64,000 nt of DNA from Acidimicrobiaceae bacterium. Its GTDB lineage: Bacteria; Actinomycetota; Acidimicrobiia; Acidimicrobiales; RAAP-2. Positions within the stretch are counted from its first letter, which is position 1. The number at the start of each line of letters is the position of its first letter. The notes under the pieces were generated by a model that was not told the DNA's origin, did no database searches, and worked only from the letters and a program-made list of their open reading frames with translations. The stretch spans positions 20,619-84,618 of the forward strand of contig PMFN01000047.1 in the NCBI GenBank assembly GCA_003155135.1, written 5' to 3'. Position numbers and translations under genes: made by a program. Below, piece after piece: positions 1 through 64,000 of the stretch.

Positions 1-698
1 GTCAGGGCGCGGACCAGCCCCTCGACCATCTCGGTCGAGATTGGGTCGAGCGCCGAGGTGGGCTCGTCGAGCAGCAGGACCTCGGGGCCGACCGCCAGGG
101 CGCGGGCGAGGCACAGGAGCTGCTGCTGGCCGCCCGAGAGCCGGAACGGGGAGTCGCCGAGCCGGTCTTTTACTGCGTCCCAGAGCCCGACTTCGGTCAG
201 ACGCCGCTCGCAGACGACGTCGAGCTGCTTGCCTTTGGCGATCCGGTGGGCCTTCACCCCGGCGACCACGTTGTCCCGGATCGACATGGGGAAGGGGTTC
301 GGCCGCTGGAAGAGCATGCCGACACGCCGGCGGAGGTCGAGCAGGTTGATGCCCGAATGCCAGATGCTCTCTTTGTCCAAGGTCACGTCACCATCGCGGT
401 GGAACCCCGGGACCCGGTCGTTCATCCGGTTGAGCGTGCGGATGTACGTGGATTTGCCCGAACCGGTCGGGCCGATCAGGGCGGTGATGGTGCCTCGCTT
501 GAACGACATGTCGATGTCGGTGAGGATCTTCTTCTGCTCGAATCGCAGGCAGAGCTTGGTCGAGGCCATGACGTACTCGGGACGGTCGCGGTCGGGGTCG
601 AGAGCGCTCAGGATCGGGTCGATCTCCGAACGGGGCACTGAGGTGTCGGTGGCGACCTTTGGCACCGCCGACACACCTTCTGGCTGGATCTCGCCCAC
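1..698 (-). CDS. pstB: Phosphate ABC transporter ATP-binding protein PstB (3' end cut by window edge)
   Basis: ATPase subunit of the high-affinity phosphate importer PstSCAB, acting at the inner face of the membrane. About 232 residues are visible and the frame is open to base 1, so the C-terminus is missing. Walker A (GPTGSGKS) lies near residues 76-83, the PstB-typical LNRMND follows, the ABC signature LSGGQQQ is near 187 and Walker B with LLLDEPTSALDP near 207. I chose the GTG at 698 because GGGAG precedes it by 5 nt and an in-frame stop lies upstream. This gives about 47 residues before the ABC core; an ATG near 570 is an alternative. No pstA lies directly upstream, so this gene starts its own transcript, with a candidate PHO box about 80 nt upstream. 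Function is confident, the start less so. Confidence 0.9.
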   Translation of the reverse strand, partial: MGEIQPEGVSAVPKVATDTSVPRSEIDPILSALDPDRDRPEYVMASTKLCLRFEQKKILTDIDMSFKRGTITALIGPTGSGKSTYIRTLNRMNDRVPGFHRDGDVTLDKESIWHSGINLLDLRRRVGMLFQRPNPFPMSIRDNVVAGVKAHRIAKGKQLDVVCERRLTEVGLWDAVKDRLGDSPFRLSGGQQQLLCLARALAVGPEVLLLDEPTSALDPISTEMVEGLVRAL

Positions 699-777
699 CG
701 TTCTCCCGCTTCCCGCGCCGCATTGGTCACCGCCGGTGCACCACGCACCAACTCTGCGTCACTGCGAAGGTAGCGAG

Positions 778-810
778 CCGCTGTGAACGACGTCTGAACG
801 GAAGGGGAAC
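778..810 (-). promoter_or_regulatory. Candidate PHO box (three 11-bp direct repeats) upstream of pstB
   Basis: Read on the minus strand there are three consecutive 11-nt units: GTTCCCCTTCC (810-800), GTTCAGACGTC (799-789) and GTTCACAGCGG (788-778). The two inner units fit the actinobacterial PhoP direct-repeat consensus (G-G/T-TCA followed by pyrimidine-rich sequence and G/C) in exact 11-nt phase; the outer unit is weaker. The site lies 80-110 nt upstream of the pstB start, where a PhoR-PhoP phosphate-starvation activator would bind. The repeats are seen; the regulator is inferred. Confidence 0.6.
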
Positions 811-938
811 TAAAGGCAAATCTTTGGTAACTCCTTCGCGTCAGGCACCGCTCGCGTGCCTGACGGCGCTCCCCGCTCGTCCGCCCGCGCATGCGAAAGT
901 GGGACGTGGCAGGGAGCGGGGAACCCGCACGAAAGAGC

Positions 939-1238
939 GTGGTGACGGTCTTCTGCTCGCGCCTCGCCCCCGGTGCCGAGGCCGAGTACGGCCCTCTGGC
1001 CGCGGCCATCGAGGCGCGGGCATCGGCGATGCCGGGGTTCGTGGACTTCAAGTCCTTCAGCGCACCCGATGGGGAGAGGGTCGCCATCGTCACGTTCGCC
1101 ACCTGGGAGGACCATGCCCGCTGGCGTGACGACCCCGTGCACCGCGACGCGCAGCGCCGGGGCATCGAGCGCCTCTACACGAGCTACGCCATCACCGTCA
1201 CCGAGGAGATCGCCACGCGCCGGTTCCCCGGCGGCTGA
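939..1238 (+). CDS. Antibiotic biosynthesis monooxygenase (ABM) family protein
   Basis: Small alpha/beta dimeric ferredoxin-like protein of about 99 residues. It has the ABM family pattern: an N-terminal strand VTVFCSRLAPG, a helix, the MPGFVDFKSFSAPDG segment, the AIVTFATWEDHARWRDDPVHR block and a C-terminal strand. Members are cofactor-less monooxygenases, haem-degrading enzymes or stress-related proteins; the substrate cannot be read here. The GTG at 939 is preferred because GAAAG lies just upstream and the domain begins there; an in-frame ATG at 891 would add 16 residues with no ribosome-binding site. The gene stands alone between pstB and an F420-type oxidoreductase. The family is fairly sure, the role unknown. 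Confidence 0.7.
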   Translation: MVTVFCSRLAPGAEAEYGPLAAAIEARASAMPGFVDFKSFSAPDGERVAIVTFATWEDHARWRDDPVHRDAQRRGIERLYTSYAITVTEEIATRRFPGG

Positions 1239-1287
1239 GGACGCGACGGCGAGGCCTCCCCGAGGGTGCGCAGCTACGCTCTCGCCG

Positions 1288-2214
1288 ATGGACGCACGCA
1301 TCTTCGTCGAGCCCCAACAGGGTGCGCACTACGCTGATCTCCTGGCCGTGGCCCAGCTCACCGAGGAGCTCGGTTACGACGCCTTCTTCCGCTCCGACCA
1401 CTACCTCACGATGAGTGGCGACGGGCTGCCGGGGCCGACCGATGCGTGGATCACCCTCGCCGCCCTGGCACGCGAGACCGAGCGGGTCCGGCTGGGCACG
1501 CTGGTCACCTCGGCCACCTTCCGGCTGCCGGGCCCGCTCGCCATCGCCGTCGCCCAGGTCGACGACATGAGCGGCGGTCGTGTCGAGCTCGGTCTCGGGA
1601 CCGGCTGGTTCGACGGCGAGCACACCGCCTACGGCATCCCCTTCCCCCCGCTGGCGGAGCGTTTCGAGCGCCTGGAGGAGCAGCTCGAGATCCTCACCGG
1701 GCTTTGGGGGACCCCCCTCGGTGAGCACTTCAGCTTCGCCGGCCGCCACTACCGGCTCGACGACAGCCCCGCACTCCCGAAGCCGAGGCAGCAGCCCCGG
1801 CCGCCGATCATCATCGGAGGTGCCGGGCCCAACCGCACGCCGCGTCTCGCCGCCCGGTTCGCCGACGAGTTCAACGTGCCGTTCCACCGGGTGGGCGAGA
1901 CAGGTGCCCAGTTCGACCGGGTGCGCGGCGCCTGTCGCGAGGCCGGCCGTGACCCCGACTCGCTCGTGTACTCGGCCGCCGTCGTCGTCTGCTGCGGCGC
2001 CGACGACGCCGAAGTGGCCCGCCGTGCCGCAGCCATCGGACGTGACCCGGGCGAGCTCAAACGCAACGGGGCGGCGGGGACGCCCGCCGAGGTCCTCGAG
2101 CGCTGCCGGGCCTACGCCGAGGCGGGGGCGGACCGGCTCTACTTCCAGGTACTCGACCTCGCCGATCTCGACCACCTGCGGCTCTTGGCCGACGAGGTGG
2201 TGAGCCAGTTCTGA
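1288..2214 (+). CDS. LLM-class F420-dependent oxidoreductase
   Basis: Predicted luciferase-like TIM-barrel oxidoreductase of 308 residues, the usual length for the single-domain F420 or FMN families of actinobacteria. Family traits: the N-terminal FVEPQQGAHYADLLAVAQ segment, the SDHYLTM loop, TERVRLGTLVTSATFR, then GRVELGLGTGWFDGEH and PPIIIGGAGPNRTPRLAARFADEFN. These are typical of probable F420-dependent enzymes, but cofactor and substrate are inferred. The ATG at 1288 is chosen because a TACGCT -10 hexamer at 1275-1280 sits 7 nt before it and no Shine-Dalgarno is present, as expected for a leaderless mRNA; the open frame upstream continues without a start signal. The next gene follows 52 nt later on the same strand. 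Confidence 0.85.
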   Translation: MDARIFVEPQQGAHYADLLAVAQLTEELGYDAFFRSDHYLTMSGDGLPGPTDAWITLAALARETERVRLGTLVTSATFRLPGPLAIAVAQVDDMSGGRVELGLGTGWFDGEHTAYGIPFPPLAERFERLEEQLEILTGLWGTPLGEHFSFAGRHYRLDDSPALPKPRQQPRPPIIIGGAGPNRTPRLAARFADEFNVPFHRVGETGAQFDRVRGACREAGRDPDSLVYSAAVVVCCGADDAEVARRAAAIGRDPGELKRNGAAGTPAEVLERCRAYAEAGADRLYFQVLDLADLDHLRLLADEVVSQF

Positions 2215-2266
2215 GCGAGGCAGTACCCAGCATCTGGCACCGAAGGTGCCAGGAAGGAGGCACACC

Positions 2267-4012
2267 ATGGTCGACGTCGTGAGCCGGGGGGCCGTGGCCC
2301 CCGTCGGAGCGGTGCAGGCACCCGAGCTCGACACCGAGGCACTCGATCGAGCGGTCGCCGACGTGGCGGCGAACGTCAGCCGCTGGGCGGCCACCGACGC
2401 CCGCCAGCGCGCCCGCCTGCTCGATGCGGTCCTCGTCGACACCCTTGGGGCCGCGGACGCATGGCTCGCCGACGCGTGCGAAGCGAAGGGCTTCGACGTG
2501 GGCTCGCCCGAGTCCGGGGAGGAGCTGTTCTCGGGTGTGGGGACCTTCGTGCGCATGGCGCGCCTGCTGCGTGACTCACTGGACGACATCGCGGCCACCG
2601 GCCGACCGGCGTACCCGGGACCAGTGACCGAGGCGCCCGACGGTCGCCTCGTCGTCGGGGTCTTCCCCTCCTCCCTCTACGACAGGGTCGTCTACCCGGG
2701 CACCACGGCCGAGATCTGGATGCAGCCGGGCGTCGAGCGCGCAGCCCTCGAAGCCGGTCAGGCCGAGGCCTACGTCGACCCCGGCGCCCACCAGGGGGTG
2801 GCGCTCGTCCTCGGGGCGGGCAATGTGGCGTCGCTCGGCCCCCGAGACGTGCTTTCGGAGCTCTTCGTCGAGGGCAAGGTCGTCGTCCTCAAGGCGAACC
2901 CGGTGAACGATTACCTCGTTCCCCACTGGGGGCGTGCCATGCGCGCGCTCGTCGACGCCGGCGTGCTCCGCATCGTGGCCGGGGGCGCCGCGGCCGGTGC
3001 CTACCTGACGAGGCACCCGCAGGTCGACGAGATCCACATCACCGGATCGGACAAGACCTACAACGCCATCGTCTTCGGGACCGGCGACGAGGGCGAGCGC
3101 CGGAGGGCGGCCGGGCAACGCCTGCTCGACAAGCCGGTCACCGCCGAGCTCGGGAACGTCTCGCCGGTCATCGTCGTGCCCGGCGAGTGGAGCCGAGCCG
3201 ACCTCTTGTACCAAGCCGAGAACGTGGCGACCATGCTCGCCAACAACGCCGGGTTCAACTGCCTCTCGATCCGGGTGCTCGTGACCCACGAGGGGTGGCC
3301 CCAGCGGCAGGCGTTCCTCGGTGCGCTCGAGGCCGCCCTCGCTGCCATCCCGACGAGGCGCGCCTATTACCCCGGTGCCGTCCAGCGCGAGCAGGCGTTC
3401 CTCGCTGACCACCCCGACGCCGAACTGCTCGGGAGCCCCGGTGAGGGCGAGCTGCCCTGGACCCTCGTGCGCGACGTCGCCCCGGGTCGGGTCGACGACA
3501 TCTGCTTCAACGTCGAGGCGTTCTGCAGCCTCTTCTCCGAGACCGCACTCGCCGCACCGGACGCGGCGTCCTTCCTCGACGAGGCGGTCAGGTTCTGCAA
3601 CGAGGTGGTCTGGGGGACCCTCTCGGCGACGGTCCTCGTGCATCCCCGCTCGCTGCGCGCCCAGCCGGTGGCCGATTCGCTCGAACGGGCGGTGGCGGAC
3701 CTGCGCTACGGCGGCATCGGCGTCAACGTCTGGCACGCGCTGGTCTTTGCCATCTCGAGCACCACGTGGGGCGCCTATCCGGGCCACCCCGACACGGACA
3801 TCCAGTCGGGGGCCGGGGTGGTGGGCAACGCCGCCATGTTCTCGGGCACCCAGAAGTCAGTGGTGCGCGGCCCCTTCCGCAGCCGGCCCAAGCCGGCGTG
3901 GTTCGCCACGAACACCAACACCTACCCGGTGATGCGCCAGTTGCTCGACTTCGAGGCCAAGCCTCGTCCCTCGGCCCTCGCCAAGCTGCTGGCGGCCAGC
4001 CTGAAGGGCTGA
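2267..4012 (+). CDS. Aldehyde dehydrogenase family protein
   Basis: 581-residue NAD(P)-dependent aldehyde dehydrogenase superfamily member. The nucleotide-binding half includes GVALVLGAGNVASLGPRDV and VVVLKANPVNDY; the general-base glutamate is likely in VTAELGNVSPVIV; the catalytic cysteine in NNAGFNCLSIRVL; and a late conserved FNVEAFCSLFSE segment follows. It is longer than the typical 480-500 residues, mainly through an N-terminal region of about 100 residues. The substrate cannot be deduced. An AGGAAGGAGG ribosome-binding site (2251-2260) fixes the ATG at 2267 over an in-frame ATG at 2246. The 52-nt gap suggests possible co-transcription with the F420-type oxidoreductase. A convergent lipoprotein gene ends 4 nt downstream. 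Confidence 0.85.
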   Translation: MVDVVSRGAVAPVGAVQAPELDTEALDRAVADVAANVSRWAATDARQRARLLDAVLVDTLGAADAWLADACEAKGFDVGSPESGEELFSGVGTFVRMARLLRDSLDDIAATGRPAYPGPVTEAPDGRLVVGVFPSSLYDRVVYPGTTAEIWMQPGVERAALEAGQAEAYVDPGAHQGVALVLGAGNVASLGPRDVLSELFVEGKVVVLKANPVNDYLVPHWGRAMRALVDAGVLRIVAGGAAAGAYLTRHPQVDEIHITGSDKTYNAIVFGTGDEGERRRAAGQRLLDKPVTAELGNVSPVIVVPGEWSRADLLYQAENVATMLANNAGFNCLSIRVLVTHEGWPQRQAFLGALEAALAAIPTRRAYYPGAVQREQAFLADHPDAELLGSPGEGELPWTLVRDVAPGRVDDICFNVEAFCSLFSETALAAPDAASFLDEAVRFCNEVVWGTLSATVLVHPRSLRAQPVADSLERAVADLRYGGIGVNVWHALVFAISSTTWGAYPGHPDTDIQSGAGVVGNAAMFSGTQKSVVRGPFRSRPKPAWFATNTNTYPVMRQLLDFEAKPRPSALAKLLAASLKG

Positions 4013-4016
4013 TTGC

Positions 4017-5228
4017 TCAGCCGGCGGCGTTGCCGTGGGTCTTGGGCGTCGGGAAGGAGAGGCGTGCCAGTTCGTCGCCGCCGACGGCGATGCACAGTCG
4101 TGACGTCGGGCAGTCGAGCGCCGTGAGCCCGACAGGGAGGTAGCGGAGGACCGGGCTGCGCCAGGTCGCGGCGGCGTCGCTCGTGGTCGCCGCGGCGCCG
4201 ACGGGGATGGCCGGCGTACCGGTCATCTTCGTTCCGACCACCGCGCAGTGCGATGTGTCAGGGCACGATGCGGCGAAGGCGTCACCGATGCCCGATGGCG
4301 GTGCCCCCGATGTCCAGGTCTGGCCGGCATCGGCGGTCGTGACCACCGCCGGGGTCCCGACCGTCACGCTCAAGGTCCCCGTCGACGTCGTGCCGACCGC
4401 CAGGCAGTCCTGGGGTGTGGCGCACGAGATGCCATGGAGGAGCCCGACGCCGCTCGGGAGGGCCGGAGCGGTCCAGGCCGCGCCGTCGTCGGTGGTCACC
4501 GCCACCATCCCGGCACCGTGGCCCGGGGAGCTGACGGTGTAGCCGGCCACCAGGCACTCGCCGGCGGCGGGGCAACTGAGCGCACCCGGGGCGGCGAACC
4601 CGGCGGGGAGCGAGCCGGCGACGGTCCAGGCGACGCCGGCGTTGGTCGTCGTGGCAGCGAACCAACCGTTGCCGTTCGTGGCGAGCGCGATGCAGCTGGC
4701 GCTGGTGGTGCACACGACATCGTCGAGGGCGAGGGCGCCGCTCGGCACCGCCACGGCCTGCCAGGAGGCACCGGCGTTGCTCGTGACATAGACCGCACCG
4801 GTCGTTGCGACCGACCCCTGGGCATAGCCGACCGCCAGGCAGAAGGACTGGCCGACGCACGAGACGCCGTCGAGGTCGGTCGTCGCGCTCACCGGGGCGG
4901 CCTGGGGCACCCAGGTCGCGCCGCCGTTGGTGGTCCGCTCGATGGTCAGCGGCGAGGCCGCAAGCGCCACCGGCGTCGCCGCGGTGCCGACCGCCCAGCA
5001 CCGCGTCGCAGTGCTGCAGGACACCGCGGTCAGGCGGGCGCCCGTGGCGGCGATCGGCTGGCCGATGGCCGAGTTGGCCGGCAGGACGGGCAACGTCGTG
5101 GTGGTGGGTCCCCCGCTCGACGCGCCGCTCGAGCAGCCGGCCACCACCGTCGCCGCAGCGACCAGCGCGCCAGCCCGCGAGACGAGCCGCCGGTGTGGGC
5201 GCGAGACGCGCCTGGGCTGGATGCTCAT
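4017..5228 (-). CDS. Secreted lipoprotein with seven Cys-pair beta-propeller repeats
   Basis: 403-residue exported lipoprotein. The N-terminus has basic residues, a hydrophobic stretch and a lipobox (VVAGC, cysteine near residue 32), so signal peptidase II cleavage and membrane anchoring are predicted. The rest holds seven repeats of about 45-55 residues, each built on a C-x5-C followed by AVG or a variant (CSTATRCWAVG, CVGQSFCLAVG, CTTSASCIALA, CPAAGECLVAG, CATPQDCLAVG, CPDTSHCAVVG, CPTSRLCIAVG) and a TTNGGATW-like strand. This matches the BNR/Ycf48-like propeller theme and predicts seven blades, each with a disulphide. Ligand or partner is unknown. ATG 5228 is chosen because the signal peptide follows it; the frame extends upstream to 5282. 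Confidence 0.8.
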   Translation of the reverse strand: MSIQPRRVSRPHRRLVSRAGALVAAATVVAGCSSGASSGGPTTTTLPVLPANSAIGQPIAATGARLTAVSCSTATRCWAVGTAATPVALAASPLTIERTTNGGATWVPQAAPVSATTDLDGVSCVGQSFCLAVGYAQGSVATTGAVYVTSNAGASWQAVAVPSGALALDDVVCTTSASCIALATNGNGWFAATTTNAGVAWTVAGSLPAGFAAPGALSCPAAGECLVAGYTVSSPGHGAGMVAVTTDDGAAWTAPALPSGVGLLHGISCATPQDCLAVGTTSTGTLSVTVGTPAVVTTADAGQTWTSGAPPSGIGDAFAASCPDTSHCAVVGTKMTGTPAIPVGAAATTSDAAATWRSPVLRYLPVGLTALDCPTSRLCIAVGGDELARLSFPTPKTHGNAAG

Positions 5229-5494
5229 CGAGATACCACGGCCGGGCCAGGATACTGGCCCCCTGGCCCGCCCCCGGGGCAATCAGGGGCGTCGCCGGGG
5301 GCGCGACCGACCGGGAGAGGGTCCTCCGGCCAGGGCGACACCCGGTCGAAATCGCCCAGTTGGCGGCCCTCCGGGGCGCCTGTGGGAGCACACCGGCCGG
5401 GCCAGCGCACGCTCCCCAGGTCGCTCGCACCCCGGGATGCGGCGCACGCCGGCGGGGGATGCCGCACCGGCGTCATGGTCGTCTACCCTCGGCC

Positions 5495-6670
5495 GTGGTG
5501 GACGTCGTCGACATTGTGCTCGTGGTGCTGGTGGTCGCGTTCGCCATCCACGGGCTGCGGCTCGGCGCGCTCGTCCAACTGCTCACCTTCGGCGGCTTCG
5601 TGCTCGGGTTCGTGTTGGGCGCACTGCTGGCGGTGGCGGTGGCCTCTGGCATCCACGAGAGCCGGCTGCGGACCCTAGTCACCTTGTTCATCGTCTTCGG
5701 TTCCGCGGTCGTCTTCAGCATTGGTGGCCGGATCCTCGGCAGCTGGAGCAGCGCCACGTTAAAGCGCCACAACCTGGCCCCCATCGACTCGGCTCTCGGT
5801 GTGGCGGTGGCTGCGGTTGCCGTCCTGCTTTCGGCGTGGATGGTGGCGAGCCTGCTCTCGCAGAGCCGGTTCACGTGGATCAGCTCCTCCATCGGCCGCT
5901 CGGACATCTTGAAGACCGTCGACGCCGTCCTGCCGCCGGTGCCCTCGGTCCTCGCCCACCTCCAGTCCCTCCTGGCCAACGAGGGCTTCCCGCCCGTGTT
6001 CGCCCAGTTGTCACCGCCGGTGGTGGGTCCGGTCCCCGCGCCGAGCGAGTCCGACGCGCAGCGCATCGCGGCGACGGCCGCAGCCTCGACGGTCAAGTTG
6101 CGGGGCATGGCGTGCGGCTTCATCCAGGAGGGCACCGGCTTCGCCGTCGGGCACGGGCTGGTTGTGACCAATGCCCACGTGGTGGCCGGCGAGACCGACC
6201 CCGGTGTGGTGGTCGGTCAGACGACCTACCACGCCGTGCCCGTGCTGGTCGACCCCGAGCTCGACGTGGCGGTCCTACGCACGGACGCACCGCTTGGCCC
6301 ACCGCTATCGCTCTCCTCGTCGATGGTCGGGAGGGGCACGGCGGCAGCGGTGATCGGTTACCCCGAGGATGGTCCCGAGAGCATCGCCCCGGCGGGCGTC
6401 GCCGCCAGCCTGGTCGCCCAGGGCCGTGACATCTACAACGAGGGTCTGGTCACGCGCAGCGTCTACGAGATCGACGCCACCGTCTTGCCGGGCAACTCCG
6501 GCGGCCCGCTCGTCGCCCCCGACGGGTCGGTGATCGGGGTGGTGTTCAGCCGTTCGACCATCTCCTCGGACGTCGGGTACGCGTTGGCGTCACCAGCGGT
6601 GCTCGCCCGAGTGCAGAGCGCCGAGACGAGGACCAGCCCGGTGGGCACCGGGGCGTGCACCTCGAGCTGA
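5495..6670 (+). CDS. MarP-like membrane-anchored periplasmic serine protease (CvpA + trypsin-like)
   Basis: 391-residue protein with the architecture of mycobacterial MarP (acid-resistance protease, about 397 residues). Four N-terminal membrane segments of the CvpA/colicin V type (about residues 5-20, 27-50, 60-80, 98-115) are followed by an extracytoplasmic chymotrypsin-like domain. The triad is visible: His in TNAHVVAG (~228), Asp in ELDVAVLR (~257) and Ser in LPGNSGGPL (~335). Two cysteines, in GMACGF and near the C-terminus (GACTSS), match the redox-sensitive disulphide of MarP. The start is GTG 5495, or GTG 5498; a TACCCT hexamer (5484-5489) lies 5 and 8 nt upstream, consistent with a leaderless transcript. 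A role in envelope or acid stress is inferred from the family. Confidence 0.85.
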   Translation: MVDVVDIVLVVLVVAFAIHGLRLGALVQLLTFGGFVLGFVLGALLAVAVASGIHESRLRTLVTLFIVFGSAVVFSIGGRILGSWSSATLKRHNLAPIDSALGVAVAAVAVLLSAWMVASLLSQSRFTWISSSIGRSDILKTVDAVLPPVPSVLAHLQSLLANEGFPPVFAQLSPPVVGPVPAPSESDAQRIAATAAASTVKLRGMACGFIQEGTGFAVGHGLVVTNAHVVAGETDPGVVVGQTTYHAVPVLVDPELDVAVLRTDAPLGPPLSLSSSMVGRGTAAAVIGYPEDGPESIAPAGVAASLVAQGRDIYNEGLVTRSVYEIDATVLPGNSGGPLVAPDGSVIGVVFSRSTISSDVGYALASPAVLARVQSAETRTSPVGTGACTSS

Positions 6671-6709
6671 CCCCGTGCGGGGCTTGCTGAGCCGGTAAGA
6701 ATGGGCGCC

Positions 6710-8665
6710 ATGGCCCTGCCGATCGAGGAGTACGCCATCATCGGCGACCTTTGCACCACAGCCCTTGTCGGGACCGACGGCTCGATCGACTGGCTGTGCC
6801 TCCCGCACTTCGACTCGGGGGCGTGCTTCGCGTCCCTGCTCGGCACCGAGGACAACGGGTTCTGGCGCATCGCGCCGACAGGTGAGGTCACCGCCATGCG
6901 GCGGCGCTACCGGGAGGGCACGCTCGTGCTCGAGACCGAGTTCGAGACGGCCGAGGGCGTCGTGCGGTTGACCGACTGCATGCCCGTACGTGAGGACCAC
7001 CCCCAGGTGGTGCGCGTCATCGAGGGCGTGCGCGGCAAGGTGGCCCTGCGCATGGAGCTGTGCATCCGGTTCGGCTACGGCGACGTGGTGCCGTGGGTGA
7101 CACGCCATGACGGCCTCCTGACGGCCACCGCGGGCCCCGACGCCCTCGCACTTTTCTCGCGGGTCCACACGCACGGTGAGAACATGCGCTCGGTGGCCGA
7201 GCTGACGGTGAGCGAGGGCCAGCAGATCCCCTTCACCCTCACCTGGTTCCAGTCCCATGAGGATCCGCCACGCCCGGTCGACGCCTGGTACGCCATCAGC
7301 ACCACCGAGCAGTGGTGGCTGAACTGGACGGGGGCCTGCAGCTACACGGGCGACACGTACGCGCAAGCGGTCAAGCGCTCGCTCATCACGCTCAAGGCGC
7401 TGACGTACGAGCCGACGGGCGGGATCGTGGCGGCGCCCACCACTTCGCTGCCCGAGACCCTGGGCGGCGGTCGGAACTGGGACTACCGCTATTGCTGGCT
7501 GCGTGACGCCACCCTGACGCTGACCGCCCTCAACCTGGGTGGCTACTACGCCGAGGCCATGGCATGGCGCGACTGGCTGCTGCGGGCCGTCGCCGGCGAC
7601 GTCGCCAAGCTGCAGATCATGTACGGGGCCTCGGGCGAGCGCCGACTCGACGAGTGGGAGGTGGAGTGGCTGGCGGGCTACGAGGGCTCGCACCCCGTGC
7701 GGGTGGGCAACGCGGCCGCCGGGCAGTACCAGCTCGACGTGTACGGCGAGGTCATGTTGGCCCTCTACAGCGCGGCGCGCACCGAGGGCGTCCACTCGCG
7801 CGCCGTCTGGGACCTCCAGGTGGCCCTCATCGACTTCCTCGAGGAGGGCTGGCGGGAGCCCGACGACGGCATCTGGGAGGTCCGGGGCCCCCGTCGGCAC
7901 TTCACACACTCGAAGGTCATGGCCTGGGTGGCCGTCGACGCCGCCATCAAGACCTTGGAGGCGTGGCCCGAGCTCGAGGGCCCCATCGACAAGTGGCGAG
8001 CGCTCCGCAACGAGATCCACGCCCAGGTGTGCGACAAAGGCTGGAGCGAGAAGCAGCAGGCCTTCACCCAGTTCTACGGCTCCGACGAGCTCGACGCCAG
8101 CATCTTGTTCATGCCGAAAGTCGGCTTCTTGCCCCCCGACGACCCGAGGGTGATCTCGACGGTCGAGGCGGTCGAGCGCGAGCTGCTGGTCGACGGCTTC
8201 GTGCTGCGCTATCGCACGACCGACGACGGCGGTGTCGACGGGCTCACCGGTCGGGAAGGAGCCTTCCTCGCCTGCTCCTTCTGGCTGGCGGACTGTCTCC
8301 ACCTCATCGGGCGCACCGACGACGCCCGCGCCCTCTTCGAGCGCCTCCTCGGCCTGCAGAACGACCTGGGCCTCCTCTCCGAGGAATACGACCAGGTTGC
8401 CGACCGCCTGGTCGGCAACTTCCCGCAGGCCTTCTCCCACGTCTGCCTGATCAACACGGCCTGCCTGCTCACCGGCCAGATCACCGCGCCGGGGAGCGAG
8501 GAGGGCAATGTGCTGGGCGACAGCCCTCCAGGCAGCCTGGCCGCCCCGACGGCTCAGTTCCGCCGGCGCCGCCGGCGTGGCGGCCGCCGGCGTGGCGGCC
8601 CCCTGCGGAGCAGGGATCGGGGCACTGACTGGCCCGACAGCGCGCCGGGAGCGACGTCCCCGTGA
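6710..8665 (+). CDS. Glycoside hydrolase family 15 protein (glucoamylase/trehalase-like)
   Basis: 651-residue GH15 protein. An N-terminal beta-sandwich region opens with IEEYAIIGDLCTTALVGTDGSIDWLCLPHFDSGACFA, the family hallmark. The (alpha/alpha)6 barrel contains GGGRNWDYRYCWLRDATLTL and later FTHSKVMAWVAVDAA and GLLSEEYDQ. Mycobacterial members are trehalases and others glucoamylases, so the substrate is not assigned. The ATG at 6710 is favoured over 6701: an AAGAAT hexamer ends 7 nt before 6710. After the catalytic domain there is a tail of about 60 residues rich in Arg and Gly (FRRRRRRGGRRRGG), partly created by a 15-bp direct repeat near 8568-8600. The MDR dehydrogenase gene follows after 25 nt, perhaps as one operon. 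Confidence 0.87.
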   Translation: MALPIEEYAIIGDLCTTALVGTDGSIDWLCLPHFDSGACFASLLGTEDNGFWRIAPTGEVTAMRRRYREGTLVLETEFETAEGVVRLTDCMPVREDHPQVVRVIEGVRGKVALRMELCIRFGYGDVVPWVTRHDGLLTATAGPDALALFSRVHTHGENMRSVAELTVSEGQQIPFTLTWFQSHEDPPRPVDAWYAISTTEQWWLNWTGACSYTGDTYAQAVKRSLITLKALTYEPTGGIVAAPTTSLPETLGGGRNWDYRYCWLRDATLTLTALNLGGYYAEAMAWRDWLLRAVAGDVAKLQIMYGASGERRLDEWEVEWLAGYEGSHPVRVGNAAAGQYQLDVYGEVMLALYSAARTEGVHSRAVWDLQVALIDFLEEGWREPDDGIWEVRGPRRHFTHSKVMAWVAVDAAIKTLEAWPELEGPIDKWRALRNEIHAQVCDKGWSEKQQAFTQFYGSDELDASILFMPKVGFLPPDDPRVISTVEAVERELLVDGFVLRYRTTDDGGVDGLTGREGAFLACSFWLADCLHLIGRTDDARALFERLLGLQNDLGLLSEEYDQVADRLVGNFPQAFSHVCLINTACLLTGQITAPGSEEGNVLGDSPPGSLAAPTAQFRRRRRRGGRRRGGPLRSRDRGTDWPDSAPGATSP

Positions 8666-8690
8666 GCGCCCGACAGAGGGGGAGGCCACG

Positions 8691-9740
8691 ATGCGGGCCC
8701 TGACGGTTATCCCGATGTCCGCCAACACGGCCGAGCTCTCCGACGTGCCCGAGCCCCCCGGCTCGGACGGCCCGATCCTCGTCGAGACCCTGACAGTGGG
8801 CATCTGCGGGACCGACGCCGAGATCCTCGGCGGCGACTACGGCTGGGCGCCACCAGGCAAGGAGCGGCTCGTGCTCGGGCATGAATCGCTCGGGCGGGTG
8901 CTCGAGGCCCCTGACGGGTCGGGTTTTGCGAAGGGCGACCTCGTGGTCGGCATCGTGCGCCGGCCCGACCCGGTGCCGTGCTCGAACTGCGCGGTGCTCG
9001 AGTGGGACTTCTGCCGCAACGGGCTCTACACCGAACGCGGCATCAAGCAGCACGACGGCTATCTCTCCGAGCGCTACCGCATCACGCCCGAATTCCTGGT
9101 CAAGGTGGACGTGTCCCTTGGCACCCTCGGCGTCCTGCTCGAGCCGACGAGCGTGGTCGCCAAGGCCTGGGAGCAGATCGACCGCATCGGGACCCGTGCG
9201 CACTGGGAGCCCAGGACAGCGGTCATCACCGGCGCAGGGCCCATCGGGCTCCTCGCCGCTCTGATGGCCGTCGAGCGCGGGCTCGAGACCCACGTCATCG
9301 ACCAGGTGGCCACCGGCGTCAAGCCCGATCTCGTCCGGGCGCTCGGAGCGCGGTACCACACGGGCTCGATCGAAGACGCCTGCCCCAACCCCGACGCCAT
9401 CGTGGAGTGTACGGGAGTCGACTCCTTGGTCCTCGACGCCATGGAGCACATCGGGCCGAGCGGGGTGGTCTGCCTCACGGGGGTCTCGAGCGGGGGTCGC
9501 TCCGTGCGGATCGACGCCGGCACGCTCAACCGGTCGATCGTCCTCGAGAACCAGTCGGTGGTGGGCTCGGTCAACGCCAACCGCCGGCACTACGAGGTCG
9601 GCGCCGCCGTCCTCGCCGCAGCAGACCGTTCCTGGCTCGACCGCGTGGTCAGCCGCCGGGTCCCGCTCGAGCGGTGGGCCGACGCCCTCGACCGCCAGGA
9701 GGCCGACGTGAAGGTGGTAGTCGAGGTGGCGGCGGAATGA
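8691..9740 (+). CDS. Glucose 1-dehydrogenase-like zinc MDR dehydrogenase
   Basis: 349-residue medium-chain dehydrogenase/reductase resembling archaeal and actinobacterial glucose dehydrogenases. The catalytic zinc site is suggested by GICGTDAEI and LVLGHESLGRV. The Rossmann motif ITGAGPIGLLAALMA is near residues 178-192. C-terminal residues VVGSVNANRRHYE resemble the glucose dehydrogenase family's conserved NAN-R segment. It probably oxidises an aldose with NAD(P), which fits the position next to a GH15 hydrolase that could release glucose; that link is inference. A strong GGGGGAGG site lies 4 nt before ATG 8691. The stop overlaps the next start (ATGA), so translation of the MBL-fold gene is probably coupled. 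Confidence 0.82.
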   Translation: MRALTVIPMSANTAELSDVPEPPGSDGPILVETLTVGICGTDAEILGGDYGWAPPGKERLVLGHESLGRVLEAPDGSGFAKGDLVVGIVRRPDPVPCSNCAVLEWDFCRNGLYTERGIKQHDGYLSERYRITPEFLVKVDVSLGTLGVLLEPTSVVAKAWEQIDRIGTRAHWEPRTAVITGAGPIGLLAALMAVERGLETHVIDQVATGVKPDLVRALGARYHTGSIEDACPNPDAIVECTGVDSLVLDAMEHIGPSGVVCLTGVSSGGRSVRIDAGTLNRSIVLENQSVVGSVNANRRHYEVGAAVLAAADRSWLDRVVSRRVPLERWADALDRQEADVKVVVEVAAE

Positions 9741-10735
9741 GCGGTGTGCACCCCCACGGCGTCCATGGCCACGAGCATGGCGCGGATGGCCACGACGAGG
9801 TCCCCCGCGCCGTCGCACCGGTCGAGATCGCTCCGGGCGTCCTCGAGCTCGACACGCTGCTCGGCGGCTGGCACCACGTCACCGCTGGCTACCTCCTGAC
9901 CGGTCCCGCCCCGGTCCTCATCGAGACGGGGAGCCAGTCATCGGTCCCTGTCCTTTTGGCATCGCTCGAGGCAGCCGGCATGGGTCCCCATGACCTCGCC
10001 GGCGTGGTGGTCACCCACATCCACCTCGACCACGCCGGGGGCGTCGGCGACGTGGCACGCGCCTTTCCCGACGCGACCGTCTACGTGCACGAGAAGGGGG
10101 CGCGCCACCTGGCCGACCCCACCAGGCTCATCAGATCCGCCGCCCTTGTCTACGGCACGCTGCTCGACTCGCTTTACGGGCGCCTCGACCCCACGCCGAG
10201 CGAGCGGCTCCACGTGCTCGCCGACGACGAGGAGATCGACGTCGGCGGCGGCCGCACACTCACGGCCATCGACTCACCGGGACACGCCAAGCACCACCTC
10301 GGGATCTTCGACTCCCACAGCGGGATCATCTTCGCCGGCGACGCCGTGGGGGTGCGGCTTCCCGACGGGGGGGTGTTGCGCCCGTCGACGCCACCGCCGG
10401 ACTTCGATCTCGACCAGGCCCTGCACTCACTGCACCGCTTCGCCGCCCGCAAGCCGTTCGGCATCGCGCTCGCCCATTATGGGCTGCTCGACGAGCCCGA
10501 GGCGCTCCTGGCCGAGGCCGAGGCGACGCTCACCCAATGGGCAGAGACCGCCGAAGCCGCATTCCGGGACGGTCGAGACATCGCCGAGGCCCTCTCGGCG
10601 CGCTTCGACGCCGACCTGGCGGGTATCGACCCAGCCCACGTGGAGAAGCTGACCACCTTGAACGGTGTGCACTCGAACGCGGCCGGACTCAGGCGCTGGC
10701 TCGAGACCCGGGCCTCGGCCGGCGAACCGGCCTGA
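9737..10735 (+). CDS. MBL-fold metallo-hydrolase
   Basis: 332-residue metallo-beta-lactamase-fold protein. The binuclear metal motif appears as VVVTHIHLDHAGGVGD (H-x-H-x-D-H), followed by a second-shell His/Asp in IDSPGHAKHHLGIF and IIFAGDAVGVRL, and a late histidine in FGIALAHYGLLDE. Members include glyoxalase II-like thioesterases and lactonases; no substrate is assigned. The N-terminus carries an unusual His-rich run (HPHGVHGHEHGADGHDE, residues 5-21), possibly metal-binding. The start overlaps the preceding dehydrogenase stop by 4 nt, so the two are translationally coupled. If the dehydrogenase makes gluconolactone, lactone hydrolysis is a possible role, but that is speculation. Confidence 0.82.
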   Translation: MSGVHPHGVHGHEHGADGHDEVPRAVAPVEIAPGVLELDTLLGGWHHVTAGYLLTGPAPVLIETGSQSSVPVLLASLEAAGMGPHDLAGVVVTHIHLDHAGGVGDVARAFPDATVYVHEKGARHLADPTRLIRSAALVYGTLLDSLYGRLDPTPSERLHVLADDEEIDVGGGRTLTAIDSPGHAKHHLGIFDSHSGIIFAGDAVGVRLPDGGVLRPSTPPPDFDLDQALHSLHRFAARKPFGIALAHYGLLDEPEALLAEAEATLTQWAETAEAAFRDGRDIAEALSARFDADLAGIDPAHVEKLTTLNGVHSNAAGLRRWLETRASAGEPA

Positions 10736-10741
10736 GGCCGA

Positions 10742-11005
10742 TCAGTCGACGCGTAGTCGGCTGCGGAGCTCCTCTTGGCGGATCTCGAAGTCCTCGATGG
10801 AGATCCGGCCGTCGGCGAGGTCCTCGTGCAGGCGAGCGAACTGCTCGAGCAGTGCACCCTGATCCTCGACCGGGCCTGCCTCTTCGGGCGTGGCCTCGGC
10901 GCGGTCCTCCTTACGGGCAAAGCGGTCTTCCTGCTTCGCCTTGGCCTTTGCTCGCTTGGCCTGGTCTCGCTGCAGTTTTCCAAAAGTGGAACGCGGACGT
11001 GCCAT
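10742..11005 (-). CDS. Small basic/acidic protein with SHOCT-like C-terminus
   Basis: 87 residues; function not known. The first half is highly charged (repeated Lys/Arg with Ala, predicted helical), followed by an acidic linker and the segment LLEQFARLHEDLADGRISIEDFEIRQEELRSRL. That last part resembles the short SHOCT-type helical hairpin, where an L-x-x-L-x-x-x-x-x-G-x-I-x-x-x-E-F pattern recurs. ATG 11005 has a good AAGGAG site 5 nt upstream. It lies downstream of and in the same direction as the cold-shock protein gene, 71 nt away, so it may be read from the same transcript. No signal peptide or membrane segment. Confidence 0.7.
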   Translation of the reverse strand: MARPRSTFGKLQRDQAKRAKAKAKQEDRFARKEDRAEATPEEAGPVEDQGALLEQFARLHEDLADGRISIEDFEIRQEELRSRLRVD

Positions 11006-11076
11006 ACGTCTCCTTTCGTACGACCCACCGCCCGGTCAACCGGACGGCCGTCGTCGGTGACGGGGCGGTTGCCCGC

Positions 11077-11277
11077 TCAGATGACTCTGACGTTGCGGGC
11101 CTCGTCGCCTTTTCGCCCTGGGGCGATCTCGAACTCGACTTGCTGACCTGCCTCGAGGGTGCGAAAGCCGCTCCCCTCGACGTTGGAGTAGTGCACGAAC
11201 ACATCCTCGCCGTCGGGGCGAGAGACGAACCCGTAGCCCTTCTCCGCATTGAAGAACTTCACGGTGCCAGTCGGCAT
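11077..11277 (-). CDS. Cold-shock protein (CspA family)
   Basis: 66-residue single cold-shock domain. RNP1 (KGYGFVSR) and RNP2 (VFVHYSNV) are both present, after the canonical [16 protein letters not shown] start. Such proteins bind single-stranded RNA and act as RNA chaperones in the cytoplasm. ATG 11277 has a GGAAG ribosome-binding site; the longer open frame upstream is spurious. The gene lies 58 nt downstream of the DEAD-box helicase gene on the same strand, so an RNA chaperone and an RNA helicase probably share a transcript, a combination that suits low-temperature RNA remodelling. Confidence 0.95.
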
Positions 11278-11335
11278 GCTCACTTCCTTCGTTGCTCTTG
11301 CTGTGCTGTATTGCTCTGGCCGGGGACCGCAGTCC

Positions 11336-12658
11336 TCAGCGAGATCGCTTGGCCGCCGGTGGCCGACCGGTGCGACGGGCGCCTGGTGCGCCGGCGCGTG
11401 CTCCTTGCGTACCCCGGTGGCCCCCCGGCGCACTCTTGCGCCGGTTGCGGCCCGAGTTCGCGCCGGGACGGCGCTGGCCACCGCCACCGCCATTGCCACG
11501 GCCCACGTCTTCGGCCGACAGCGCGGTGGTGGTCATGGCCGTTGAGGGCCCGTCGGGGGCGTCGAGGCCCTGGGGCAGGCCGAGCGAGCGCTGGAGTCCA
11601 CGCACGATGCCGGTCGACTCGTCGGTGACGAGGGAGACGACCGTGCCGGTGTTGCCGGCGCGCCCGGTGCGCCCGGAACGGTGGACGTAGTCCGTCGGGT
11701 CGTTCGGGGGGTCGAAGTGCACGACGCAGGGCAGGTCGTCGACGTGGATGCCACGGGCGGCGACGTCGGTCGCCACCAGCACGGACGCCTTGCCGGACGA
11801 GAACGCCGACAGGGCGCGCTCGCGCTGGGACTGGGTGCGGTCGCCGTGGATGGCGACCGCATCGACGCCGGCGGCGTGCAGCTGGCGGGCGACCCGGTCA
11901 GCTCCGCGCTTGGTGCGGCAGAAGACGACGGCCCGGCCGTGCTCGGTGACGAGCCGGGCGGTGAGGCCCACGCGGTTCTCGCGCTGGGCCCGCCAGAAGA
12001 CGTGGGAGACCTCGCCCACACTCGATGCGTCGGCAATGACGTCGTGGCGGACCGGGTCTCGCTGGTACCGGGTGATGATCGATTCGACCTCGGTGCCGAT
12101 GGTGGCCGAGAACAAGAGCACCTGGCGCTCGGGTGAGGTCTGGTCCAACAGGCGGCGCACGGCGGGGAGAAAGCCCATGTCAGCCATGCGGTCGGCCTCG
12201 TCGAGGACGACGGTGGTCACGTCGGAGAGCCGCAGCGTCCCCTGCTCGACGAGGTCCTCGAGGCGACCCGGGCAGGCCACGACGATGTCCACGCCGCGCT
12301 CGAGCGAGCGACGGGCGGGGCCGTAGCCGGTGCCGCCATAGATGGCGATGATGCGCTTAGCGCGGTCGCCGGCCAGCATGGCCAGCTCGCCCTGCACCTG
12401 GGCGGCCAGTTCACGGGTCGGCACCAGCACCAGGCCGCGTGGGCGGCGGGGGGCTGCACCGGTGGCCCGGGTCACCAGGGCCACGCCGAAGGCGAGGGTC
12501 TTGCCCGAGCCGGTCGGCGCTTTGCCGCAGACGTCACGCCCAGCGAGGGCGTCGGGAATGGTGGCCGCCTGGATCGGGAAGGGGCTGTCGATGCCCTGCT
12601 CTGAGAGGCGGGCGACCAGGCGTGCGGGCACGCCCAGGTCAGCAAAAGAGGAACTCAT
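11336..12658 (-). CDS. DEAD-box ATP-dependent RNA helicase
   Basis: 440-residue DEAD-box helicase. In order: Q motif region [17 protein letters not shown], motif I APTGSGKT, Ia PTRELA, motif [15 protein letters not shown], motif III SAT, motif [10 protein letters not shown] and motif [13 protein letters not shown] basic, Gly-rich tail of about 80 residues ([19 protein letters not shown]) probably binds RNA. It unwinds or remodels RNA using ATP, likely in ribosome assembly or mRNA turnover. ATG 12658 is chosen because it fits the domain start. An 11-bp hairpin immediately upstream encloses the GGAG ribosome-binding site. The cold-shock protein gene follows downstream. Confidence 0.93.
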
Positions 12659-12663
12659 AAAAC

Positions 12664-12698
12664 TCCGTTCGAGTGGGAAACAGGCCAACTCGAACGGA
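12664..12698 (-). promoter_or_regulatory. Hairpin in the 5' leader of the DEAD-box helicase, overlapping its ribosome-binding site
   Basis: TCCGTTCGAGT (12664-12674) and ACTCGAACGGA (12688-12698) are perfect complements: an 11-bp stem with a 13-nt loop, ending 5 nt before the ATG at 12658. On the mRNA the second arm contains the GGA of the GGAG ribosome-binding site, so the folded form should hide it. Thermosensor, cold-responsive or autoregulatory control is possible; being a perfect palindrome, it could alternatively be a protein operator. Confidence 0.6.
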
Positions 12699-13016
12699 TA
12701 ACTCGAATCAGGCCCCACCGGTGTAGGAACCGGCAGCCGATCGATCCATGCCGACCGGGTACGAGAGAGATACTAGCAGGTAAGGGCCCCAGGTGACCGG
12801 CGGGCCGCCCACCTGGGGCACCCACGGGCTCCCTCGGGTCCGCTCGGGCCGTCGCCGGGACCGGGCCCGGCGAGGCGTCAACAGGGACACGGCACCGTGC
12901 ACCAGCAGGGCCACCCTCCAGCCGAGCGGGACGCCCGGCGACCCAGTCCACCCGACGGTGGAAACGACGTGCAGGGCAGAGTTTCTCAGCCGAATCGAGT
13001 CTCGCCGGCGCTGCCG
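12699..13016. other. Intergenic region between gabT and the DEAD-box helicase
   Basis: About 320 bases without a convincing gene. It holds a minus-strand -10-like TAGTAT (12774-12769), which would give the helicase a leader of roughly 105 nt. Just upstream of that is a perfect inverted repeat CCCCAGGTG/CACCTGGGG-type (12787-12795 with 12810-12818), which could be an operator or the gabT terminator; no T-tract follows it. Short reading frames here have no ribosome-binding sites and no family resemblance. Confidence 0.5.
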
Positions 13017-14375
13017 CTATCGGGAGCCGAGCACCTCGCGCAGCGCACCCTCCAGCACACCGAGGCCCTCGTCGAGCAGGTCGTCGCCGATGACCAGTGG
13101 TGGCAGCAGCCGGACCACGTTGCCGTAGGTGCCGCAGGTGAGGACGACGACGCCCTGTTGGTGGCAGAGCGCCGCCACCCGCTTGGTCGCGACGGGGTCA
13201 GGGTCCGTCGTTCCGGGCACCACCAGCTCGAGCGCGCACATCGCGCCGCGACCGCGCACGTCGCCGATACCGGCGAGTTCGCCGGCCAGCTCGTCGAAGC
13301 GACCCAAGATGATCTCGCCGAGGTGCCGGGCCCGATCAGCGAGGTCCAGCTCCCGCATGGTGGCGATCGATCCGAGGGCGGCCGCTGCGGCCACCGGGTT
13401 CCCGCCGTAGGTGCCCCCGAGGCCTCCCTCGTGGACCGAGTTCATGATCTCGGCGCGCCCGGTCACCGCTGCGAGGGGCATCCCACCGGCGATGCCCTTG
13501 GCCGTGGTGATGAGGTCGGGGACCACGCCTTCGTGCTCGCAGGCGAACCATGCCCCGGTGCGGCAGAACCCCGTCTGGATCTCGTCGGCGATGAACACCG
13601 CACCATGGTGCGCGCACCATTCGGCGATGGCGGCGAGGAAGCCCGGAGCGGGCACAATGAACCCACCCTCGCCCTGGATGGGCTCGATCAGCACGCAGGC
13701 GACGTTGGCCGCACCCACCTGGCTCTCGACCTCGGCGAGGGAGCGCACTGCGGCGTCACGCCCCGAGAGGCCGTGCGGGTCGCGGTAGGGGTACGAGAGC
13801 GACGCTCGGTAGATCTCGGGTGCGAACGGGCCGAAACCGTGCTTGTACGGCATGTTCTTGGCGGTGAGGGCCATGGTCAGGTTGGTGCGCCCGTGGTAGG
13901 CGTGGTCGAAGACCACAACCGCGCTGCGCCGGGTGTGGTGCCGGGCGATCTTGACGGCGTTCTCGACCGCCTCGGCGCCGGAGTTGAACAGGGCCGTGGT
14001 CTTGTCGAAGTCGCCCGGGGTGAGCTCGTTCAGCGCCTCGGCCACCGCCACGTACGGCTCGTAGGGGGTGACCATGAAACAGCTGTGGATCAGGTGGCCC
14101 ACCTGGTCGCGCACGGCCTCGACCACACGCGGTGCCGTGTGCCCCACGCTGGTGACGGCGATCCCCGATCCCAGGTCGATCAGCGAATTGCCGTCCACGT
14201 CTCGCAGGATCGACCCGGACGCGGTCTCGATGTAGGCGGGCAGCGTCGAGCTGACGCCGGTGGCCACGGCGCGCAGGCGCCGCTCGTGGATGGCGAGCGA
14301 GCGCGGCCCGGGGATCTCGGTGACCAGCTCCCGCCGCTGGGGCAGCCCCGTGTCGGTCTCGTCCAGCACTGTCAT
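13017..14375 (-). CDS. gabT: 4-aminobutyrate aminotransferase (class III, PLP-dependent)
   Basis: 452-residue class III aminotransferase. It transfers the amino group of 4-aminobutyrate to 2-oxoglutarate, giving succinate semialdehyde. Markers: FNSGAEAVENAVKIAR (phosphate-binding), FDHAYHGRTNL, CVLIEPIQGEGGF, FIADEIQTGFCRTG (Asp contacting the pyridine nitrogen) and the Schiff-base lysine in LITTAKGIAGGMPLAA. These match GabT better than ornithine or acetylornithine enzymes, though related omega-amino acid transaminases cannot be excluded. ATG 14375 is preceded by GGAGGG at good spacing; GTG 14384 is less likely. It is monocistronic as seen here; a succinate-semialdehyde dehydrogenase is not adjacent. 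Confidence 0.88.
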   Translation of the reverse strand: MTVLDETDTGLPQRRELVTEIPGPRSLAIHERRLRAVATGVSSTLPAYIETASGSILRDVDGNSLIDLGSGIAVTSVGHTAPRVVEAVRDQVGHLIHSCFMVTPYEPYVAVAEALNELTPGDFDKTTALFNSGAEAVENAVKIARHHTRRSAVVVFDHAYHGRTNLTMALTAKNMPYKHGFGPFAPEIYRASLSYPYRDPHGLSGRDAAVRSLAEVESQVGAANVACVLIEPIQGEGGFIVPAPGFLAAIAEWCAHHGAVFIADEIQTGFCRTGAWFACEHEGVVPDLITTAKGIAGGMPLAAVTGRAEIMNSVHEGGLGGTYGGNPVAAAAALGSIATMRELDLADRARHLGEIILGRFDELAGELAGIGDVRGRGAMCALELVVPGTTDPDPVATKRVAALCHQQGVVVLTCGTYGNVVRLLPPLVIGDDLLDEGLGVLEGALREVLGSR

Positions 14376-14472
14376 GAAGCACACCCTCCTCTTGTGGCCC
14401 TGTTCGGGACCGGTCCTCGGGCCCGTGGCCGACGCCGCGAAAGCGTCGTGCGGCCTGGCGCGAGCGCGCGGC

Positions 14473-14871
14473 TCATCGCCCGAATGGTAGACGGCGTGGC
14501 GGCTCGAGCCACCGGTCGAGCGGTGGGTGCAGCCTCCACGCCCCGACCGGGACCTGGAGCACGATGACGCAGTCGCGCGCGGTGGCGAGGACCACGAGCT
14601 CGCCAGCCTCGATGCCGTCGATGGCGCCCGCCCGGCGGTCGAAGGTGAGCACGCGTGTCGGACCCTCGAGCGCCCCGGGGGGACCTCCGCCTGCGGCCGG
14701 GCGGCTGAAGACGGTGGCGAGCGAGGCCGCGGTTTCCTTCGCCACGTCGGCGATCAAGTAGGGCACCCGCATCGAGCGCACGATCGAGTTCACGAAGAAG
14801 ACGAAGACGAACACGCTGGCGATGACGAAGACGTAGGCCGGCCCGACGGCGCTGGCGGGCACGGCGGTCAC
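14473..14871 (-). pseudogene. Truncated DUF2254-like membrane protein
   Basis: 132-residue frame resembling an internal slice of DUF2254 membrane proteins. It has one long hydrophobic helix followed by FFVNSIVRSMRVPYLIADVAKETA, then an extramembrane stretch with GAIDGIEAGELVVLATARDCVIVLQVPVGAW. Full-length members have several N-terminal membrane segments and a longer C-terminal domain; both are absent, and no continuation is visible upstream (14872-14969) or downstream. It is probably a decayed remnant, though a short functional protein is possible. No clear ribosome-binding site at ATG 14871. It lies divergent from the UvrD-like helicase gene. Confidence 0.5.
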
Positions 14872-14956
14872 CCCGGCACGCGAGCGCCGGCGCTCGAGCG
14901 GGTGCCCACCGCCGAGGTGCCCCCGTCTGAGTCCGCCGGCGCCGGCCGCCCGGGTC

Positions 14957-14978
14957 TAATATCGAACATATGTTCGAT
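14957..14978 (+). promoter_or_regulatory. LexA (SOS) box over a leaderless promoter and start codon
   Basis: ATCGAACATATGTTCGAT (14961-14978) is a perfect 18-bp palindrome containing CGAAC-N4-GTTCG, the Gram-positive and actinobacterial LexA operator. A TAATAT -10 hexamer (14957-14962) lies 7 nt before the ATG at 14970, so the transcript is probably leaderless and starts inside the operator. LexA bound here would block RNA polymerase directly. This indicates DNA-damage induction of the downstream helicase. Confidence 0.85.
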
Positions 14979-17030
14979 GTCCTTGAGGAACTCAATGAGG
15001 CCCAGCGTGAGGCGGTCATCCATGACGGGGGTCCTTTGCGGGTCCTGGCGGGAGCGGGCACGGGCAAGACGACGACGTTGTCCGCACGCGTCGCGTGGCT
15101 GCTGGCGCACGGCACGGCGCCCGAGCGGATCCTCCTTCTCACCTTCACCCGGCGTGCAGCGCGCCAGATGTTGCACCGCACCGCTGCGCTGCTGGCCCGC
15201 ACCGATGCGGAGGCCCAATCGGCGGCTCGGGTCGTCGGCGGGACGTTCCACGCGGTCGCGCATCGGACGCTCAGGCGCCACGCGCCGGCGCTCGGCCTCG
15301 CCGAGGGATTCTCCGTGCTCGACCCCGCCGACGCGGCCGACGTCATCGATATGGTGCGCGAGGAGGCGGGGCATGCCACGACCACGGGACGCCGCTTCCC
15401 CCGCAAGGCGCTGCTCGCCGATCTCTACTCGAGGGCGGTCAACACGGGGCGGCCCATCTCGGAGGTGGTTGCCGACGTCGCCCCCTGGGCGAACGACCTC
15501 GCCGAGCCGATCGGCGACATCTGCCGCGGCTACGTCGCACGCAAGCGGGCCGGCTCTCTCGTCGACTTCGACGACCTTTTGCTCCTCTGGCGTGCGGCCG
15601 CGGCCGACGAGCGTCTCGGCCCACGCCTTGCCGGGGCCTACGACCACGTGCTCGTCGACGAGTACCAAGACGTGAACGGCTTGCAGGTCGACGTGCTGCG
15701 CGCCCTGCGGCGTGATGATCGTCGGATCACCGTGGTGGGCGACGATGCCCAGGCCGTCTACTCGTTCCGGGCCGCCGAGCCCCGCCACATCTTGGACTTC
15801 CACCTGGCGTTCCCCGGTGCGCACACGGTGGTCCTGACCGCAAACTACCGGTCCACCCAACCGATACTGGACACGGCCAACGCGCTCGGGTCCGAGGCCG
15901 ATGAGGGGTTCTCCGCGGTGTTGCGCGCAGCGAAGGGCGCCTCTGGCGAGCGGCCGAAGCTGGTGCACTGCGCGGATGAGGATTCCCAGTGCGTGCATGC
16001 CTGCGAGCAGATCCTGGCGCATCGCGAGGAGGGGATAGCGCTGCGCGACCAGGCGGTGCTGGTACGCGCAGCGCGCCACTCGAACCTCCTCGAGCTCGAA
16101 CTCGCCGCCCGGCGCATCCCCTACGTGAAATACGGCGGGCTCCGCTTCACCGAGGCTGCCCACGTGAAGGACCTGCTGGCGGCCTTCCGGGTGGCGGATA
16201 ACGCCGCCGATGTCCTCGCCTGGTTCCGGGTGCTCCAGCTCCTCGATGGGGTCGGCCCGGTGATCGCCCGTCGGGCTCTTGCCGCCCTCGGCCTCACTGG
16301 CGTCGACATCGCGCACGCGGAGAACGGCGAGACCATGTCCCGCTGGCCTGTCGCCGCCGCAGAGCTCCCCGCCGCCTGCCGCCCGGCGGCAGGGGCCCTC
16401 GCCGACGCGATGGCGGGCCGTGAAGGTGAAGGCGTGGCGGCCCACGCCGAGCGCCTGCGAGCTGCGATGGCACCGATCGTGCAGCGCGCCTACCCCGATG
16501 GAGCGGCTCGGCTGGTCGATCTCGAGGCGCTGGTGGTGGCCGCGGCGAAGGTCAGCCGGCTGTCCGACGTGGCCGCGGACTTCGCCCTCGAGCCGCCTCG
16601 GTCCACCTCCGATCTCGCCGGGCCGCCCTCGATCGACGAGGACTGGCTGACCATCTCGACGGTGCACTCGGCCAAGGGCCTCGAATGGGACGTCGTGCAC
16701 ATCCTCCACGCCACCGACGGGATGATCCCGTCTGACATGTCACTGTCGACGCCGAGCGGACTGGAAGAGGAGCGGCGGGTGTTCTACGTGGGGTTGACCC
16801 GGGCGCGCAGATCCCTCTTGGTCTACCTACCGCTCCGCTACCACCACCGCCCGCACGGGCGCGACGACGCCCACGGCTGGGCGCAGCCGTCGCGCTTTTT
16901 GACCGAGAAGGTGCGGGCCACCTTCGACGATGTCCACGAGAGCTTCGACATCCTGGAAGCGGCAGGCGCTGGGGCGGCCGGTGACGGCCTGGCCCGTCTG
17001 AGCGAAACGCTCGAATCCCTCTGGTCCTGA
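14970..17030 (+). CDS. UvrD/PcrA-like ATP-dependent DNA helicase (LexA-controlled)
   Basis: 686-residue superfamily 1A DNA helicase. Motifs in order: Q motif LNEAQREAV, Walker A AGAGTGKTTTL, Ia TFTRRAARQM, II VDEYQDVN, III VVGDDAQAVYSFRAA, IV NYRST, V TVHSAKGLEWDVVHI and VI VGLTRARR. It should unwind DNA 3' to 5' in repair or fork restart. The length is below that of UvrD1/PcrA (about 720-770), and no HRDC domain of the UvrD2 type was noticed, so it may be an additional paralogue. The ATG at 14970 is fixed by the TAATAT hexamer 7 nt upstream; it lies in the middle of a perfect LexA box. No downstream gene is cotranscribed; about 420 bases of non-coding sequence follow. Confidence 0.92.
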   Translation: MFDVLEELNEAQREAVIHDGGPLRVLAGAGTGKTTTLSARVAWLLAHGTAPERILLLTFTRRAARQMLHRTAALLARTDAEAQSAARVVGGTFHAVAHRTLRRHAPALGLAEGFSVLDPADAADVIDMVREEAGHATTTGRRFPRKALLADLYSRAVNTGRPISEVVADVAPWANDLAEPIGDICRGYVARKRAGSLVDFDDLLLLWRAAAADERLGPRLAGAYDHVLVDEYQDVNGLQVDVLRALRRDDRRITVVGDDAQAVYSFRAAEPRHILDFHLAFPGAHTVVLTANYRSTQPILDTANALGSEADEGFSAVLRAAKGASGERPKLVHCADEDSQCVHACEQILAHREEGIALRDQAVLVRAARHSNLLELELAARRIPYVKYGGLRFTEAAHVKDLLAAFRVADNAADVLAWFRVLQLLDGVGPVIARRALAALGLTGVDIAHAENGETMSRWPVAAAELPAACRPAAGALADAMAGREGEGVAAHAERLRAAMAPIVQRAYPDGAARLVDLEALVVAAAKVSRLSDVAADFALEPPRSTSDLAGPPSIDEDWLTISTVHSAKGLEWDVVHILHATDGMIPSDMSLSTPSGLEEERRVFYVGLTRARRSLLVYLPLRYHHRPHGRDDAHGWAQPSRFLTEKVRATFDDVHESFDILEAAGAGAAGDGLARLSETLESLWS

Positions 17031-17448
17031 GCCGCGCGGTCTCGCTGGACTCTCGGCGGGGGCTGAACGCAGGCACGCGAGCAGCCCGCCGCGCTCTTGC
17101 TCCCCCCGCAGCGGGCGAGGGCTTGCCCTCGGTACCGTGCCCACGGACCGCGCATAGAGGACAGTGAAGTTGGTGACCACTGGTCTGGTCAGACTGGTCC
17201 GGTGGAGGTTCAGCCAGGAGAAGGATTGACTTACTGGAAGATCCCGTCGAGTGGTCGGAAGGATCTTCGCTTTCGACTGAATCCGAGGATGCGAGCGCGG
17301 GGCCCTTCGGACCTACACGGTGAGTGATAGGTACGGTCGACCTACCCGCAATCGACGGACGCGCGGATTCCAGCCCGGCTCCGATCTCGCTCGGTGGTCC
17401 AGGGGCTGAGCTCGGGCCCAATCGGCCCTTGCTCCAGCTCCTATGCGG
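17031..17448. other. Intergenic region with no recognisable gene
   Basis: About 420 bases between the helicase and a tRNA-Ser gene. Short open frames exist on both strands, but none has a ribosome-binding site, a leaderless hexamer or a recognisable domain. Base composition is slightly less GC-biased around 17150-17300 than in the neighbouring genes. Because it abuts a tRNA gene I looked for integrase remnants or a repeated tRNA 3' end and found none. Confidence 0.5.
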
Positions 17449-17533
17449 CGGAGGGAGTGGGATTCGAACCCACGGTGCCTTGCGACACAACGGTTTTCGA
17501 GACCGTCCGATTCGGCCACTCTCGCATCCCTCC
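17449..17533 (-). tRNA. tRNA-Ser (anticodon CGA)
   Basis: 85-nt class II tRNA. The acceptor stem GGAGGGA pairs with TCCCTCC, with discriminator G. Anticodon stem-loop ACGGT-CTCGAAA-ACCGT gives anticodon CGA, reading UCG. A long variable arm and a GTTCGAATC T-loop are present. CCA is not encoded. It lies just downstream of tadA on the same strand. Confidence 0.95.
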
Positions 17534-17543
17534 GGCGACGAGG

Positions 17544-18071
17544 TTAGTGGCTGGCGGAGGATGGGTTTTCCTGTACTGCGCTCCGCCGGTCGGCGAAGAA
17601 TGTGGTGAGAAGCAGCGCACCCTGGCCGCCCAGCACGCCGGCCGTCACGGCGACCTCGTGGTTGAGCCTCGGGTCGCAGCACAGGTTGTAGAGCGAGCCA
17701 CAGGCGCCGGCCTTGGGGTCGGCGGCCCCGAAGACGAGGCGAGAGATTCTCGCGTTGACCGTGGCCCCCGCGCACATTGGACATGGCTCGAGTGTCACGT
17801 AGAGCGTCGCGTCCGCGAGGCGCCACGACCCCAACGCTCTCGCCGCGTCCCTGAGGGCGAGCAGCTCCGCATGGGCGGTCGGATCCTGCGTGCGCTCGCG
17901 TTCGTTGTGGCGCTGGGCGACGACACGGCCGCCCACCACCACCACGGCCCCGACCGGCACGTCACCGTGCCCGAGGGCAGCCCTTGCCTCGCCAAGCGCG
18001 GTGGCCATGTGCGCCTCGTCGTTGGCGGCGGCGTCAGCCGTCAGCACGCCCGGATCAGGAGGAGTGGCCAT
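17544..18071 (-). CDS. tadA: tRNA-specific adenosine deaminase TadA
   Basis: 175-residue zinc deaminase that converts the wobble adenosine of tRNA-Arg(ACG) to inosine. The active site is visible: zinc histidine and proton-shuttling glutamate in DPTAHAELLALRDAA, and the two zinc cysteines in LEPCPMCAGATVNARI. VPVGAVVV precedes the site, as in the family, and GSLYNL follows. ATG 18071 is chosen because a minus-strand TAACAT hexamer (18085-18080) lies 8 nt upstream with no Shine-Dalgarno, consistent with a leaderless mRNA. The gene is sandwiched between two co-oriented tRNA-Ser genes. Related cytidine or guanine deaminases are unlikely given the exact TadA motifs. Confidence 0.93.
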   Translation of the reverse strand: MATPPDPGVLTADAAANDEAHMATALGEARAALGHGDVPVGAVVVVGGRVVAQRHNERERTQDPTAHAELLALRDAARALGSWRLADATLYVTLEPCPMCAGATVNARISRLVFGAADPKAGACGSLYNLCCDPRLNHEVAVTAGVLGGQGALLLTTFFADRRSAVQENPSSASH

Positions 18072-18186
18072 TGGGCAGGATGTTAACGACGCCAGCCATC
18101 CCAAGGTCAGCAGCGATGGCAACCGGCCTCTTGTCGGTGTCCGCCCGTTGTGTCCGGTCATCTCGCGCAGATCATGGAACCCAGAG

Positions 18187-18271
18187 CGGAGGAGGTGGGA
18201 TTTGAACCCACGGTGGGTTGCCCCACACACGATTTCCAATCGTGCCGATTCGGCCGCTCTCGCACTCCTCC
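18187..18271 (-). tRNA. tRNA-Ser (anticodon GGA)
   Basis: 85-nt class II tRNA. The acceptor GGAGGAG pairs with CTCCTCC, discriminator G. Anticodon stem-loop CACGA-TTGGAAA-TCGTG gives GGA, reading UCC and UCU. A long variable arm and a GTTCAAATC T-loop are present; CCA is not encoded. Same strand as tadA and the other tRNA-Ser, with which it shares acceptor-end similarity. Confidence 0.95.
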
Positions 18272-18410
18272 GGGAATGTGGTCGAGCGCCCTGGGCTGAT
18301 CGGCCCTGGCAATTTCGACCATTGCAGCCCCGACAGGCTAACCGAGCGCACCCGCACCCTCAGCCTGGCGCCGGACTCCTCGCTGCCGGGAACCGATAAC
18401 GTTGCGGTGC

Positions 18411-18552
18411 GCCGTCCCGACGTTGGGTGCGGTGGCCGGGTCCTGCGCAACGGCCGCTCGTGAACCGAGTCAGGGTCGGAAGGCAGCAGCTCTCAGCGGG
18501 TGAGGCCGTGTGCCGTAGTCAACCTGGCCACCGCACCGAGCGTCGGGGCGGG
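18411..18552 (+). ncRNA. ffs: Bacterial signal recognition particle RNA (SRP RNA)
   Basis: RNA core of the SRP that targets nascent membrane proteins with Ffh. The conserved apical domain is recognisable (AGTCAGGGTCGGAAGGCAGC, then AGCTCTCAGC), including the GGAA tetraloop and the asymmetric loop that bind Ffh. The flanks close it: GGTGCGGTGGCC (18426-18437) is the exact complement of GGCCACCGCACC (18526-18537), and CGTCCCGACG-like sequence at 18412-18422 pairs with 18541-18551. The ends are therefore estimated from the helix. TAACGT at 18397-18402 is a plausible -10. Position directly upstream of dnaX is common in bacteria. Confidence 0.85.
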
Positions 18553-18599
18553 TGCGCCCCCGACGGCAGTGGGGGTGCTCCCCGGTAGGATCGCCTCCC

Positions 18600-20396
18600 A
18601 TGGGCGAGACCGACGTGAGCGAAAAATCAGACGCCTCCGACCAGCCCTTCGTGAGCCTCTACCGACGGTTCCGGCCCGGGACCTTCTCGGAGCTGCGTGG
18701 CCAGCCCCACGTGGTGCGCGCGCTACAGAGCGCGGTGCGCGACGGCCACGTCGCCCACGCCTACCTCTTCAGCGGCCCACGGGGCACCGGCAAGACATCG
18801 AGTGCGAGGATCCTCGCCAAGGCGCTCAACTGCCAGGCGCCCCAAGACGGGGAGCCGTGCGGGGTGTGCACCTCGTGCATCGAGATCGCCCGGGGTAGCT
18901 CGCTCGACGTCCACGAGCTCGACGCCGCGTCCAACAACGGGGTCGACGCCATGCGCGACCTCGTGGCCCACGCCGCCCTCGGGACGCCGGGGCGTTGGAA
19001 GGTCTATATCGTCGACGAGGTCCACATGCTCTCGACGGCCGCGGCGAACGCCCTGTTGAAGACGCTCGAGGAGCCGCCGTCGCACGTGGTCTTCGTGCTC
19101 GCCACCACCGACCCCCAGAAGGTCCCAGCCACCATCCGCAGCCGGACCCAGCACTTCGAGTTCCGCCTGTTCAGCGCCGAAACGCTCGACGAGCTGCTGC
19201 GCGACGTGCGCAGCGAGGCGGGCCTCGACATCAGCGACGAGACATTGGCCTCCGCCGTTCGACGCGGGCGGGGCTCGGCGCGCGACGCCCTCTCCGCCCT
19301 CGACCAGGCAGCCGCCACCGGCTCCGCCGACGAGGGCCGGCCCGAGGTGTCGTCGGTCGTCGAGGCGCTCTGCGCCGGCGACGCCGCCGCCGCTCTCGTG
19401 GCGACCGCCGCCCTCCATGAGGCCGGGTGGGGACCCCAACAGCTCGCCGGAGAGCTCGTCGCCGAGCTCCGGCAGGGCTTCCTCCTCACCGTCGCCCCCG
19501 AGCTGACCGATGCCACGGGCGCCGAGCGCGAGCGGCTCGTCGACCAGTCCGGCCGCCTCGGGCTCGCCCGGCTGGTTCGCGGCATGGAGGTGCTCGGGCG
19601 CTCCCAGGTCGACATGCGCGACGCGCCCGACGCCCGTGTCATCCTCGAGGTGGCTCTCGTCCGACTCGTCCGGCCCGAACTCGACGACGACGGGCCGGCG
19701 CTGGTGGAACGGCTCGCCCGGCTCGAGCGGGCCGTGGCAGCCGGTGTCCAGAGCGCACCGGTTTCTGCCGCTGCCCCCACCGCCGAGCCCGCCGCCCCGG
19801 CGGCCCCGAAGGGCCCGCTCGCGTCGCGCCCGGCCCTCGGCGCCCACCGGCGCAAGGCGAAGAGCGAGCCCGACGCGCCGACGAGCGCGCCCATGGACAG
19901 CGCGCCGCCGCCGCCCGGCCCTGATCAGGTCCCCGCATCGGATCCGGCGCCGGCCACGGCCGGGCAGCTGCCGTCGCGAGACGACCTCGTCGAGGCGTGG
20001 GGGGACCACATCATCGGGCGGCTCAGCCCACGCGCCAAGGCACTGTTCATCGCCGGGCGCTTCATCGAGGTCGACGACGCGGGGGCGGTGTTCGCCCTCC
20101 CGAACGCAGCGCACCTCGAGCATGCGAAGGACAGCACCAAGGCCGTCGAGGCTGCCCTCGAGGAGCACTTCGGGGTCAGGGTCCCCCTCCGACTGGTCAT
20201 CGACGAGGACCGGCCGGCTGCACCGGCCGTTCGCCGGTCACCGGCACGGTCGGGGACGCAGCGCACCGATGACCCGGCCGACCTCGAGGACGATGACTTC
20301 GACCCGACCGACGCCGGTGACTCGGTCCGCGTCGAGACGGTGGCCGAGGCGCGGCTGCTCGAGGCGTTCCCGGGTGCCGAAGAGGTGACGTCGTAA
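18600..20396 (+). CDS. dnaX: DNA polymerase III subunit gamma/tau
   Basis: 598-residue clamp-loader ATPase. The AAA+ region comprises Walker [21 protein letters not shown], the four-cysteine zinc element ([16 protein letters not shown]), Walker [11 protein letters not shown] and the SRTQHFEFR arginine-finger motif. A Pro/Ala-rich linker (about residues 400-470) leads to a C-terminal domain that should contact the polymerase and DnaB. No slippery sequence for a short gamma form is apparent, so one product is likely. ATG 18600 is chosen: TAGGAT (18586-18591) lies 8 nt upstream. recR begins 1 nt after the stop, so both are one operon; the usual ybaB/ebfC gene between them is absent. Confidence 0.96.
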
Positions 20397-20397
20397 C

Positions 20398-21000
20398 ATG
20401 TACACCGGCCCACTGCGGGCGTTGATCGACGAGCTCGGCATGCTCCCGGGCGTTGGCCCGAAATCGGCACAGCGGATGGCGTTCCACATCTTGAAGGTGC
20501 CAACCGAGGACGCACTGCGACTCTCCGACGCCATCGTCTCGGTGAAGGAGCGCACCACCTTGTGCGCCGTCTGCTTCAACGTGGCCGAGGGCGGCGAGCT
20601 CTGTGGGATCTGCGCCGACGACCGACGCGACCCGAGCGTGCTGTGCGTGGTCGAGGACCCCCGCGACATCGTCTCGGTCGAGCGCACCGGGGAGTTCTCG
20701 GGCCGCTACCACGTGCTCGGCGGCGCGCTGAACCCGCTCGAGGGCGTCGGCCCCGAGCAGCTCCGTGTACGCGAGCTGCTGGCGCGTGTCGAGGCCCACG
20801 AGGTGACTGAGGCGATCCTGTGCACCAACCCCAACTTGGAGGGTGAGGCGACAGCGATGTACCTCGCCCGCCTCCTCAAGCCGCTCGGGATCCGGATCAC
20901 TCGGCTGGCCAGCGGGCTGCCGGTCGGCGGCGACCTCGAGTACGCCGACGAGCTCACCCTCGGACGGGCCCTCGAGGGCCGCCGGGACCTCGAGGGCTGA
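20398..21000 (+). CDS. recR: Recombination mediator protein RecR
   Basis: 200-residue RecR, full family length. Helix-hairpin-helix [20 protein letters not shown] is at the N-terminus, the C4 zinc finger spans C-AV-C...C-GI-C, and the Toprim domain carries [17 protein letters not shown] with the DxEG-like [21 protein letters not shown]. The C-terminal [22 protein letters not shown] is the RecR signature. With RecO it loads RecA on single-stranded gaps. It follows dnaX with a 1-nt gap and no independent promoter visible. Confidence 0.97.
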
Positions 21001-21016
21001 CCGGCCCGAGCGGCGA

Positions 21017-21277
21017 TCAGCCCGGGCGCGCCGCTGCGCCGTCGAGGCGCGCGCGGAGCTCGCCCATGGCGAGGGGGCCCTCCCACTGGTGCTCGCCGAT
21101 GAACAACACGACCTCGCGCAAGAAGATCGCGCCGGGATCGCCCCAGTTGGCCAGCCGGTCGGTCACGAGCCACGGTTCGCGCTCGAGGCCGAGGAGCCGG
21201 TCGTGCCGAGGGGACTGCCCATGGCGGCACGCGCAGACGGGCCGTTGCAGCTGGCCGAAGGCGGTGCTCGCCGACAT
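21017..21277 (-). CDS. Conserved-looking small protein of unknown function
   Basis: 86 residues from ATG 21277; not recognised. The sequence is protein-like, with CACRHG near residue 16, LEREPWLVTDRLANWGDPGAIFLREVVLFIGEH in the middle and a short acidic/basic end; a compact alpha/beta domain is plausible. No signal peptide or membrane segment. No Shine-Dalgarno or TANNNT hexamer is seen before this ATG, so the start is uncertain and the frame stays open further upstream. It is convergent with recR (stop 16 nt away) and divergent from the SixA-like gene. Confidence 0.5.
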   Translation of the reverse strand: MSASTAFGQLQRPVCACRHGQSPRHDRLLGLEREPWLVTDRLANWGDPGAIFLREVVLFIGEHQWEGPLAMGELRARLDGAAARPG

Positions 21278-21377
21278 GGTCGACGGCTGCCCAACCCGGG
21301 GTGCGCACAAACGCCAACGCGCAGGAATTCGTCGAGGATCCGAGCGCGGCCGGTGTGCCCACGCCACACTGGTGGGC

Positions 21378-21929
21378 GTGGAGCACACCGCACCGACTCG
21401 CCTCCTGTGGCTGCTGCGCCACGCGAAGACCCTGACCGACCCGCCCAAGGGCGGTGGGGACCACGACCGCGCACTCGCCCCTCGGGGCACACGAGACGCC
21501 AACGCCCTCGGCGCCCGCCTCGGACCCGGCGGCGACGCACTCGACCTCGCCGCCGAGACGTTCCCCCAGCTCGTGCTGTCCTCGGACGCGGTGCGAACGG
21601 AGCAGACCACGCGCCTCGTGTGGGAGCCGACCCCCGAGCCACCGACCCTGGTCTTCGACCCTGCCCTCTACAGCGCCTCGCCCGAAGAGGTCATGGCCAC
21701 CGTCGGCGGCGTCGACGACGAGGTCACCTCGATGATGGTGGTCGGGCACAACCCCACGGCCCATGAACTCGCCCTGGGCCTCGGTTTGTCACCGCAGGAC
21801 CGCAAGCCCGTCGAGCGTGCCGGATTCCCGACGTGTTCGCTCGCCGTCTTCAGCTTCGACGTCGACCACTGGCACGAGGCCGCCCAGGGGGCGGCAACCC
21901 TGGTAGCCCTCTTCACCCCGCCCTACTGA
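21378..21929 (+). CDS. SixA-like histidine phosphatase
   Basis: 183-residue histidine-phosphatase superfamily protein. The catalytic RHG-type motif appears as LLRHAKT (SixA-type RHAK). The second conserved region is VLSSDAVRTEQTTRLVW, and the second catalytic histidine lies in MMVVGHNPTAHELA. SixA proteins remove phosphate from phosphohistidine on signalling or phosphotransfer proteins; the target here is unknown. GTG 21378 is chosen because homology begins right after it and a CACACT hexamer (21365-21370) lies 7 nt upstream, a variant of the leaderless signal. It converges with the thiolase gene 22 nt downstream. Confidence 0.8.
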   Translation: MEHTAPTRLLWLLRHAKTLTDPPKGGGDHDRALAPRGTRDANALGARLGPGGDALDLAAETFPQLVLSSDAVRTEQTTRLVWEPTPEPPTLVFDPALYSASPEEVMATVGGVDDEVTSMMVVGHNPTAHELALGLGLSPQDRKPVERAGFPTCSLAVFSFDVDHWHEAAQGAATLVALFTPPY

Positions 21930-21951
21930 GCGGAGAACGGCGCGAGCCCGA

Positions 21952-23136
21952 TCAGGCGATCGTGCGCAGCACCGCGGCGTCGCCCTGGCCGCCGCCGCCG
22001 CAGAGCGCGACCGCAGCAGTCCCGCCGCCACGGCGGCCGAGCTCGTAGAGGGCGGTGAGCGCGAGGCGAGCGCCCGACATGCCGACAGGGTGCCCGAGGG
22101 CGACCGCCCCGCCGTTCACGTTGATGATGCTTTCGTCGATCCCGAGCTCGTCGGCCGAGGCGAGCCCGACCACCGCGAACGCCTCGTTGATCTCGAAGAG
22201 GTCCACGTCGCCGACGCCCGCCCCGATCTTCGACAGCGCCCGCAGGATGGCCTGGGAGGGCTGGTGGAGGAGCGAGGTCTCGGGGCCGGCCACCTGGCCG
22301 TAGCTGACCAGCTCGCCGAGCGGGGTGACGCCGAGCTCGTCGGCCTTGGCCCGCGACATCACGACGACCGCGGCACCGCCGTCGGAGATCTGTGACGCGT
22401 TGCCCGCGGTGATGGTGCCGGCCTTGTCGAAGGCCGGACGCAGCGAGCCGAGGGATTCGGCCGTGGTGCCGGGGCGCACACCCTCGTCGGTGTCGACGAC
22501 GATCGGGTCGCCCTTGCGCTGGGGCACCTCGACAGCGACGATCTCGTCGGCCAGGCGGCCCTCCTTGATGGCGGCGGCGGCCTTCTCGTGGCTGGCGGCC
22601 GAGAAGGCGTCCTGGCGCTCGCGAGAGACGCCGACCTTCTCGTTGTAGCGCTCGGTGGCGAGCCCCATGGCGCAGTGGTCGAAGGCGCACGTGAGGCCGT
22701 CGAACATCATCGAGTCGACGAGCACGCCGTCGCCCAGGCGGTAGCCGGCCCGGGCACCGGGCAGCAGGTAGGGGGCCTGGGTCATCGACTCCATGCCGCC
22801 GGCGACCACGATCTCGGCGTCGCCAGCGTTGATCATCTGGTCGGCGAGGTAGATGGCGTTGAGGCCCGAGAGGCAGACCTTGTTCACCGTGGTGGCGGGC
22901 ACCGACAGCGGGATGCCCGCGTTGTTGGCGGCCTGGCGGGCGGAGATCTGGCCCGTGCCGGCCTGGATGACCTGGCCCATGAACACGTAGTCGACCTGGT
23001 CGGGGGCGACACCGGCGCGCTCGAGCGCGGCGCGGATGGCGAAGCCTCCGAGTTCGGTGGCGGCGAAGCCGCCGAGGGCGCCCGAGAGCTTCCCGATGGG
23101 GGTGCGAGCACCGGCGACGATGACGGATCCAGGCAT
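21952..23136 (-). CDS. Acetyl-CoA C-acetyltransferase (thiolase)
   Basis: 394-residue thiolase II-type enzyme condensing two acetyl-CoA to acetoacetyl-CoA, or the reverse. Nucleophile cysteine is in VNKVCLSGLNAI (near residue 90); GGMESMTQAPYLL follows; the catalytic histidine is in GGAVALGHPVGMSGAR and the second cysteine in ALCGGGGQGDA. NEAFA (in LFEINEAFAVV) is present as in biosynthetic thiolases. GGAGGT lies before ATG 23136. The gene is divergent from ccr, 140 bp apart, so the first step and the signature step of the ethylmalonyl-CoA pathway share a control region. Role in that pathway, in PHB-like storage or in ketone metabolism is inferred from context. Confidence 0.92.
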   Translation of the reverse strand: MPGSVIVAGARTPIGKLSGALGGFAATELGGFAIRAALERAGVAPDQVDYVFMGQVIQAGTGQISARQAANNAGIPLSVPATTVNKVCLSGLNAIYLADQMINAGDAEIVVAGGMESMTQAPYLLPGARAGYRLGDGVLVDSMMFDGLTCAFDHCAMGLATERYNEKVGVSRERQDAFSAASHEKAAAAIKEGRLADEIVAVEVPQRKGDPIVVDTDEGVRPGTTAESLGSLRPAFDKAGTITAGNASQISDGGAAVVVMSRAKADELGVTPLGELVSYGQVAGPETSLLHQPSQAILRALSKIGAGVGDVDLFEINEAFAVVGLASADELGIDESIINVNGGAVALGHPVGMSGARLALTALYELGRRGGGTAAVALCGGGGQGDAAVLRTIA

Positions 23137-23276
23137 TGTGTGACCTCCGAACGATGGGTGCCCGACTGCCGTCGGGCCTGCGGCGCCACCGGGGCGGCTG
23201 GGCTGCCCGGGTCGTACCGTCCGCCGGGATGTCCCGGCAGGCCGCCCATACTACGGGCCAGGTATCGTCGGTGCCC

Positions 23277-24617
23277 ATGAGCGAGATCCTCCAAGCCGTA
23301 CTCGACGGCGCCGACGGCGCCGAGCTGGCCGCACTGCCCCTCCCCGAGTCCTATCGCGGGGCCCTGGTGCGCCGCGAGGAGATTCAGATGTTCGAGGGCG
23401 TCGACTCGGCCGAGAAGGACCCCCGCAAGTCGCTCCACGTCGAAGAGGTCGCCCTCCCCGAGCTCGCCCCCGACGAGGCGTACGTGGCCGTCATGGCGTC
23501 ATCGATCAACTTCAACACGGTGTGGTCGGCCATCTTCGAGCCGCTCCCCACGTTTGGGTTCTTGGACCGGTTGGGCAAGGAGAGCACCTGGGGCGCCCGC
23601 CACGCCCTCGGCTACCACGTGGTCGGCTCGGACGCGTCAGGCGTCGTCCTCAAGGTGGGCTCGGCGGTGCGCAACTGGAAGCCCGGCGCCAAGGTGACGG
23701 TCCACTGCAACTACGTCGACGACCAGGACCCGTCCTCCCACGACGACTCCATGCTTGCCGCCAACCAGCGCATCTGGGGCTTCGAGACCAACTTCGGCGG
23801 CCTGGCGGAGATCGCGGTGGTCAAGGCGAACCAGCTCATGCCCAAACCCACGCACCTGTCCTGGGAGGAGTCGGCCGTCAACGCGCTGTGCAACTCGACC
23901 TCGTATCGCATGCTGGTGTCCAAGAACGGCGCAGGGATGTCCCAGGGCGACCGGGTGCTGGTCTGGGGTGCGAGCGGCGGCCTCGGCAGCTACGCCGTGC
24001 AGTACGTCCTCAACGGCGGGGGCATCCCGCTCGGGGTCGTCTCCTCGCCCGAGAAGGTCGAGCTGCTCCACGACTTCGGTGTTGACGCGGTCATCGACCG
24101 GCGCGCCGGCGACTACCGCTTCTGGCTCGACGAATTCCACCAGGACGAGTCGGAGTGGCGCCGCTTCGGCAAGGATGTGCGCGGCCTCATCGGCGAGGAC
24201 CCCGACATCGTCTTCGAGCACCCGGGGCGCCAGACCATGGGCGCCTCGGTGTTCGTGGCCAAGCGCGGCGGCCTGATCGTCACCTGTGCGGCGACCTCGG
24301 GCTACATGATCGAGTACGACAACCGGCACCTCTGGATGAAGCTCAAGTCCATCAAGGGCTCGCACTTCGCCAACTACCGCGAGGCGTGGGACGCCAATGC
24401 GCTCGTGTGCGAGGGCAAGATCCTCCCGCCGCTGTCGGCGGTCTACCCGTTGGCCGAGGTGGGGGAGGCCGCCTTCCAGGTCCACCGCAACCTCCACGAG
24501 GGCAAGATCGGCGTGCTCTGCCTGGCGCCGAGCGAGGGCCTCGGCATCGACGACCACGAGCTGCGCGAGCGAGTGGGCGAGGACCGCATCACCTTGTTCC
24601 GCCGCCACGGCGTATGA
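23277..24617 (+). CDS. ccr: Crotonyl-CoA carboxylase/reductase
   Basis: 446-residue MDR enzyme that reductively carboxylates crotonyl-CoA with NADPH and CO2 to (2S)-ethylmalonyl-CoA, the signature step of the ethylmalonyl-CoA pathway. Family hallmarks: SINFNTVWSAIFEP, IWGFETNFGGLAE, LMPKPTHLSWEESA, nucleotide-binding VLVWGASGGLGSYAVQ, and IKGSHFANYREAW. Residues known to form the CO2 pocket in a Streptomyces-type enzyme (an Asn in NFNTVW, Phe-Glu in GFE, His in GSHFANY) all appear present, so carboxylation rather than plain reduction is expected. ATG 23277 is preceded by TATCGT (23263-23268) at 8 nt, consistent with leaderless transcription. The epimerase follows after 26 nt. Confidence 0.93.
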   Translation: MSEILQAVLDGADGAELAALPLPESYRGALVRREEIQMFEGVDSAEKDPRKSLHVEEVALPELAPDEAYVAVMASSINFNTVWSAIFEPLPTFGFLDRLGKESTWGARHALGYHVVGSDASGVVLKVGSAVRNWKPGAKVTVHCNYVDDQDPSSHDDSMLAANQRIWGFETNFGGLAEIAVVKANQLMPKPTHLSWEESAVNALCNSTSYRMLVSKNGAGMSQGDRVLVWGASGGLGSYAVQYVLNGGGIPLGVVSSPEKVELLHDFGVDAVIDRRAGDYRFWLDEFHQDESEWRRFGKDVRGLIGEDPDIVFEHPGRQTMGASVFVAKRGGLIVTCAATSGYMIEYDNRHLWMKLKSIKGSHFANYREAWDANALVCEGKILPPLSAVYPLAEVGEAAFQVHRNLHEGKIGVLCLAPSEGLGIDDHELRERVGEDRITLFRRHGV

Positions 24618-24643
24618 CAGACGACCGCACGAAGGGAGCCCCC

Positions 24644-25042
24644 ATGTTCACCGAGATCGACCACGTGGCCATTGCCGTCAACGACCTCGACGCGGCCATC
24701 GACTGGTACGCCGAGAACTTCGGGGCGACCGTCGCCCACCGCGAGCGCGTCGAGTCCGACGGCGTCGAAGAGGCCCTCTTGGCCGTGGCTGATTCGTACA
24801 TCCAGCTCCTGTGCCCGACGAGCGAGGACTCCCCGGTGGCCAAGTACCTGGCCAAGAAGGGGGAGGGCCTCCACCACGTCGGCTACCGGGTCGACGACTG
24901 CGCGGCCGCCCTCGAGTCGGTGAAGTCCCACGGCGGGCGGGTCATCGACGAGGCGCCGCGGCCCGGCTCGCGCGGGACCACGGTCGCCTTCGTGCACCCG
25001 AAGACCTCCTTTGGCACCCTGATCGAGCTGGTGCAGGAGTAG
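24644..25042 (+). CDS. Methylmalonyl-CoA/ethylmalonyl-CoA epimerase
   Basis: 132-residue vicinal-oxygen-chelate protein of the methylmalonyl-CoA epimerase family. Metal ligands: His in [12 protein letters not shown], a central His in [13 protein letters not shown] and a Glu in GTLIELVQE; Gln in SYIQLLCP is also typical. It inverts the alpha-carbon of methylmalonyl-CoA and, in ethylmalonyl-CoA pathway organisms, of ethylmalonyl-CoA too. ATG 24644 has a clear AAGGGAG ribosome-binding site; an in-frame ATG at 24614 overlaps the ccr stop (ATGA) and would add 10 residues. Placement between ccr and the carboxylase beta gene fits both substrates. Confidence 0.9.
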
Positions 25043-25086
25043 CGGGCCAACTGGCCCCCGGTCCCTCCTCGGTTAGCCTCGGCTGC

Positions 25087-26643
25087 ATGGAACGCTCCAT
25101 GTCCAGCCGACTCGACGATCTCGCCGCCCGCAAGGAGGAGGCCCTCCACGCCGGCAGCCCGGCGTCGGTCGAGCGCCACCACGCCAAGGGCAAGATGACC
25201 GCCCGCGAGCGGATCGACTACCTGCTCGACGAGGGGTCGTTCCAAGAGCTCGACATGCTGGCCCGCCACCGGGCCCACGGCATGGGCCTCGAAGAGAACC
25301 GCCCGTACACCGACGGGGTGGTCACGGGCTTCGGGACCATCGACGGGCGCCGGGTCTGCCTCTTCAGCCAGGACTTCACCGTGTTCGGTGGGGCCCTCGG
25401 TGAGGTCTTCGCCGAGAAGATCCACAAGGTGATGGACCTCGCGGCCTCGATCGGCGTGCCGATGATCGGCCTCAACGACGGTGCGGGGGCGCGCATCCAA
25501 GAAGGGGTCGTGTCGCTGCACTCCTACGGCGGCATCTTCTTGCGCAACGTCACCGCGTCGGGCGTGGTCCCGCAGATCAGCGTGATCCTCGGCCCCTGCG
25601 CGGGCGGGGCCGTCTACTCCCCGGCGATGACCGACTTCATCTTCATGGTGCAGGGCACCAGCCACATGTTCATCACGGGTCCCGACGTGGTCAAGACCGT
25701 CACCGGTGAGGACGTGACCTTAGAAGAGCTCGGCGGCGCCATGAGCCACGCCACCAAGTCGGGTGTGGCCACGTTCGTCTCAGCCGACGAGAAGGCCTGC
25801 CTCGACGACGTGCGCTACCTGTTGTCGTTCCTCCCGGCCAACAACTTGGAAGAAGCCCCGACGGTGATGACCGGCGACGACCCGGACCGCTCGACCCCCG
25901 AGCTGATCGACATGATGCCGGCGTCGCCCAACCAGCCCTATGACATGAAAAAGGTCATCTCGGCGGTCGTCGACGACGGCGAGTACATGGAGGTCCACGC
26001 CCATTGGGCCATGTCGATCACCTGCGGCTTCGCCCGGGTGAACGGGCGGGTGATCGGTATCGTGGGCAACCAGCCGGCGGTGCTCGCCGGCGTGCTCGAC
26101 ATCGACTCCTCGGAGAAGGCGGCGCGCTTCGTGCGCACCTGCGACGCCTTCAACATCCCCCTCGTCACCTTCGTGGACGTGCCGGGCTTCATGCCGGGCA
26201 CCGACCAGGAGTACGGCGGGATCATCCGCCACGGCGCCAAGCTCCTCTACGCCTACTGCGAGTCGACGGTGCCGCGCATCCAGATCATCACCCGGAAGGC
26301 CTACGGCGGCGCCTACGTCGTCATGAACTCGAAGTCCATCGGGGCCGACCTGGCCTTCGCCTGGCCGTCCGCCGAGCTGGCGGTCATGGGCCCGAACGGG
26401 GCGGTCGAGATCGTCTACCGGCGAGAGCTGGCCGAGGCCGACGACCCCGTCGCCCGACGGGCAGAGCTGGTCGACGAGTACACCGAGCGCTACGCCAACC
26501 CCTACATCGCCGCCGAGCGGGGCTATGTCGACGACGTGATCAACCCGGCAGACACGCGCAAGGTCCTGGCCCGCAGCCTCGAGATGCTGGCCACCAAGCA
26601 CGAGGAGCTGCCCCGTCGCAAGCACGGGAACGTGCCGCTGTGA
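25087..26643 (+). CDS. Acyl-CoA carboxylase beta subunit (propionyl-CoA carboxylase type)
   Basis: 518-residue carboxyltransferase subunit, normal for the PccB/AccD family. N-terminal part: [82 protein letters not shown]-terminal part: [42 protein letters not shown] and [17 protein letters not shown]. With a biotinylated alpha subunit, not in this window, it carboxylates propionyl-CoA to methylmalonyl-CoA; acetyl-CoA cannot be excluded as substrate. TAGCCT (25074-25079) lies 7 nt before ATG 25087, suggesting an internal leaderless promoter. The stop overlaps the next start by 4 nt. Confidence 0.92.
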
Positions 26644-26846
26644 GCGAGGCCGAGTCCGCCGCACTGGCGAAACGGCCCGAGCCGGACCCCGCAGTCCTCG
26701 CCGTCATCGCGGCCTCCCTCGATGCCACGCGGCCCCGCACCGTGGTGGTCGAGGAGGCAGCGCCGGAGCCTTCGGCCTGGCGGTTCAGCGGGCGCTGGTG
26801 GGCCCAGCCACTCGCCATGCGCCGCTCACGTCCCGGCCGTCACTGA
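26640..26846 (+). CDS. Small acyl-CoA carboxylase epsilon-like subunit
   Basis: 68 residues beginning at a GTG that overlaps the carboxylase beta stop codon by 4 nt (GTGA), so translation is coupled. Residues 15-30 ([16 protein letters not shown]) could form a helix; the second half has the [11 protein letters not shown] segment. Actinobacterial AccE/PccE epsilon subunits are similarly small and placed right after beta, and often carry a late Trp-rich W-R-x-S-x-R motif. Resemblance is short, so the assignment is tentative; a role in assembling or stabilising the carboxylase is inferred from position. Its stop lies within 3 nt of the convergent SDR stop, with a 3-nt overlap of coding ends. Confidence 0.6.
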
Positions 26847-27694
26847 CCGACCGGCGGGGGCGCTGCCCCCTTTTTCCGGACCTTGGCCACCTTGCGGTCG
26901 AAGCCGGACTGGAGGGCGGGGGCGAGCACGCTGCCGAAGCGCCCGAGCGCCCACGTGCTCACGCCGGGACAGATGAGGAAGCGCCGCCGCTCGATGCCCC
27001 CCACGATGGCGTCGGCGACCTGGAGGGCCGACAGCGGCTTCACCGTGCCGGCCACCGCCTTGGTCTCGGCGGGCTTGAAGCGGTTCTCATCGGCGAGCTG
27101 GGGCGTGTCGACGTCGGGTGGGCAGACGCACGCCACGTGCACGCCGGCCGGCGCCATTTCGGCGCGCAGTGACTCCATGAGGCCGCGCACCGCGAACTTG
27201 GCGGGGCTGTAGGCGGTGTAGCCGTAGATGCCGAGGAGCCCGGCCGCCGACGAGATCGCCACCATGGAACCCGAGCCCCGTTCGACCATCGAGGGGGCGA
27301 CCGCCCGGCAGGCGTAGAGGGTGCCGAAGTAGTCGACCTCGATCATCTCCCGGAAGACCGAGTCGTCGAGTTCCAAGAAGTGCCCGGGCCGGGCCACGCC
27401 CGCCGAGGTCACCAAGATGTCGCAGGGCCCCCGGTCGGCGACCAGCTCGGCGAGGGCGGCGTCGAGGGCTGTGTGGTCGGCCACGTCGGCGGACCGCACG
27501 GCGACGTCGGCCCCCGCCGCCGCGAGGTCGTTGCCAGCGCGCTCGAGCCGCTCGCTGCCGCGGGCGAGGAGCGAGAGCCGGGCCCCGCGCGCGGCGAGCC
27601 GGGCAGCGGTGGCGAGACCGATCCCGCTCGATCCCCCGGTGATGACGGCGTGCGCCCCGGCGAAGGGGTCGCCCGATCCGGCGCGCTCAGGCAC
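26840..27694 (-). CDS. SDR-family oxidoreductase, 3-ketodihydrosphingosine reductase-like
   Basis: 284-residue short-chain dehydrogenase. Cofactor-binding TGGSSGIGLA is near residues 19-28; catalytic Ser in ISSAAG and Tyr/Lys in YSPAK are all present. The region after the active site (FAVRGLMESLRAEMAPAGV, CPPDVDTPQLADENRFKP) closely follows the eukaryotic 3-ketodihydrosphingosine reductase pattern (PPD-DTP, EEN-KP, ET). The reaction would be NADPH reduction of a 3-keto sphingoid-like base, but many actinobacterial homologues are uncharacterised. The start is GTG 27694, overlapping the upstream VOC gene by 8 nt, so the pair is co-translated. It converges with the carboxylase operon. Confidence 0.78.
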   Translation of the reverse strand: MPERAGSGDPFAGAHAVITGGSSGIGLATAARLAARGARLSLLARGSERLERAGNDLAAAGADVAVRSADVADHTALDAALAELVADRGPCDILVTSAGVARPGHFLELDDSVFREMIEVDYFGTLYACRAVAPSMVERGSGSMVAISSAAGLLGIYGYTAYSPAKFAVRGLMESLRAEMAPAGVHVACVCPPDVDTPQLADENRFKPAETKAVAGTVKPLSALQVADAIVGGIERRRFLICPGVSTWALGRFGSVLAPALQSGFDRKVAKVRKKGAAPPPVGQ

Positions 27695-28040
27695 CGAGCT
27701 CGTGGAGTTCGATGACGTTGCCCCAGGGGTCCGTGAGGAAGGCCTGCCGGTTCCCGCCGATCGGGAATGGCTCGCTCACCTGCACCCCGGCGTCGAGCAG
27801 CCCGGCGCGCTCGGCGTCGAGGTCGGCCACCAGTAGCGCGAAGTGCTGGCCCCGGCTCTCGGGCGCAGGGGCGGGGAGCAGGTGGACCTGGCGGTCGCCG
27901 GCGTCGAACCAGGCACCCGGGCCGATGTCGCCGGGCCGGTCACCGCGGCGGGGAAGCCCGAGGGTGGTGCCGTAGAAGATGATCCCCTCGTCGAGGTCCG
28001 CGACATTGACGGACACATGGTGCACGGTGAGCGCTCGCAT
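27687..28040 (-). CDS. VOC-family (glyoxalase-like) protein
   Basis: 117-residue vicinal-oxygen-chelate protein. Paired beta-alpha-beta modules begin HHVSVNVADLDEGIIFY and HFALLVADLDAERAG, with DRQVHLLP and the metal-ligand region DPWGNVIELHEL. Members bind a divalent metal and include glyoxalase I, dioxygenases and resistance proteins; substrate unknown. ATG 28040 starts the first module; a CACACT hexamer lies 6 nt upstream, a variant of the leaderless signal seen at other genes here. The end overlaps the SDR start by 8 nt. Confidence 0.78.
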   Translation of the reverse strand: MRALTVHHVSVNVADLDEGIIFYGTTLGLPRRGDRPGDIGPGAWFDAGDRQVHLLPAPAPESRGQHFALLVADLDAERAGLLDAGVQVSEPFPIGGNRQAFLTDPWGNVIELHELGA

Positions 28041-28086
28041 CCCCACAGTGTGTCCCACCCGGCCCCCGTCCGGGGTGGGCGGCATC

Positions 28087-29370
28087 TCAGGGCGCGGCCG
28101 GGGGCCCGGCAGCGTAGCGAGCGGCGTCGTAGCGCCAGAGCCCCGGCAGCACCACGGCGAGGGCGCCGGTGGCGAGCACGCAGGCGACGCCACCGAAGAC
28201 GATAGAGAAGCGCAGGCTGGAGAGGGCCTCGACCAGTCCGGCCTCGAGGTTCCCGAGCGAGGGACCGGTGGAGTAGCTGATGAGCTCGATGCCCGCGAGG
28301 CGACCCCGTAGCGAGTCGGGGACCGACTGGTTCCAGATGGTCGAGCGCATGAACCCGCTCACCGTGTCGAAGCCGCCGGCCACGGCCAGCAGCACCAGGG
28401 CTACCCACAGTGACGCAGCGAAGCCGAAGGCGACGATGGCGAGGCCCCAGCCGCACGCCGCAAAGACGAGCGCGCGCCCCTGCCGACGGACCCCGCCGAC
28501 CCAGCCGCCGGTCGCACCCACCACGAGGGTGCCGACCGCCGGGGCGGCGTAGAGCAGTCCGAGGACGCCCGCGCCGCCGAAGTGGGTGGCGAGCTGGGGA
28601 AAGAGCGCCTGGGGCATCCCGAAGAACATGGCGGCCATGTCGACGGCATACGTGCCGAGCAGGTCCTGGCGGCTCCGGGCGTAGCGGAGGCCCTCCATGA
28701 TGCGCGCCAACCCGAGGGGCTCGGCGTCGGCGGCCGGGGGGACCGCGGCCAGCCCGAAGAGGGCGAGCAGTGACACCGAGAAGGTGGCGACATCAAGCCC
28801 GTACGCGATCCCGAGCCCGGCGAGCGCGATGAGCCCACCGGCCAGGGCCGGTCCGGCCACCATGCCCACGCTGGAACGAAGGTTGGAGAGGACGATCGCC
28901 GCGGGGATGTCCTCGGTCGGCACGAGGCGCGGCACCATGGCGTCGAGGCTCGGCCGCTGGAGCGAATCAAAGGTGGCGGCAAGCACGGCGATCACGAAGA
29001 GCGGCCACAGGCGGGGGACCCACAGCGAGGCGTTCGCCACCAGGACGAGCGAGCAAGCAGCGAGGCCCACCTCGGACCACAGCACCATCGTGCGGCGGTC
29101 GAACGCGTCGGCCATCGCACCGCCGAGCAGGCCCACCAGCACCACCGGGACCACCTCGGCGACCGAGAGGAACCCGACCACGAGCGACGAGTGGCTCAGT
29201 TGGTAGGCCTGGTACGGCAGGGCCACGTAGGTGACCATGGTGCCGGCGAAGGACACGCTCTGGGTCACGAACAACCGCCGGTACTGCGCCGAGTGGCGCA
29301 ACGGCCCGACGTCGACACGCCAGCGCGAAGAGGTCCTCGGGGCCCCGGACTGCTCGGGCTCCTCGTCCAC
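28087..29370 (-). CDS. MFS transporter (EntS/MFS_3-like)
   Basis: 427-residue protein with about 12 predicted membrane segments, typical of the major facilitator superfamily. The loop GLLGGAMADAFDRRTMVL is the MFS motif A region, and DSLQRPSLDAMVPRLVP and VPDSLRGRLAGIELI are characteristic of the enterobactin exporter/MFS_3 branch. It should export a small molecule by proton antiport; the substrate is not assignable. GTG 29370 is chosen since a TATTGT hexamer (29382-29377) sits 6 nt upstream and the ATG-like alternatives lie in antisense sequence of the next gene. It is divergent from the GNAT gene, with 45 bp between starts that must hold both promoters. Confidence 0.85.
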   Translation of the reverse strand: MDEEPEQSGAPRTSSRWRVDVGPLRHSAQYRRLFVTQSVSFAGTMVTYVALPYQAYQLSHSSLVVGFLSVAEVVPVVLVGLLGGAMADAFDRRTMVLWSEVGLAACSLVLVANASLWVPRLWPLFVIAVLAATFDSLQRPSLDAMVPRLVPTEDIPAAIVLSNLRSSVGMVAGPALAGGLIALAGLGIAYGLDVATFSVSLLALFGLAAVPPAADAEPLGLARIMEGLRYARSRQDLLGTYAVDMAAMFFGMPQALFPQLATHFGGAGVLGLLYAAPAVGTLVVGATGGWVGGVRRQGRALVFAACGWGLAIVAFGFAASLWVALVLLAVAGGFDTVSGFMRSTIWNQSVPDSLRGRLAGIELISYSTGPSLGNLEAGLVEALSSLRFSIVFGGVACVLATGALAVVLPGLWRYDAARYAAGPPAAP

Positions 29371-29415
29371 CCGCCAACAATATGGCGCGCCGCGGTGGCT
29401 GGCGTACCCTCGGGC

Positions 29416-29925
29416 ATGGAGCTGCGGGCGTACTCGCCGAGCGACGCCGGCCAGGTGGTCGCTATGAACCAGGCGTCGGTCGACAACCTGGCCCCCATGG
29501 ACGAGGCCCACCTCGCACGCCTGGTCGCTCTGGCGGACACGGCACAGGTGGTGGCGGAGCATGACACCGTCGGCGGCTTTGCCATGGCGATGGCGCCGGG
29601 GGCGGGCTACGACAGCGAGTACTACCGGTGGTTCGAGGGGCGCGCCGAGCCGTTCTTGTACCTCGACCGGGTGGTGATCGCCGAGAGCTTCCGACGCCAG
29701 GGGCTGGCGAGCCTTCTCTACGACGCCATGGAGGAGCGCGCCACGCAGTTCGGCCGCATGTGCTGCGAGGTGAACGTGGAACCCCCCAACCATGCGTCAC
29801 TCGCCTTCCATGCGGCGCGCGGGTACCACGAGCTCGCCCGCTACCGCTCGTCTCCGACCAAAGAGGTCGTGCTGCTCGAGAAGCCGCTCAGCGAGAGTGC
29901 CGCCGCGCCACGGGTGACCCGTTGA
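29416..29925 (+). CDS. GNAT-family N-acetyltransferase
   Basis: 169-residue GNAT protein. N-terminal MELRAYSPSDAGQVVAMNQASV, then the core strand FLYLDRVVIAESFRRQGLASLLYDAME with the acetyl-CoA pyrophosphate-binding R-x-x-G-L/A motif, and EVNVEPPNHASLAFHAARGYHEL. The substrate cannot be inferred. TACCCT (29405-29410) lies 5 nt before ATG 29416, so translation is probably from a leaderless mRNA. It is divergent from the MFS transporter gene. Confidence 0.85.
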   Translation: MELRAYSPSDAGQVVAMNQASVDNLAPMDEAHLARLVALADTAQVVAEHDTVGGFAMAMAPGAGYDSEYYRWFEGRAEPFLYLDRVVIAESFRRQGLASLLYDAMEERATQFGRMCCEVNVEPPNHASLAFHAARGYHELARYRSSPTKEVVLLEKPLSESAAAPRVTR

Positions 29926-30002
29926 CGCTCTGTTGAGGGGATCCGCCCTTCCCTCCACCCCCCGTTGACGTGCCGGGCGCGAACAATGGACAGGAGGTGG
30001 AG

Positions 30003-30560
30003 ATGCTGAACCGGCTACTGCTCGCACTGGACCAGTTCGACACGGGACAGGCCGCTCTCGAGTTCACCGGCCAGGTGGCGCACGCCACGCACGCATCGGT
30101 GCGCGTGCTGCATGTGCGCGAGCTCGAGATGCTGGGCCGTGTCCCGGCACTCGAGACCGTGGAGGAGGCCGAGCGCTTGGTGCGAGAGGCGGTCTTCCGC
30201 CTCCGCTTGAACGGTGTGCCCGCTGACGGGCGCGTTCGTTCCCTGCGCGACCAGCAGGTCGCCTGTGGCATCGCCGAAGAAGCCGACTGGTGGCAGTGCG
30301 ATGCCATCGTGCTCGGCTCCCGCCGGCTGCACGGCGTGAACCGCCTGGCCGGCCACGGCGTGCGTGAGCGGGTCCTGCGTCAGTCGCTCATCCCGGTGCT
30401 GGTCGCCCCGACGCCCGGCGCGGTCGAGGTCGACCATGTCGGGGAACCGCTCGACACGTGCGAGCGGCTGCGCACCCCGTCGCCCCGACGCCAGCGTCAT
30501 CGCCGCAACACGGGCAGGTTCGGCACCACTGCCAGCCCGCTCGGTGAAGAGCGTGGCTGA
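30003..30560 (+). CDS. Universal stress protein-domain protein
   Basis: 185-residue protein with one UspA-like domain (about residues 1-135): LLLALDQFDTGQAALEFTGQVA, VRVLHVREL, ADWWQCDAIVLGSRRLHGVNRLAGHGVRERVLRQSLIPVLVAPTP. The G-x2-G-x9-G-S/T ATP-binding signature is only partly kept (LGSRRLHG...GHGVRERVL). A basic tail follows. CAGGAGGTGG ahead of ATG 30003 is a strong ribosome-binding site. The end overlaps the KdpD-like gene by 8 nt, so both are translated together; since KdpD itself contains a Usp domain, a signalling or potassium/osmotic role for the pair is plausible but inferred. Confidence 0.8.
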   Translation: MLNRLLLALDQFDTGQAALEFTGQVAHATHASVRVLHVRELEMLGRVPALETVEEAERLVREAVFRLRLNGVPADGRVRSLRDQQVACGIAEEADWWQCDAIVLGSRRLHGVNRLAGHGVRERVLRQSLIPVLVAPTPGAVEVDHVGEPLDTCERLRTPSPRRQRHRRNTGRFGTTASPLGEERG

Positions 30561-32418
30561 TCGGTCATCTGCCGAACCCGGCACTCCCCCCCGCGGGCGG
30601 CGCGGGCGCCTCAGCGTCCTGCTCGGGGCGGCCCCCGGCGTGGGGAAGAGCTACACCATGCTTGCCCAGGGCAGCGCGTTGGCCGCCCAAGGAGTCGATG
30701 TGGTCGTGGCCCACGTGGAGACGCATCACCGGCCCGATACCGAGTCCCTTCTCGAGGGCATGGAGCAGATCCCACCCAAGGGCATCGACTACCGGGGCAC
30801 CCGGTTCGAGGAGATGGACACCGATGCGGTGATCACGCGCAAGCCCGATGTCGCCCTCGTCGACGAGCTGGCGCACACCAACGTCCCCGGCGGGCGCCAC
30901 GCCAAGCGTTGGCAGGACGTCGAAGACGTGCTTGAGGCCGGCATCGATGTGATCACCAACGTCAACGCCCAGCACCTCGAGAGCCTCGCCGAGGCAGCCG
31001 AGTCGCTGACCGGGACGAAACAGCGCGAATGCGTCCCCGACGCTGCCATAGCCGCTGCCGACGTCGTCGAGCTGATCGACGTCGATCCCCGGACGTTGCG
31101 CCGTCGCCTATCTGAGCACGGCGTCATGACGCCCGATATGGCCGAGCGCGCCCTCGGCGGCTACTTCACCGGCGAGCACCTCGAGGGACTGCGCGCCCTG
31201 GCCGTCGGTTGGCTCGAGGATCACGACCTGCCGGCGGCGACGTCGGCCACCGTGGCGCGGCCTCCCGGCGAGCGCGTCGTGGTGGCCCTGACGGGCGACC
31301 CCGAGGGTGAGCACATCGTGCGGCGCGCCGCGCAGATCGCAGCGACGACCAGGGCTGAGCTCGTTGGCCTGCACGCTCGCCTGCCGACCCGCCCCGACGA
31401 GGAGGAGCCGGTGTGGTTGGAGTCGCAACGCCGCCTGTTGGCCGAGCTCGGCGGCCGCTTCGCCGAGGTTGCGGCCGATGACGTGGCCACCGCCGTCCTC
31501 GAATTCGCCGATGCCGAGCACGCTTCTCAGCTGGTACTTGGGGCCACTCGTCGCTCGCGTGTCCACGAGCTGTTGCATGGCTCGGTCATCAACCGGGCCA
31601 TCCGTCACGCCGGGACCGTGGAAGTCCACGTGTTGCCGCCGCGGCACGCGCCCGAGCTGACTCCCGAGCGCCGCCCAGCGGGACGGTTGCCCCGTGTCCC
31701 ACTGCCGGCGCGACGTCGCCAGGCGGCATTCGCCCTTGCGTTCGTGGCCCCGAGCGTCGTCTTGTTCGCGCTGGCCCCGCTGCATGCCGCCGTGGGCCTG
31801 GCCGGCGCGCTGTTCCTTGCTCTCGTCGCGGTCGCCGGTGTCGCCGCGCTCGGCGGGGTCGTCCCCGCGGCAGTCGCCACCGTGGTCGGTTTCGTGCTCG
31901 CGGACTTCTTCTTCGCCACGCCACTGCACAGCCTTCGCGTCGACCGGGTCATCGACCTCGTCGCTCTCGTCGCCTATGTGGCGGTGGCCGGGATGGTGGG
32001 TGTGCTGGTCGACGTGCTCGCCCGCCAGGGCCTTCGCTCGGCACGCGCTCAGGCGACCGCTGCCAGTCTGGCCCGCCTGGTCGCCAACACGGTGGTCGTC
32101 GCGCCAAGGGCCATCGATCCCCTGCCCAGCACGTTGCGCAGGGCTTTCGACCTGCGTGCCGTCGCCCTGCTCCGCAGTGCCGGTGGCCGATGGGTGGTGG
32201 CGGACTCGTCGGGAGGGCCGGTGCCAGACCGTCCCGAGGACGCAACGTATGCGGTGGAGCTCCCTGACCGTTCGGTGCTGGCCCTCGTCGCGAGCGGCGC
32301 CACTGGAGTCGACTCCGGTCAACTCGAGGCGTTCGTCAACGGGCTGCACCTCGCCGAGGAGCGCACGCAACTCGAGCGGCTCAACCGTCACCGGCGGAGC
32401 GCATCGCACCGACGCTGA
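30553..32418 (+). CDS. KdpD-like sensor protein lacking the histidine kinase domain
   Basis: 621-residue protein matching only the sensory part of KdpD. In order: KdpD N-terminal domain (residues ~18-225) with Walker A GAAPGVGKSYTM and VDELAHTNVPGGRHAKRWQDV; a Usp-like domain (~235-355); four membrane segments of the DUF4118 type (~385-490) with ADFFFATPLHSLRV; and a GAF-like region ending LEAFVNGLHLAEERTQLERL. Full KdpD (about 890 residues) continues from exactly this point into HisKA and HATPase; here a stop follows after 12 basic residues. No kdpE or kdpFABC is nearby. GTG 30553 overlaps the Usp gene. It may sense ions and pass the signal to a separate kinase, or be degenerate. Confidence 0.88.
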   Translation: MADRSSAEPGTPPRGRRGRLSVLLGAAPGVGKSYTMLAQGSALAAQGVDVVVAHVETHHRPDTESLLEGMEQIPPKGIDYRGTRFEEMDTDAVITRKPDVALVDELAHTNVPGGRHAKRWQDVEDVLEAGIDVITNVNAQHLESLAEAAESLTGTKQRECVPDAAIAAADVVELIDVDPRTLRRRLSEHGVMTPDMAERALGGYFTGEHLEGLRALAVGWLEDHDLPAATSATVARPPGERVVVALTGDPEGEHIVRRAAQIAATTRAELVGLHARLPTRPDEEEPVWLESQRRLLAELGGRFAEVAADDVATAVLEFADAEHASQLVLGATRRSRVHELLHGSVINRAIRHAGTVEVHVLPPRHAPELTPERRPAGRLPRVPLPARRRQAAFALAFVAPSVVLFALAPLHAAVGLAGALFLALVAVAGVAALGGVVPAAVATVVGFVLADFFFATPLHSLRVDRVIDLVALVAYVAVAGMVGVLVDVLARQGLRSARAQATAASLARLVANTVVVAPRAIDPLPSTLRRAFDLRAVALLRSAGGRWVVADSSGGPVPDRPEDATYAVELPDRSVLALVASGATGVDSGQLEAFVNGLHLAEERTQLERLNRHRRSASHRR

Positions 32419-32445
32419 CGGGAGCCGGTGCGAGACAGCCTCGGG

Positions 32446-34434
32446 TCAGGCGAGCCGTGCCCGGTGGCGCTCGACCAGGCCGACCATATCGGCCATGATC
32501 TGGTCGAATTCGAAATCCTTCGGCGTGTAGACGGCGGCCACGCCCTTGCCCCGGAGGATCTCGGCGTCGTCGGGGGGGATGATGCCGCCCACGATCACGT
32601 CGGCGTCGACGCCGGCCGCTCGCAGGCGGTCGAGCACTTCGGGGACGAGCTCGAGGTGCGAGCCTGAAAGGATCGAGAGCCCAACGATGTCGACGTCCTC
32701 GTCGCGCGCAGCTGCCACGATCTGCTCGGGTGTCAGCCGGATGCCCTGGTAGATGACCTCGAAGCCTGCATCGCGCGCAGCAACGGCGATCTGCTCGGCA
32801 CCGTTCGAGTGCCCGTCGAGCCCCGGCTTGGCCACCAAGAGGCGCGGCGGGCTGCCGGTCGTCTCCATCAGGGCCTTCGAACGCTCGACCACTGCCGACA
32901 GTTCGCTGCCGCGGTGGCCCACGCCGCCCGAGACGCCCGTCGGGGCGCGGTACTCCCCGAAAGTCTTGCGGAGCACGGCTGACCACTCGCCGGTGGTGCC
33001 GCCGGCATGGGCGAGGGCGATGGTGGGCTCCATGATGTTGGCGGTGGGGCCGTCATCGAGCGCCACCCGTCGCAGCTCGTCGAGCGCACGGCGGACGGCC
33101 GCCTCGTCGCGGTTGGACCGCCAGGCTCGGACGTCGTCTTGGAGCTCGGACTCGACGGTGGCGTCGACCTTCATGACGCTCTCGATGCTCTCGTCGCTCG
33201 TGAGGGGGGAGGGAGCGGTCTCGGTGAAACAGTTCACCCCGACCACCTTCTGCTCACCCGCCTCGATGCGGCGCACCCGTTCGGACTGGCTGCGCACCAG
33301 GCGGCGCTTCAGCTCGTCGATGGCGGCGAAGGCGCCCCCGAGGGCAAGCACGTCGTTGAGCTCTGCCTGGGCGTCGGCGATCAACTCGGCGGTCTTCGCC
33401 TCGATCACCGTCGAGCCGGCGAAGATGTCGCCGTAGTCGAGCAGGTCCGACTCGAGGGCCAGGATCTGTTGGATTCGCAGCGACCACTGCTGGTCCCAAG
33501 GGCGCGGCAGGCCGAGCGCTTCGTTCCACGCGGGCAGCTGGATCGCCCGGGCGCGGGCGTCGGCCGAGAGGGTGACGCCGAGCGTCTCGAGCACGATGCG
33601 CGGCACGTTGTTCTCCGGCTGCTGCTCGGTGAGGCCGAGCGAGTTCACCTGGACGCCGTAGCGGAAGCGGCGGAGCTTCGGGTCGGTGACGCCGTAGCGC
33701 TCGGCGCAGATCCGGTCCCACATCTGCGTGAAGGCGCGCATCTTGCACGTCTCTTCGACGAAGCGCACCCCGGAGTTGACGAAGAAGCTGATGCGGCCGA
33801 CGACCGTTGCGAGCTCGTCGTCTCGCACCTTCCCCGACTCCCGCACGCCGTCCAGCACGCCGATGGCGGTCGCCAGTGCGTACGCGATCTCTTGGACCGG
33901 CGTGGCGCCCGCCTCTTGGAGGTGGTAGCTGCAGACGTTGATCGGGTTCCACTTGGGCATGTGGCGCACGGTGTAGGCGATCATGTCCACGGTAAGCCGA
34001 AGACTGGGCTCCGGCGGGAAGATGTAGGTCCCGCGCGAGAGGTACTCCTTCACGATGTCGTTCTGGGTGGTGCCCTGGAGGACGGCGGGGTCGACGCCCT
34101 GGTCCTGGGCGTTCGCCACGTACAGGCCGAGGAGCCACGCCGCTGTCGCGTTGATCGTCATCGACGTGTTCATCTCCGAGACGGGGATGCCATCGAGGAG
34201 CTGCTCCATGTGGCCGAGGTGGGCGACCGGCACGCCGACCTTGCCGACCTCGCCGGCCGCCTCGAGGTCGTCGGGGTCATAGCCCGTCTGGGTGGGCAGG
34301 TCGAAGGCGATGGACAGGCCCGTCTGGCCCCGGGCCAGGTTCATCCGGTAGAGCCGGTTGGAGTCACGGGCGGTCGAGTGGCCCGAATACGTCCGCATCA
34401 CCCACGGTTTGGCCCGTCCGGCGCTCTCCGACAT
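32446..34434 (-). CDS. ecm: Ethylmalonyl-CoA mutase (B12-dependent)
   Basis: 662-residue adenosylcobalamin mutase converting (2R)-ethylmalonyl-CoA to methylsuccinyl-CoA. The catalytic barrel starts RTYSGHSTARDSNRLY, GLSIAFDLPTQTGYDPDD and includes WNPINVCSYHLQEAGATPVQE. The C-terminal B12 domain has the base-off motif as GLDGHSNGAEQIA, then GIRLTPEQIVAAA, GLSILSGSH and VVGGIIPPDDAE. DGHSNGAEQ and YTPKDFE are the forms I associate with Ecm/MeaA rather than methylmalonyl-CoA mutase (usually DGHDRG); the single-polypeptide layout also fits. ATG 34434 follows GGGAGGTGAG. It lies 87 nt downstream of the 3-hydroxybutyryl-CoA dehydrogenase on the same strand. Confidence 0.9.
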   Translation of the reverse strand: MSESAGRAKPWVMRTYSGHSTARDSNRLYRMNLARGQTGLSIAFDLPTQTGYDPDDLEAAGEVGKVGVPVAHLGHMEQLLDGIPVSEMNTSMTINATAAWLLGLYVANAQDQGVDPAVLQGTTQNDIVKEYLSRGTYIFPPEPSLRLTVDMIAYTVRHMPKWNPINVCSYHLQEAGATPVQEIAYALATAIGVLDGVRESGKVRDDELATVVGRISFFVNSGVRFVEETCKMRAFTQMWDRICAERYGVTDPKLRRFRYGVQVNSLGLTEQQPENNVPRIVLETLGVTLSADARARAIQLPAWNEALGLPRPWDQQWSLRIQQILALESDLLDYGDIFAGSTVIEAKTAELIADAQAELNDVLALGGAFAAIDELKRRLVRSQSERVRRIEAGEQKVVGVNCFTETAPSPLTSDESIESVMKVDATVESELQDDVRAWRSNRDEAAVRRALDELRRVALDDGPTANIMEPTIALAHAGGTTGEWSAVLRKTFGEYRAPTGVSGGVGHRGSELSAVVERSKALMETTGSPPRLLVAKPGLDGHSNGAEQIAVAARDAGFEVIYQGIRLTPEQIVAAARDEDVDIVGLSILSGSHLELVPEVLDRLRAAGVDADVIVGGIIPPDDAEILRGKGVAAVYTPKDFEFDQIMADMVGLVERHRARLA

Positions 34435-34521
34435 GCCGCTCACCTCCCTGTGGCTCCCATCCATTGTGCCCGCTCGCACCGTGCGACAGCGTGTCGCACC
34501 GGTGAGCAGCGAGGGAGGCGC

Positions 34522-35379
34522 TCAGCGCTTGTGATAGTCGTAGAAGCCCTCGCCTGACTTGCGGCCGTAGAGCTCGGCGCTCACCATGCGGCGCAGGAGC
34601 GGCACCGCGGCGTAGTTGGGGTCGCGGAACTCGTCGTAGAGGGCGTCGAGGATGGCGAGGGACGTGTCGAGGCCGACCAGGTCCAAGAGGGCGAAGGGGC
34701 CCATCGGGAACCCGCAGCCCCCCTTCATGGCGGCGTCGATGCCCTCTTTGCTCGCCACGCCCTGCTCGAGGAGGCGAACGGCGTTGTTGAGATAGGGGAA
34801 CAGCAGGGCGTTCACGATGAAGCCCGCCTGGTCCTTCACCTCGACTGGCTCCTTGCCGCAGGTCTCGGCGAAGGCAAGGGCGGCGGCCATCGTCTCGGGC
34901 GAGGCGGTGATGGGCCGCACGATCTCGACCAGCGTCATGACCGGGGCGGGGTTGAAGAAGTGGATCCCGCACACCTTGTCGGGCCGGCCGGTCTCCATGG
35001 CCAGCTCGACGACGGGGAGCGTCGACGTGTTCGAGGCCAAGATGGTGGCCGCCCCGCAGGTTCGGTCAAGTTCGGTGAAGAGGTGCTTCTTGACCGCCAG
35101 ATCCTCGACCACCGACTCGATGACCAGGTCGCAGTCCGCCAGGTCAGCGAGGTCGGTGGTGGCGCTCACCCGCGAGAGGACCTGGTCGCGCTCAGACTCG
35201 GTGCGCTTGCCCTTCTCCACCTGGCGGTTGAGGGATTTCTCGAGACCCGCCACCATGGCGTCGGCCGCCGACTGGCTGCGGCTGCGCAGGACCACGGTGT
35301 GGCCGCTCGAGGCGGCGACCTCTGCGATGCCCGAGCCCATGATCCCCGATCCGACAACTCCTACTCGTTCGATCGACAT
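34522..35379 (-). CDS. 3-hydroxybutyryl-CoA dehydrogenase
   Basis: 285-residue 3-hydroxyacyl-CoA dehydrogenase of the short, stand-alone type. The NAD-binding GVVGSGIMGSGIAEVAA opens the protein; LASNTSTLP and the catalytic His in CGIHFFNPAPVM with Glu in LVEIVRP follow; the dimerisation domain has NALLFPYLNNAVRLLE and GFPMGPFALLDLVGLD. It interconverts acetoacetyl-CoA and (S)-3-hydroxybutyryl-CoA. TAGAGT (35391-35386) is 6 nt before ATG 35379, a leaderless arrangement. Ecm follows in the same direction, tying this enzyme to the ethylmalonyl-CoA pathway, where it or an (R)-specific PhaB supplies the reduction; a crotonase is needed elsewhere. Confidence 0.93.
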   Translation of the reverse strand: MSIERVGVVGSGIMGSGIAEVAASSGHTVVLRSRSQSAADAMVAGLEKSLNRQVEKGKRTESERDQVLSRVSATTDLADLADCDLVIESVVEDLAVKKHLFTELDRTCGAATILASNTSTLPVVELAMETGRPDKVCGIHFFNPAPVMTLVEIVRPITASPETMAAALAFAETCGKEPVEVKDQAGFIVNALLFPYLNNAVRLLEQGVASKEGIDAAMKGGCGFPMGPFALLDLVGLDTSLAILDALYDEFRDPNYAAVPLLRRMVSAELYGRKSGEGFYDYHKR

Positions 35380-35468
35380 GGCCGCACTCTAATCGGCCGG
35401 ACCGGGCCATTTCCCGGCCGAGACCCTGATCGCACCGGGGGTCCGCGGCGCATGCCAGAGTGACAGAC

Positions 35469-36161
35469 ATGGTCGACGGTGCGGGGACGGTGGCGCTCAT
35501 CGGGGGTGCCGAGTGGACGGAGGGGTGCAGCTTCGACGCCGGACTGCTGGCGGCGTCGGGCTCGAGTGAGGTGGTCGTGCTGCCGACAGCCGCGGCCTAC
35601 GCCCACCCCGAGCGCCGAGTGCTTGCGGCGGCCGAGTGGTTCGCCGACCTCGGTGCGCAGGTGGAAGGGGTCATGGTGCTGGGTCGCCCCGACGCCGAGG
35701 ACCCCGGCATCGCCGCCATCGTGGCCGCCGCCCGCTTCATCTACATCCCGGGGGGCTCCTCACTCCACGCGCGCTCCGTGCTGAAGGGCTCGTTGGTCTT
35801 CGACGCCGTGCTCGCCGCGTACGCGAGCGGCGCCGTGGTGGCCGGCTCCGGGGGTGGGGCGATGGTGCTCACCGACCCGATGGTCGATCCCCGCGGCGGG
35901 GCGCTGACCGTCGGGCTCGGGTTGGTCGGCGACGTGGCGGTCATCTCGCACTTCGGCGATCCCGAGGAGGACACGCACGGCGAGAAGCTCCACCGTTCGG
36001 TGGTCCTCGCCCCCGACGGGTTGGCGGTGGCCGGCATCCCCGAGCGCACCGCGCTCATCCGCGACCCGCACGGGGCGTGGCGAACCGAAGGTGCGGGAAC
36101 CGTCAGCGTCTTCATGGGCGGCAAGGCCGCGCCCGGAGGACTCGACGCGCTGCCCGGTTGA
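35469..36161 (+). CDS. Peptidase S51/cyanophycinase-like protein, nucleophile apparently lost
   Basis: 230-residue class I glutamine amidotransferase-like fold of the dipeptidase E/cyanophycinase group. Opening GTVALIGGAEW, VVVLPTAAAYAHPERRV and FIYIPGGSSLHARSVL fit the family. At the nucleophile elbow, where peptidases have G-T/A-S-A-G-A, this protein reads VVAGSGGGAMVL, so the serine is replaced by Gly or displaced by one residue. It may therefore be a non-catalytic binding protein. ATG 35469 has CAGAGT 7 nt upstream; GTG 35460 is an alternative start. It is convergent with the cyclophilin gene 20 nt away. Confidence 0.7.
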   Translation: MVDGAGTVALIGGAEWTEGCSFDAGLLAASGSSEVVVLPTAAAYAHPERRVLAAAEWFADLGAQVEGVMVLGRPDAEDPGIAAIVAAARFIYIPGGSSLHARSVLKGSLVFDAVLAAYASGAVVAGSGGGAMVLTDPMVDPRGGALTVGLGLVGDVAVISHFGDPEEDTHGEKLHRSVVLAPDGLAVAGIPERTALIRDPHGAWRTEGAGTVSVFMGGKAAPGGLDALPG

Positions 36162-36181
36162 CCTCGGCGCCGGTCCGAGGC

Positions 36182-36739
36182 TCAGTTCGCTTCGGCGATG
36201 GTGACCGACTCGATGACGACGTCCTCGTTCGGCTTGCCCGAGCGGGTGCCAACGGCGTCGATGGCGGCGACCACGTCACCGCCCGAGACGACCGACCCGA
36301 AGAGCGCGTAGCTGGGGGGCAGCTGGGCGCCGTCGGAGCCCGAGATTATGAAGAACTGGCTGCCGTTTGTGTTTGGCCCAGCATTGGCCATGGCGAGGGA
36401 GCCGATCTGGTAGCGGCCAGGCTTGGGCAGCTCGTCGGCAAAGCGGTAGCCGGGACCCCCTCGGCCGGTCCCGTCGGGGTCGCCCCCCTGGAGCACGAAG
36501 CCCGGGATGATCCGGTGGAAGACGATGCCGTCGTAGTAGTGGTAGCGGGCCAGGAACACGAAGTTGTTGACCGTCTTCGGTGCGCCGAGCGCGTCGAGGG
36601 CTATGACGATGGTGCCCTTGGATGTGGTCATCGTGGCCGTGTAGCGCTTGGCCGGGTCGATGCACATCGGTGGCTCGGCGTCGAACTTCCGACGCTGGGG
36701 GCTCGAGCCGTCGGCAGCCGGGCAGTCTTCGGTGGCCAT
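36182..36739 (-). CDS. Peptidyl-prolyl cis-trans isomerase (cyclophilin), cytoplasmic
   Basis: 185-residue cyclophilin-type isomerase. Core motifs: IVFHRIIPGFVLQGGDPDGTGRGGPGY with the catalytic Arg, SLAMANAGPNTNGSQFFI, and YALFGSVVSGGDVV. No signal peptide; a short N-terminal segment with two cysteines (EDCPAADG, PPMCIDP) precedes the domain. It catalyses proline isomerisation in folding proteins. ATG 36739 has AAGGAG upstream. It lies 52 nt downstream of a second, membrane-anchored cyclophilin gene in the same direction, and the two are probably cotranscribed duplicates. Confidence 0.92.
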   Translation of the reverse strand: MATEDCPAADGSSPQRRKFDAEPPMCIDPAKRYTATMTTSKGTIVIALDALGAPKTVNNFVFLARYHYYDGIVFHRIIPGFVLQGGDPDGTGRGGPGYRFADELPKPGRYQIGSLAMANAGPNTNGSQFFIISGSDGAQLPPSYALFGSVVSGGDVVAAIDAVGTRSGKPNEDVVIESVTIAEAN

Positions 36740-36791
36740 GGTGATGCTCCTTTCGCCGCTCCGCACGGAGCGAGCGGGTTGTGATTCGAAC

Positions 36792-37664
36792 CTAGGACTC
36801 GCTGATGGTGACCGAGAGGATTCGCTGGGTCACCTTGGGCGGTACCCCGCTGTTGGCGGAGTTGCCCTCACTGTTGATGGTGTTCACCACGTCCATGCCT
36901 GCGGTCACCTGCCCGAACAGCGAGTAGGTGGGCGAGAGCGTCTCACCGCTGCTCCCAGCCACGATGAACCACTGGCTCCCGCCCGTGTTGGCCGAGCCGG
37001 TGTTGGCCATGGCGACCGACCCGAGGGGGTACTGCGGGCTGGCGGTCTTCGGCAGCTCGTCGGTGATGGTGTAGCCCGGGCCACCGGTGCCGGTGCCGGT
37101 GGGGTCACCCGTCTGGTCGACGAAGCCCGGGATGACCCGGTGGAAGATCACACAGTGGTAGAAGCCCTTCTGGGCAAGGAAGACGAAGTTGTTGACGGAG
37201 ATCGGTGTGTTCTTGGCGTCCAGGGTGATGACAAAGGTGCCGGCCGTGGTGGCGACCGTCGCCGTGTAGGTCTTCGAGGCGTCGATCGTCATGGGCGGTG
37301 CGCTCGTCCAGGTAAGCGTGTTGACCCTCGTCGAGGTGCTGGCCGGGCAGCCGGCGGCGACCGCCTTGGCGTTCGCCTGCGACTGGAGGGCAGCGGCACT
37401 GCCCGTCGCCGAGGCCGTCGTCGAGGTCGTCGAGGCTGCGGTGGTGCTCGTGGTCGATCCCGCCTTCGTCGTGGTCGTCGTCGAGGTTGTGGTCTTCGAC
37501 GACGAGCCACGGGTGATCAGGTAGACCGAGCCGACGACGACTATGGCGATGCCGCCGATGATCGCCGAGCGCTTGATCAGCGAGCGTCGCTTCTCTGCCT
37601 TGCGCTGTGCCTCTTTCTTGGCGTTGCGGGCGGCCTTCTGTCGGGCTCGTTTTTCGGTTGGCAC
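36792..37664 (-). CDS. Membrane-anchored cyclophilin-type peptidyl-prolyl isomerase
   Basis: 290-residue protein. A basic N-terminus ([20 protein letters not shown]), one membrane helix ([16 protein letters not shown], about residues 35-50), then a Thr/Ser-rich low-complexity linker (about 52-90) and an extracytoplasmic cyclophilin domain with [46 protein letters not shown] and [10 protein letters not shown]. It should assist folding outside the membrane. GTG 37664 is chosen because TAGGGT (37678-37673) lies 8 nt upstream and the frame further upstream is antisense to aspartokinase. It is divergent from aspartokinase, 100 bp apart. Confidence 0.9.
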
Positions 37665-37764
37665 GGAGCGACACCCTACTTGCCGTGCCACTGGGACAAA
37701 GTTCGGCATGCTCGCCCGGACGGGCGTGGTAGCCGGGCACGTGGCGTCTTGTATCGTCGCCGCC

Positions 37765-40058
<2,294 letters not shown>

Positions 40059-40074
40059 ACCTCTCGTCGAGGGC

Positions 40075-40884
40075 TCAGTCGGGGCCCGAGGTCCCCGGTT
40101 CCGTCCCGCCGCCGACGAGCGCTGCCATGCGGCGCGCCAAGTTGACGGCGTGATCGCCGAAGCGCTCGTAGAAGCGCGCCACCATCGCGAGCTCGATCGC
40201 CACGGGCAGGGGCATGGTGCCGGCCACCAGTTCGGCGGTGAGGGTGACGTGCAGGTCGTCAAGCTCGTCGTCGAGGTCCTCCACGTGCAGCGCCGTATCC
40301 ACCGACCGCGCCGCGAAGGTATCGGCGGTCTCTCGCCAGATCGAGGCCGCCACCTCGCCCATGCGCTCCACGAGGCCGCGGCTGCGAGCGGACATCTCCG
40401 CGCCGAGCCCCCGGGCGGCCCGTCGGGCGATGTGCTCGGCGAGGTCCCCGTTGCGCTCGAGGTCGGGCATCATCCGCAGCACCGCTACGAGCTCCTGGCG
40501 CTCCTGTCGGGTGGTGTCGCCCTCAACCAGCTCGTCCTGGGCCAGAACCGCGATGCGATGCGTCAGCACGTCGACCATCTCGTCGCCGCGCACGAGCTCC
40601 TTCGCTGCCTCGCGGTCCCCGGCCAACAACGCGTGGGTGGCACCGGCGATGGCCTCACCGACCAGGGCGAAGACCCGCACGAACAGGCGGTCGATCTCGT
40701 GGAGGGCAGCCGAAGGCGGTTCGTGGAGCTCGACCACGATCCCCGGCAGCGTCGCCATCCCGAGGGGTGGCCGCTCTGACCAGGGAGAAGTCGGCTCGGG
40801 GGCAAGCGAACCCTCTTCGGGGCCACCGCCCTCGTCGGCCGCGCCGCCGGCGCTCCGCCGCCCTGGCCCGAGCTTGAATCCCAT
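40075..40884 (-). CDS. phoU: PhoU-family phosphate regulator
   Basis: 269-residue PhoU. Two tandem three-helix bundles are visible, each with the conserved metal-binding pattern (DRLFVRVFALV...EMVDVLTHRI, LRMMPDLERNGDLAEHIAR, then AMVARFYERFGDHAVNLARRM). PhoU damps Pst transport and PhoR signalling. An N-terminal extension of about 45 residues, rich in Gly and Pro, is unusual. TACCCT (40896-40891) lies 6 nt before ATG 40884. It is separated from pstB by about 40 kb, though in many bacteria phoU sits beside the pst operon. Confidence 0.92.
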   Translation of the reverse strand: MGFKLGPGRRSAGGAADEGGGPEEGSLAPEPTSPWSERPPLGMATLPGIVVELHEPPSAALHEIDRLFVRVFALVGEAIAGATHALLAGDREAAKELVRGDEMVDVLTHRIAVLAQDELVEGDTTRQERQELVAVLRMMPDLERNGDLAEHIARRAARGLGAEMSARSRGLVERMGEVAASIWRETADTFAARSVDTALHVEDLDDELDDLHVTLTAELVAGTMPLPVAIELAMVARFYERFGDHAVNLARRMAALVGGGTEPGTSGPD

Positions 40885-40965
40885 GGGTCAAGGGTACCGG
40901 GTCGGTGCCCTGCGCACTCGGGGGTTCCCCGTTGGCGTGACACCCCCCCGATACGCTCGGGCGCA

Positions 40966-41013
40966 ATGACCCGACACCACAGCTACCGTCGCCTCGGGGC
41001 GACCACCCCATGA
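40966..41013 (+). CDS. Possible 15-codon leader peptide overlapping rmuC
   Basis: ATG 40966 opens a 15-codon frame (MTRHHSYRRLGATTP) whose TGA (41011-41013) overlaps the rmuC start in ATGATG. TACGCT (40952-40957) lies 8 nt before this ATG, the same leaderless spacing as at larger genes here. rmuC itself has no ribosome-binding site, so ribosomes finishing the leader could reinitiate on it. The frame is too short to judge by coding bias; the promoter and overlap are the only evidence. Confidence 0.45.
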   Translation: MTRHHSYRRLGATTP

Positions 41014-42489
41014 TGTTCGCCCTCCTCGGGTTGGCCATCGGGCTGCTCGCCGGCCTCGCCGTCGGGTGGGCCCTGCGCAGCCGAGGCGTGGCCGACGCCA
41101 TGGCCGACAGCCAGACCTCGGCGGCCCGACTCGACGATGCACACGCCCAGATCACCCGGCTGGAGGCGCAACTCGCGGCTGCGGACGCGCAGCTCGCAGG
41201 AGCCATGGCGGACCTCGCCAGCTCCGGGACCGAGGTTGGCCTGCTCCGGCGCGCCGCCGAGGAGCGCAGCGCAGCGGTGGACCAGGAGCTCCAGCGCATG
41301 ACCGGCGCCTTCGCCGAGCTGTCGTCCCGTGCACTGGCGGCCAACACCGAGCAGTTCCTCTCCCTCGCCGACACCCGGCTAAAGGAGGCCCACCAGGCAG
41401 CCCAAGGCGACCTGGCCCAGCGCCAGGCGGCGATCACGCAGCTGCTCGTGCCGCTCCAGGAGACCCTGACCAAGTACGAGCAGGGCCTCCGCCAGCTCGA
41501 GCTCGACCGAAAAGGTGCCTACGTAGGGCTGACCGAGCAGGTGAAGGCGCTCAACTCCTCCCAGGAGCAACTCCAAAAAGAGACCCGCAACCTGGTCGGT
41601 GCGTTGCGCTCCCCCCAGACGCGGGGCCGTTGGGGCGAGATGCAGTTGCGCCGCGTCGTCGAGATGGCGGGGATGCTCTCGCACTGCGACTTCGACGAGC
41701 AGGTGTCGACCAGCACCGACGCGGGGCGCTTCCGCCCCGACCTCGTTGTCCACTTGCCCGGCGGCGCCCAGGTCGTCGTCGACGCGAAGGTGCCCCTCGA
41801 TGCCTTCCTCCGGGCGGCCGAAGCGGACGACGACGAGACGAGGAAGCTCGCCTATGTGGCGCACGCCCGCCAGCTCCGCACGCATGTGGACCAGCTGGCG
41901 AAGAAGGAGTACTGGAACCAGTTCGACCCATCGCCCGAGTTCGTGGTGGCCTTCGTGCCGGGAGACCCGCTCCTCGCTGCCGCCTTCGAACACGACCCAG
42001 CGCTGATCGAGCACGCCATGGCCTCCCGCGTGCTGTTGACCACCCCGACCACGCTCATCGCGCTGCTCCGGACCGTCGCCTACGGCTGGCAGCAGGAGGA
42101 CCTGGCGGCGAACGCTCGCGAGGTCCAACGCCAGGGGGCCGAGCTCTACGAGCGGCTGCGGGTCCTGGGCGGGCACCTTTCGAAGCTCCAACGCCATCTG
42201 AGCGGGAGCGTCGAGGCCTTCAACGATGCGGTCGGCTCCATCGAGTCACGCGTACTCGTCACGGCGCGCCGATTTCCCGACCTCGGCGTCGTGGGCCATG
42301 GCGCAAAGGAGATCGACGAGGTGCGCCCGGTCGTGGCGGTTCCCCGGCACCTCCAGGCACCCGAGCTCCTCGGCGGAGCAGACCTCGACGAGGTCCCCGA
42401 ACCACTGGCGCTGTTGTCACTTCCGGGAGGGGCCGACCCTGTCGCAGGCAACGAAGCGGACGGCTTCAGCGACGCCGCAGGCTCCGACG

Positions 42490-42497
<8 letters not shown>
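41010..42497 (+). CDS. rmuC: DNA recombination protein RmuC
   Basis: 495-residue RmuC family protein. One N-terminal membrane helix (FALLGLAIGLLAGLAVGWAL) is followed by a long coiled coil (about residues 30-190). The nuclease-like RmuC core then has RGRWGEMQLRRVVEMAGMLSHCDFDEQ, RPDLVVHLPGGAQVVVDAKVPLDAF and YWNQFDPSPEFVVAFVPGDPLL, with VVDAKVP as the PD-(D/E)XK-like motif. RmuC limits inversion between short repeats. The last 90 residues form an acidic, poorly conserved tail. ATG 41010 or 41013 cannot be separated; neither has a Shine-Dalgarno, and the start overlaps the stop of a short leader frame. Confidence 0.92.
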
Positions 42498-43946
<1,449 letters not shown>

Positions 43947-44074
43947 CCGCCGGACGTGCGCGGCGATTGCCGTGCACGTCGCCTCGGGACTGAGACCGGC
44001 GAACAGCCCGCCCCGGCCGACGATCCGCTGCCCGATCGCCGCTCCTTCAGCAGCGGCAGTAGCGTCGCACCTCA

Positions 44075-45181
44075 ATGCCTGTATTGAAGCGCCGTCGCTC
44101 GCGCCGTCGCGCCATCGGGCCACTGGTCGCCGTCGGCATCATCGGTGCCCTGCTGCTCTTTTTGCTCATCGGGGGGATCGCCCACATCTCGTCGTCCTCG
44201 GGGCCGTTCCACGTCTCGGTCAACCGGTCCTTCGGTGCGCAGGCCACGGTCATCACGGAGCAGTCCAATGCCACGGGAGCAGCCCTCAACTCGCTGCTGG
44301 GCGACATGTCGGGACTCGCCCGGCCCGAGCTCCAGTCCCAGATGGACCAGCTGGCTGACGCCTCGGAGCGCACCGCGGACCAGGCCGATGGCCTGACGCC
44401 CCCCGCCCCGTCGCCGGACGTGGGTTCGGGGTTTGCCGCCGTCTTCGACCAGCGCGCCCAGGCGGTGGCCACGCTTCGCCACTCGATCGACGGCCTGCTC
44501 CAGATGGCGCCGCTGCCGGTCGCCGGTGCCGCGACCACCACGTCGGCCGCGGCCCCGTCGGCCCCGCTGAGCGCCGCCGCCGCCACGGCCGGGCTCAGCG
44601 CCGCAAGCGGCCTCGCAACCCGCTCGGACGCTGGGTACGCGGGGGTGCGCAGCGCCTTCGCCGCAGGAGCGGGGCACGTCCTCCTCCCGCGCTCGGTGTG
44701 GGTCGACCCGCCGGCCCAATGGGCCTCGGGTGCCCTGGCGACCGTCGTCGACGAGGTGTCGACGTCTCCCTCGCTCGCCATCGACCACCAGTTGGCGCTC
44801 ACCGCCGTGCGGCTCGACCCGGCGGTTGTGCCCTCGCCCCCGGGCTCGACGCCGGGGACCGCGGTGCTGCCCCCGACCCAGCAGCTGGTGGTGACGGTCG
44901 TGCTCACCAACCAGGGCAACGTCAACGAGCGCCCGACCACATCGCTCACGCTGCAGTCGACCAAGGGCGGCGCTCCCGTGGTGCGCACGCAGATCGCCGT
45001 CGTCGTCGCCGGCGGTGCGCGCGCTCTCGTCTTTTCGGCCCTGCCGGTCGCGTACGCGCAGACCTACACGCTGAGCGTGGTCGTGACGCCGCCGCCGGGA
45101 CAGGTGGCGGGGGCTCTTCTGAACGAGGCGCTCACGGTCTACGTCTCGCCGGGCACGCCCAAGGGCGTGCCGGCCGGCTGA
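44075..45181 (+). CDS. Membrane-anchored extracytoplasmic protein of unknown function
   Basis: 368 residues, not recognised. A strongly basic start (LKRRRSRRRA) precedes one membrane helix (GPLVAVGIIGALLLFLLIGGIA, about residues 14-36), so the rest should be outside the cell. Residues 45-165 look helical with an Ala/Thr-rich linker; the C-terminal half has a beta-rich segment (QQLVVTVVLTNQGNVNERPTTSLTLQS) resembling an Ig-like or CARDB-type domain. TAGCGT (44060-44065) lies 9 nt before ATG 44075. It lies 128 nt after sqdB and 54 nt before citrate synthase in the same direction; no functional link is evident. Confidence 0.75.
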   Translation: MPVLKRRRSRRRAIGPLVAVGIIGALLLFLLIGGIAHISSSSGPFHVSVNRSFGAQATVITEQSNATGAALNSLLGDMSGLARPELQSQMDQLADASERTADQADGLTPPAPSPDVGSGFAAVFDQRAQAVATLRHSIDGLLQMAPLPVAGAATTTSAAAPSAPLSAAAATAGLSAASGLATRSDAGYAGVRSAFAAGAGHVLLPRSVWVDPPAQWASGALATVVDEVSTSPSLAIDHQLALTAVRLDPAVVPSPPGSTPGTAVLPPTQQLVVTVVLTNQGNVNERPTTSLTLQSTKGGAPVVRTQIAVVVAGGARALVFSALPVAYAQTYTLSVVVTPPPGQVAGALLNEALTVYVSPGTPKGVPAG

Positions 45182-45235
45182 GCGGGCCGTCCTGCGCATG
45201 TGACCGTCCGACTCGGGTGGTCGTAGGATCGGGCC

Positions 45236-46551
<1,316 letters not shown>

Positions 46552-46555
<4 letters not shown>

Positions 46556-47400
46556 GCGATCACCCGGGCGAGGCCCTCTTGGACCATCGAGACGCACAGG
46601 CGCCCTGAGCGGTCGAAGAGGAAACCTCGGGCGAGGCCCCTCGCCCCGGCTGCGATCGGCGAGTCGGAGTCGTAGAGGAGCCACTCGTCAGGCCGGCACG
46701 GCCGGTGGAACCACATGCAGTGGTCGAGGCTCGCACCCATGAAATTGGGGTCATCCCAGCGCACGGCGTGCGGGGCGAGGATGGTGTCGAAGAGCGACAG
46801 GTCCGACGCGTAGGCGATCACCGCCGCGTGCAGCAGCGGGTCGTCGGGCAGGGTGCCGTCGGCGCGCAACCACAGCCGCTGGAACGGCTCACCGCCCTCA
46901 GAGTGCTTCCAGGGAAGCCCGGCACCGATGAAGCGCTGGTCGATGGGGTGGGGTCGCTGGAACCACTCGTCGAGCTCGTCGCGCCACGGAGCGAGCCGCT
47001 CGGGGAGGGTGGGGAGGTCCTCGGGCTCGGGGACCTCGGGCATCGGGAACTGGTGGTCGAGGCCGATCTCTTCGACGTGGAACGAGGCCGACATGTTGAA
47101 GATGGCACGGCCGTGCTGGATGGCCACGACCAGCCGAGTGCTGAACGACTTGCCGTCACGGATCCGGTCGACCTCGTAGAGGATCGGCACGGTCGGGTCC
47201 CCCGGGCGCAGGAAATAGCAGTGCAGCGAGTGGACGAGGCCATTGTCCACGGTGCGGCCGGCGGCCATCAGGGCCTGGCCGGCCACCTGGCCGCCAAAGA
47301 CCCGCTGGCGCTCCTCGTCGGGCTGCTCGCCCCGGAAGATGTTGACCTCGATGGCCTCGAGATCGAGGAGGCGGACGAGGAAGTCGAGCGATTCGGTCAC
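46552..47400 (-). CDS. tesB: Acyl-CoA thioesterase II (TesB family)
   Basis: 282-residue double hot-dog thioesterase, the usual TesB length. N-terminal FLVRLLDLEAIEVNIFRGEQPDEERQRVFGGQVAGQALMAAGRTV, HSLHCYFLRPGDPTVPILYEVDRIRDGKSF and the C-terminal FMGASLDHCMWFHRP with ARGFLFDRSGRLCVSMVQEGL are characteristic. It hydrolyses medium- and long-chain acyl-CoA. GTG 47400 is chosen as the first in-frame start before the homology; GATCAT lies 6 nt upstream, a weak match to the leaderless hexamer. It overlaps the convergent citrate synthase stop by 4 nt. Confidence 0.9.
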
Positions 47401-47586
47401 CCGGCCATGATCGCAGGGATGGGCGAGGGTGGGCGAAATAGTCCGAGCAGCCTGGTGTGCGGGCCCCGCAGCGTCTCGCCACCTGCCCACGGGGCGCCAG
47501 GAGGACGTGCCAACGGCCCCCGATCCACAGCCCGTATGCAGGCCCTGCCCAGGTTGGGCCCAGGAGCCCTGTCTAGAATGCGACCG

Positions 47587-48096
47587 ATGCTGACGCGCGC
47601 TGAGCGCCTCTGGGCGTGGCTGCACACGCACGAAGGCAAGAAAATCTTCCGCTACACGATGGTCTCGGTCATCTCGACGGTCGTGAGTTTCGTGGTCCTT
47701 TTCCTCGTCTACGGCGTTTTCCAGTGGTGGACCGAGGTGCCGAGCGCCATCTTCGCCAACAGCGTGGCCGCGTTCCCCTCCTACTGGCTGAACCGGAACT
47801 GGGCGTGGGGCAAGAGTGGTCGCTCGCACCTGATGAAAGAGGTCGTCCCCTTCTGGGTGATGGCGGTCATCGGGATCGCGTTCTCGATCGTCGGCGCGTC
47901 GGTCGCCCGCCACATCGGCACCGAACACCACCTGTCGCACACCGAGCAGACGGCGGTCGTGCTGGCTGCGAACTTCTTGTCGTTCGCCATCTTCTGGGTG
48001 CTCAAGCTGTTCTTCTTCAACAAGATGTTCAAGACCGACGAACTCGACGAGATCGAAGAGCACCTCGAGACCGAGGAGCACGCCGAGGCGACCTGA
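47587..48096 (+). CDS. GtrA-family membrane protein
   Basis: 169-residue protein with four predicted membrane helices (about residues 20-45, 52-70, 87-110 and 120-142) in the GtrA pattern: FRYTMVSVISTVVSFVVLFLVYG, FANSVAAFPSYWLNRNWAWGK, VVLAANFLSFAIFWVLKLFFFNKMF. GtrA proteins are thought to assist transfer of lipid-linked sugars across the membrane; the exact role here is unknown. An acidic tail ends the protein. TAGAAT (47574-47579) lies 7 nt before ATG 47587, favouring it over an in-frame ATG at 47578. Confidence 0.85.
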   Translation: MLTRAERLWAWLHTHEGKKIFRYTMVSVISTVVSFVVLFLVYGVFQWWTEVPSAIFANSVAAFPSYWLNRNWAWGKSGRSHLMKEVVPFWVMAVIGIAFSIVGASVARHIGTEHHLSHTEQTAVVLAANFLSFAIFWVLKLFFFNKMFKTDELDEIEEHLETEEHAEAT

Positions 48097-48122
48097 CCGG
48101 CTGGCCAGTCCCTCAGGTCTGG

Positions 48123-48611
48123 TCAGTCCCTGAAGTTGTTGAACTGCAAGGGGATGCCGAAGTCGTCGCCCTTGCACGCGGCGATGACGGCCTGGAGGTC
48201 GTCGCGCTTCTTGCCGGTGATGCGAAGCTGCTCACCCTGGGTCTGGGAGCTCACGCCCTTCAGCCCCAGGTCCTTGATGAACTTGTTGAGACGCTTGGCG
48301 TGCTCCTGGTCGATGCCGGCCCGGATGGCGATCTTCTGGCGCGCCGAACCCTTTGACGCTTCCTCGATCTTGCCGTCGTCGAGCGACTTGAGCGAGACCT
48401 GGCGCTTCACCAGCTTCTCCTCGAGCACCTGGTGCAGGGCGCGGAGGCGGTCCTCGGTCGACGAGGTGAGGACGAGCTCGTTGTCGCCGAGCTCGATCAC
48501 CGAATCGGTGTTCTTGAAGTCGAAGCGCGTCGCGGCTTCGCGGTTGGCCTGGTCGACCGCGTTGCGGACCTCTTGGAGGTCGACCTCAGAGACGATGTCG
48601 AAGGTGGGCAC
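48123..48611 (-). CDS. yajQ: YajQ/DUF520 nucleotide-binding protein
   Basis: 162-residue YajQ family protein, full length. Typical segments: MPTFDIVSEVDLQEVRNAVDQA, ATRFDFKNTDSVIEL, RQKIAIRAGIDQEHAKRLNKFIKDLGLKG and a C-terminal DFGIPLQFNNFRD. Members bind nucleotides, in some species cyclic di-GMP, and RNA. The start is GTG 48611; TACGCT (48623-48618) lies 6 nt upstream and no Shine-Dalgarno is present. It is divergent from tRNA-Tyr, 62 bp away. Confidence 0.95.
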   Translation of the reverse strand: MPTFDIVSEVDLQEVRNAVDQANREAATRFDFKNTDSVIELGDNELVLTSSTEDRLRALHQVLEEKLVKRQVSLKSLDDGKIEEASKGSARQKIAIRAGIDQEHAKRLNKFIKDLGLKGVSSQTQGEQLRITGKKRDDLQAVIAACKGDDFGIPLQFNNFRD

Positions 48612-48673
48612 CGGACCAGCGTACCGGGCACGGCCGGGGCGGCGCCTCGCCGGCCGCTATCCTCTCGCTCTGC

Positions 48674-48755
48674 GGGTCGGTGTCCGAGTGGCCAAAGGAA
48701 GCAGACTGTAAATCTGCCGGCTCAGCCTACGGAGGTTCGAATCCTCCCCGGCCCA
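48674..48755 (+). tRNA. tRNA-Tyr (anticodon GTA)
   Basis: 82-nt class II tRNA. Acceptor GGGTCGG pairs with CCGGCCC (one T-G pair), discriminator A. Anticodon stem-loop GCAGA-CTGTAAA-TCTGC gives GTA. A variable arm and the GTTCGAATC T-loop are present; CCA is not encoded. TATCCT at 48658-48663 is a fitting -10, and a terminator follows at 48767. Confidence 0.96.
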
Positions 48756-48766
48756 CGCACAGGAAG

Positions 48767-48808
48767 GCCCTGACCGGCGCTGCGAGCAGTGACGTGGTCA
48801 GGGCTTTT
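48767..48808 (+). terminator. Rho-independent terminator after tRNA-Tyr
   Basis: GCCCTGACC (48767-48775) and GGTCAGGGC (48796-48804) pair perfectly over 9 bp and are followed by TTTT. It lies 11 nt past the tRNA-Tyr end and is one of the few hairpins with a T-run in this window. Confidence 0.85.
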
Positions 48809-48931
48809 CCCGTCCCATAGCGGCGGGGCGCCCCGGAGGCCGGGCCCGCAGGCTCGAGCCCGGGTGGCGACGATGCGGCGAGGTTTTCCGCCGTTACGAT
48901 GCGATTACGGATCAGTTGCGGGTAAGCTCAC

Positions 48932-49027
48932 ATGGTCAAGAGCCGTTCTGAATACCCGGAGGCCGGTCTTGCCGCGCTTCTAACCGATCGCCCCACGGGG
49001 AAGCGCCCGTACCCCGTAGAGACCTGA
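48932..49027 (+). CDS. Possible 31-codon small ORF upstream of the MptB-like gene
   Basis: ATG 48932 opens a 31-codon frame ending at TGA 49025-49027, 14 nt before the glycosyltransferase start. TAAGCT (48923-48928) is only 3 nt upstream, closer than at other leaderless genes, so this hexamer may instead start a leader transcript for the large gene. The peptide (MVKSRSEYPEAGLAALLTDR at its start) resembles nothing I know. It could be an upstream leader ORF or chance. Confidence 0.25.
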   Translation: MVKSRSEYPEAGLAALLTDRPTGKRPYPVET

Positions 49028-49041
49028 GGTCGAGACCGAAA

Positions 49042-50778
49042 GTGGCAAAAGACAGCACCATGGCGAAGGAGTCGGCGCAGGTCGGTCGCACCTTCGTTGC
49101 GCGCTCCACCGAGCAAGCCCACGGCTTCGGCCGCCAAGTCACCCACGGGTGGGACGTGGCGACCGACTGGGCGACGTCGCTCTCGATGCGCGCCGACATG
49201 GTGAAGGTCCGCCTGCTGCCGAGGGCGCGCCTGGCCGGCCGCATGGAGTCCGACGAGGACGAAGGCTGGGGGTTCCTCCGCCGTCCCGCACTGCTCGGGT
49301 TCATCGCCCTGCTCGCCGTCTCCTACGGTGCCTCCCTCCCGAGCTCGCCCTTCAAGCTCGAGATGCCCGGCACCTGGTTCTTCGGCGTGCCCGCCTCCAC
49401 CAATAACGCCACCCCCGCCTCCCAGGGCATCCTGCTCCTCGGCGTTGTGGCCATGTACGGCGGCCTCGTGCTGCTGGCCAGGGTGTGGTTCAGCCTGACC
49501 AAGGCCCTGGAGCGCCGGCCTGGGGTGCCGGTCAAGTACCTCGCCTGGATCATGGTGCTGTGGATCATCCCAATGCTCGTGGTCGCCCCCCTGTTCAGCC
49601 GGGACGTGTTCTCCTACGCCGCCCAGGGCGAGATGATGAGCCGGCACATCAACCCGTACAACTACGGTCCTTACACCCTCGGGGCCGGGCCCTACCCCAA
49701 CCCGGTCGACCCGCTGTGGGGCAACACGCCCGCCCCCTACGGGCCCTTGTTCCTCATGATCGACGGCTTCTTCGCCAGCGTCACCTTGCACCACGAGCTG
49801 CCGACGGTGATCCTGCTCCGCCTGCTCTCGCTGGTCGGCGTCGCCATGATCGCCTACTGCATCCCGAAGCTCGCCCGCTTCTACGGCCGGGACCCCGGGC
49901 CGGTGTTCGTCCTCGCCGTGCTGAATCCCCTCGTGATCCTCACCCTGGTGGGGGGTGCGCACAACGACGCCATCATGGTCGGCCTGCTCGTGGCGGGGAT
50001 CACCGCGGCCAAGCTCAAGCACCCGGTCTGGGGCGTGATCCTCTGCGCGCTCGCCGCGGCCATCAAGGTCCCCGCCGGGCTCGGGGTCGTCTATGTCGCG
50101 TGGGACTGGCTGGGCACGGACCTGCCCCTGCGCCAGCGGCTGCGACCGTTGGCCACCGCCGGGCTGATCGCGGCCGCAGTGCTCGGGGCACTCTCGATGG
50201 TGAGCGGCCTCGGGTGGGGCTGGGTCGCCAACCTGGCGACGCCCGGAACCGTGCGGAGCTGGGTGGCGCCGGCCACGGGCGTCGGCATGGCCATCTCGGG
50301 GCTCGCCCACGCCTTCGGCCTCAACTTGTCGCTCGGCGGCGTGCTCTCGGTCACCCGAGTGCTCGGCCTGGCCGCGGCCGCCGCGGCCGCCGTGTACCTC
50401 CTGCTCGTGAGCGACCGCATCGGGACCCTCAAGGCGCTCGGGCTCAGCCTGCTGCTCTTCGTGGTGCTCGGGCCGGTCGTCCAGCCCTGGTACCTGACGT
50501 GGGGCCTGATCCTGCTGGCGCCGACCGCCACGGGCAAGATCCGCAACCTGATCATCGTGCTGTCGATCGTCTCGCCGTTCATCGGCCTTCCGGGCGGCAG
50601 GGTGCTCCTGTCGGGCCTCATCCACGCTGACCCGTTGCTGGTGGCCGGGGCCCTCGTGTTCCTCCTCGTGGTCCTCCTCGCCCCGCTCGGCCGCTGGTCG
50701 AGCGCCGAGCGGTGGGACCTCGATGGCGGGGACTGGGGTGCCTTCGACGACGACGTGGCCCCTAGCGCCCTCGCCTGA
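49042..50778 (+). CDS. MptB-like polyprenol-phosphomannose-dependent mannosyltransferase
   Basis: 578-residue GT-C glycosyltransferase with about 12-13 membrane helices. The first 75 residues are soluble and basic. The first extracytoplasmic loop holds LFSRDVFSYAAQGEMMSRH and the NPYNYGP, PVDPLWGNTPAPYGPLFL segments, the conserved acidic/aromatic loop of the MptA/MptB and related family; GGAHNDAIMVGLLVAG and QPWYLTWGLILLAP follow. In mycobacteria such enzymes add alpha-1,6 mannose to lipoglycan cores; the acceptor here is unknown. GTG 49042 is the first plausible start (GAAA upstream); internal ATG 49060 is possible. A leader of about 100 nt may precede it. Confidence 0.82.
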   Translation: MAKDSTMAKESAQVGRTFVARSTEQAHGFGRQVTHGWDVATDWATSLSMRADMVKVRLLPRARLAGRMESDEDEGWGFLRRPALLGFIALLAVSYGASLPSSPFKLEMPGTWFFGVPASTNNATPASQGILLLGVVAMYGGLVLLARVWFSLTKALERRPGVPVKYLAWIMVLWIIPMLVVAPLFSRDVFSYAAQGEMMSRHINPYNYGPYTLGAGPYPNPVDPLWGNTPAPYGPLFLMIDGFFASVTLHHELPTVILLRLLSLVGVAMIAYCIPKLARFYGRDPGPVFVLAVLNPLVILTLVGGAHNDAIMVGLLVAGITAAKLKHPVWGVILCALAAAIKVPAGLGVVYVAWDWLGTDLPLRQRLRPLATAGLIAAAVLGALSMVSGLGWGWVANLATPGTVRSWVAPATGVGMAISGLAHAFGLNLSLGGVLSVTRVLGLAAAAAAAVYLLLVSDRIGTLKALGLSLLLFVVLGPVVQPWYLTWGLILLAPTATGKIRNLIIVLSIVSPFIGLPGGRVLLSGLIHADPLLVAGALVFLLVVLLAPLGRWSSAERWDLDGGDWGAFDDDVAPSALA

Positions 50779-50789
50779 GCCGCTCCTCC

Positions 50790-51311
50790 TCAGAGCAGTA
50801 GCTGGAGCTCGACCACGTCGAGCCACTTGCGGTGCTTGCGGCCCACCTCGCGCTCGACGCCGACAAGCTCGAAACCGCACGAGCGGTGCAGCGCGATCGA
50901 GGCCTCGTTCTCGCCCACGATGCGGGCGATGATGGCATGGAACCCGTGCTCGGTGGCCCGACGCACGAGGTCCTCGAGGAGCAGGCGGCCGACCCCGCGG
51001 CCGCGCTGGTCCCGGTCCACGTAGACGGAGTTCTCGACAGTCGTGGCGTACGCGGGACGGGGGCGGTAGGGGGAGAGCGACCCGAACCCGAGCACGCTCC
51101 CGGCCAGGCCCGGGGGTCCGTCGGACGGCTCGCCGACCGCGACGACGGCGGGGTGAGCGCCACTGTGGGCGTCGATCCACTCCTGTTGCTCCTCGAGCGT
51201 CCAGGCCACCAGATCGAAGGTCACCTCCGAGGTCGTGACCTCGAGGTTGTAGATGCGCCGTATGGCCTCGGCGTCGGATCGCTCGGCCATTCGGGTTCGC
51301 ATCCGCCGCAT
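50790..51311 (-). CDS. GNAT-family N-acetyltransferase (phosphinothricin acetyltransferase-like)
   Basis: 173-residue GNAT protein of the PAT/bar-like branch. Motifs: AERSDAEAIRRIYNLEVTTSEVTFDL, GFGSLSPYRPRPAYATTVENSVYVDRDQRGRGVGRLLLEDLV (Q/R-x-x-G-x-G acetyl-CoA site), IIARIVGENEASIALHRSCGFELVG. Homologues acetylate phosphinothricin, methionine sulfone or other small amines; substrate not assigned. ATG 51311 is one of several close candidates (51302 and 51290), none with a good ribosome-binding site. It is convergent with the MptB-like gene and divergent from the tRNA-Thr transcript. Confidence 0.83.
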   Translation of the reverse strand: MRRMRTRMAERSDAEAIRRIYNLEVTTSEVTFDLVAWTLEEQQEWIDAHSGAHPAVVAVGEPSDGPPGLAGSVLGFGSLSPYRPRPAYATTVENSVYVDRDQRGRGVGRLLLEDLVRRATEHGFHAIIARIVGENEASIALHRSCGFELVGVEREVGRKHRKWLDVVELQLLL

Positions 51312-51404
51312 GGTAGCGACCCGTTCGGGACCTCGGACCTGCGCCGGGGACGTGCCCCGGCAATCCTTAGCTAACATGACCGCTCGCGGCTGAAGGGCCG
51401 TGGC

Positions 51405-51477
51405 GCCCCCTTAGCTCAGTCGGTAGAGCGCAGCCATGGTAAGGCTGAGGTCGTCGGTTCGATTCCGACAGGGGGCT
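51405..51477 (+). tRNA. tRNA-Thr (anticodon GGT)
   Basis: 73-nt tRNA. Acceptor GCCCCCT pairs with AGGGGGC, discriminator T. Anticodon stem-loop CAGCC-ATGGTAA-GGCTG gives GGT. D-arm TAGCTCAG...GAGC and T-loop GTTCGATTC are canonical. CCA is not encoded. TAACAT at 51372-51377 could be its -10. Confidence 0.96.
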
Positions 51478-51485
51478 CGCCCCAA

Positions 51486-51562
51486 GGCGGCGTAGCTCAG
51501 TTGGTCAGAGCACACGGCTCATAATCGTGTTGTCGCGGGTTCGAGTCCCGCCGCCGCTACCA
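51486..51562 (+). tRNA. Elongator tRNA-Met (anticodon CAT)
   Basis: 77-nt tRNA with encoded CCA. Acceptor GGCGGCG pairs with CGCCGCT (terminal G-T). Anticodon stem-loop CACGG-CTCATAA-TCGTG gives CAT. The initiator features (first-pair mismatch and GGG/CCC anticodon stem) are absent, and the loop matches elongator tRNA-Met, so lysidine-type tRNA-Ile is less likely. It lies 8 nt after tRNA-Thr. Confidence 0.93.
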
Positions 51563-51665
51563 CTCCGGAGGAATTCGGAGCCGGGCCTGGTCCCGGCCCC
51601 GAGCCGATCGGGGCGCTACAGCATCGACGTCAAGAAGTACCCGAACGAACGAGAAAGGGAATGCG

Positions 51666-51830
51666 GTGGCCAAGAACGAGAAGCGGGTCCAGGTAACGCT
51701 GGCCTGCGAGGTGTGCAAGCGCCGGAACTACATCACCACCAAGAACAAGCTGAATGACCGCGAGCGGATCGAGATGAAGAAGTTCTGCCGCTGGGATCGC
51801 CAGCACACGATGCACAAGGAGACCCGCTGA
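51666..51830 (+). CDS. rpmG: Ribosomal protein bL33
   Basis: 54-residue ribosomal protein of the large subunit: [27 protein letters not shown] and [17 protein letters not shown]. It has the first C-x2-C of zinc-binding bL33, but in the second knuckle C-R-W-D the last cysteine is replaced by Asp, so zinc binding may be lost or use another ligand. GTG 51666 has AAAGGGA upstream. It lies in the tRNA-Thr, tRNA-Met, rpmG, tRNA-Trp, secE, nusG order shared by many actinobacteria. Confidence 0.96.
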
Positions 51831-51917
51831 GCCTGCCCCTGGTCGCCGGTGCTAACCTGGCACGGCTCCCCAGGTCATGATCGTCGAGTGCCGAAGACGA
51901 CCGAGGGCGGCCCACAA

Positions 51918-51990
51918 AGGGCAGTAGCTCAACTGGTAGAGCACCGGTCTCCAAAACCGGCGGTTGGGGGTTCGAGTCCCTCCTGCCCTG
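51918..51990 (+). tRNA. tRNA-Trp (anticodon CCA)
   Basis: 73-nt tRNA. Acceptor AGGGCAG pairs with CTGCCCT, discriminator G. Anticodon stem-loop CCGGT-CTCCAAA-ACCGG gives CCA. T-loop GTTCGAGTC is canonical and terminal CCA is not encoded. It sits between rpmG and secE, the common actinobacterial position. Confidence 0.97.
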
Positions 51991-52038
51991 CTCGAATCCG
52001 ACAGCACCACAGCTGAAACGTTCCCCATCCGGAGTCAT

Positions 52039-52332
52039 ATGGTGGTTACCGAGCCCGAGGGCGAGGACATGTTCGACGAAGAGGTCATCGAGGAGGACCG
52101 CCCTCGTCGCGCCCACCGTGAGAGGAGTGAAGGGAAGTCGGCCAAGCGCACGGGGATCAGCCAGTTCCTCCGTGAGGTGCGAGACGAGATGCGCCAGGTG
52201 GCGTGGCCGACCCGCACCGAGCTCATCAACTACACGGCCGTCGTCCTGACCACGTTGGTCATCATGATCTCGCTCATCTTCCTCCTCAACTTCCTCTACG
52301 GGAAGTTCATCCTGTTCTTGTTCCACAAGTAA
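52039..52332 (+). CDS. secE: Preprotein translocase subunit SecE
   Basis: 97-residue SecE. An acidic N-terminus of about 45 residues precedes the conserved [31 protein letters not shown] amphipathic region and one membrane helix ([19 protein letters not shown]). It clamps SecY in the SecYEG channel. CCGGAG lies ahead of ATG 52039. nusG starts 23 nt downstream in the same operon. Confidence 0.96.
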
Positions 52333-52355
52333 TCCCTGATCCGATCGGTGTAGAT

Positions 52356-53078
52356 GTGACCATTCAGAACTCAGAAGACATCCGAAGCGACGTCGACGAG
52401 GTCGACGCGCCCAACCGGCCGCTCGACGAGGTGGTGGTGCTCGACGCCACGACCGACGGCGACACAACGGGCGAGGTGGACGAGGACGAGGACGAGGACG
52501 ACGGCGGCAGCGGCGTCAGCCAGAGTCCCTACGACCGGCCCGGCCGGTGGTACGTCGTGCACACGTACTCGGGCTACGAGAACAAGGTGAAGGGCAACCT
52601 CGCCAACGTGATCACGTCGCGCCAGATGGAGGACCGGGTCTTCGAGACCGTCATTCCCATGGAAGACGTCGTCGAGTTCAAGGCCGGCAAGAAGGTCGTC
52701 GTCCAAAAGAAGGTCTTCCCCGGTTACCTCCTCGTGCGCTGCGACCTCGACGACGACACCTGGGGGGCGATCCGCAACACCCCGGGCGTCACCGGCTTCG
52801 TCGGCCCGGGCACCAAGCCCACGCCGCTGTCGCGCCGAGAGGTGGAGAACATCCTCCAGGTCAAGCCTGAGGGCGAGCAGGCGCCGACCAAGCGCACGCG
52901 CCCGAGGCTCGAGTACGAGGTCAACGAGACGGTCCGCGTGAAGGAAGGCCCCTTCGCCGACTTCTCGGGTCAGATCGCCGAGATCAACGAGGACCAGCTG
53001 AAGCTGAAGGTCCTCGTCAACATCTTCGGCCGGGAGACCCCGGTCGAGCTCGAATTCAGTCAGGTCGCAAAGCTCTAG
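52356..53078 (+). CDS. nusG: Transcription termination/antitermination protein NusG
   Basis: 240-residue NusG. After an acidic N-terminal extension of about 60 residues ([13 protein letters not shown]), typical of actinobacteria, the NGN domain has [19 protein letters not shown] and [34 protein letters not shown]; the C-terminal KOW domain has [19 protein letters not shown]. It links RNA polymerase with Rho or the ribosome. GTG 52356 is chosen as the in-frame start after the secE stop; no strong ribosome-binding site is present. Confidence 0.96.
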
Positions 53079-53132
53079 CCGACCGCCGCCACCGAGGCGG
53101 GCAGACGGCACAGTTCGAAGAGGAGAAAACAG

Positions 53133-53564
53133 ATGGCACCGAAGAAGCGTGTACTCGCAGTCGTAAAGATCCAGCTCCAGGCGGGCGGGGCAACGCCCGC
53201 GCCCCCTGTCGGCACCGCCCTCGGGCCGCACGGCGTCCAGACCATGGAGTTCTGCAAGCAGTACAACGCAGCGACCGAGAACCAGCGGGGCACCGTCGTC
53301 CCGGTCGACATCACCATCTACGAAGACCGCTCGTTCAGCTTCGTGCTCAAGACCCCGCCGACCCCGGTGCTGCTGCGACAGGCCGCCGGGATCGAGAAGG
53401 GCTCGACCATCTCGGGCCGGGAGCAGGCCGGCACCGTTACCGATGCCCAGCTGGGCGAGATCGCCGGCATCAAGCTGAAGGACCTCAACACCGACGACCT
53501 CGAGGCGGCGAAGCGCCAGGTTGCTGGCACCGCCCGCTCGATGGGCATCGCCGTGGCCGGCTGA
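53133..53564 (+). CDS. rplK: Ribosomal protein uL11
   Basis: 143-residue uL11, full length. [24 protein letters not shown] and the C-terminal [26 protein letters not shown] and GTARSMGI are conserved. It forms the GTPase-associated centre on 23S rRNA with bL10/bL12. GAGGAG precedes ATG 53133. Cotranscribed with nusG upstream and rplA 39 nt downstream. Confidence 0.98.
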
Positions 53565-53603
53565 CGCCGACCACCACTCGAATCGTTTCCTAGGAGAACT
53601 GAC

Positions 53604-54329
53604 ATGGCCCAACACGGCAAGAAGTACAAGACAGCACTCGCCAACATCGACCGCGAGGCCCTCTACTCGGTGACCGAGGCCGTCGACCTGGCCAAGGGCC
53701 TGGCGAATGCCAACTTCGACGAGACCGTCGAGCTCGCGGTGCGCCTGGGCGTCGACCCGAGGAAGGCCGACCAGATTGTGCGTGGCACCATCTCGCTGCC
53801 CTCGGGCACGGGGCGCACGGTGCGCGTGGCGGCCTTCGCCGCCGGCGAGGCCGCCGACGATGCCCGCGCCGCCGGTGCGGACGTCGTTGGTGCCGACGAC
53901 CTGGTGGCGCGGGTCAAAGAGGGCTTCTTGGACTTCGACATCGCCATCGCCACCCCTGACCTCATGGGTCAGGTGGGCACGCTCGGCCGGGTCCTCGGCC
54001 CCCGCGGCCTCATGCCCAACCCGAAGACCGGCACCGTCACCACCGACGTGGCCCGTGCGGTCACCGAGTTCAAGGGCGGCCGGGTGGAGTACCGCACCGA
54101 CAAGGTCGGCAACATCCACATCCGCGTCGGCAAGGTGTCCTTCACCCGTGAGCAGCTCGTGGCCAACGTCCACGCGGTTATCGAGGAGCTCTTCCGGGCC
54201 AAGCCCGCCTCGGCCAAGGGCCGCTACCTCTTGAGCGTCGCACTCTCGACCACGATGGGCCCCGGCATCAAGATCGACCCGGCTCGCGCCCGCCAGGTCG
54301 ACGAGGAGCTCCTCGCCGCCAGCGCCTGA
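53604..54329 (+). CDS. rplA: Ribosomal protein uL1
   Basis: 241-residue uL1 of the ribosomal L1 stalk. [79 protein letters not shown] and TMGPGIKID are typical. In many bacteria it represses its own operon by binding mRNA. AGGAG precedes ATG 53604. A TAGCAT promoter element (54366-54371) lies just after the stop and may start the rplJL transcript. Confidence 0.98.
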
Positions 54330-54365
54330 GCAGGCCCCGGCTGGCCGAAGAGCCCGTCGACCAAG

Positions 54366-54550
54366 TAGCATCACCAGTCCAGCGCGTCACCTGACGCACA
54401 CCAGCATCCAACCGCCAAAGACCTCCGGTGCACCGAGTCGGTGCCCAAGGGGCCCAGTAGGGCCCGCCTGACGAGGCGACGACACGATGACCGGGATCCT
54501 CCCGAGCATTGTCCGTTGCACCGGAGACCTGCGGCCCCACCCAGGCGGGA
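54366..54550 (+). promoter_or_regulatory. rplJL promoter element and ribosomal L10 leader
   Basis: The 239 nt between rplA and rplJ carry TAGCAT (54366-54371) as a -10 candidate with a weak -35, then a GC-rich leader. Within it, CCGCCAAAGACCTCCGGTGC (54411-54430) and the later GCACCGGAGACCTGCGGCC region (about 54520-54537) can pair and resemble the kink-turn plus hairpin of the L10 leader bound by bL10-bL12, which represses translation. Recognition is by eye from position and motif. Confidence 0.6.
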
Positions 54551-54568
54551 AGCCCCGGGAGAGGAACA

Positions 54569-55297
54569 ATGGACAATCCGAGAGTTGAGAAGGTGGCTGT
54601 CGTCGACGAGGTGCGCGAGCGCCTGTCAGGCTCGACGGCCTCGGTGGTCACCGAGTACCGAGGCCTCACTGTCACCGAACTGGCCGTACTGCGCCATGCG
54701 CTGGCCTCGGTCGGTGGCGACTACAAGGTCTTCAAGAACACCCTGGTCCGCAGGGCGGTCGCCGAGACCGACCACGCAGGGCTCGAGCCGCTGCTCGTCG
54801 GCCCGACCGCCATCGCCTTCGTCCACGGGGACGTGAGCGCGGTCGCCAAGGCACTGCGCGACTTCGCCCGCACCTCGCCGGCGCTGATCGTGAAAGGTGG
54901 CGTGCTGGACGGCAACGTGCTGAGCCCGGGCGATCTCACCGCCCTCGCCGACCTCCCGTCCAAAGACGTCCTCTTGGCCCGTGTCGCCGGTGCCATCGCA
55001 GCGCCGCTCCAGACCCTGGCAGGCCTCCTCGAGGCATTGCCCCGCAGCTTCGCCTACGGCCTCTCCGCCCTGCTCGAGCAGCGCCAGGCGAACGAGCCGG
55101 CGCCCGCCCCTGCCGCCGAGGCCCCTGCCGCCGAGGCCACCCCCGACGCCGTCCCGGCGCAGGACGACGCCGGGCCCGCAGCAGAGGAGCCCGCAACCTC
55201 TGAATCGGCCGAGACCGACACCGCCGCCGACGCTTCGGCGCCCGAGGGCAGCGAGGCGCCAGCAGACGCAGCCGAGCGCGCGTCCGCCGAAGAGTAA
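54569..55297 (+). CDS. rplJ: Ribosomal protein uL10
   Basis: 242-residue uL10, stalk base protein that carries the bL12 dimers. The conserved core is residues 1-175: [47 protein letters not shown] and the C-terminal helix that binds bL12 ([16 protein letters not shown]). It then has an unusually long tail of about 65 residues of Ala, Pro, Glu and Asp, absent from most bacterial homologues. GAGAGG lies ahead of ATG 54569; an in-frame upstream start at 54509 would fall in the leader RNA. Confidence 0.96.
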
Positions 55298-55370
55298 CCA
55301 CCAACCATCGCAAGAGAAGAATCGCAAGAGAAGACCGGAAGACCGGAAGAAGGAAAGAGAGACCATTGAC

Positions 55371-55760
55371 ATGGCAGGCACCCTGACCAAGGACCAGATC
55401 CTCGACGGCATTTCAGAGCTGTCGGTGCTGGAGCTGAGCGAGCTGCTGAAGGAGTTCGAGGAGCGCTTCGGCGTGACCGCGGCCGCTCCGGTCGCAGTGG
55501 CGGCGGCCCCGGCCGCCGGAGGCGGCGCCGAGGCCGAGGCTGAGGAGAAGACGGAGTTCGACGTCATCCTCACCGGCGCCGGCGACAAGAAGATCCAGGT
55601 GATCAAGGAAGTCCGGTCGCTGACCAGCCTCGGGCTGAAAGAGGCGAAGGACCTCGTCGACAGCGCCCCCAAGCCGGTCCTCGAGCGGGCCAGCAAGGAC
55701 GACGCCGAGAAGGCCAAGGCGGCCCTCGAGGGCGCCGGCGCCACCGTCGAAGTCAAGTAG
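55371..55760 (+). CDS. rplL: Ribosomal protein bL12 (L7/L12)
   Basis: 129-residue bL12. N-terminal dimerisation/uL10-binding region ([31 protein letters not shown]), an Ala/Gly hinge, and the globular factor-binding domain [45 protein letters not shown]. It recruits EF-Tu, EF-G and other GTPases. The 73-nt gap after rplJ is purine-rich with short direct repeats (ATCGCAAGAGAAGA twice, CCGGAAGA twice). AGAGAGA precedes ATG 55371. Confidence 0.98.
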
Positions 55761-55788
55761 CAGCCACGCGGCTGTCGCAGCGCCGCCG

Positions 55789-55815
55789 GCCCGCGGCACC
55801 TCTGGGTGCCCGGGC
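55789..55815 (+). terminator. Stem-loop between rplL and rpoB (probable attenuator)
   Basis: GGCACC (55795-55800) pairs with GGTGCC (55805-55810) around TCTG, and outer GCCC (55789-55792) with GGGC (55812-55815). There is no T-run. Position directly after rplL matches the partial attenuator that lowers rpoBC transcription relative to the stalk genes in many bacteria; whether it works here is inferred. Confidence 0.5.
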
Positions 55816-55834
55816 GGGCGGACAGGCGAAATCC

Positions 55835-55947
55835 TTGACGGGCGGGGCCCAAACCCCTAGCCTGACCCTGTCGCAGGGCCGTCCCCCGGCTCTGTGGGGG
55901 TCGAGTAATTCCTGGGGGTTGTGCAATCGCTCGCGCGCGGGTACGCT
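55835..55947 (+). promoter_or_regulatory. Two tandem sigma-70-type promoters for rpoBC
   Basis: P1: TTGACG (55835-55840), 17-bp spacer, TAGCCT (55858-55863). P2: TTGTGC (55919-55924), 17-bp spacer, TACGCT (55942-55947). Both have correct spacing and the conserved A2 and T6 of the -10. Transcription from P2 would start near 55954 and give a leader of about 155 nt before rpoB. They would let rpoBC be expressed apart from rplJL. Confidence 0.7.
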
Positions 55948-56110
55948 TGAGGGTTGCCGTGGTTCCCCTTACTGCTTCCGCCCGCAGTTCGCCTCTACTG
56001 GCGCGCGCCATGGCCCCGTTTTGGACCTGATCAGGCCCTCCATCCCTACCACGTGCAGCACCGCAATACCCGATTGACCCGTCAACCACCCAACTGGGAG
56101 GAGTAGACCG

Positions 56111-59100
56111 TTGTCCTCACGGTCCAGAAGTCCCGAGCGTGTTTCGTTCGCCAACATTGACGAGGCCCTGCCACTGCCGGACCTCATCGCCATCCAACGC
56201 GGTTCGTTCCAATGGTTCCTCGACAAGGGCCTGGCCGAGGCGTTCAACGACATCAGCCCCATCGAGGACTTCACCGGGCAGCTGAGCCTCGAGCTCGAGT
56301 TCGACCCGACTGACCCCGACCTGCGCCCGCCGCCGAAGTTCACGGTGGAGGAGTGCAAGGAAAAGGACATGACCTACGCGGCCCCGGTCTTCGTCCGGGC
56401 GCGCTTTTTGAACGCCACCACCGGCGAGATCAAGGAGCAGACGGTCTTCATGGGGGACTTCCCGATGATGACCGACCGCGGCACGTTCATCGTGAACGGC
56501 ACCGAGCGGGTGGTCGTGAGCCAGCTGGTGCGCTCCCCGGGCGTCATCTTCCAGCCCGGCCGCGATGCCAAGACCATCTTCACCGGCACCATCCACCCCT
56601 ACCGGGGTGAGTGGATCGAGCTCGACGTCGAGGCCAAGCCCTCCAAGGATGTGACCGCCGGGGCCCGCGTGGCCCGCAAGCGCCGTGTCTCACTCTTCGT
56701 GCTGCTGCGTGCCCTCGGCTACGGCGACGACGCCTTCTTGGAGCGCTTCGTGCGCCACTTCGACTTCCTCGAGGGCCAGTGGGAGAAGGAGCGCAACCTC
56801 GCCCCGACCCGTGAGGAGGCCCTGCTCGAGATCTACAAGCGCGCCCGCCCCGGCGAGCCGCTCTCGGCTGAGGCCGCACGCCAGTACTTCGAGAACGCCT
56901 TCTTCAACCCGAAGCGCTACGACCTCACGCGAGTCGGCCGCTACAAGCTGAACCGCAAGCTCGGCCCCGAGATCGAGCGGATCTCCGAACTGTTCGGCAT
57001 CGAGCTCGAGCGCCCGGTCCCGGGCCAGGGCGTCCTCAGCCCCTCGGAGATCCTGGCCTCTGCCACTTACATGCTCCACCTGGCCCTGCACATGGCCGAC
57101 GGGGACTCGACGTACCGCATCGACGACCAGGACCACTTCGCCAACCGCCGCATCCGCTCGGTGGGCGAGCTGATCCAGAACCAGGTGCGCGTCGGCCTTT
57201 CACGTATGGAGCGCGTGGTCCGCGAGCGCATGACGACCCAGGACGTCGAGGCCATCACGCCCCAGACGCTGATCAACATCCGCCCGGTGGTCGCCGCCGT
57301 GAAGGAGTTCTTCGGCACCAGCCAGCTGAGCCAGTTCATGGACCAGAACAACCCGCTGTCGGGCCTGGCCCACAAGCGGCGCCTCTCGGCCCTCGGCCCA
57401 GGTGGCCTGTCGCGCGAGCGCGCCGGCTTCGAGGTCCGTGACGTGCACACGTCGCACTACGGTCGCATGTGCCCGATCGAGACCCCCGAAGGCCCGAACA
57501 TCGGTCTGATCGGGGCGCTCGCCACGTACGCGCGGGTCAACGAGTACGGCTTTATCGAGACCCCCTACCGCCGGGTGACCGACGGGCGGGTGACCGACGA
57601 GGTCCTCTACCTGGCCGCCGACGAGGAGGAGGAGCACGTCATCGCCCAGGCCAACGCCTCGGTCGACGCAGCCGGCAACTTCACCGAGGACCGCGTCCTC
57701 GTCCGCCGCGGCCCCCAAGGCACCGGCGTGCGCATCGGCGTGGCCAACGCGTCCTACGGCACGACGAGCGAGATCGACTTCGTCCCGCCGTCGGAGGTCG
57801 ACCTCATGGACGTCTCGCCCAAGCAGATCGTCTCGGTGTCGACCGCCCTCATCCCCTTCGTCGAGCACGACGACGCCAACCGGGCCCTCATGGGCGCCAA
57901 CATGCAGAAGCAGGCTGTGCCGCTCGTCGTCCCCGAATCGCCGTACATCGGCACCGGGGTCGAGGCGCGTGCCGCCCGCGATGCCGGTGACGTGGTCCTC
58001 GCCGAGGGCGACGGCACGGTCGTCGAGGTCTCCGGCGACCAGATCAGCGTGGAGTACAAGGCGGGCCAGAAGGACCGCCTCGGCGTCGCACTGCCCCCGA
58101 AGAAGCCCTACCGCCTGGCCAAGTTCCGCCGCTCCAACCAGAACACCTGCATCAACCAGAAGGTGCTGGTCGAAGAGGGCGACAAGGTGACGGCCGGCTC
58201 GCTGCTGGCCGACGGGCCCTCTACCCAGAACGGCGAGCTGGCGCTTGGCAAGAACCTGCTGGTCGCCTTCATGCCCTGGGAGGGCTACAACTACGAGGAC
58301 GCCATCATCCTCTCCGAGCGCCTCGTGAAGGACGACGTCCTCACCTCGATCCACATCGAAGAGCACGAGGTCGACGCCCGTGACACCAAGCTCGGCGCCG
58401 AGGAGATCACCCGGGACATCCCGAACCTCTCCGAGGAGATCCTCGCCGACTTGGACGAGCGCGGCATTATCCGCGTCGGTGCCGAGGTCGAGCCGGGCGA
58501 CGTCCTCGTCGGCAAGGTCACGCCGAAGGGTGAGACCGAGCAGACCCCCGAGGAGCGCCTGCTCCGTGCGATCTTCGGTGAGAAGGCCCGTGAGGTCCGA
58601 GACACCAGCCTGAAGGTCCCCCACGGGGAGTCGGGCAAGGTCATCGACGTGCGGGTGTTCTCCCGTGAGGACTCCCATGAGCTGCCCCCCGGGGTCAACC
58701 AGCTCGTGCGGGTCTACGTCGCCCAGAGGCGCAAGATCTCCGAAGGCGACAAGCTGGCCGGCCGTCACGGCAACAAGGGCGTCATCTCCAAGATTCTCCC
58801 GATCGAGGACATGCCGTTCCTGTCTGACGGGACGCCCGTCGACATCATCTTGAACCCCCTCGGCGTGCCCTCGCGCATGAACGTGGGCCAGGTCCTCGAG
58901 AGCCATCTCGGCTACGCGGCCCGCCACGGCTGGGACGGGATCGAGGTCGAAGACGGCGTCGGGACGAGCGGTCGGGGTGACGGCGCGCTGCGCAAGACTC
59001 GCCCCCGCACGGTGCCCGCCGCGTGGGTTGCCACCCCGGTCTTCGACGGTGCCCACTGGGACGAGGAGGAAGACGCCGGTCGTCACCCGACCATCAAGAA

Positions 59101-59700
59101 GATCTTCGAGACCCTCAACTCGGACTCGGCCAACGGTGACGTCCAGATCGGCTCGGACGGCAAGGTCACGCTGTTCAACGGCCGCACCGGTGAGCAGTAC
59201 GACAACCCGATCTCGGTCGGCTACGTGTACATCTTGAAGCTCGCCCACCTGGTCGACGACAAGATCCACGCCCGCTCGACCGGCCCGTACTCGATGATCA
59301 CCCAGCAGCCCCTCGGCGGCAAGGCCCAGTTCGGTGGGCAGCGCTTCGGGGAGATGGAGGTGTGGGCGCTTGAGGCATTCGGTGCCGCCTACGCCCTCCA
59401 GGAGCTCTTGACCATCAAGTCCGACGACGTGTTGGGCCGGGTCAAGGTCTACGAGGCGATCGTGAAAGGGGAGAACATCCCCGAGCCCGGTATCCCCGAG
59501 AGCTTCAAGGTACTCATCAAAGAAATGCAGTCTCTCTGCCTCGACGTCGAGGTTCTCGCCGTCGACGGGCAGGAGATCGAGATGCACGAGCTCGACGAGG
59601 ACGTGTTCCGCACGGCCGAGGAGCTCGGCATCGATATCAGTCGGCCCGAACGTGGTTCGGACGAGGAGGACGAGCGGCGCGCCGCCGAGAGGAGCTTCTC

Positions 59701-59704
<4 letters not shown>
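56111..59704 (+). CDS. rpoB: RNA polymerase subunit beta
   Basis: 1197-residue beta subunit. [26 protein letters not shown] opens the protein. The rifampicin region (about residues 400-450) reads [31 protein letters not shown], wild type at the positions that usually mutate to resistance. [14 protein letters not shown]-type, [12 protein letters not shown]-type ([17 protein letters not shown]) and [20 protein letters not shown] segments are present. The start is TTG 56111, preceded by GGGAGGAG at 8 nt. The stop overlaps the rpoC start (ATGA), so the subunits are co-translated. Confidence 0.99.
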
Positions 59705-63720
<4,016 letters not shown>

Positions 63721-63742
63721 GCAGACGACGAACACCGGGTCC

Positions 63743-63775
63743 CCCCGCCCGCCTCGGGCAGCCGGCCGGGCGGGG
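63743..63775 (+). terminator. GC-rich hairpin after rpoC
   Basis: CCCCGCCCG (63743-63751) and CGGGCGGGG (63767-63775) pair over 9 bp with a 15-nt loop, 22 nt past the rpoC stop. A short A-run, not a T-run, follows, so termination may be weak or Rho-aided. A new promoter begins 11 nt later. Confidence 0.55.
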
Positions 63776-63785
63776 AAACCCGCTG

Positions 63786-63814
63786 TTGCCACCCCCCTTT
63801 TGTGCCACTAGCAT
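63786..63814 (+). promoter_or_regulatory. Promoter of the rpsL operon
   Basis: TTGCCA (63786-63791), 17-bp spacer and TAGCAT (63809-63814) form a good sigma-70-type promoter. Transcription would start near 63821, leaving a leader of about 75 nt before the rpsL start at 63897. Confidence 0.75.
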
Positions 63815-63896
63815 GGAAAAGCCGTTCGAGCGCGTCTTTTGGCCGCTCGGACCCGTCCGTAGTCCACCCCGCAGTCCAAACCACCTGAGGTAGCGC

Positions 63897-64000
63897 GTGC
63901 CCACGATCGCCCAGCTCGTCCGCAAAGGACGACAGGCCAAAGAGACCAAGTCCAAGACGCCGGCACTCAAGGGTGCCCCTCAGCGCCGCGGTGTCTGCAC
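63897..64000 (+). CDS. rpsL: Ribosomal protein uS12, N-terminal part (cut by window edge)
   Basis: The first 34 residues, [20 protein letters not shown] then [14 protein letters not shown], are those of uS12, the decoding-site protein. GTG 63897 follows GAGGT. The K43/K88 streptomycin-resistance positions are beyond the edge. Position after rpoC, starting the str operon, is conserved. Confidence 0.96.

Follow-up and report, generated by a model that had tools for sequence, protein, structure and literature searches.

The locus described here raises the question of how a perfect palindrome can lie across both the promoter and the first codons of a helicase gene, and whether its sequence is held in place by a repressor or by the encoded protein. 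Within the window (the whole 64-kb stretch of DNA that was analysed), a preliminary description had placed this palindrome over the edge of the −10 element and the ATG itself, and the sequence, its identity with its own reverse complement, and the coordinates listed in Table 1 confirm the placement. The arrangement is very probably a compact SOS promoter, in which 22 bp would accommodate the −10 element and the LexA operator together with the starts of transcription and translation, with LexA binding, leaderless transcription, induction by damage, and a role in repair all predicted from sequence. As long as the DNA is undamaged, the start site would be occupied by a LexA dimer and closed to RNA polymerase; damage would lead to RecA-stimulated self-cleavage of LexA, opening the site for RNA polymerase to transcribe a leaderless mRNA that begins at or beside AUGUUCG and could be translated directly. 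Such a geometry can work because RTG is read where the spacer R-N-R-Y runs into GTTC; a strong operator thereby contains a start codon that can be used.

Table 1. Positions of the features discussed (plain numbers are window positions; L numbers are loci)
Feature	Position	Strand	Remarks
−10 element TAATAT of the predicted leaderless promoter	14957..14962	+	From sequence; shares 2 bp with the left end of the palindrome
Perfect 18-bp palindrome ATCGAACATATGTTCGAT, predicted LexA operator	14961..14978	.	Identical to its own reverse complement
Operator core CGAACATATGTTCG	14963-14976		Within the palindrome ATCGAACATATGTTCGAT
Predicted transcription start	14969..14970	+	7-8 nt past the −10 hexamer; coincides with the start codon; inferred from spacing and absent ribosome-binding site
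Helicase ATG (14970-14972) and codon 2, TTC	14970..14975	+	Both within the right half of the operator
UvrD-like helicase (SF1A; 686 aa) belonging to a clade separate from PcrA/UvrD/Rep	14970..17030	+	Pfam, NCBIfam scores, tree, AlphaFold
CGAACN4GTTCG site upstream of recA	L001
Perfect boxes, three in a 76-bp interval flanked by lexA and a LysM-domain gene	L009 (G000:C31:52152-52227)
CGAACN4GTTCG site upstream of an AlkB-type oxygenase	L012
CGAACN4GTTCG site at ruvC	L008
CGAACN4GTTCG site at an imuA-like gene	L004		imuB-like ORF comes after it
Loci of the HNH-type genes and PafBC motif	L236, L249-L261; also L202, L215, L262, L242, L243

The genome carries one LexA gene, with a C-terminal domain of the cleavable type; by inspection the protein is intact, with Ala-Gly, Ser, and Lys where a self-cleaving repressor should have them. 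A pattern search of the 3.14-Mb genome, counting exact matches only, found 16 CGAACN4GTTCG sites versus one for the reversed pattern, with about three expected from base composition. Several of these sites lie at genes typical of the SOS regulon (Table 1), of which recA, imuA, and imuB were named by reading their sequences, Pfam giving no match for the latter two. The spacers of the sites at the recA, lexA, alkB-type, ruvC, and imuA genes all follow RNRY (AGGT, GGGT, AGGC, ATAT, GCAT, AGAC, and AAGT), and where Y is T the last spacer bases form ATG or GTG with the G of GTTC; several other genomic sites have spacers of a different kind (CCCC, TCGC, GCTG, and CCTG). The helicase palindrome is identical to the LexA operator (SOS box) of M. 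tuberculosis, TCGAACN4GTTCGA, whose refined motif, MKWMTCGAAMRYWTGTTCGA, has [A/T]TG in the same place at the end of the spacer (PMC4181829). The list of genes also overlaps the known actinobacterial LexA targets recA, lexA, ruvC, imuA, alkB, and HNH/13E12 (PMC8151990, PMC4181829). The earlier assignment of positions 14961–14978 as a putative LexA operator is thus supported both by the LexA gene and by the recurrence of the motif at recA, lexA, ruvC, imuA, and the AlkB-type gene.

Conservation of the site was assessed at the starts of orthologous genes. A search of relatives returned proteins with 46–54% identity, clearly apart from a PcrA-type group at 33–40%. When 395 genomes of the class were searched by alignment, 68 had the helicase family at E <= 1e-150; gene starts were taken from 74 genomes (40 genera and 18 families), many of them metagenome-assembled. 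An exact GAACN4GTTC marks the beginning of the gene in 67 of the 74 orthologues, and in 61 of them, representing 30 of the 40 genera and 13 of the 18 families, the start codon lies inside it, with the register GAAC-NN-[A/G]TG-TTC in 59 and a start moved 2 nt earlier in two. The remaining 13 comprise seven that lack an exact box and six that have a box with no start inside it under the rule used. When one sequence per genus is considered (29 sequences), GAAC and TGTTC are invariant and the following base is G in 28, whereas conservation between −45 and −16 is close to background. The left half of the box is non-coding, and its conservation therefore exceeds what the codons require, which is the outcome that the preliminary description had proposed to look for among relatives. 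Its retention by relatives shows that the layout is under selection rather than coincidental. The PcrA-type paralogue loci contain no GAACN4GTTC in any of 18 cases, across 3.7–4.9 kb each. One genome with the start-in-box layout, G037, which is 84% complete, gave no match to LexA. In the window, exact TCGAACN4GTTCGA occurs once, at this very site, with 0.0014 occurrences expected from base composition at 70% GC. A palindrome formed by chance, which would have nothing in its favor beyond the view from a single genome, is ruled out by this expectation, by the conservation among orthologues, and by the 16-to-1 count in the genome, and its probability is negligible.

The position of the start codon itself is well defined, as the ATG at 14970 is the earliest in-frame start and the next candidate, a TTG at codon 23, falls within the conserved domain. 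No Shine-Dalgarno-like sequence or other ribosome-binding site was found upstream of this ATG, and the 7-nt spacing between it and the −10 element fits a transcription start at 14969–14970. No TTGACA-like −35 element is visible by eye at the proposed promoter, a feature that would suit a different arrangement, in which the LexA operator is real, but the mRNA is not leaderless, with transcription starting upstream and the operator in the 5′ UTR and the beginning of the coding region serving as a roadblock. Such an arrangement is unlikely, as TAnnnT ends 7–10 nt ahead of the start codon in all 59 orthologues of the same register (exactly 7 nt in 40), which is the spacing for transcription starting at the start codon, and the ATG has no ribosome-binding site before it. 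From these two features we infer that the helicase gene is leaderless.

The overlap of operator and codons could also be read in the opposite direction: a need of the protein for Met-Phe at its N-terminus would keep the palindrome conserved, and the likeness to an operator would follow from the codons. Codon 2 is indeed TTC, and thus Phe, in 59 of the 59 orthologues of this register. However, the upstream, non-coding GAAC is conserved equally to the coding half, and Met-Phe is retained although its distance from the helicase domain varies widely, as in L025, where the start is about 100 nt upstream, or in L023. In the two f46 genomes the gene starts with ATG CGT TCG (ATGCGTTCG), encoding Met-Arg with the box intact, and unrelated RuvC, ImuA, and HNH proteins also begin with Met-Phe in the box. 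In RuvC homologues with N-terminal insertions (L201, L212, L229, L230, and L231), the [M/V]F start is likewise still found in the box. A requirement of the protein for Met-Phe is contradicted by the non-coding half, the Met-Arg starts, and the unrelated Met-Phe proteins, and it is highly improbable. Judging from these comparisons, the constraint stems from the operator and not from the protein. The suggestion that operator and first codons constrain each other holds in the sense that the site is conserved even where the protein has no need of it. The further proposal that the operator dictates the beginning MFDVL stands for Met and Phe and goes too far for the rest, as codon 3 nearly always starts with G and varies among D, A, E, V, and G.

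The start-in-box layout is shared by other genes. Of 61 relatives, 57 contain the full pattern, TAnnnT followed after 0 or 1 nt by CGAACNNRTGTTC, against a single control match overall, and a sample of 296 genomes from across the phylum has it in 97; the genes starting inside the box are ruvC, an imuA-like gene, the UvrD-like helicase, and DUF222/HNH. Compared with the Gram-positive and actinobacterial SOS box as known, the ATG or GTG of the operator is here the start codon of the gene itself, in a register conserved across genera and unrelated genes. The LexA regulon of Streptomyces venezuelae uses the same operator class, with sites at ruvC, alkB, dnaE2, and lexA, but its validated ruvC and alkB sites begin 20–23 nt before the predicted start codon, unlike the layout described here, and its uvrD site is intragenic, with uvrD not responding to damage (PMC9380542). 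In M. tuberculosis, lexA, itself a gene of the LexA regulon, has a leaderless mRNA with coinciding transcription and translation starts; a start codon within the operator is not described in the available part of that report (PMC2897130).

The helicase has the Pfam domains UvrD-helicase and UvrD_C, and its AlphaFold model (pLDDT 86) has a UvrD fold, with UvrD, PcrA, and Rep as the best matches in the PDB. It thus has the SF1A fold in common with mycobacterial UvrD1, PcrA, and UvrD, but it scores far under the curated NCBIfam cut-offs for PcrA (TIGR01073), UvrD, and Rep, with 327, 303, and 270 bits versus 911, 1144, and 951, respectively; the gamma-, beta-, and alpha-proteobacterial orthologues are likewise far below them. 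In a tree of 44 proteins, in which the PcrA sequences are actinobacterial only, the helicase and 34 relatives from several phyla are separated from PcrA by a 100/100 branch. Membership in PcrA, UvrD, or Rep is ruled out by the cut-offs together with the tree. The PcrA-type copy in the same genome is an 831-aa open frame.

Promoters of the proteobacterial orthologues carry predicted operators of their own LexA types. Of 22 such promoters, 9 have a perfect CTGTN8ACAG, which no window in a control set of 1000 contains, and 17 match it at 7 or more of the 8 positions, versus 2.7% of controls; the alpha-type direct repeat, also at 7/8 or better, is present in all five alpha orthologues versus 8.6% of controls. 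These operators independently support an SOS-controlled helicase clade distinct from PcrA/UvrD/Rep, and putative LexA control of the clade through three operator types lends a damage-repair role support that does not depend on the actinobacterial data. Control of uvrD by LexA in some gamma-proteobacteria has been reported (PMC3323433). The same data bear on the identity of the repressor, since the assignment to LexA comes from sequence and a different repressor with a GAACN4GTTC-like site might control the helicase gene. The motif also occurs at recA, lexA, ruvC, and imuA, and the proteobacterial orthologues bear the LexA operators of their groups instead, which makes another repressor a very improbable choice. 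With LexA as the preferred regulator, the earlier view of an SOS-type helicase shorter than PcrA agrees with the two lengths and with the other LexA operator types in Proteobacteria. The product is probably an SOS-inducible UvrD-like 3′-5′ helicase with a role in clearing or repairing damaged DNA, its helicase activity being assigned by homology.

On balance, the data moderately favor a more general reading, in which the actinobacterial LexA operator is a recurrent promoter-operator-start-codon module, its RNRY spacer giving the RTG of leaderless SOS genes (helicase, ruvC, imuA, and DUF222/HNH), and the helicase belongs to an unnamed multi-phylum SOS clade that keeps LexA control despite the change of operator type. 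Taken singly, LexA operators, leaderless mRNAs, and helicases under LexA control are already known. In the literature searched, whose coverage left out key mycobacterial papers, no description was found of an SOS-gene start codon placed in the operator at a conserved register, and nothing was found that joins a start-codon-overlapping operator with a leaderless mRNA, that concerns LexA in Acidimicrobiia, or that mentions a “UvrD-like helicase”, in those words, in a LexA regulon. The module may therefore be considered new only provisionally. It offers a simple rule by which the same sequence can serve as repressor site and start codon, and it allows the start codons annotated for SOS genes of little-studied actinobacteria to be corrected, by seeking ATG-TTC in the box. 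It also points to an uncharacterised helicase clade that stays under predicted LexA control in different phyla, through three operator types, so that a role in damage repair is directly testable.

A few additional observations were made at related sites. The genome G062, of the same class, has 31 matches to the start-in-box promoter, and the 13 that were read resemble one HNH-type gene family and start with MFD. Most of these HNH-type promoters have TGTC[A/C]C, the mycobacterial PafBC motif (PMC8151990), exactly 10 nt before TAnnnT; with this motif and a LexA box in one short promoter, the genes would be both activated by PafBC and repressed by LexA. At the helicase promoter, the PafBC motif is complete in just one of the 55 promoters scored, and by inspection it is absent in the window. 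Elsewhere in the window, positions 56289–56304 (TCGAGCTCGAGTTCGA) differ from the operator consensus by one mismatch, probably by chance in CG-rich sequence. The box at the imuA-like gene (L004:1501-1514; G000:C17:190146-190159) is common to a divergent gene for SRAP (SOS response-associated peptidase) on the opposite strand, the likely start of which, MCGR, is 123 nt from the box, and this single operator may serve two SOS genes. Finally, a perfect box with an RNRY spacer (L013:1501-1514; G000:C34:27656-27669) is located about 20 nt before a gene with a weak DUF5997 match, which is a candidate uncharacterised SOS gene.
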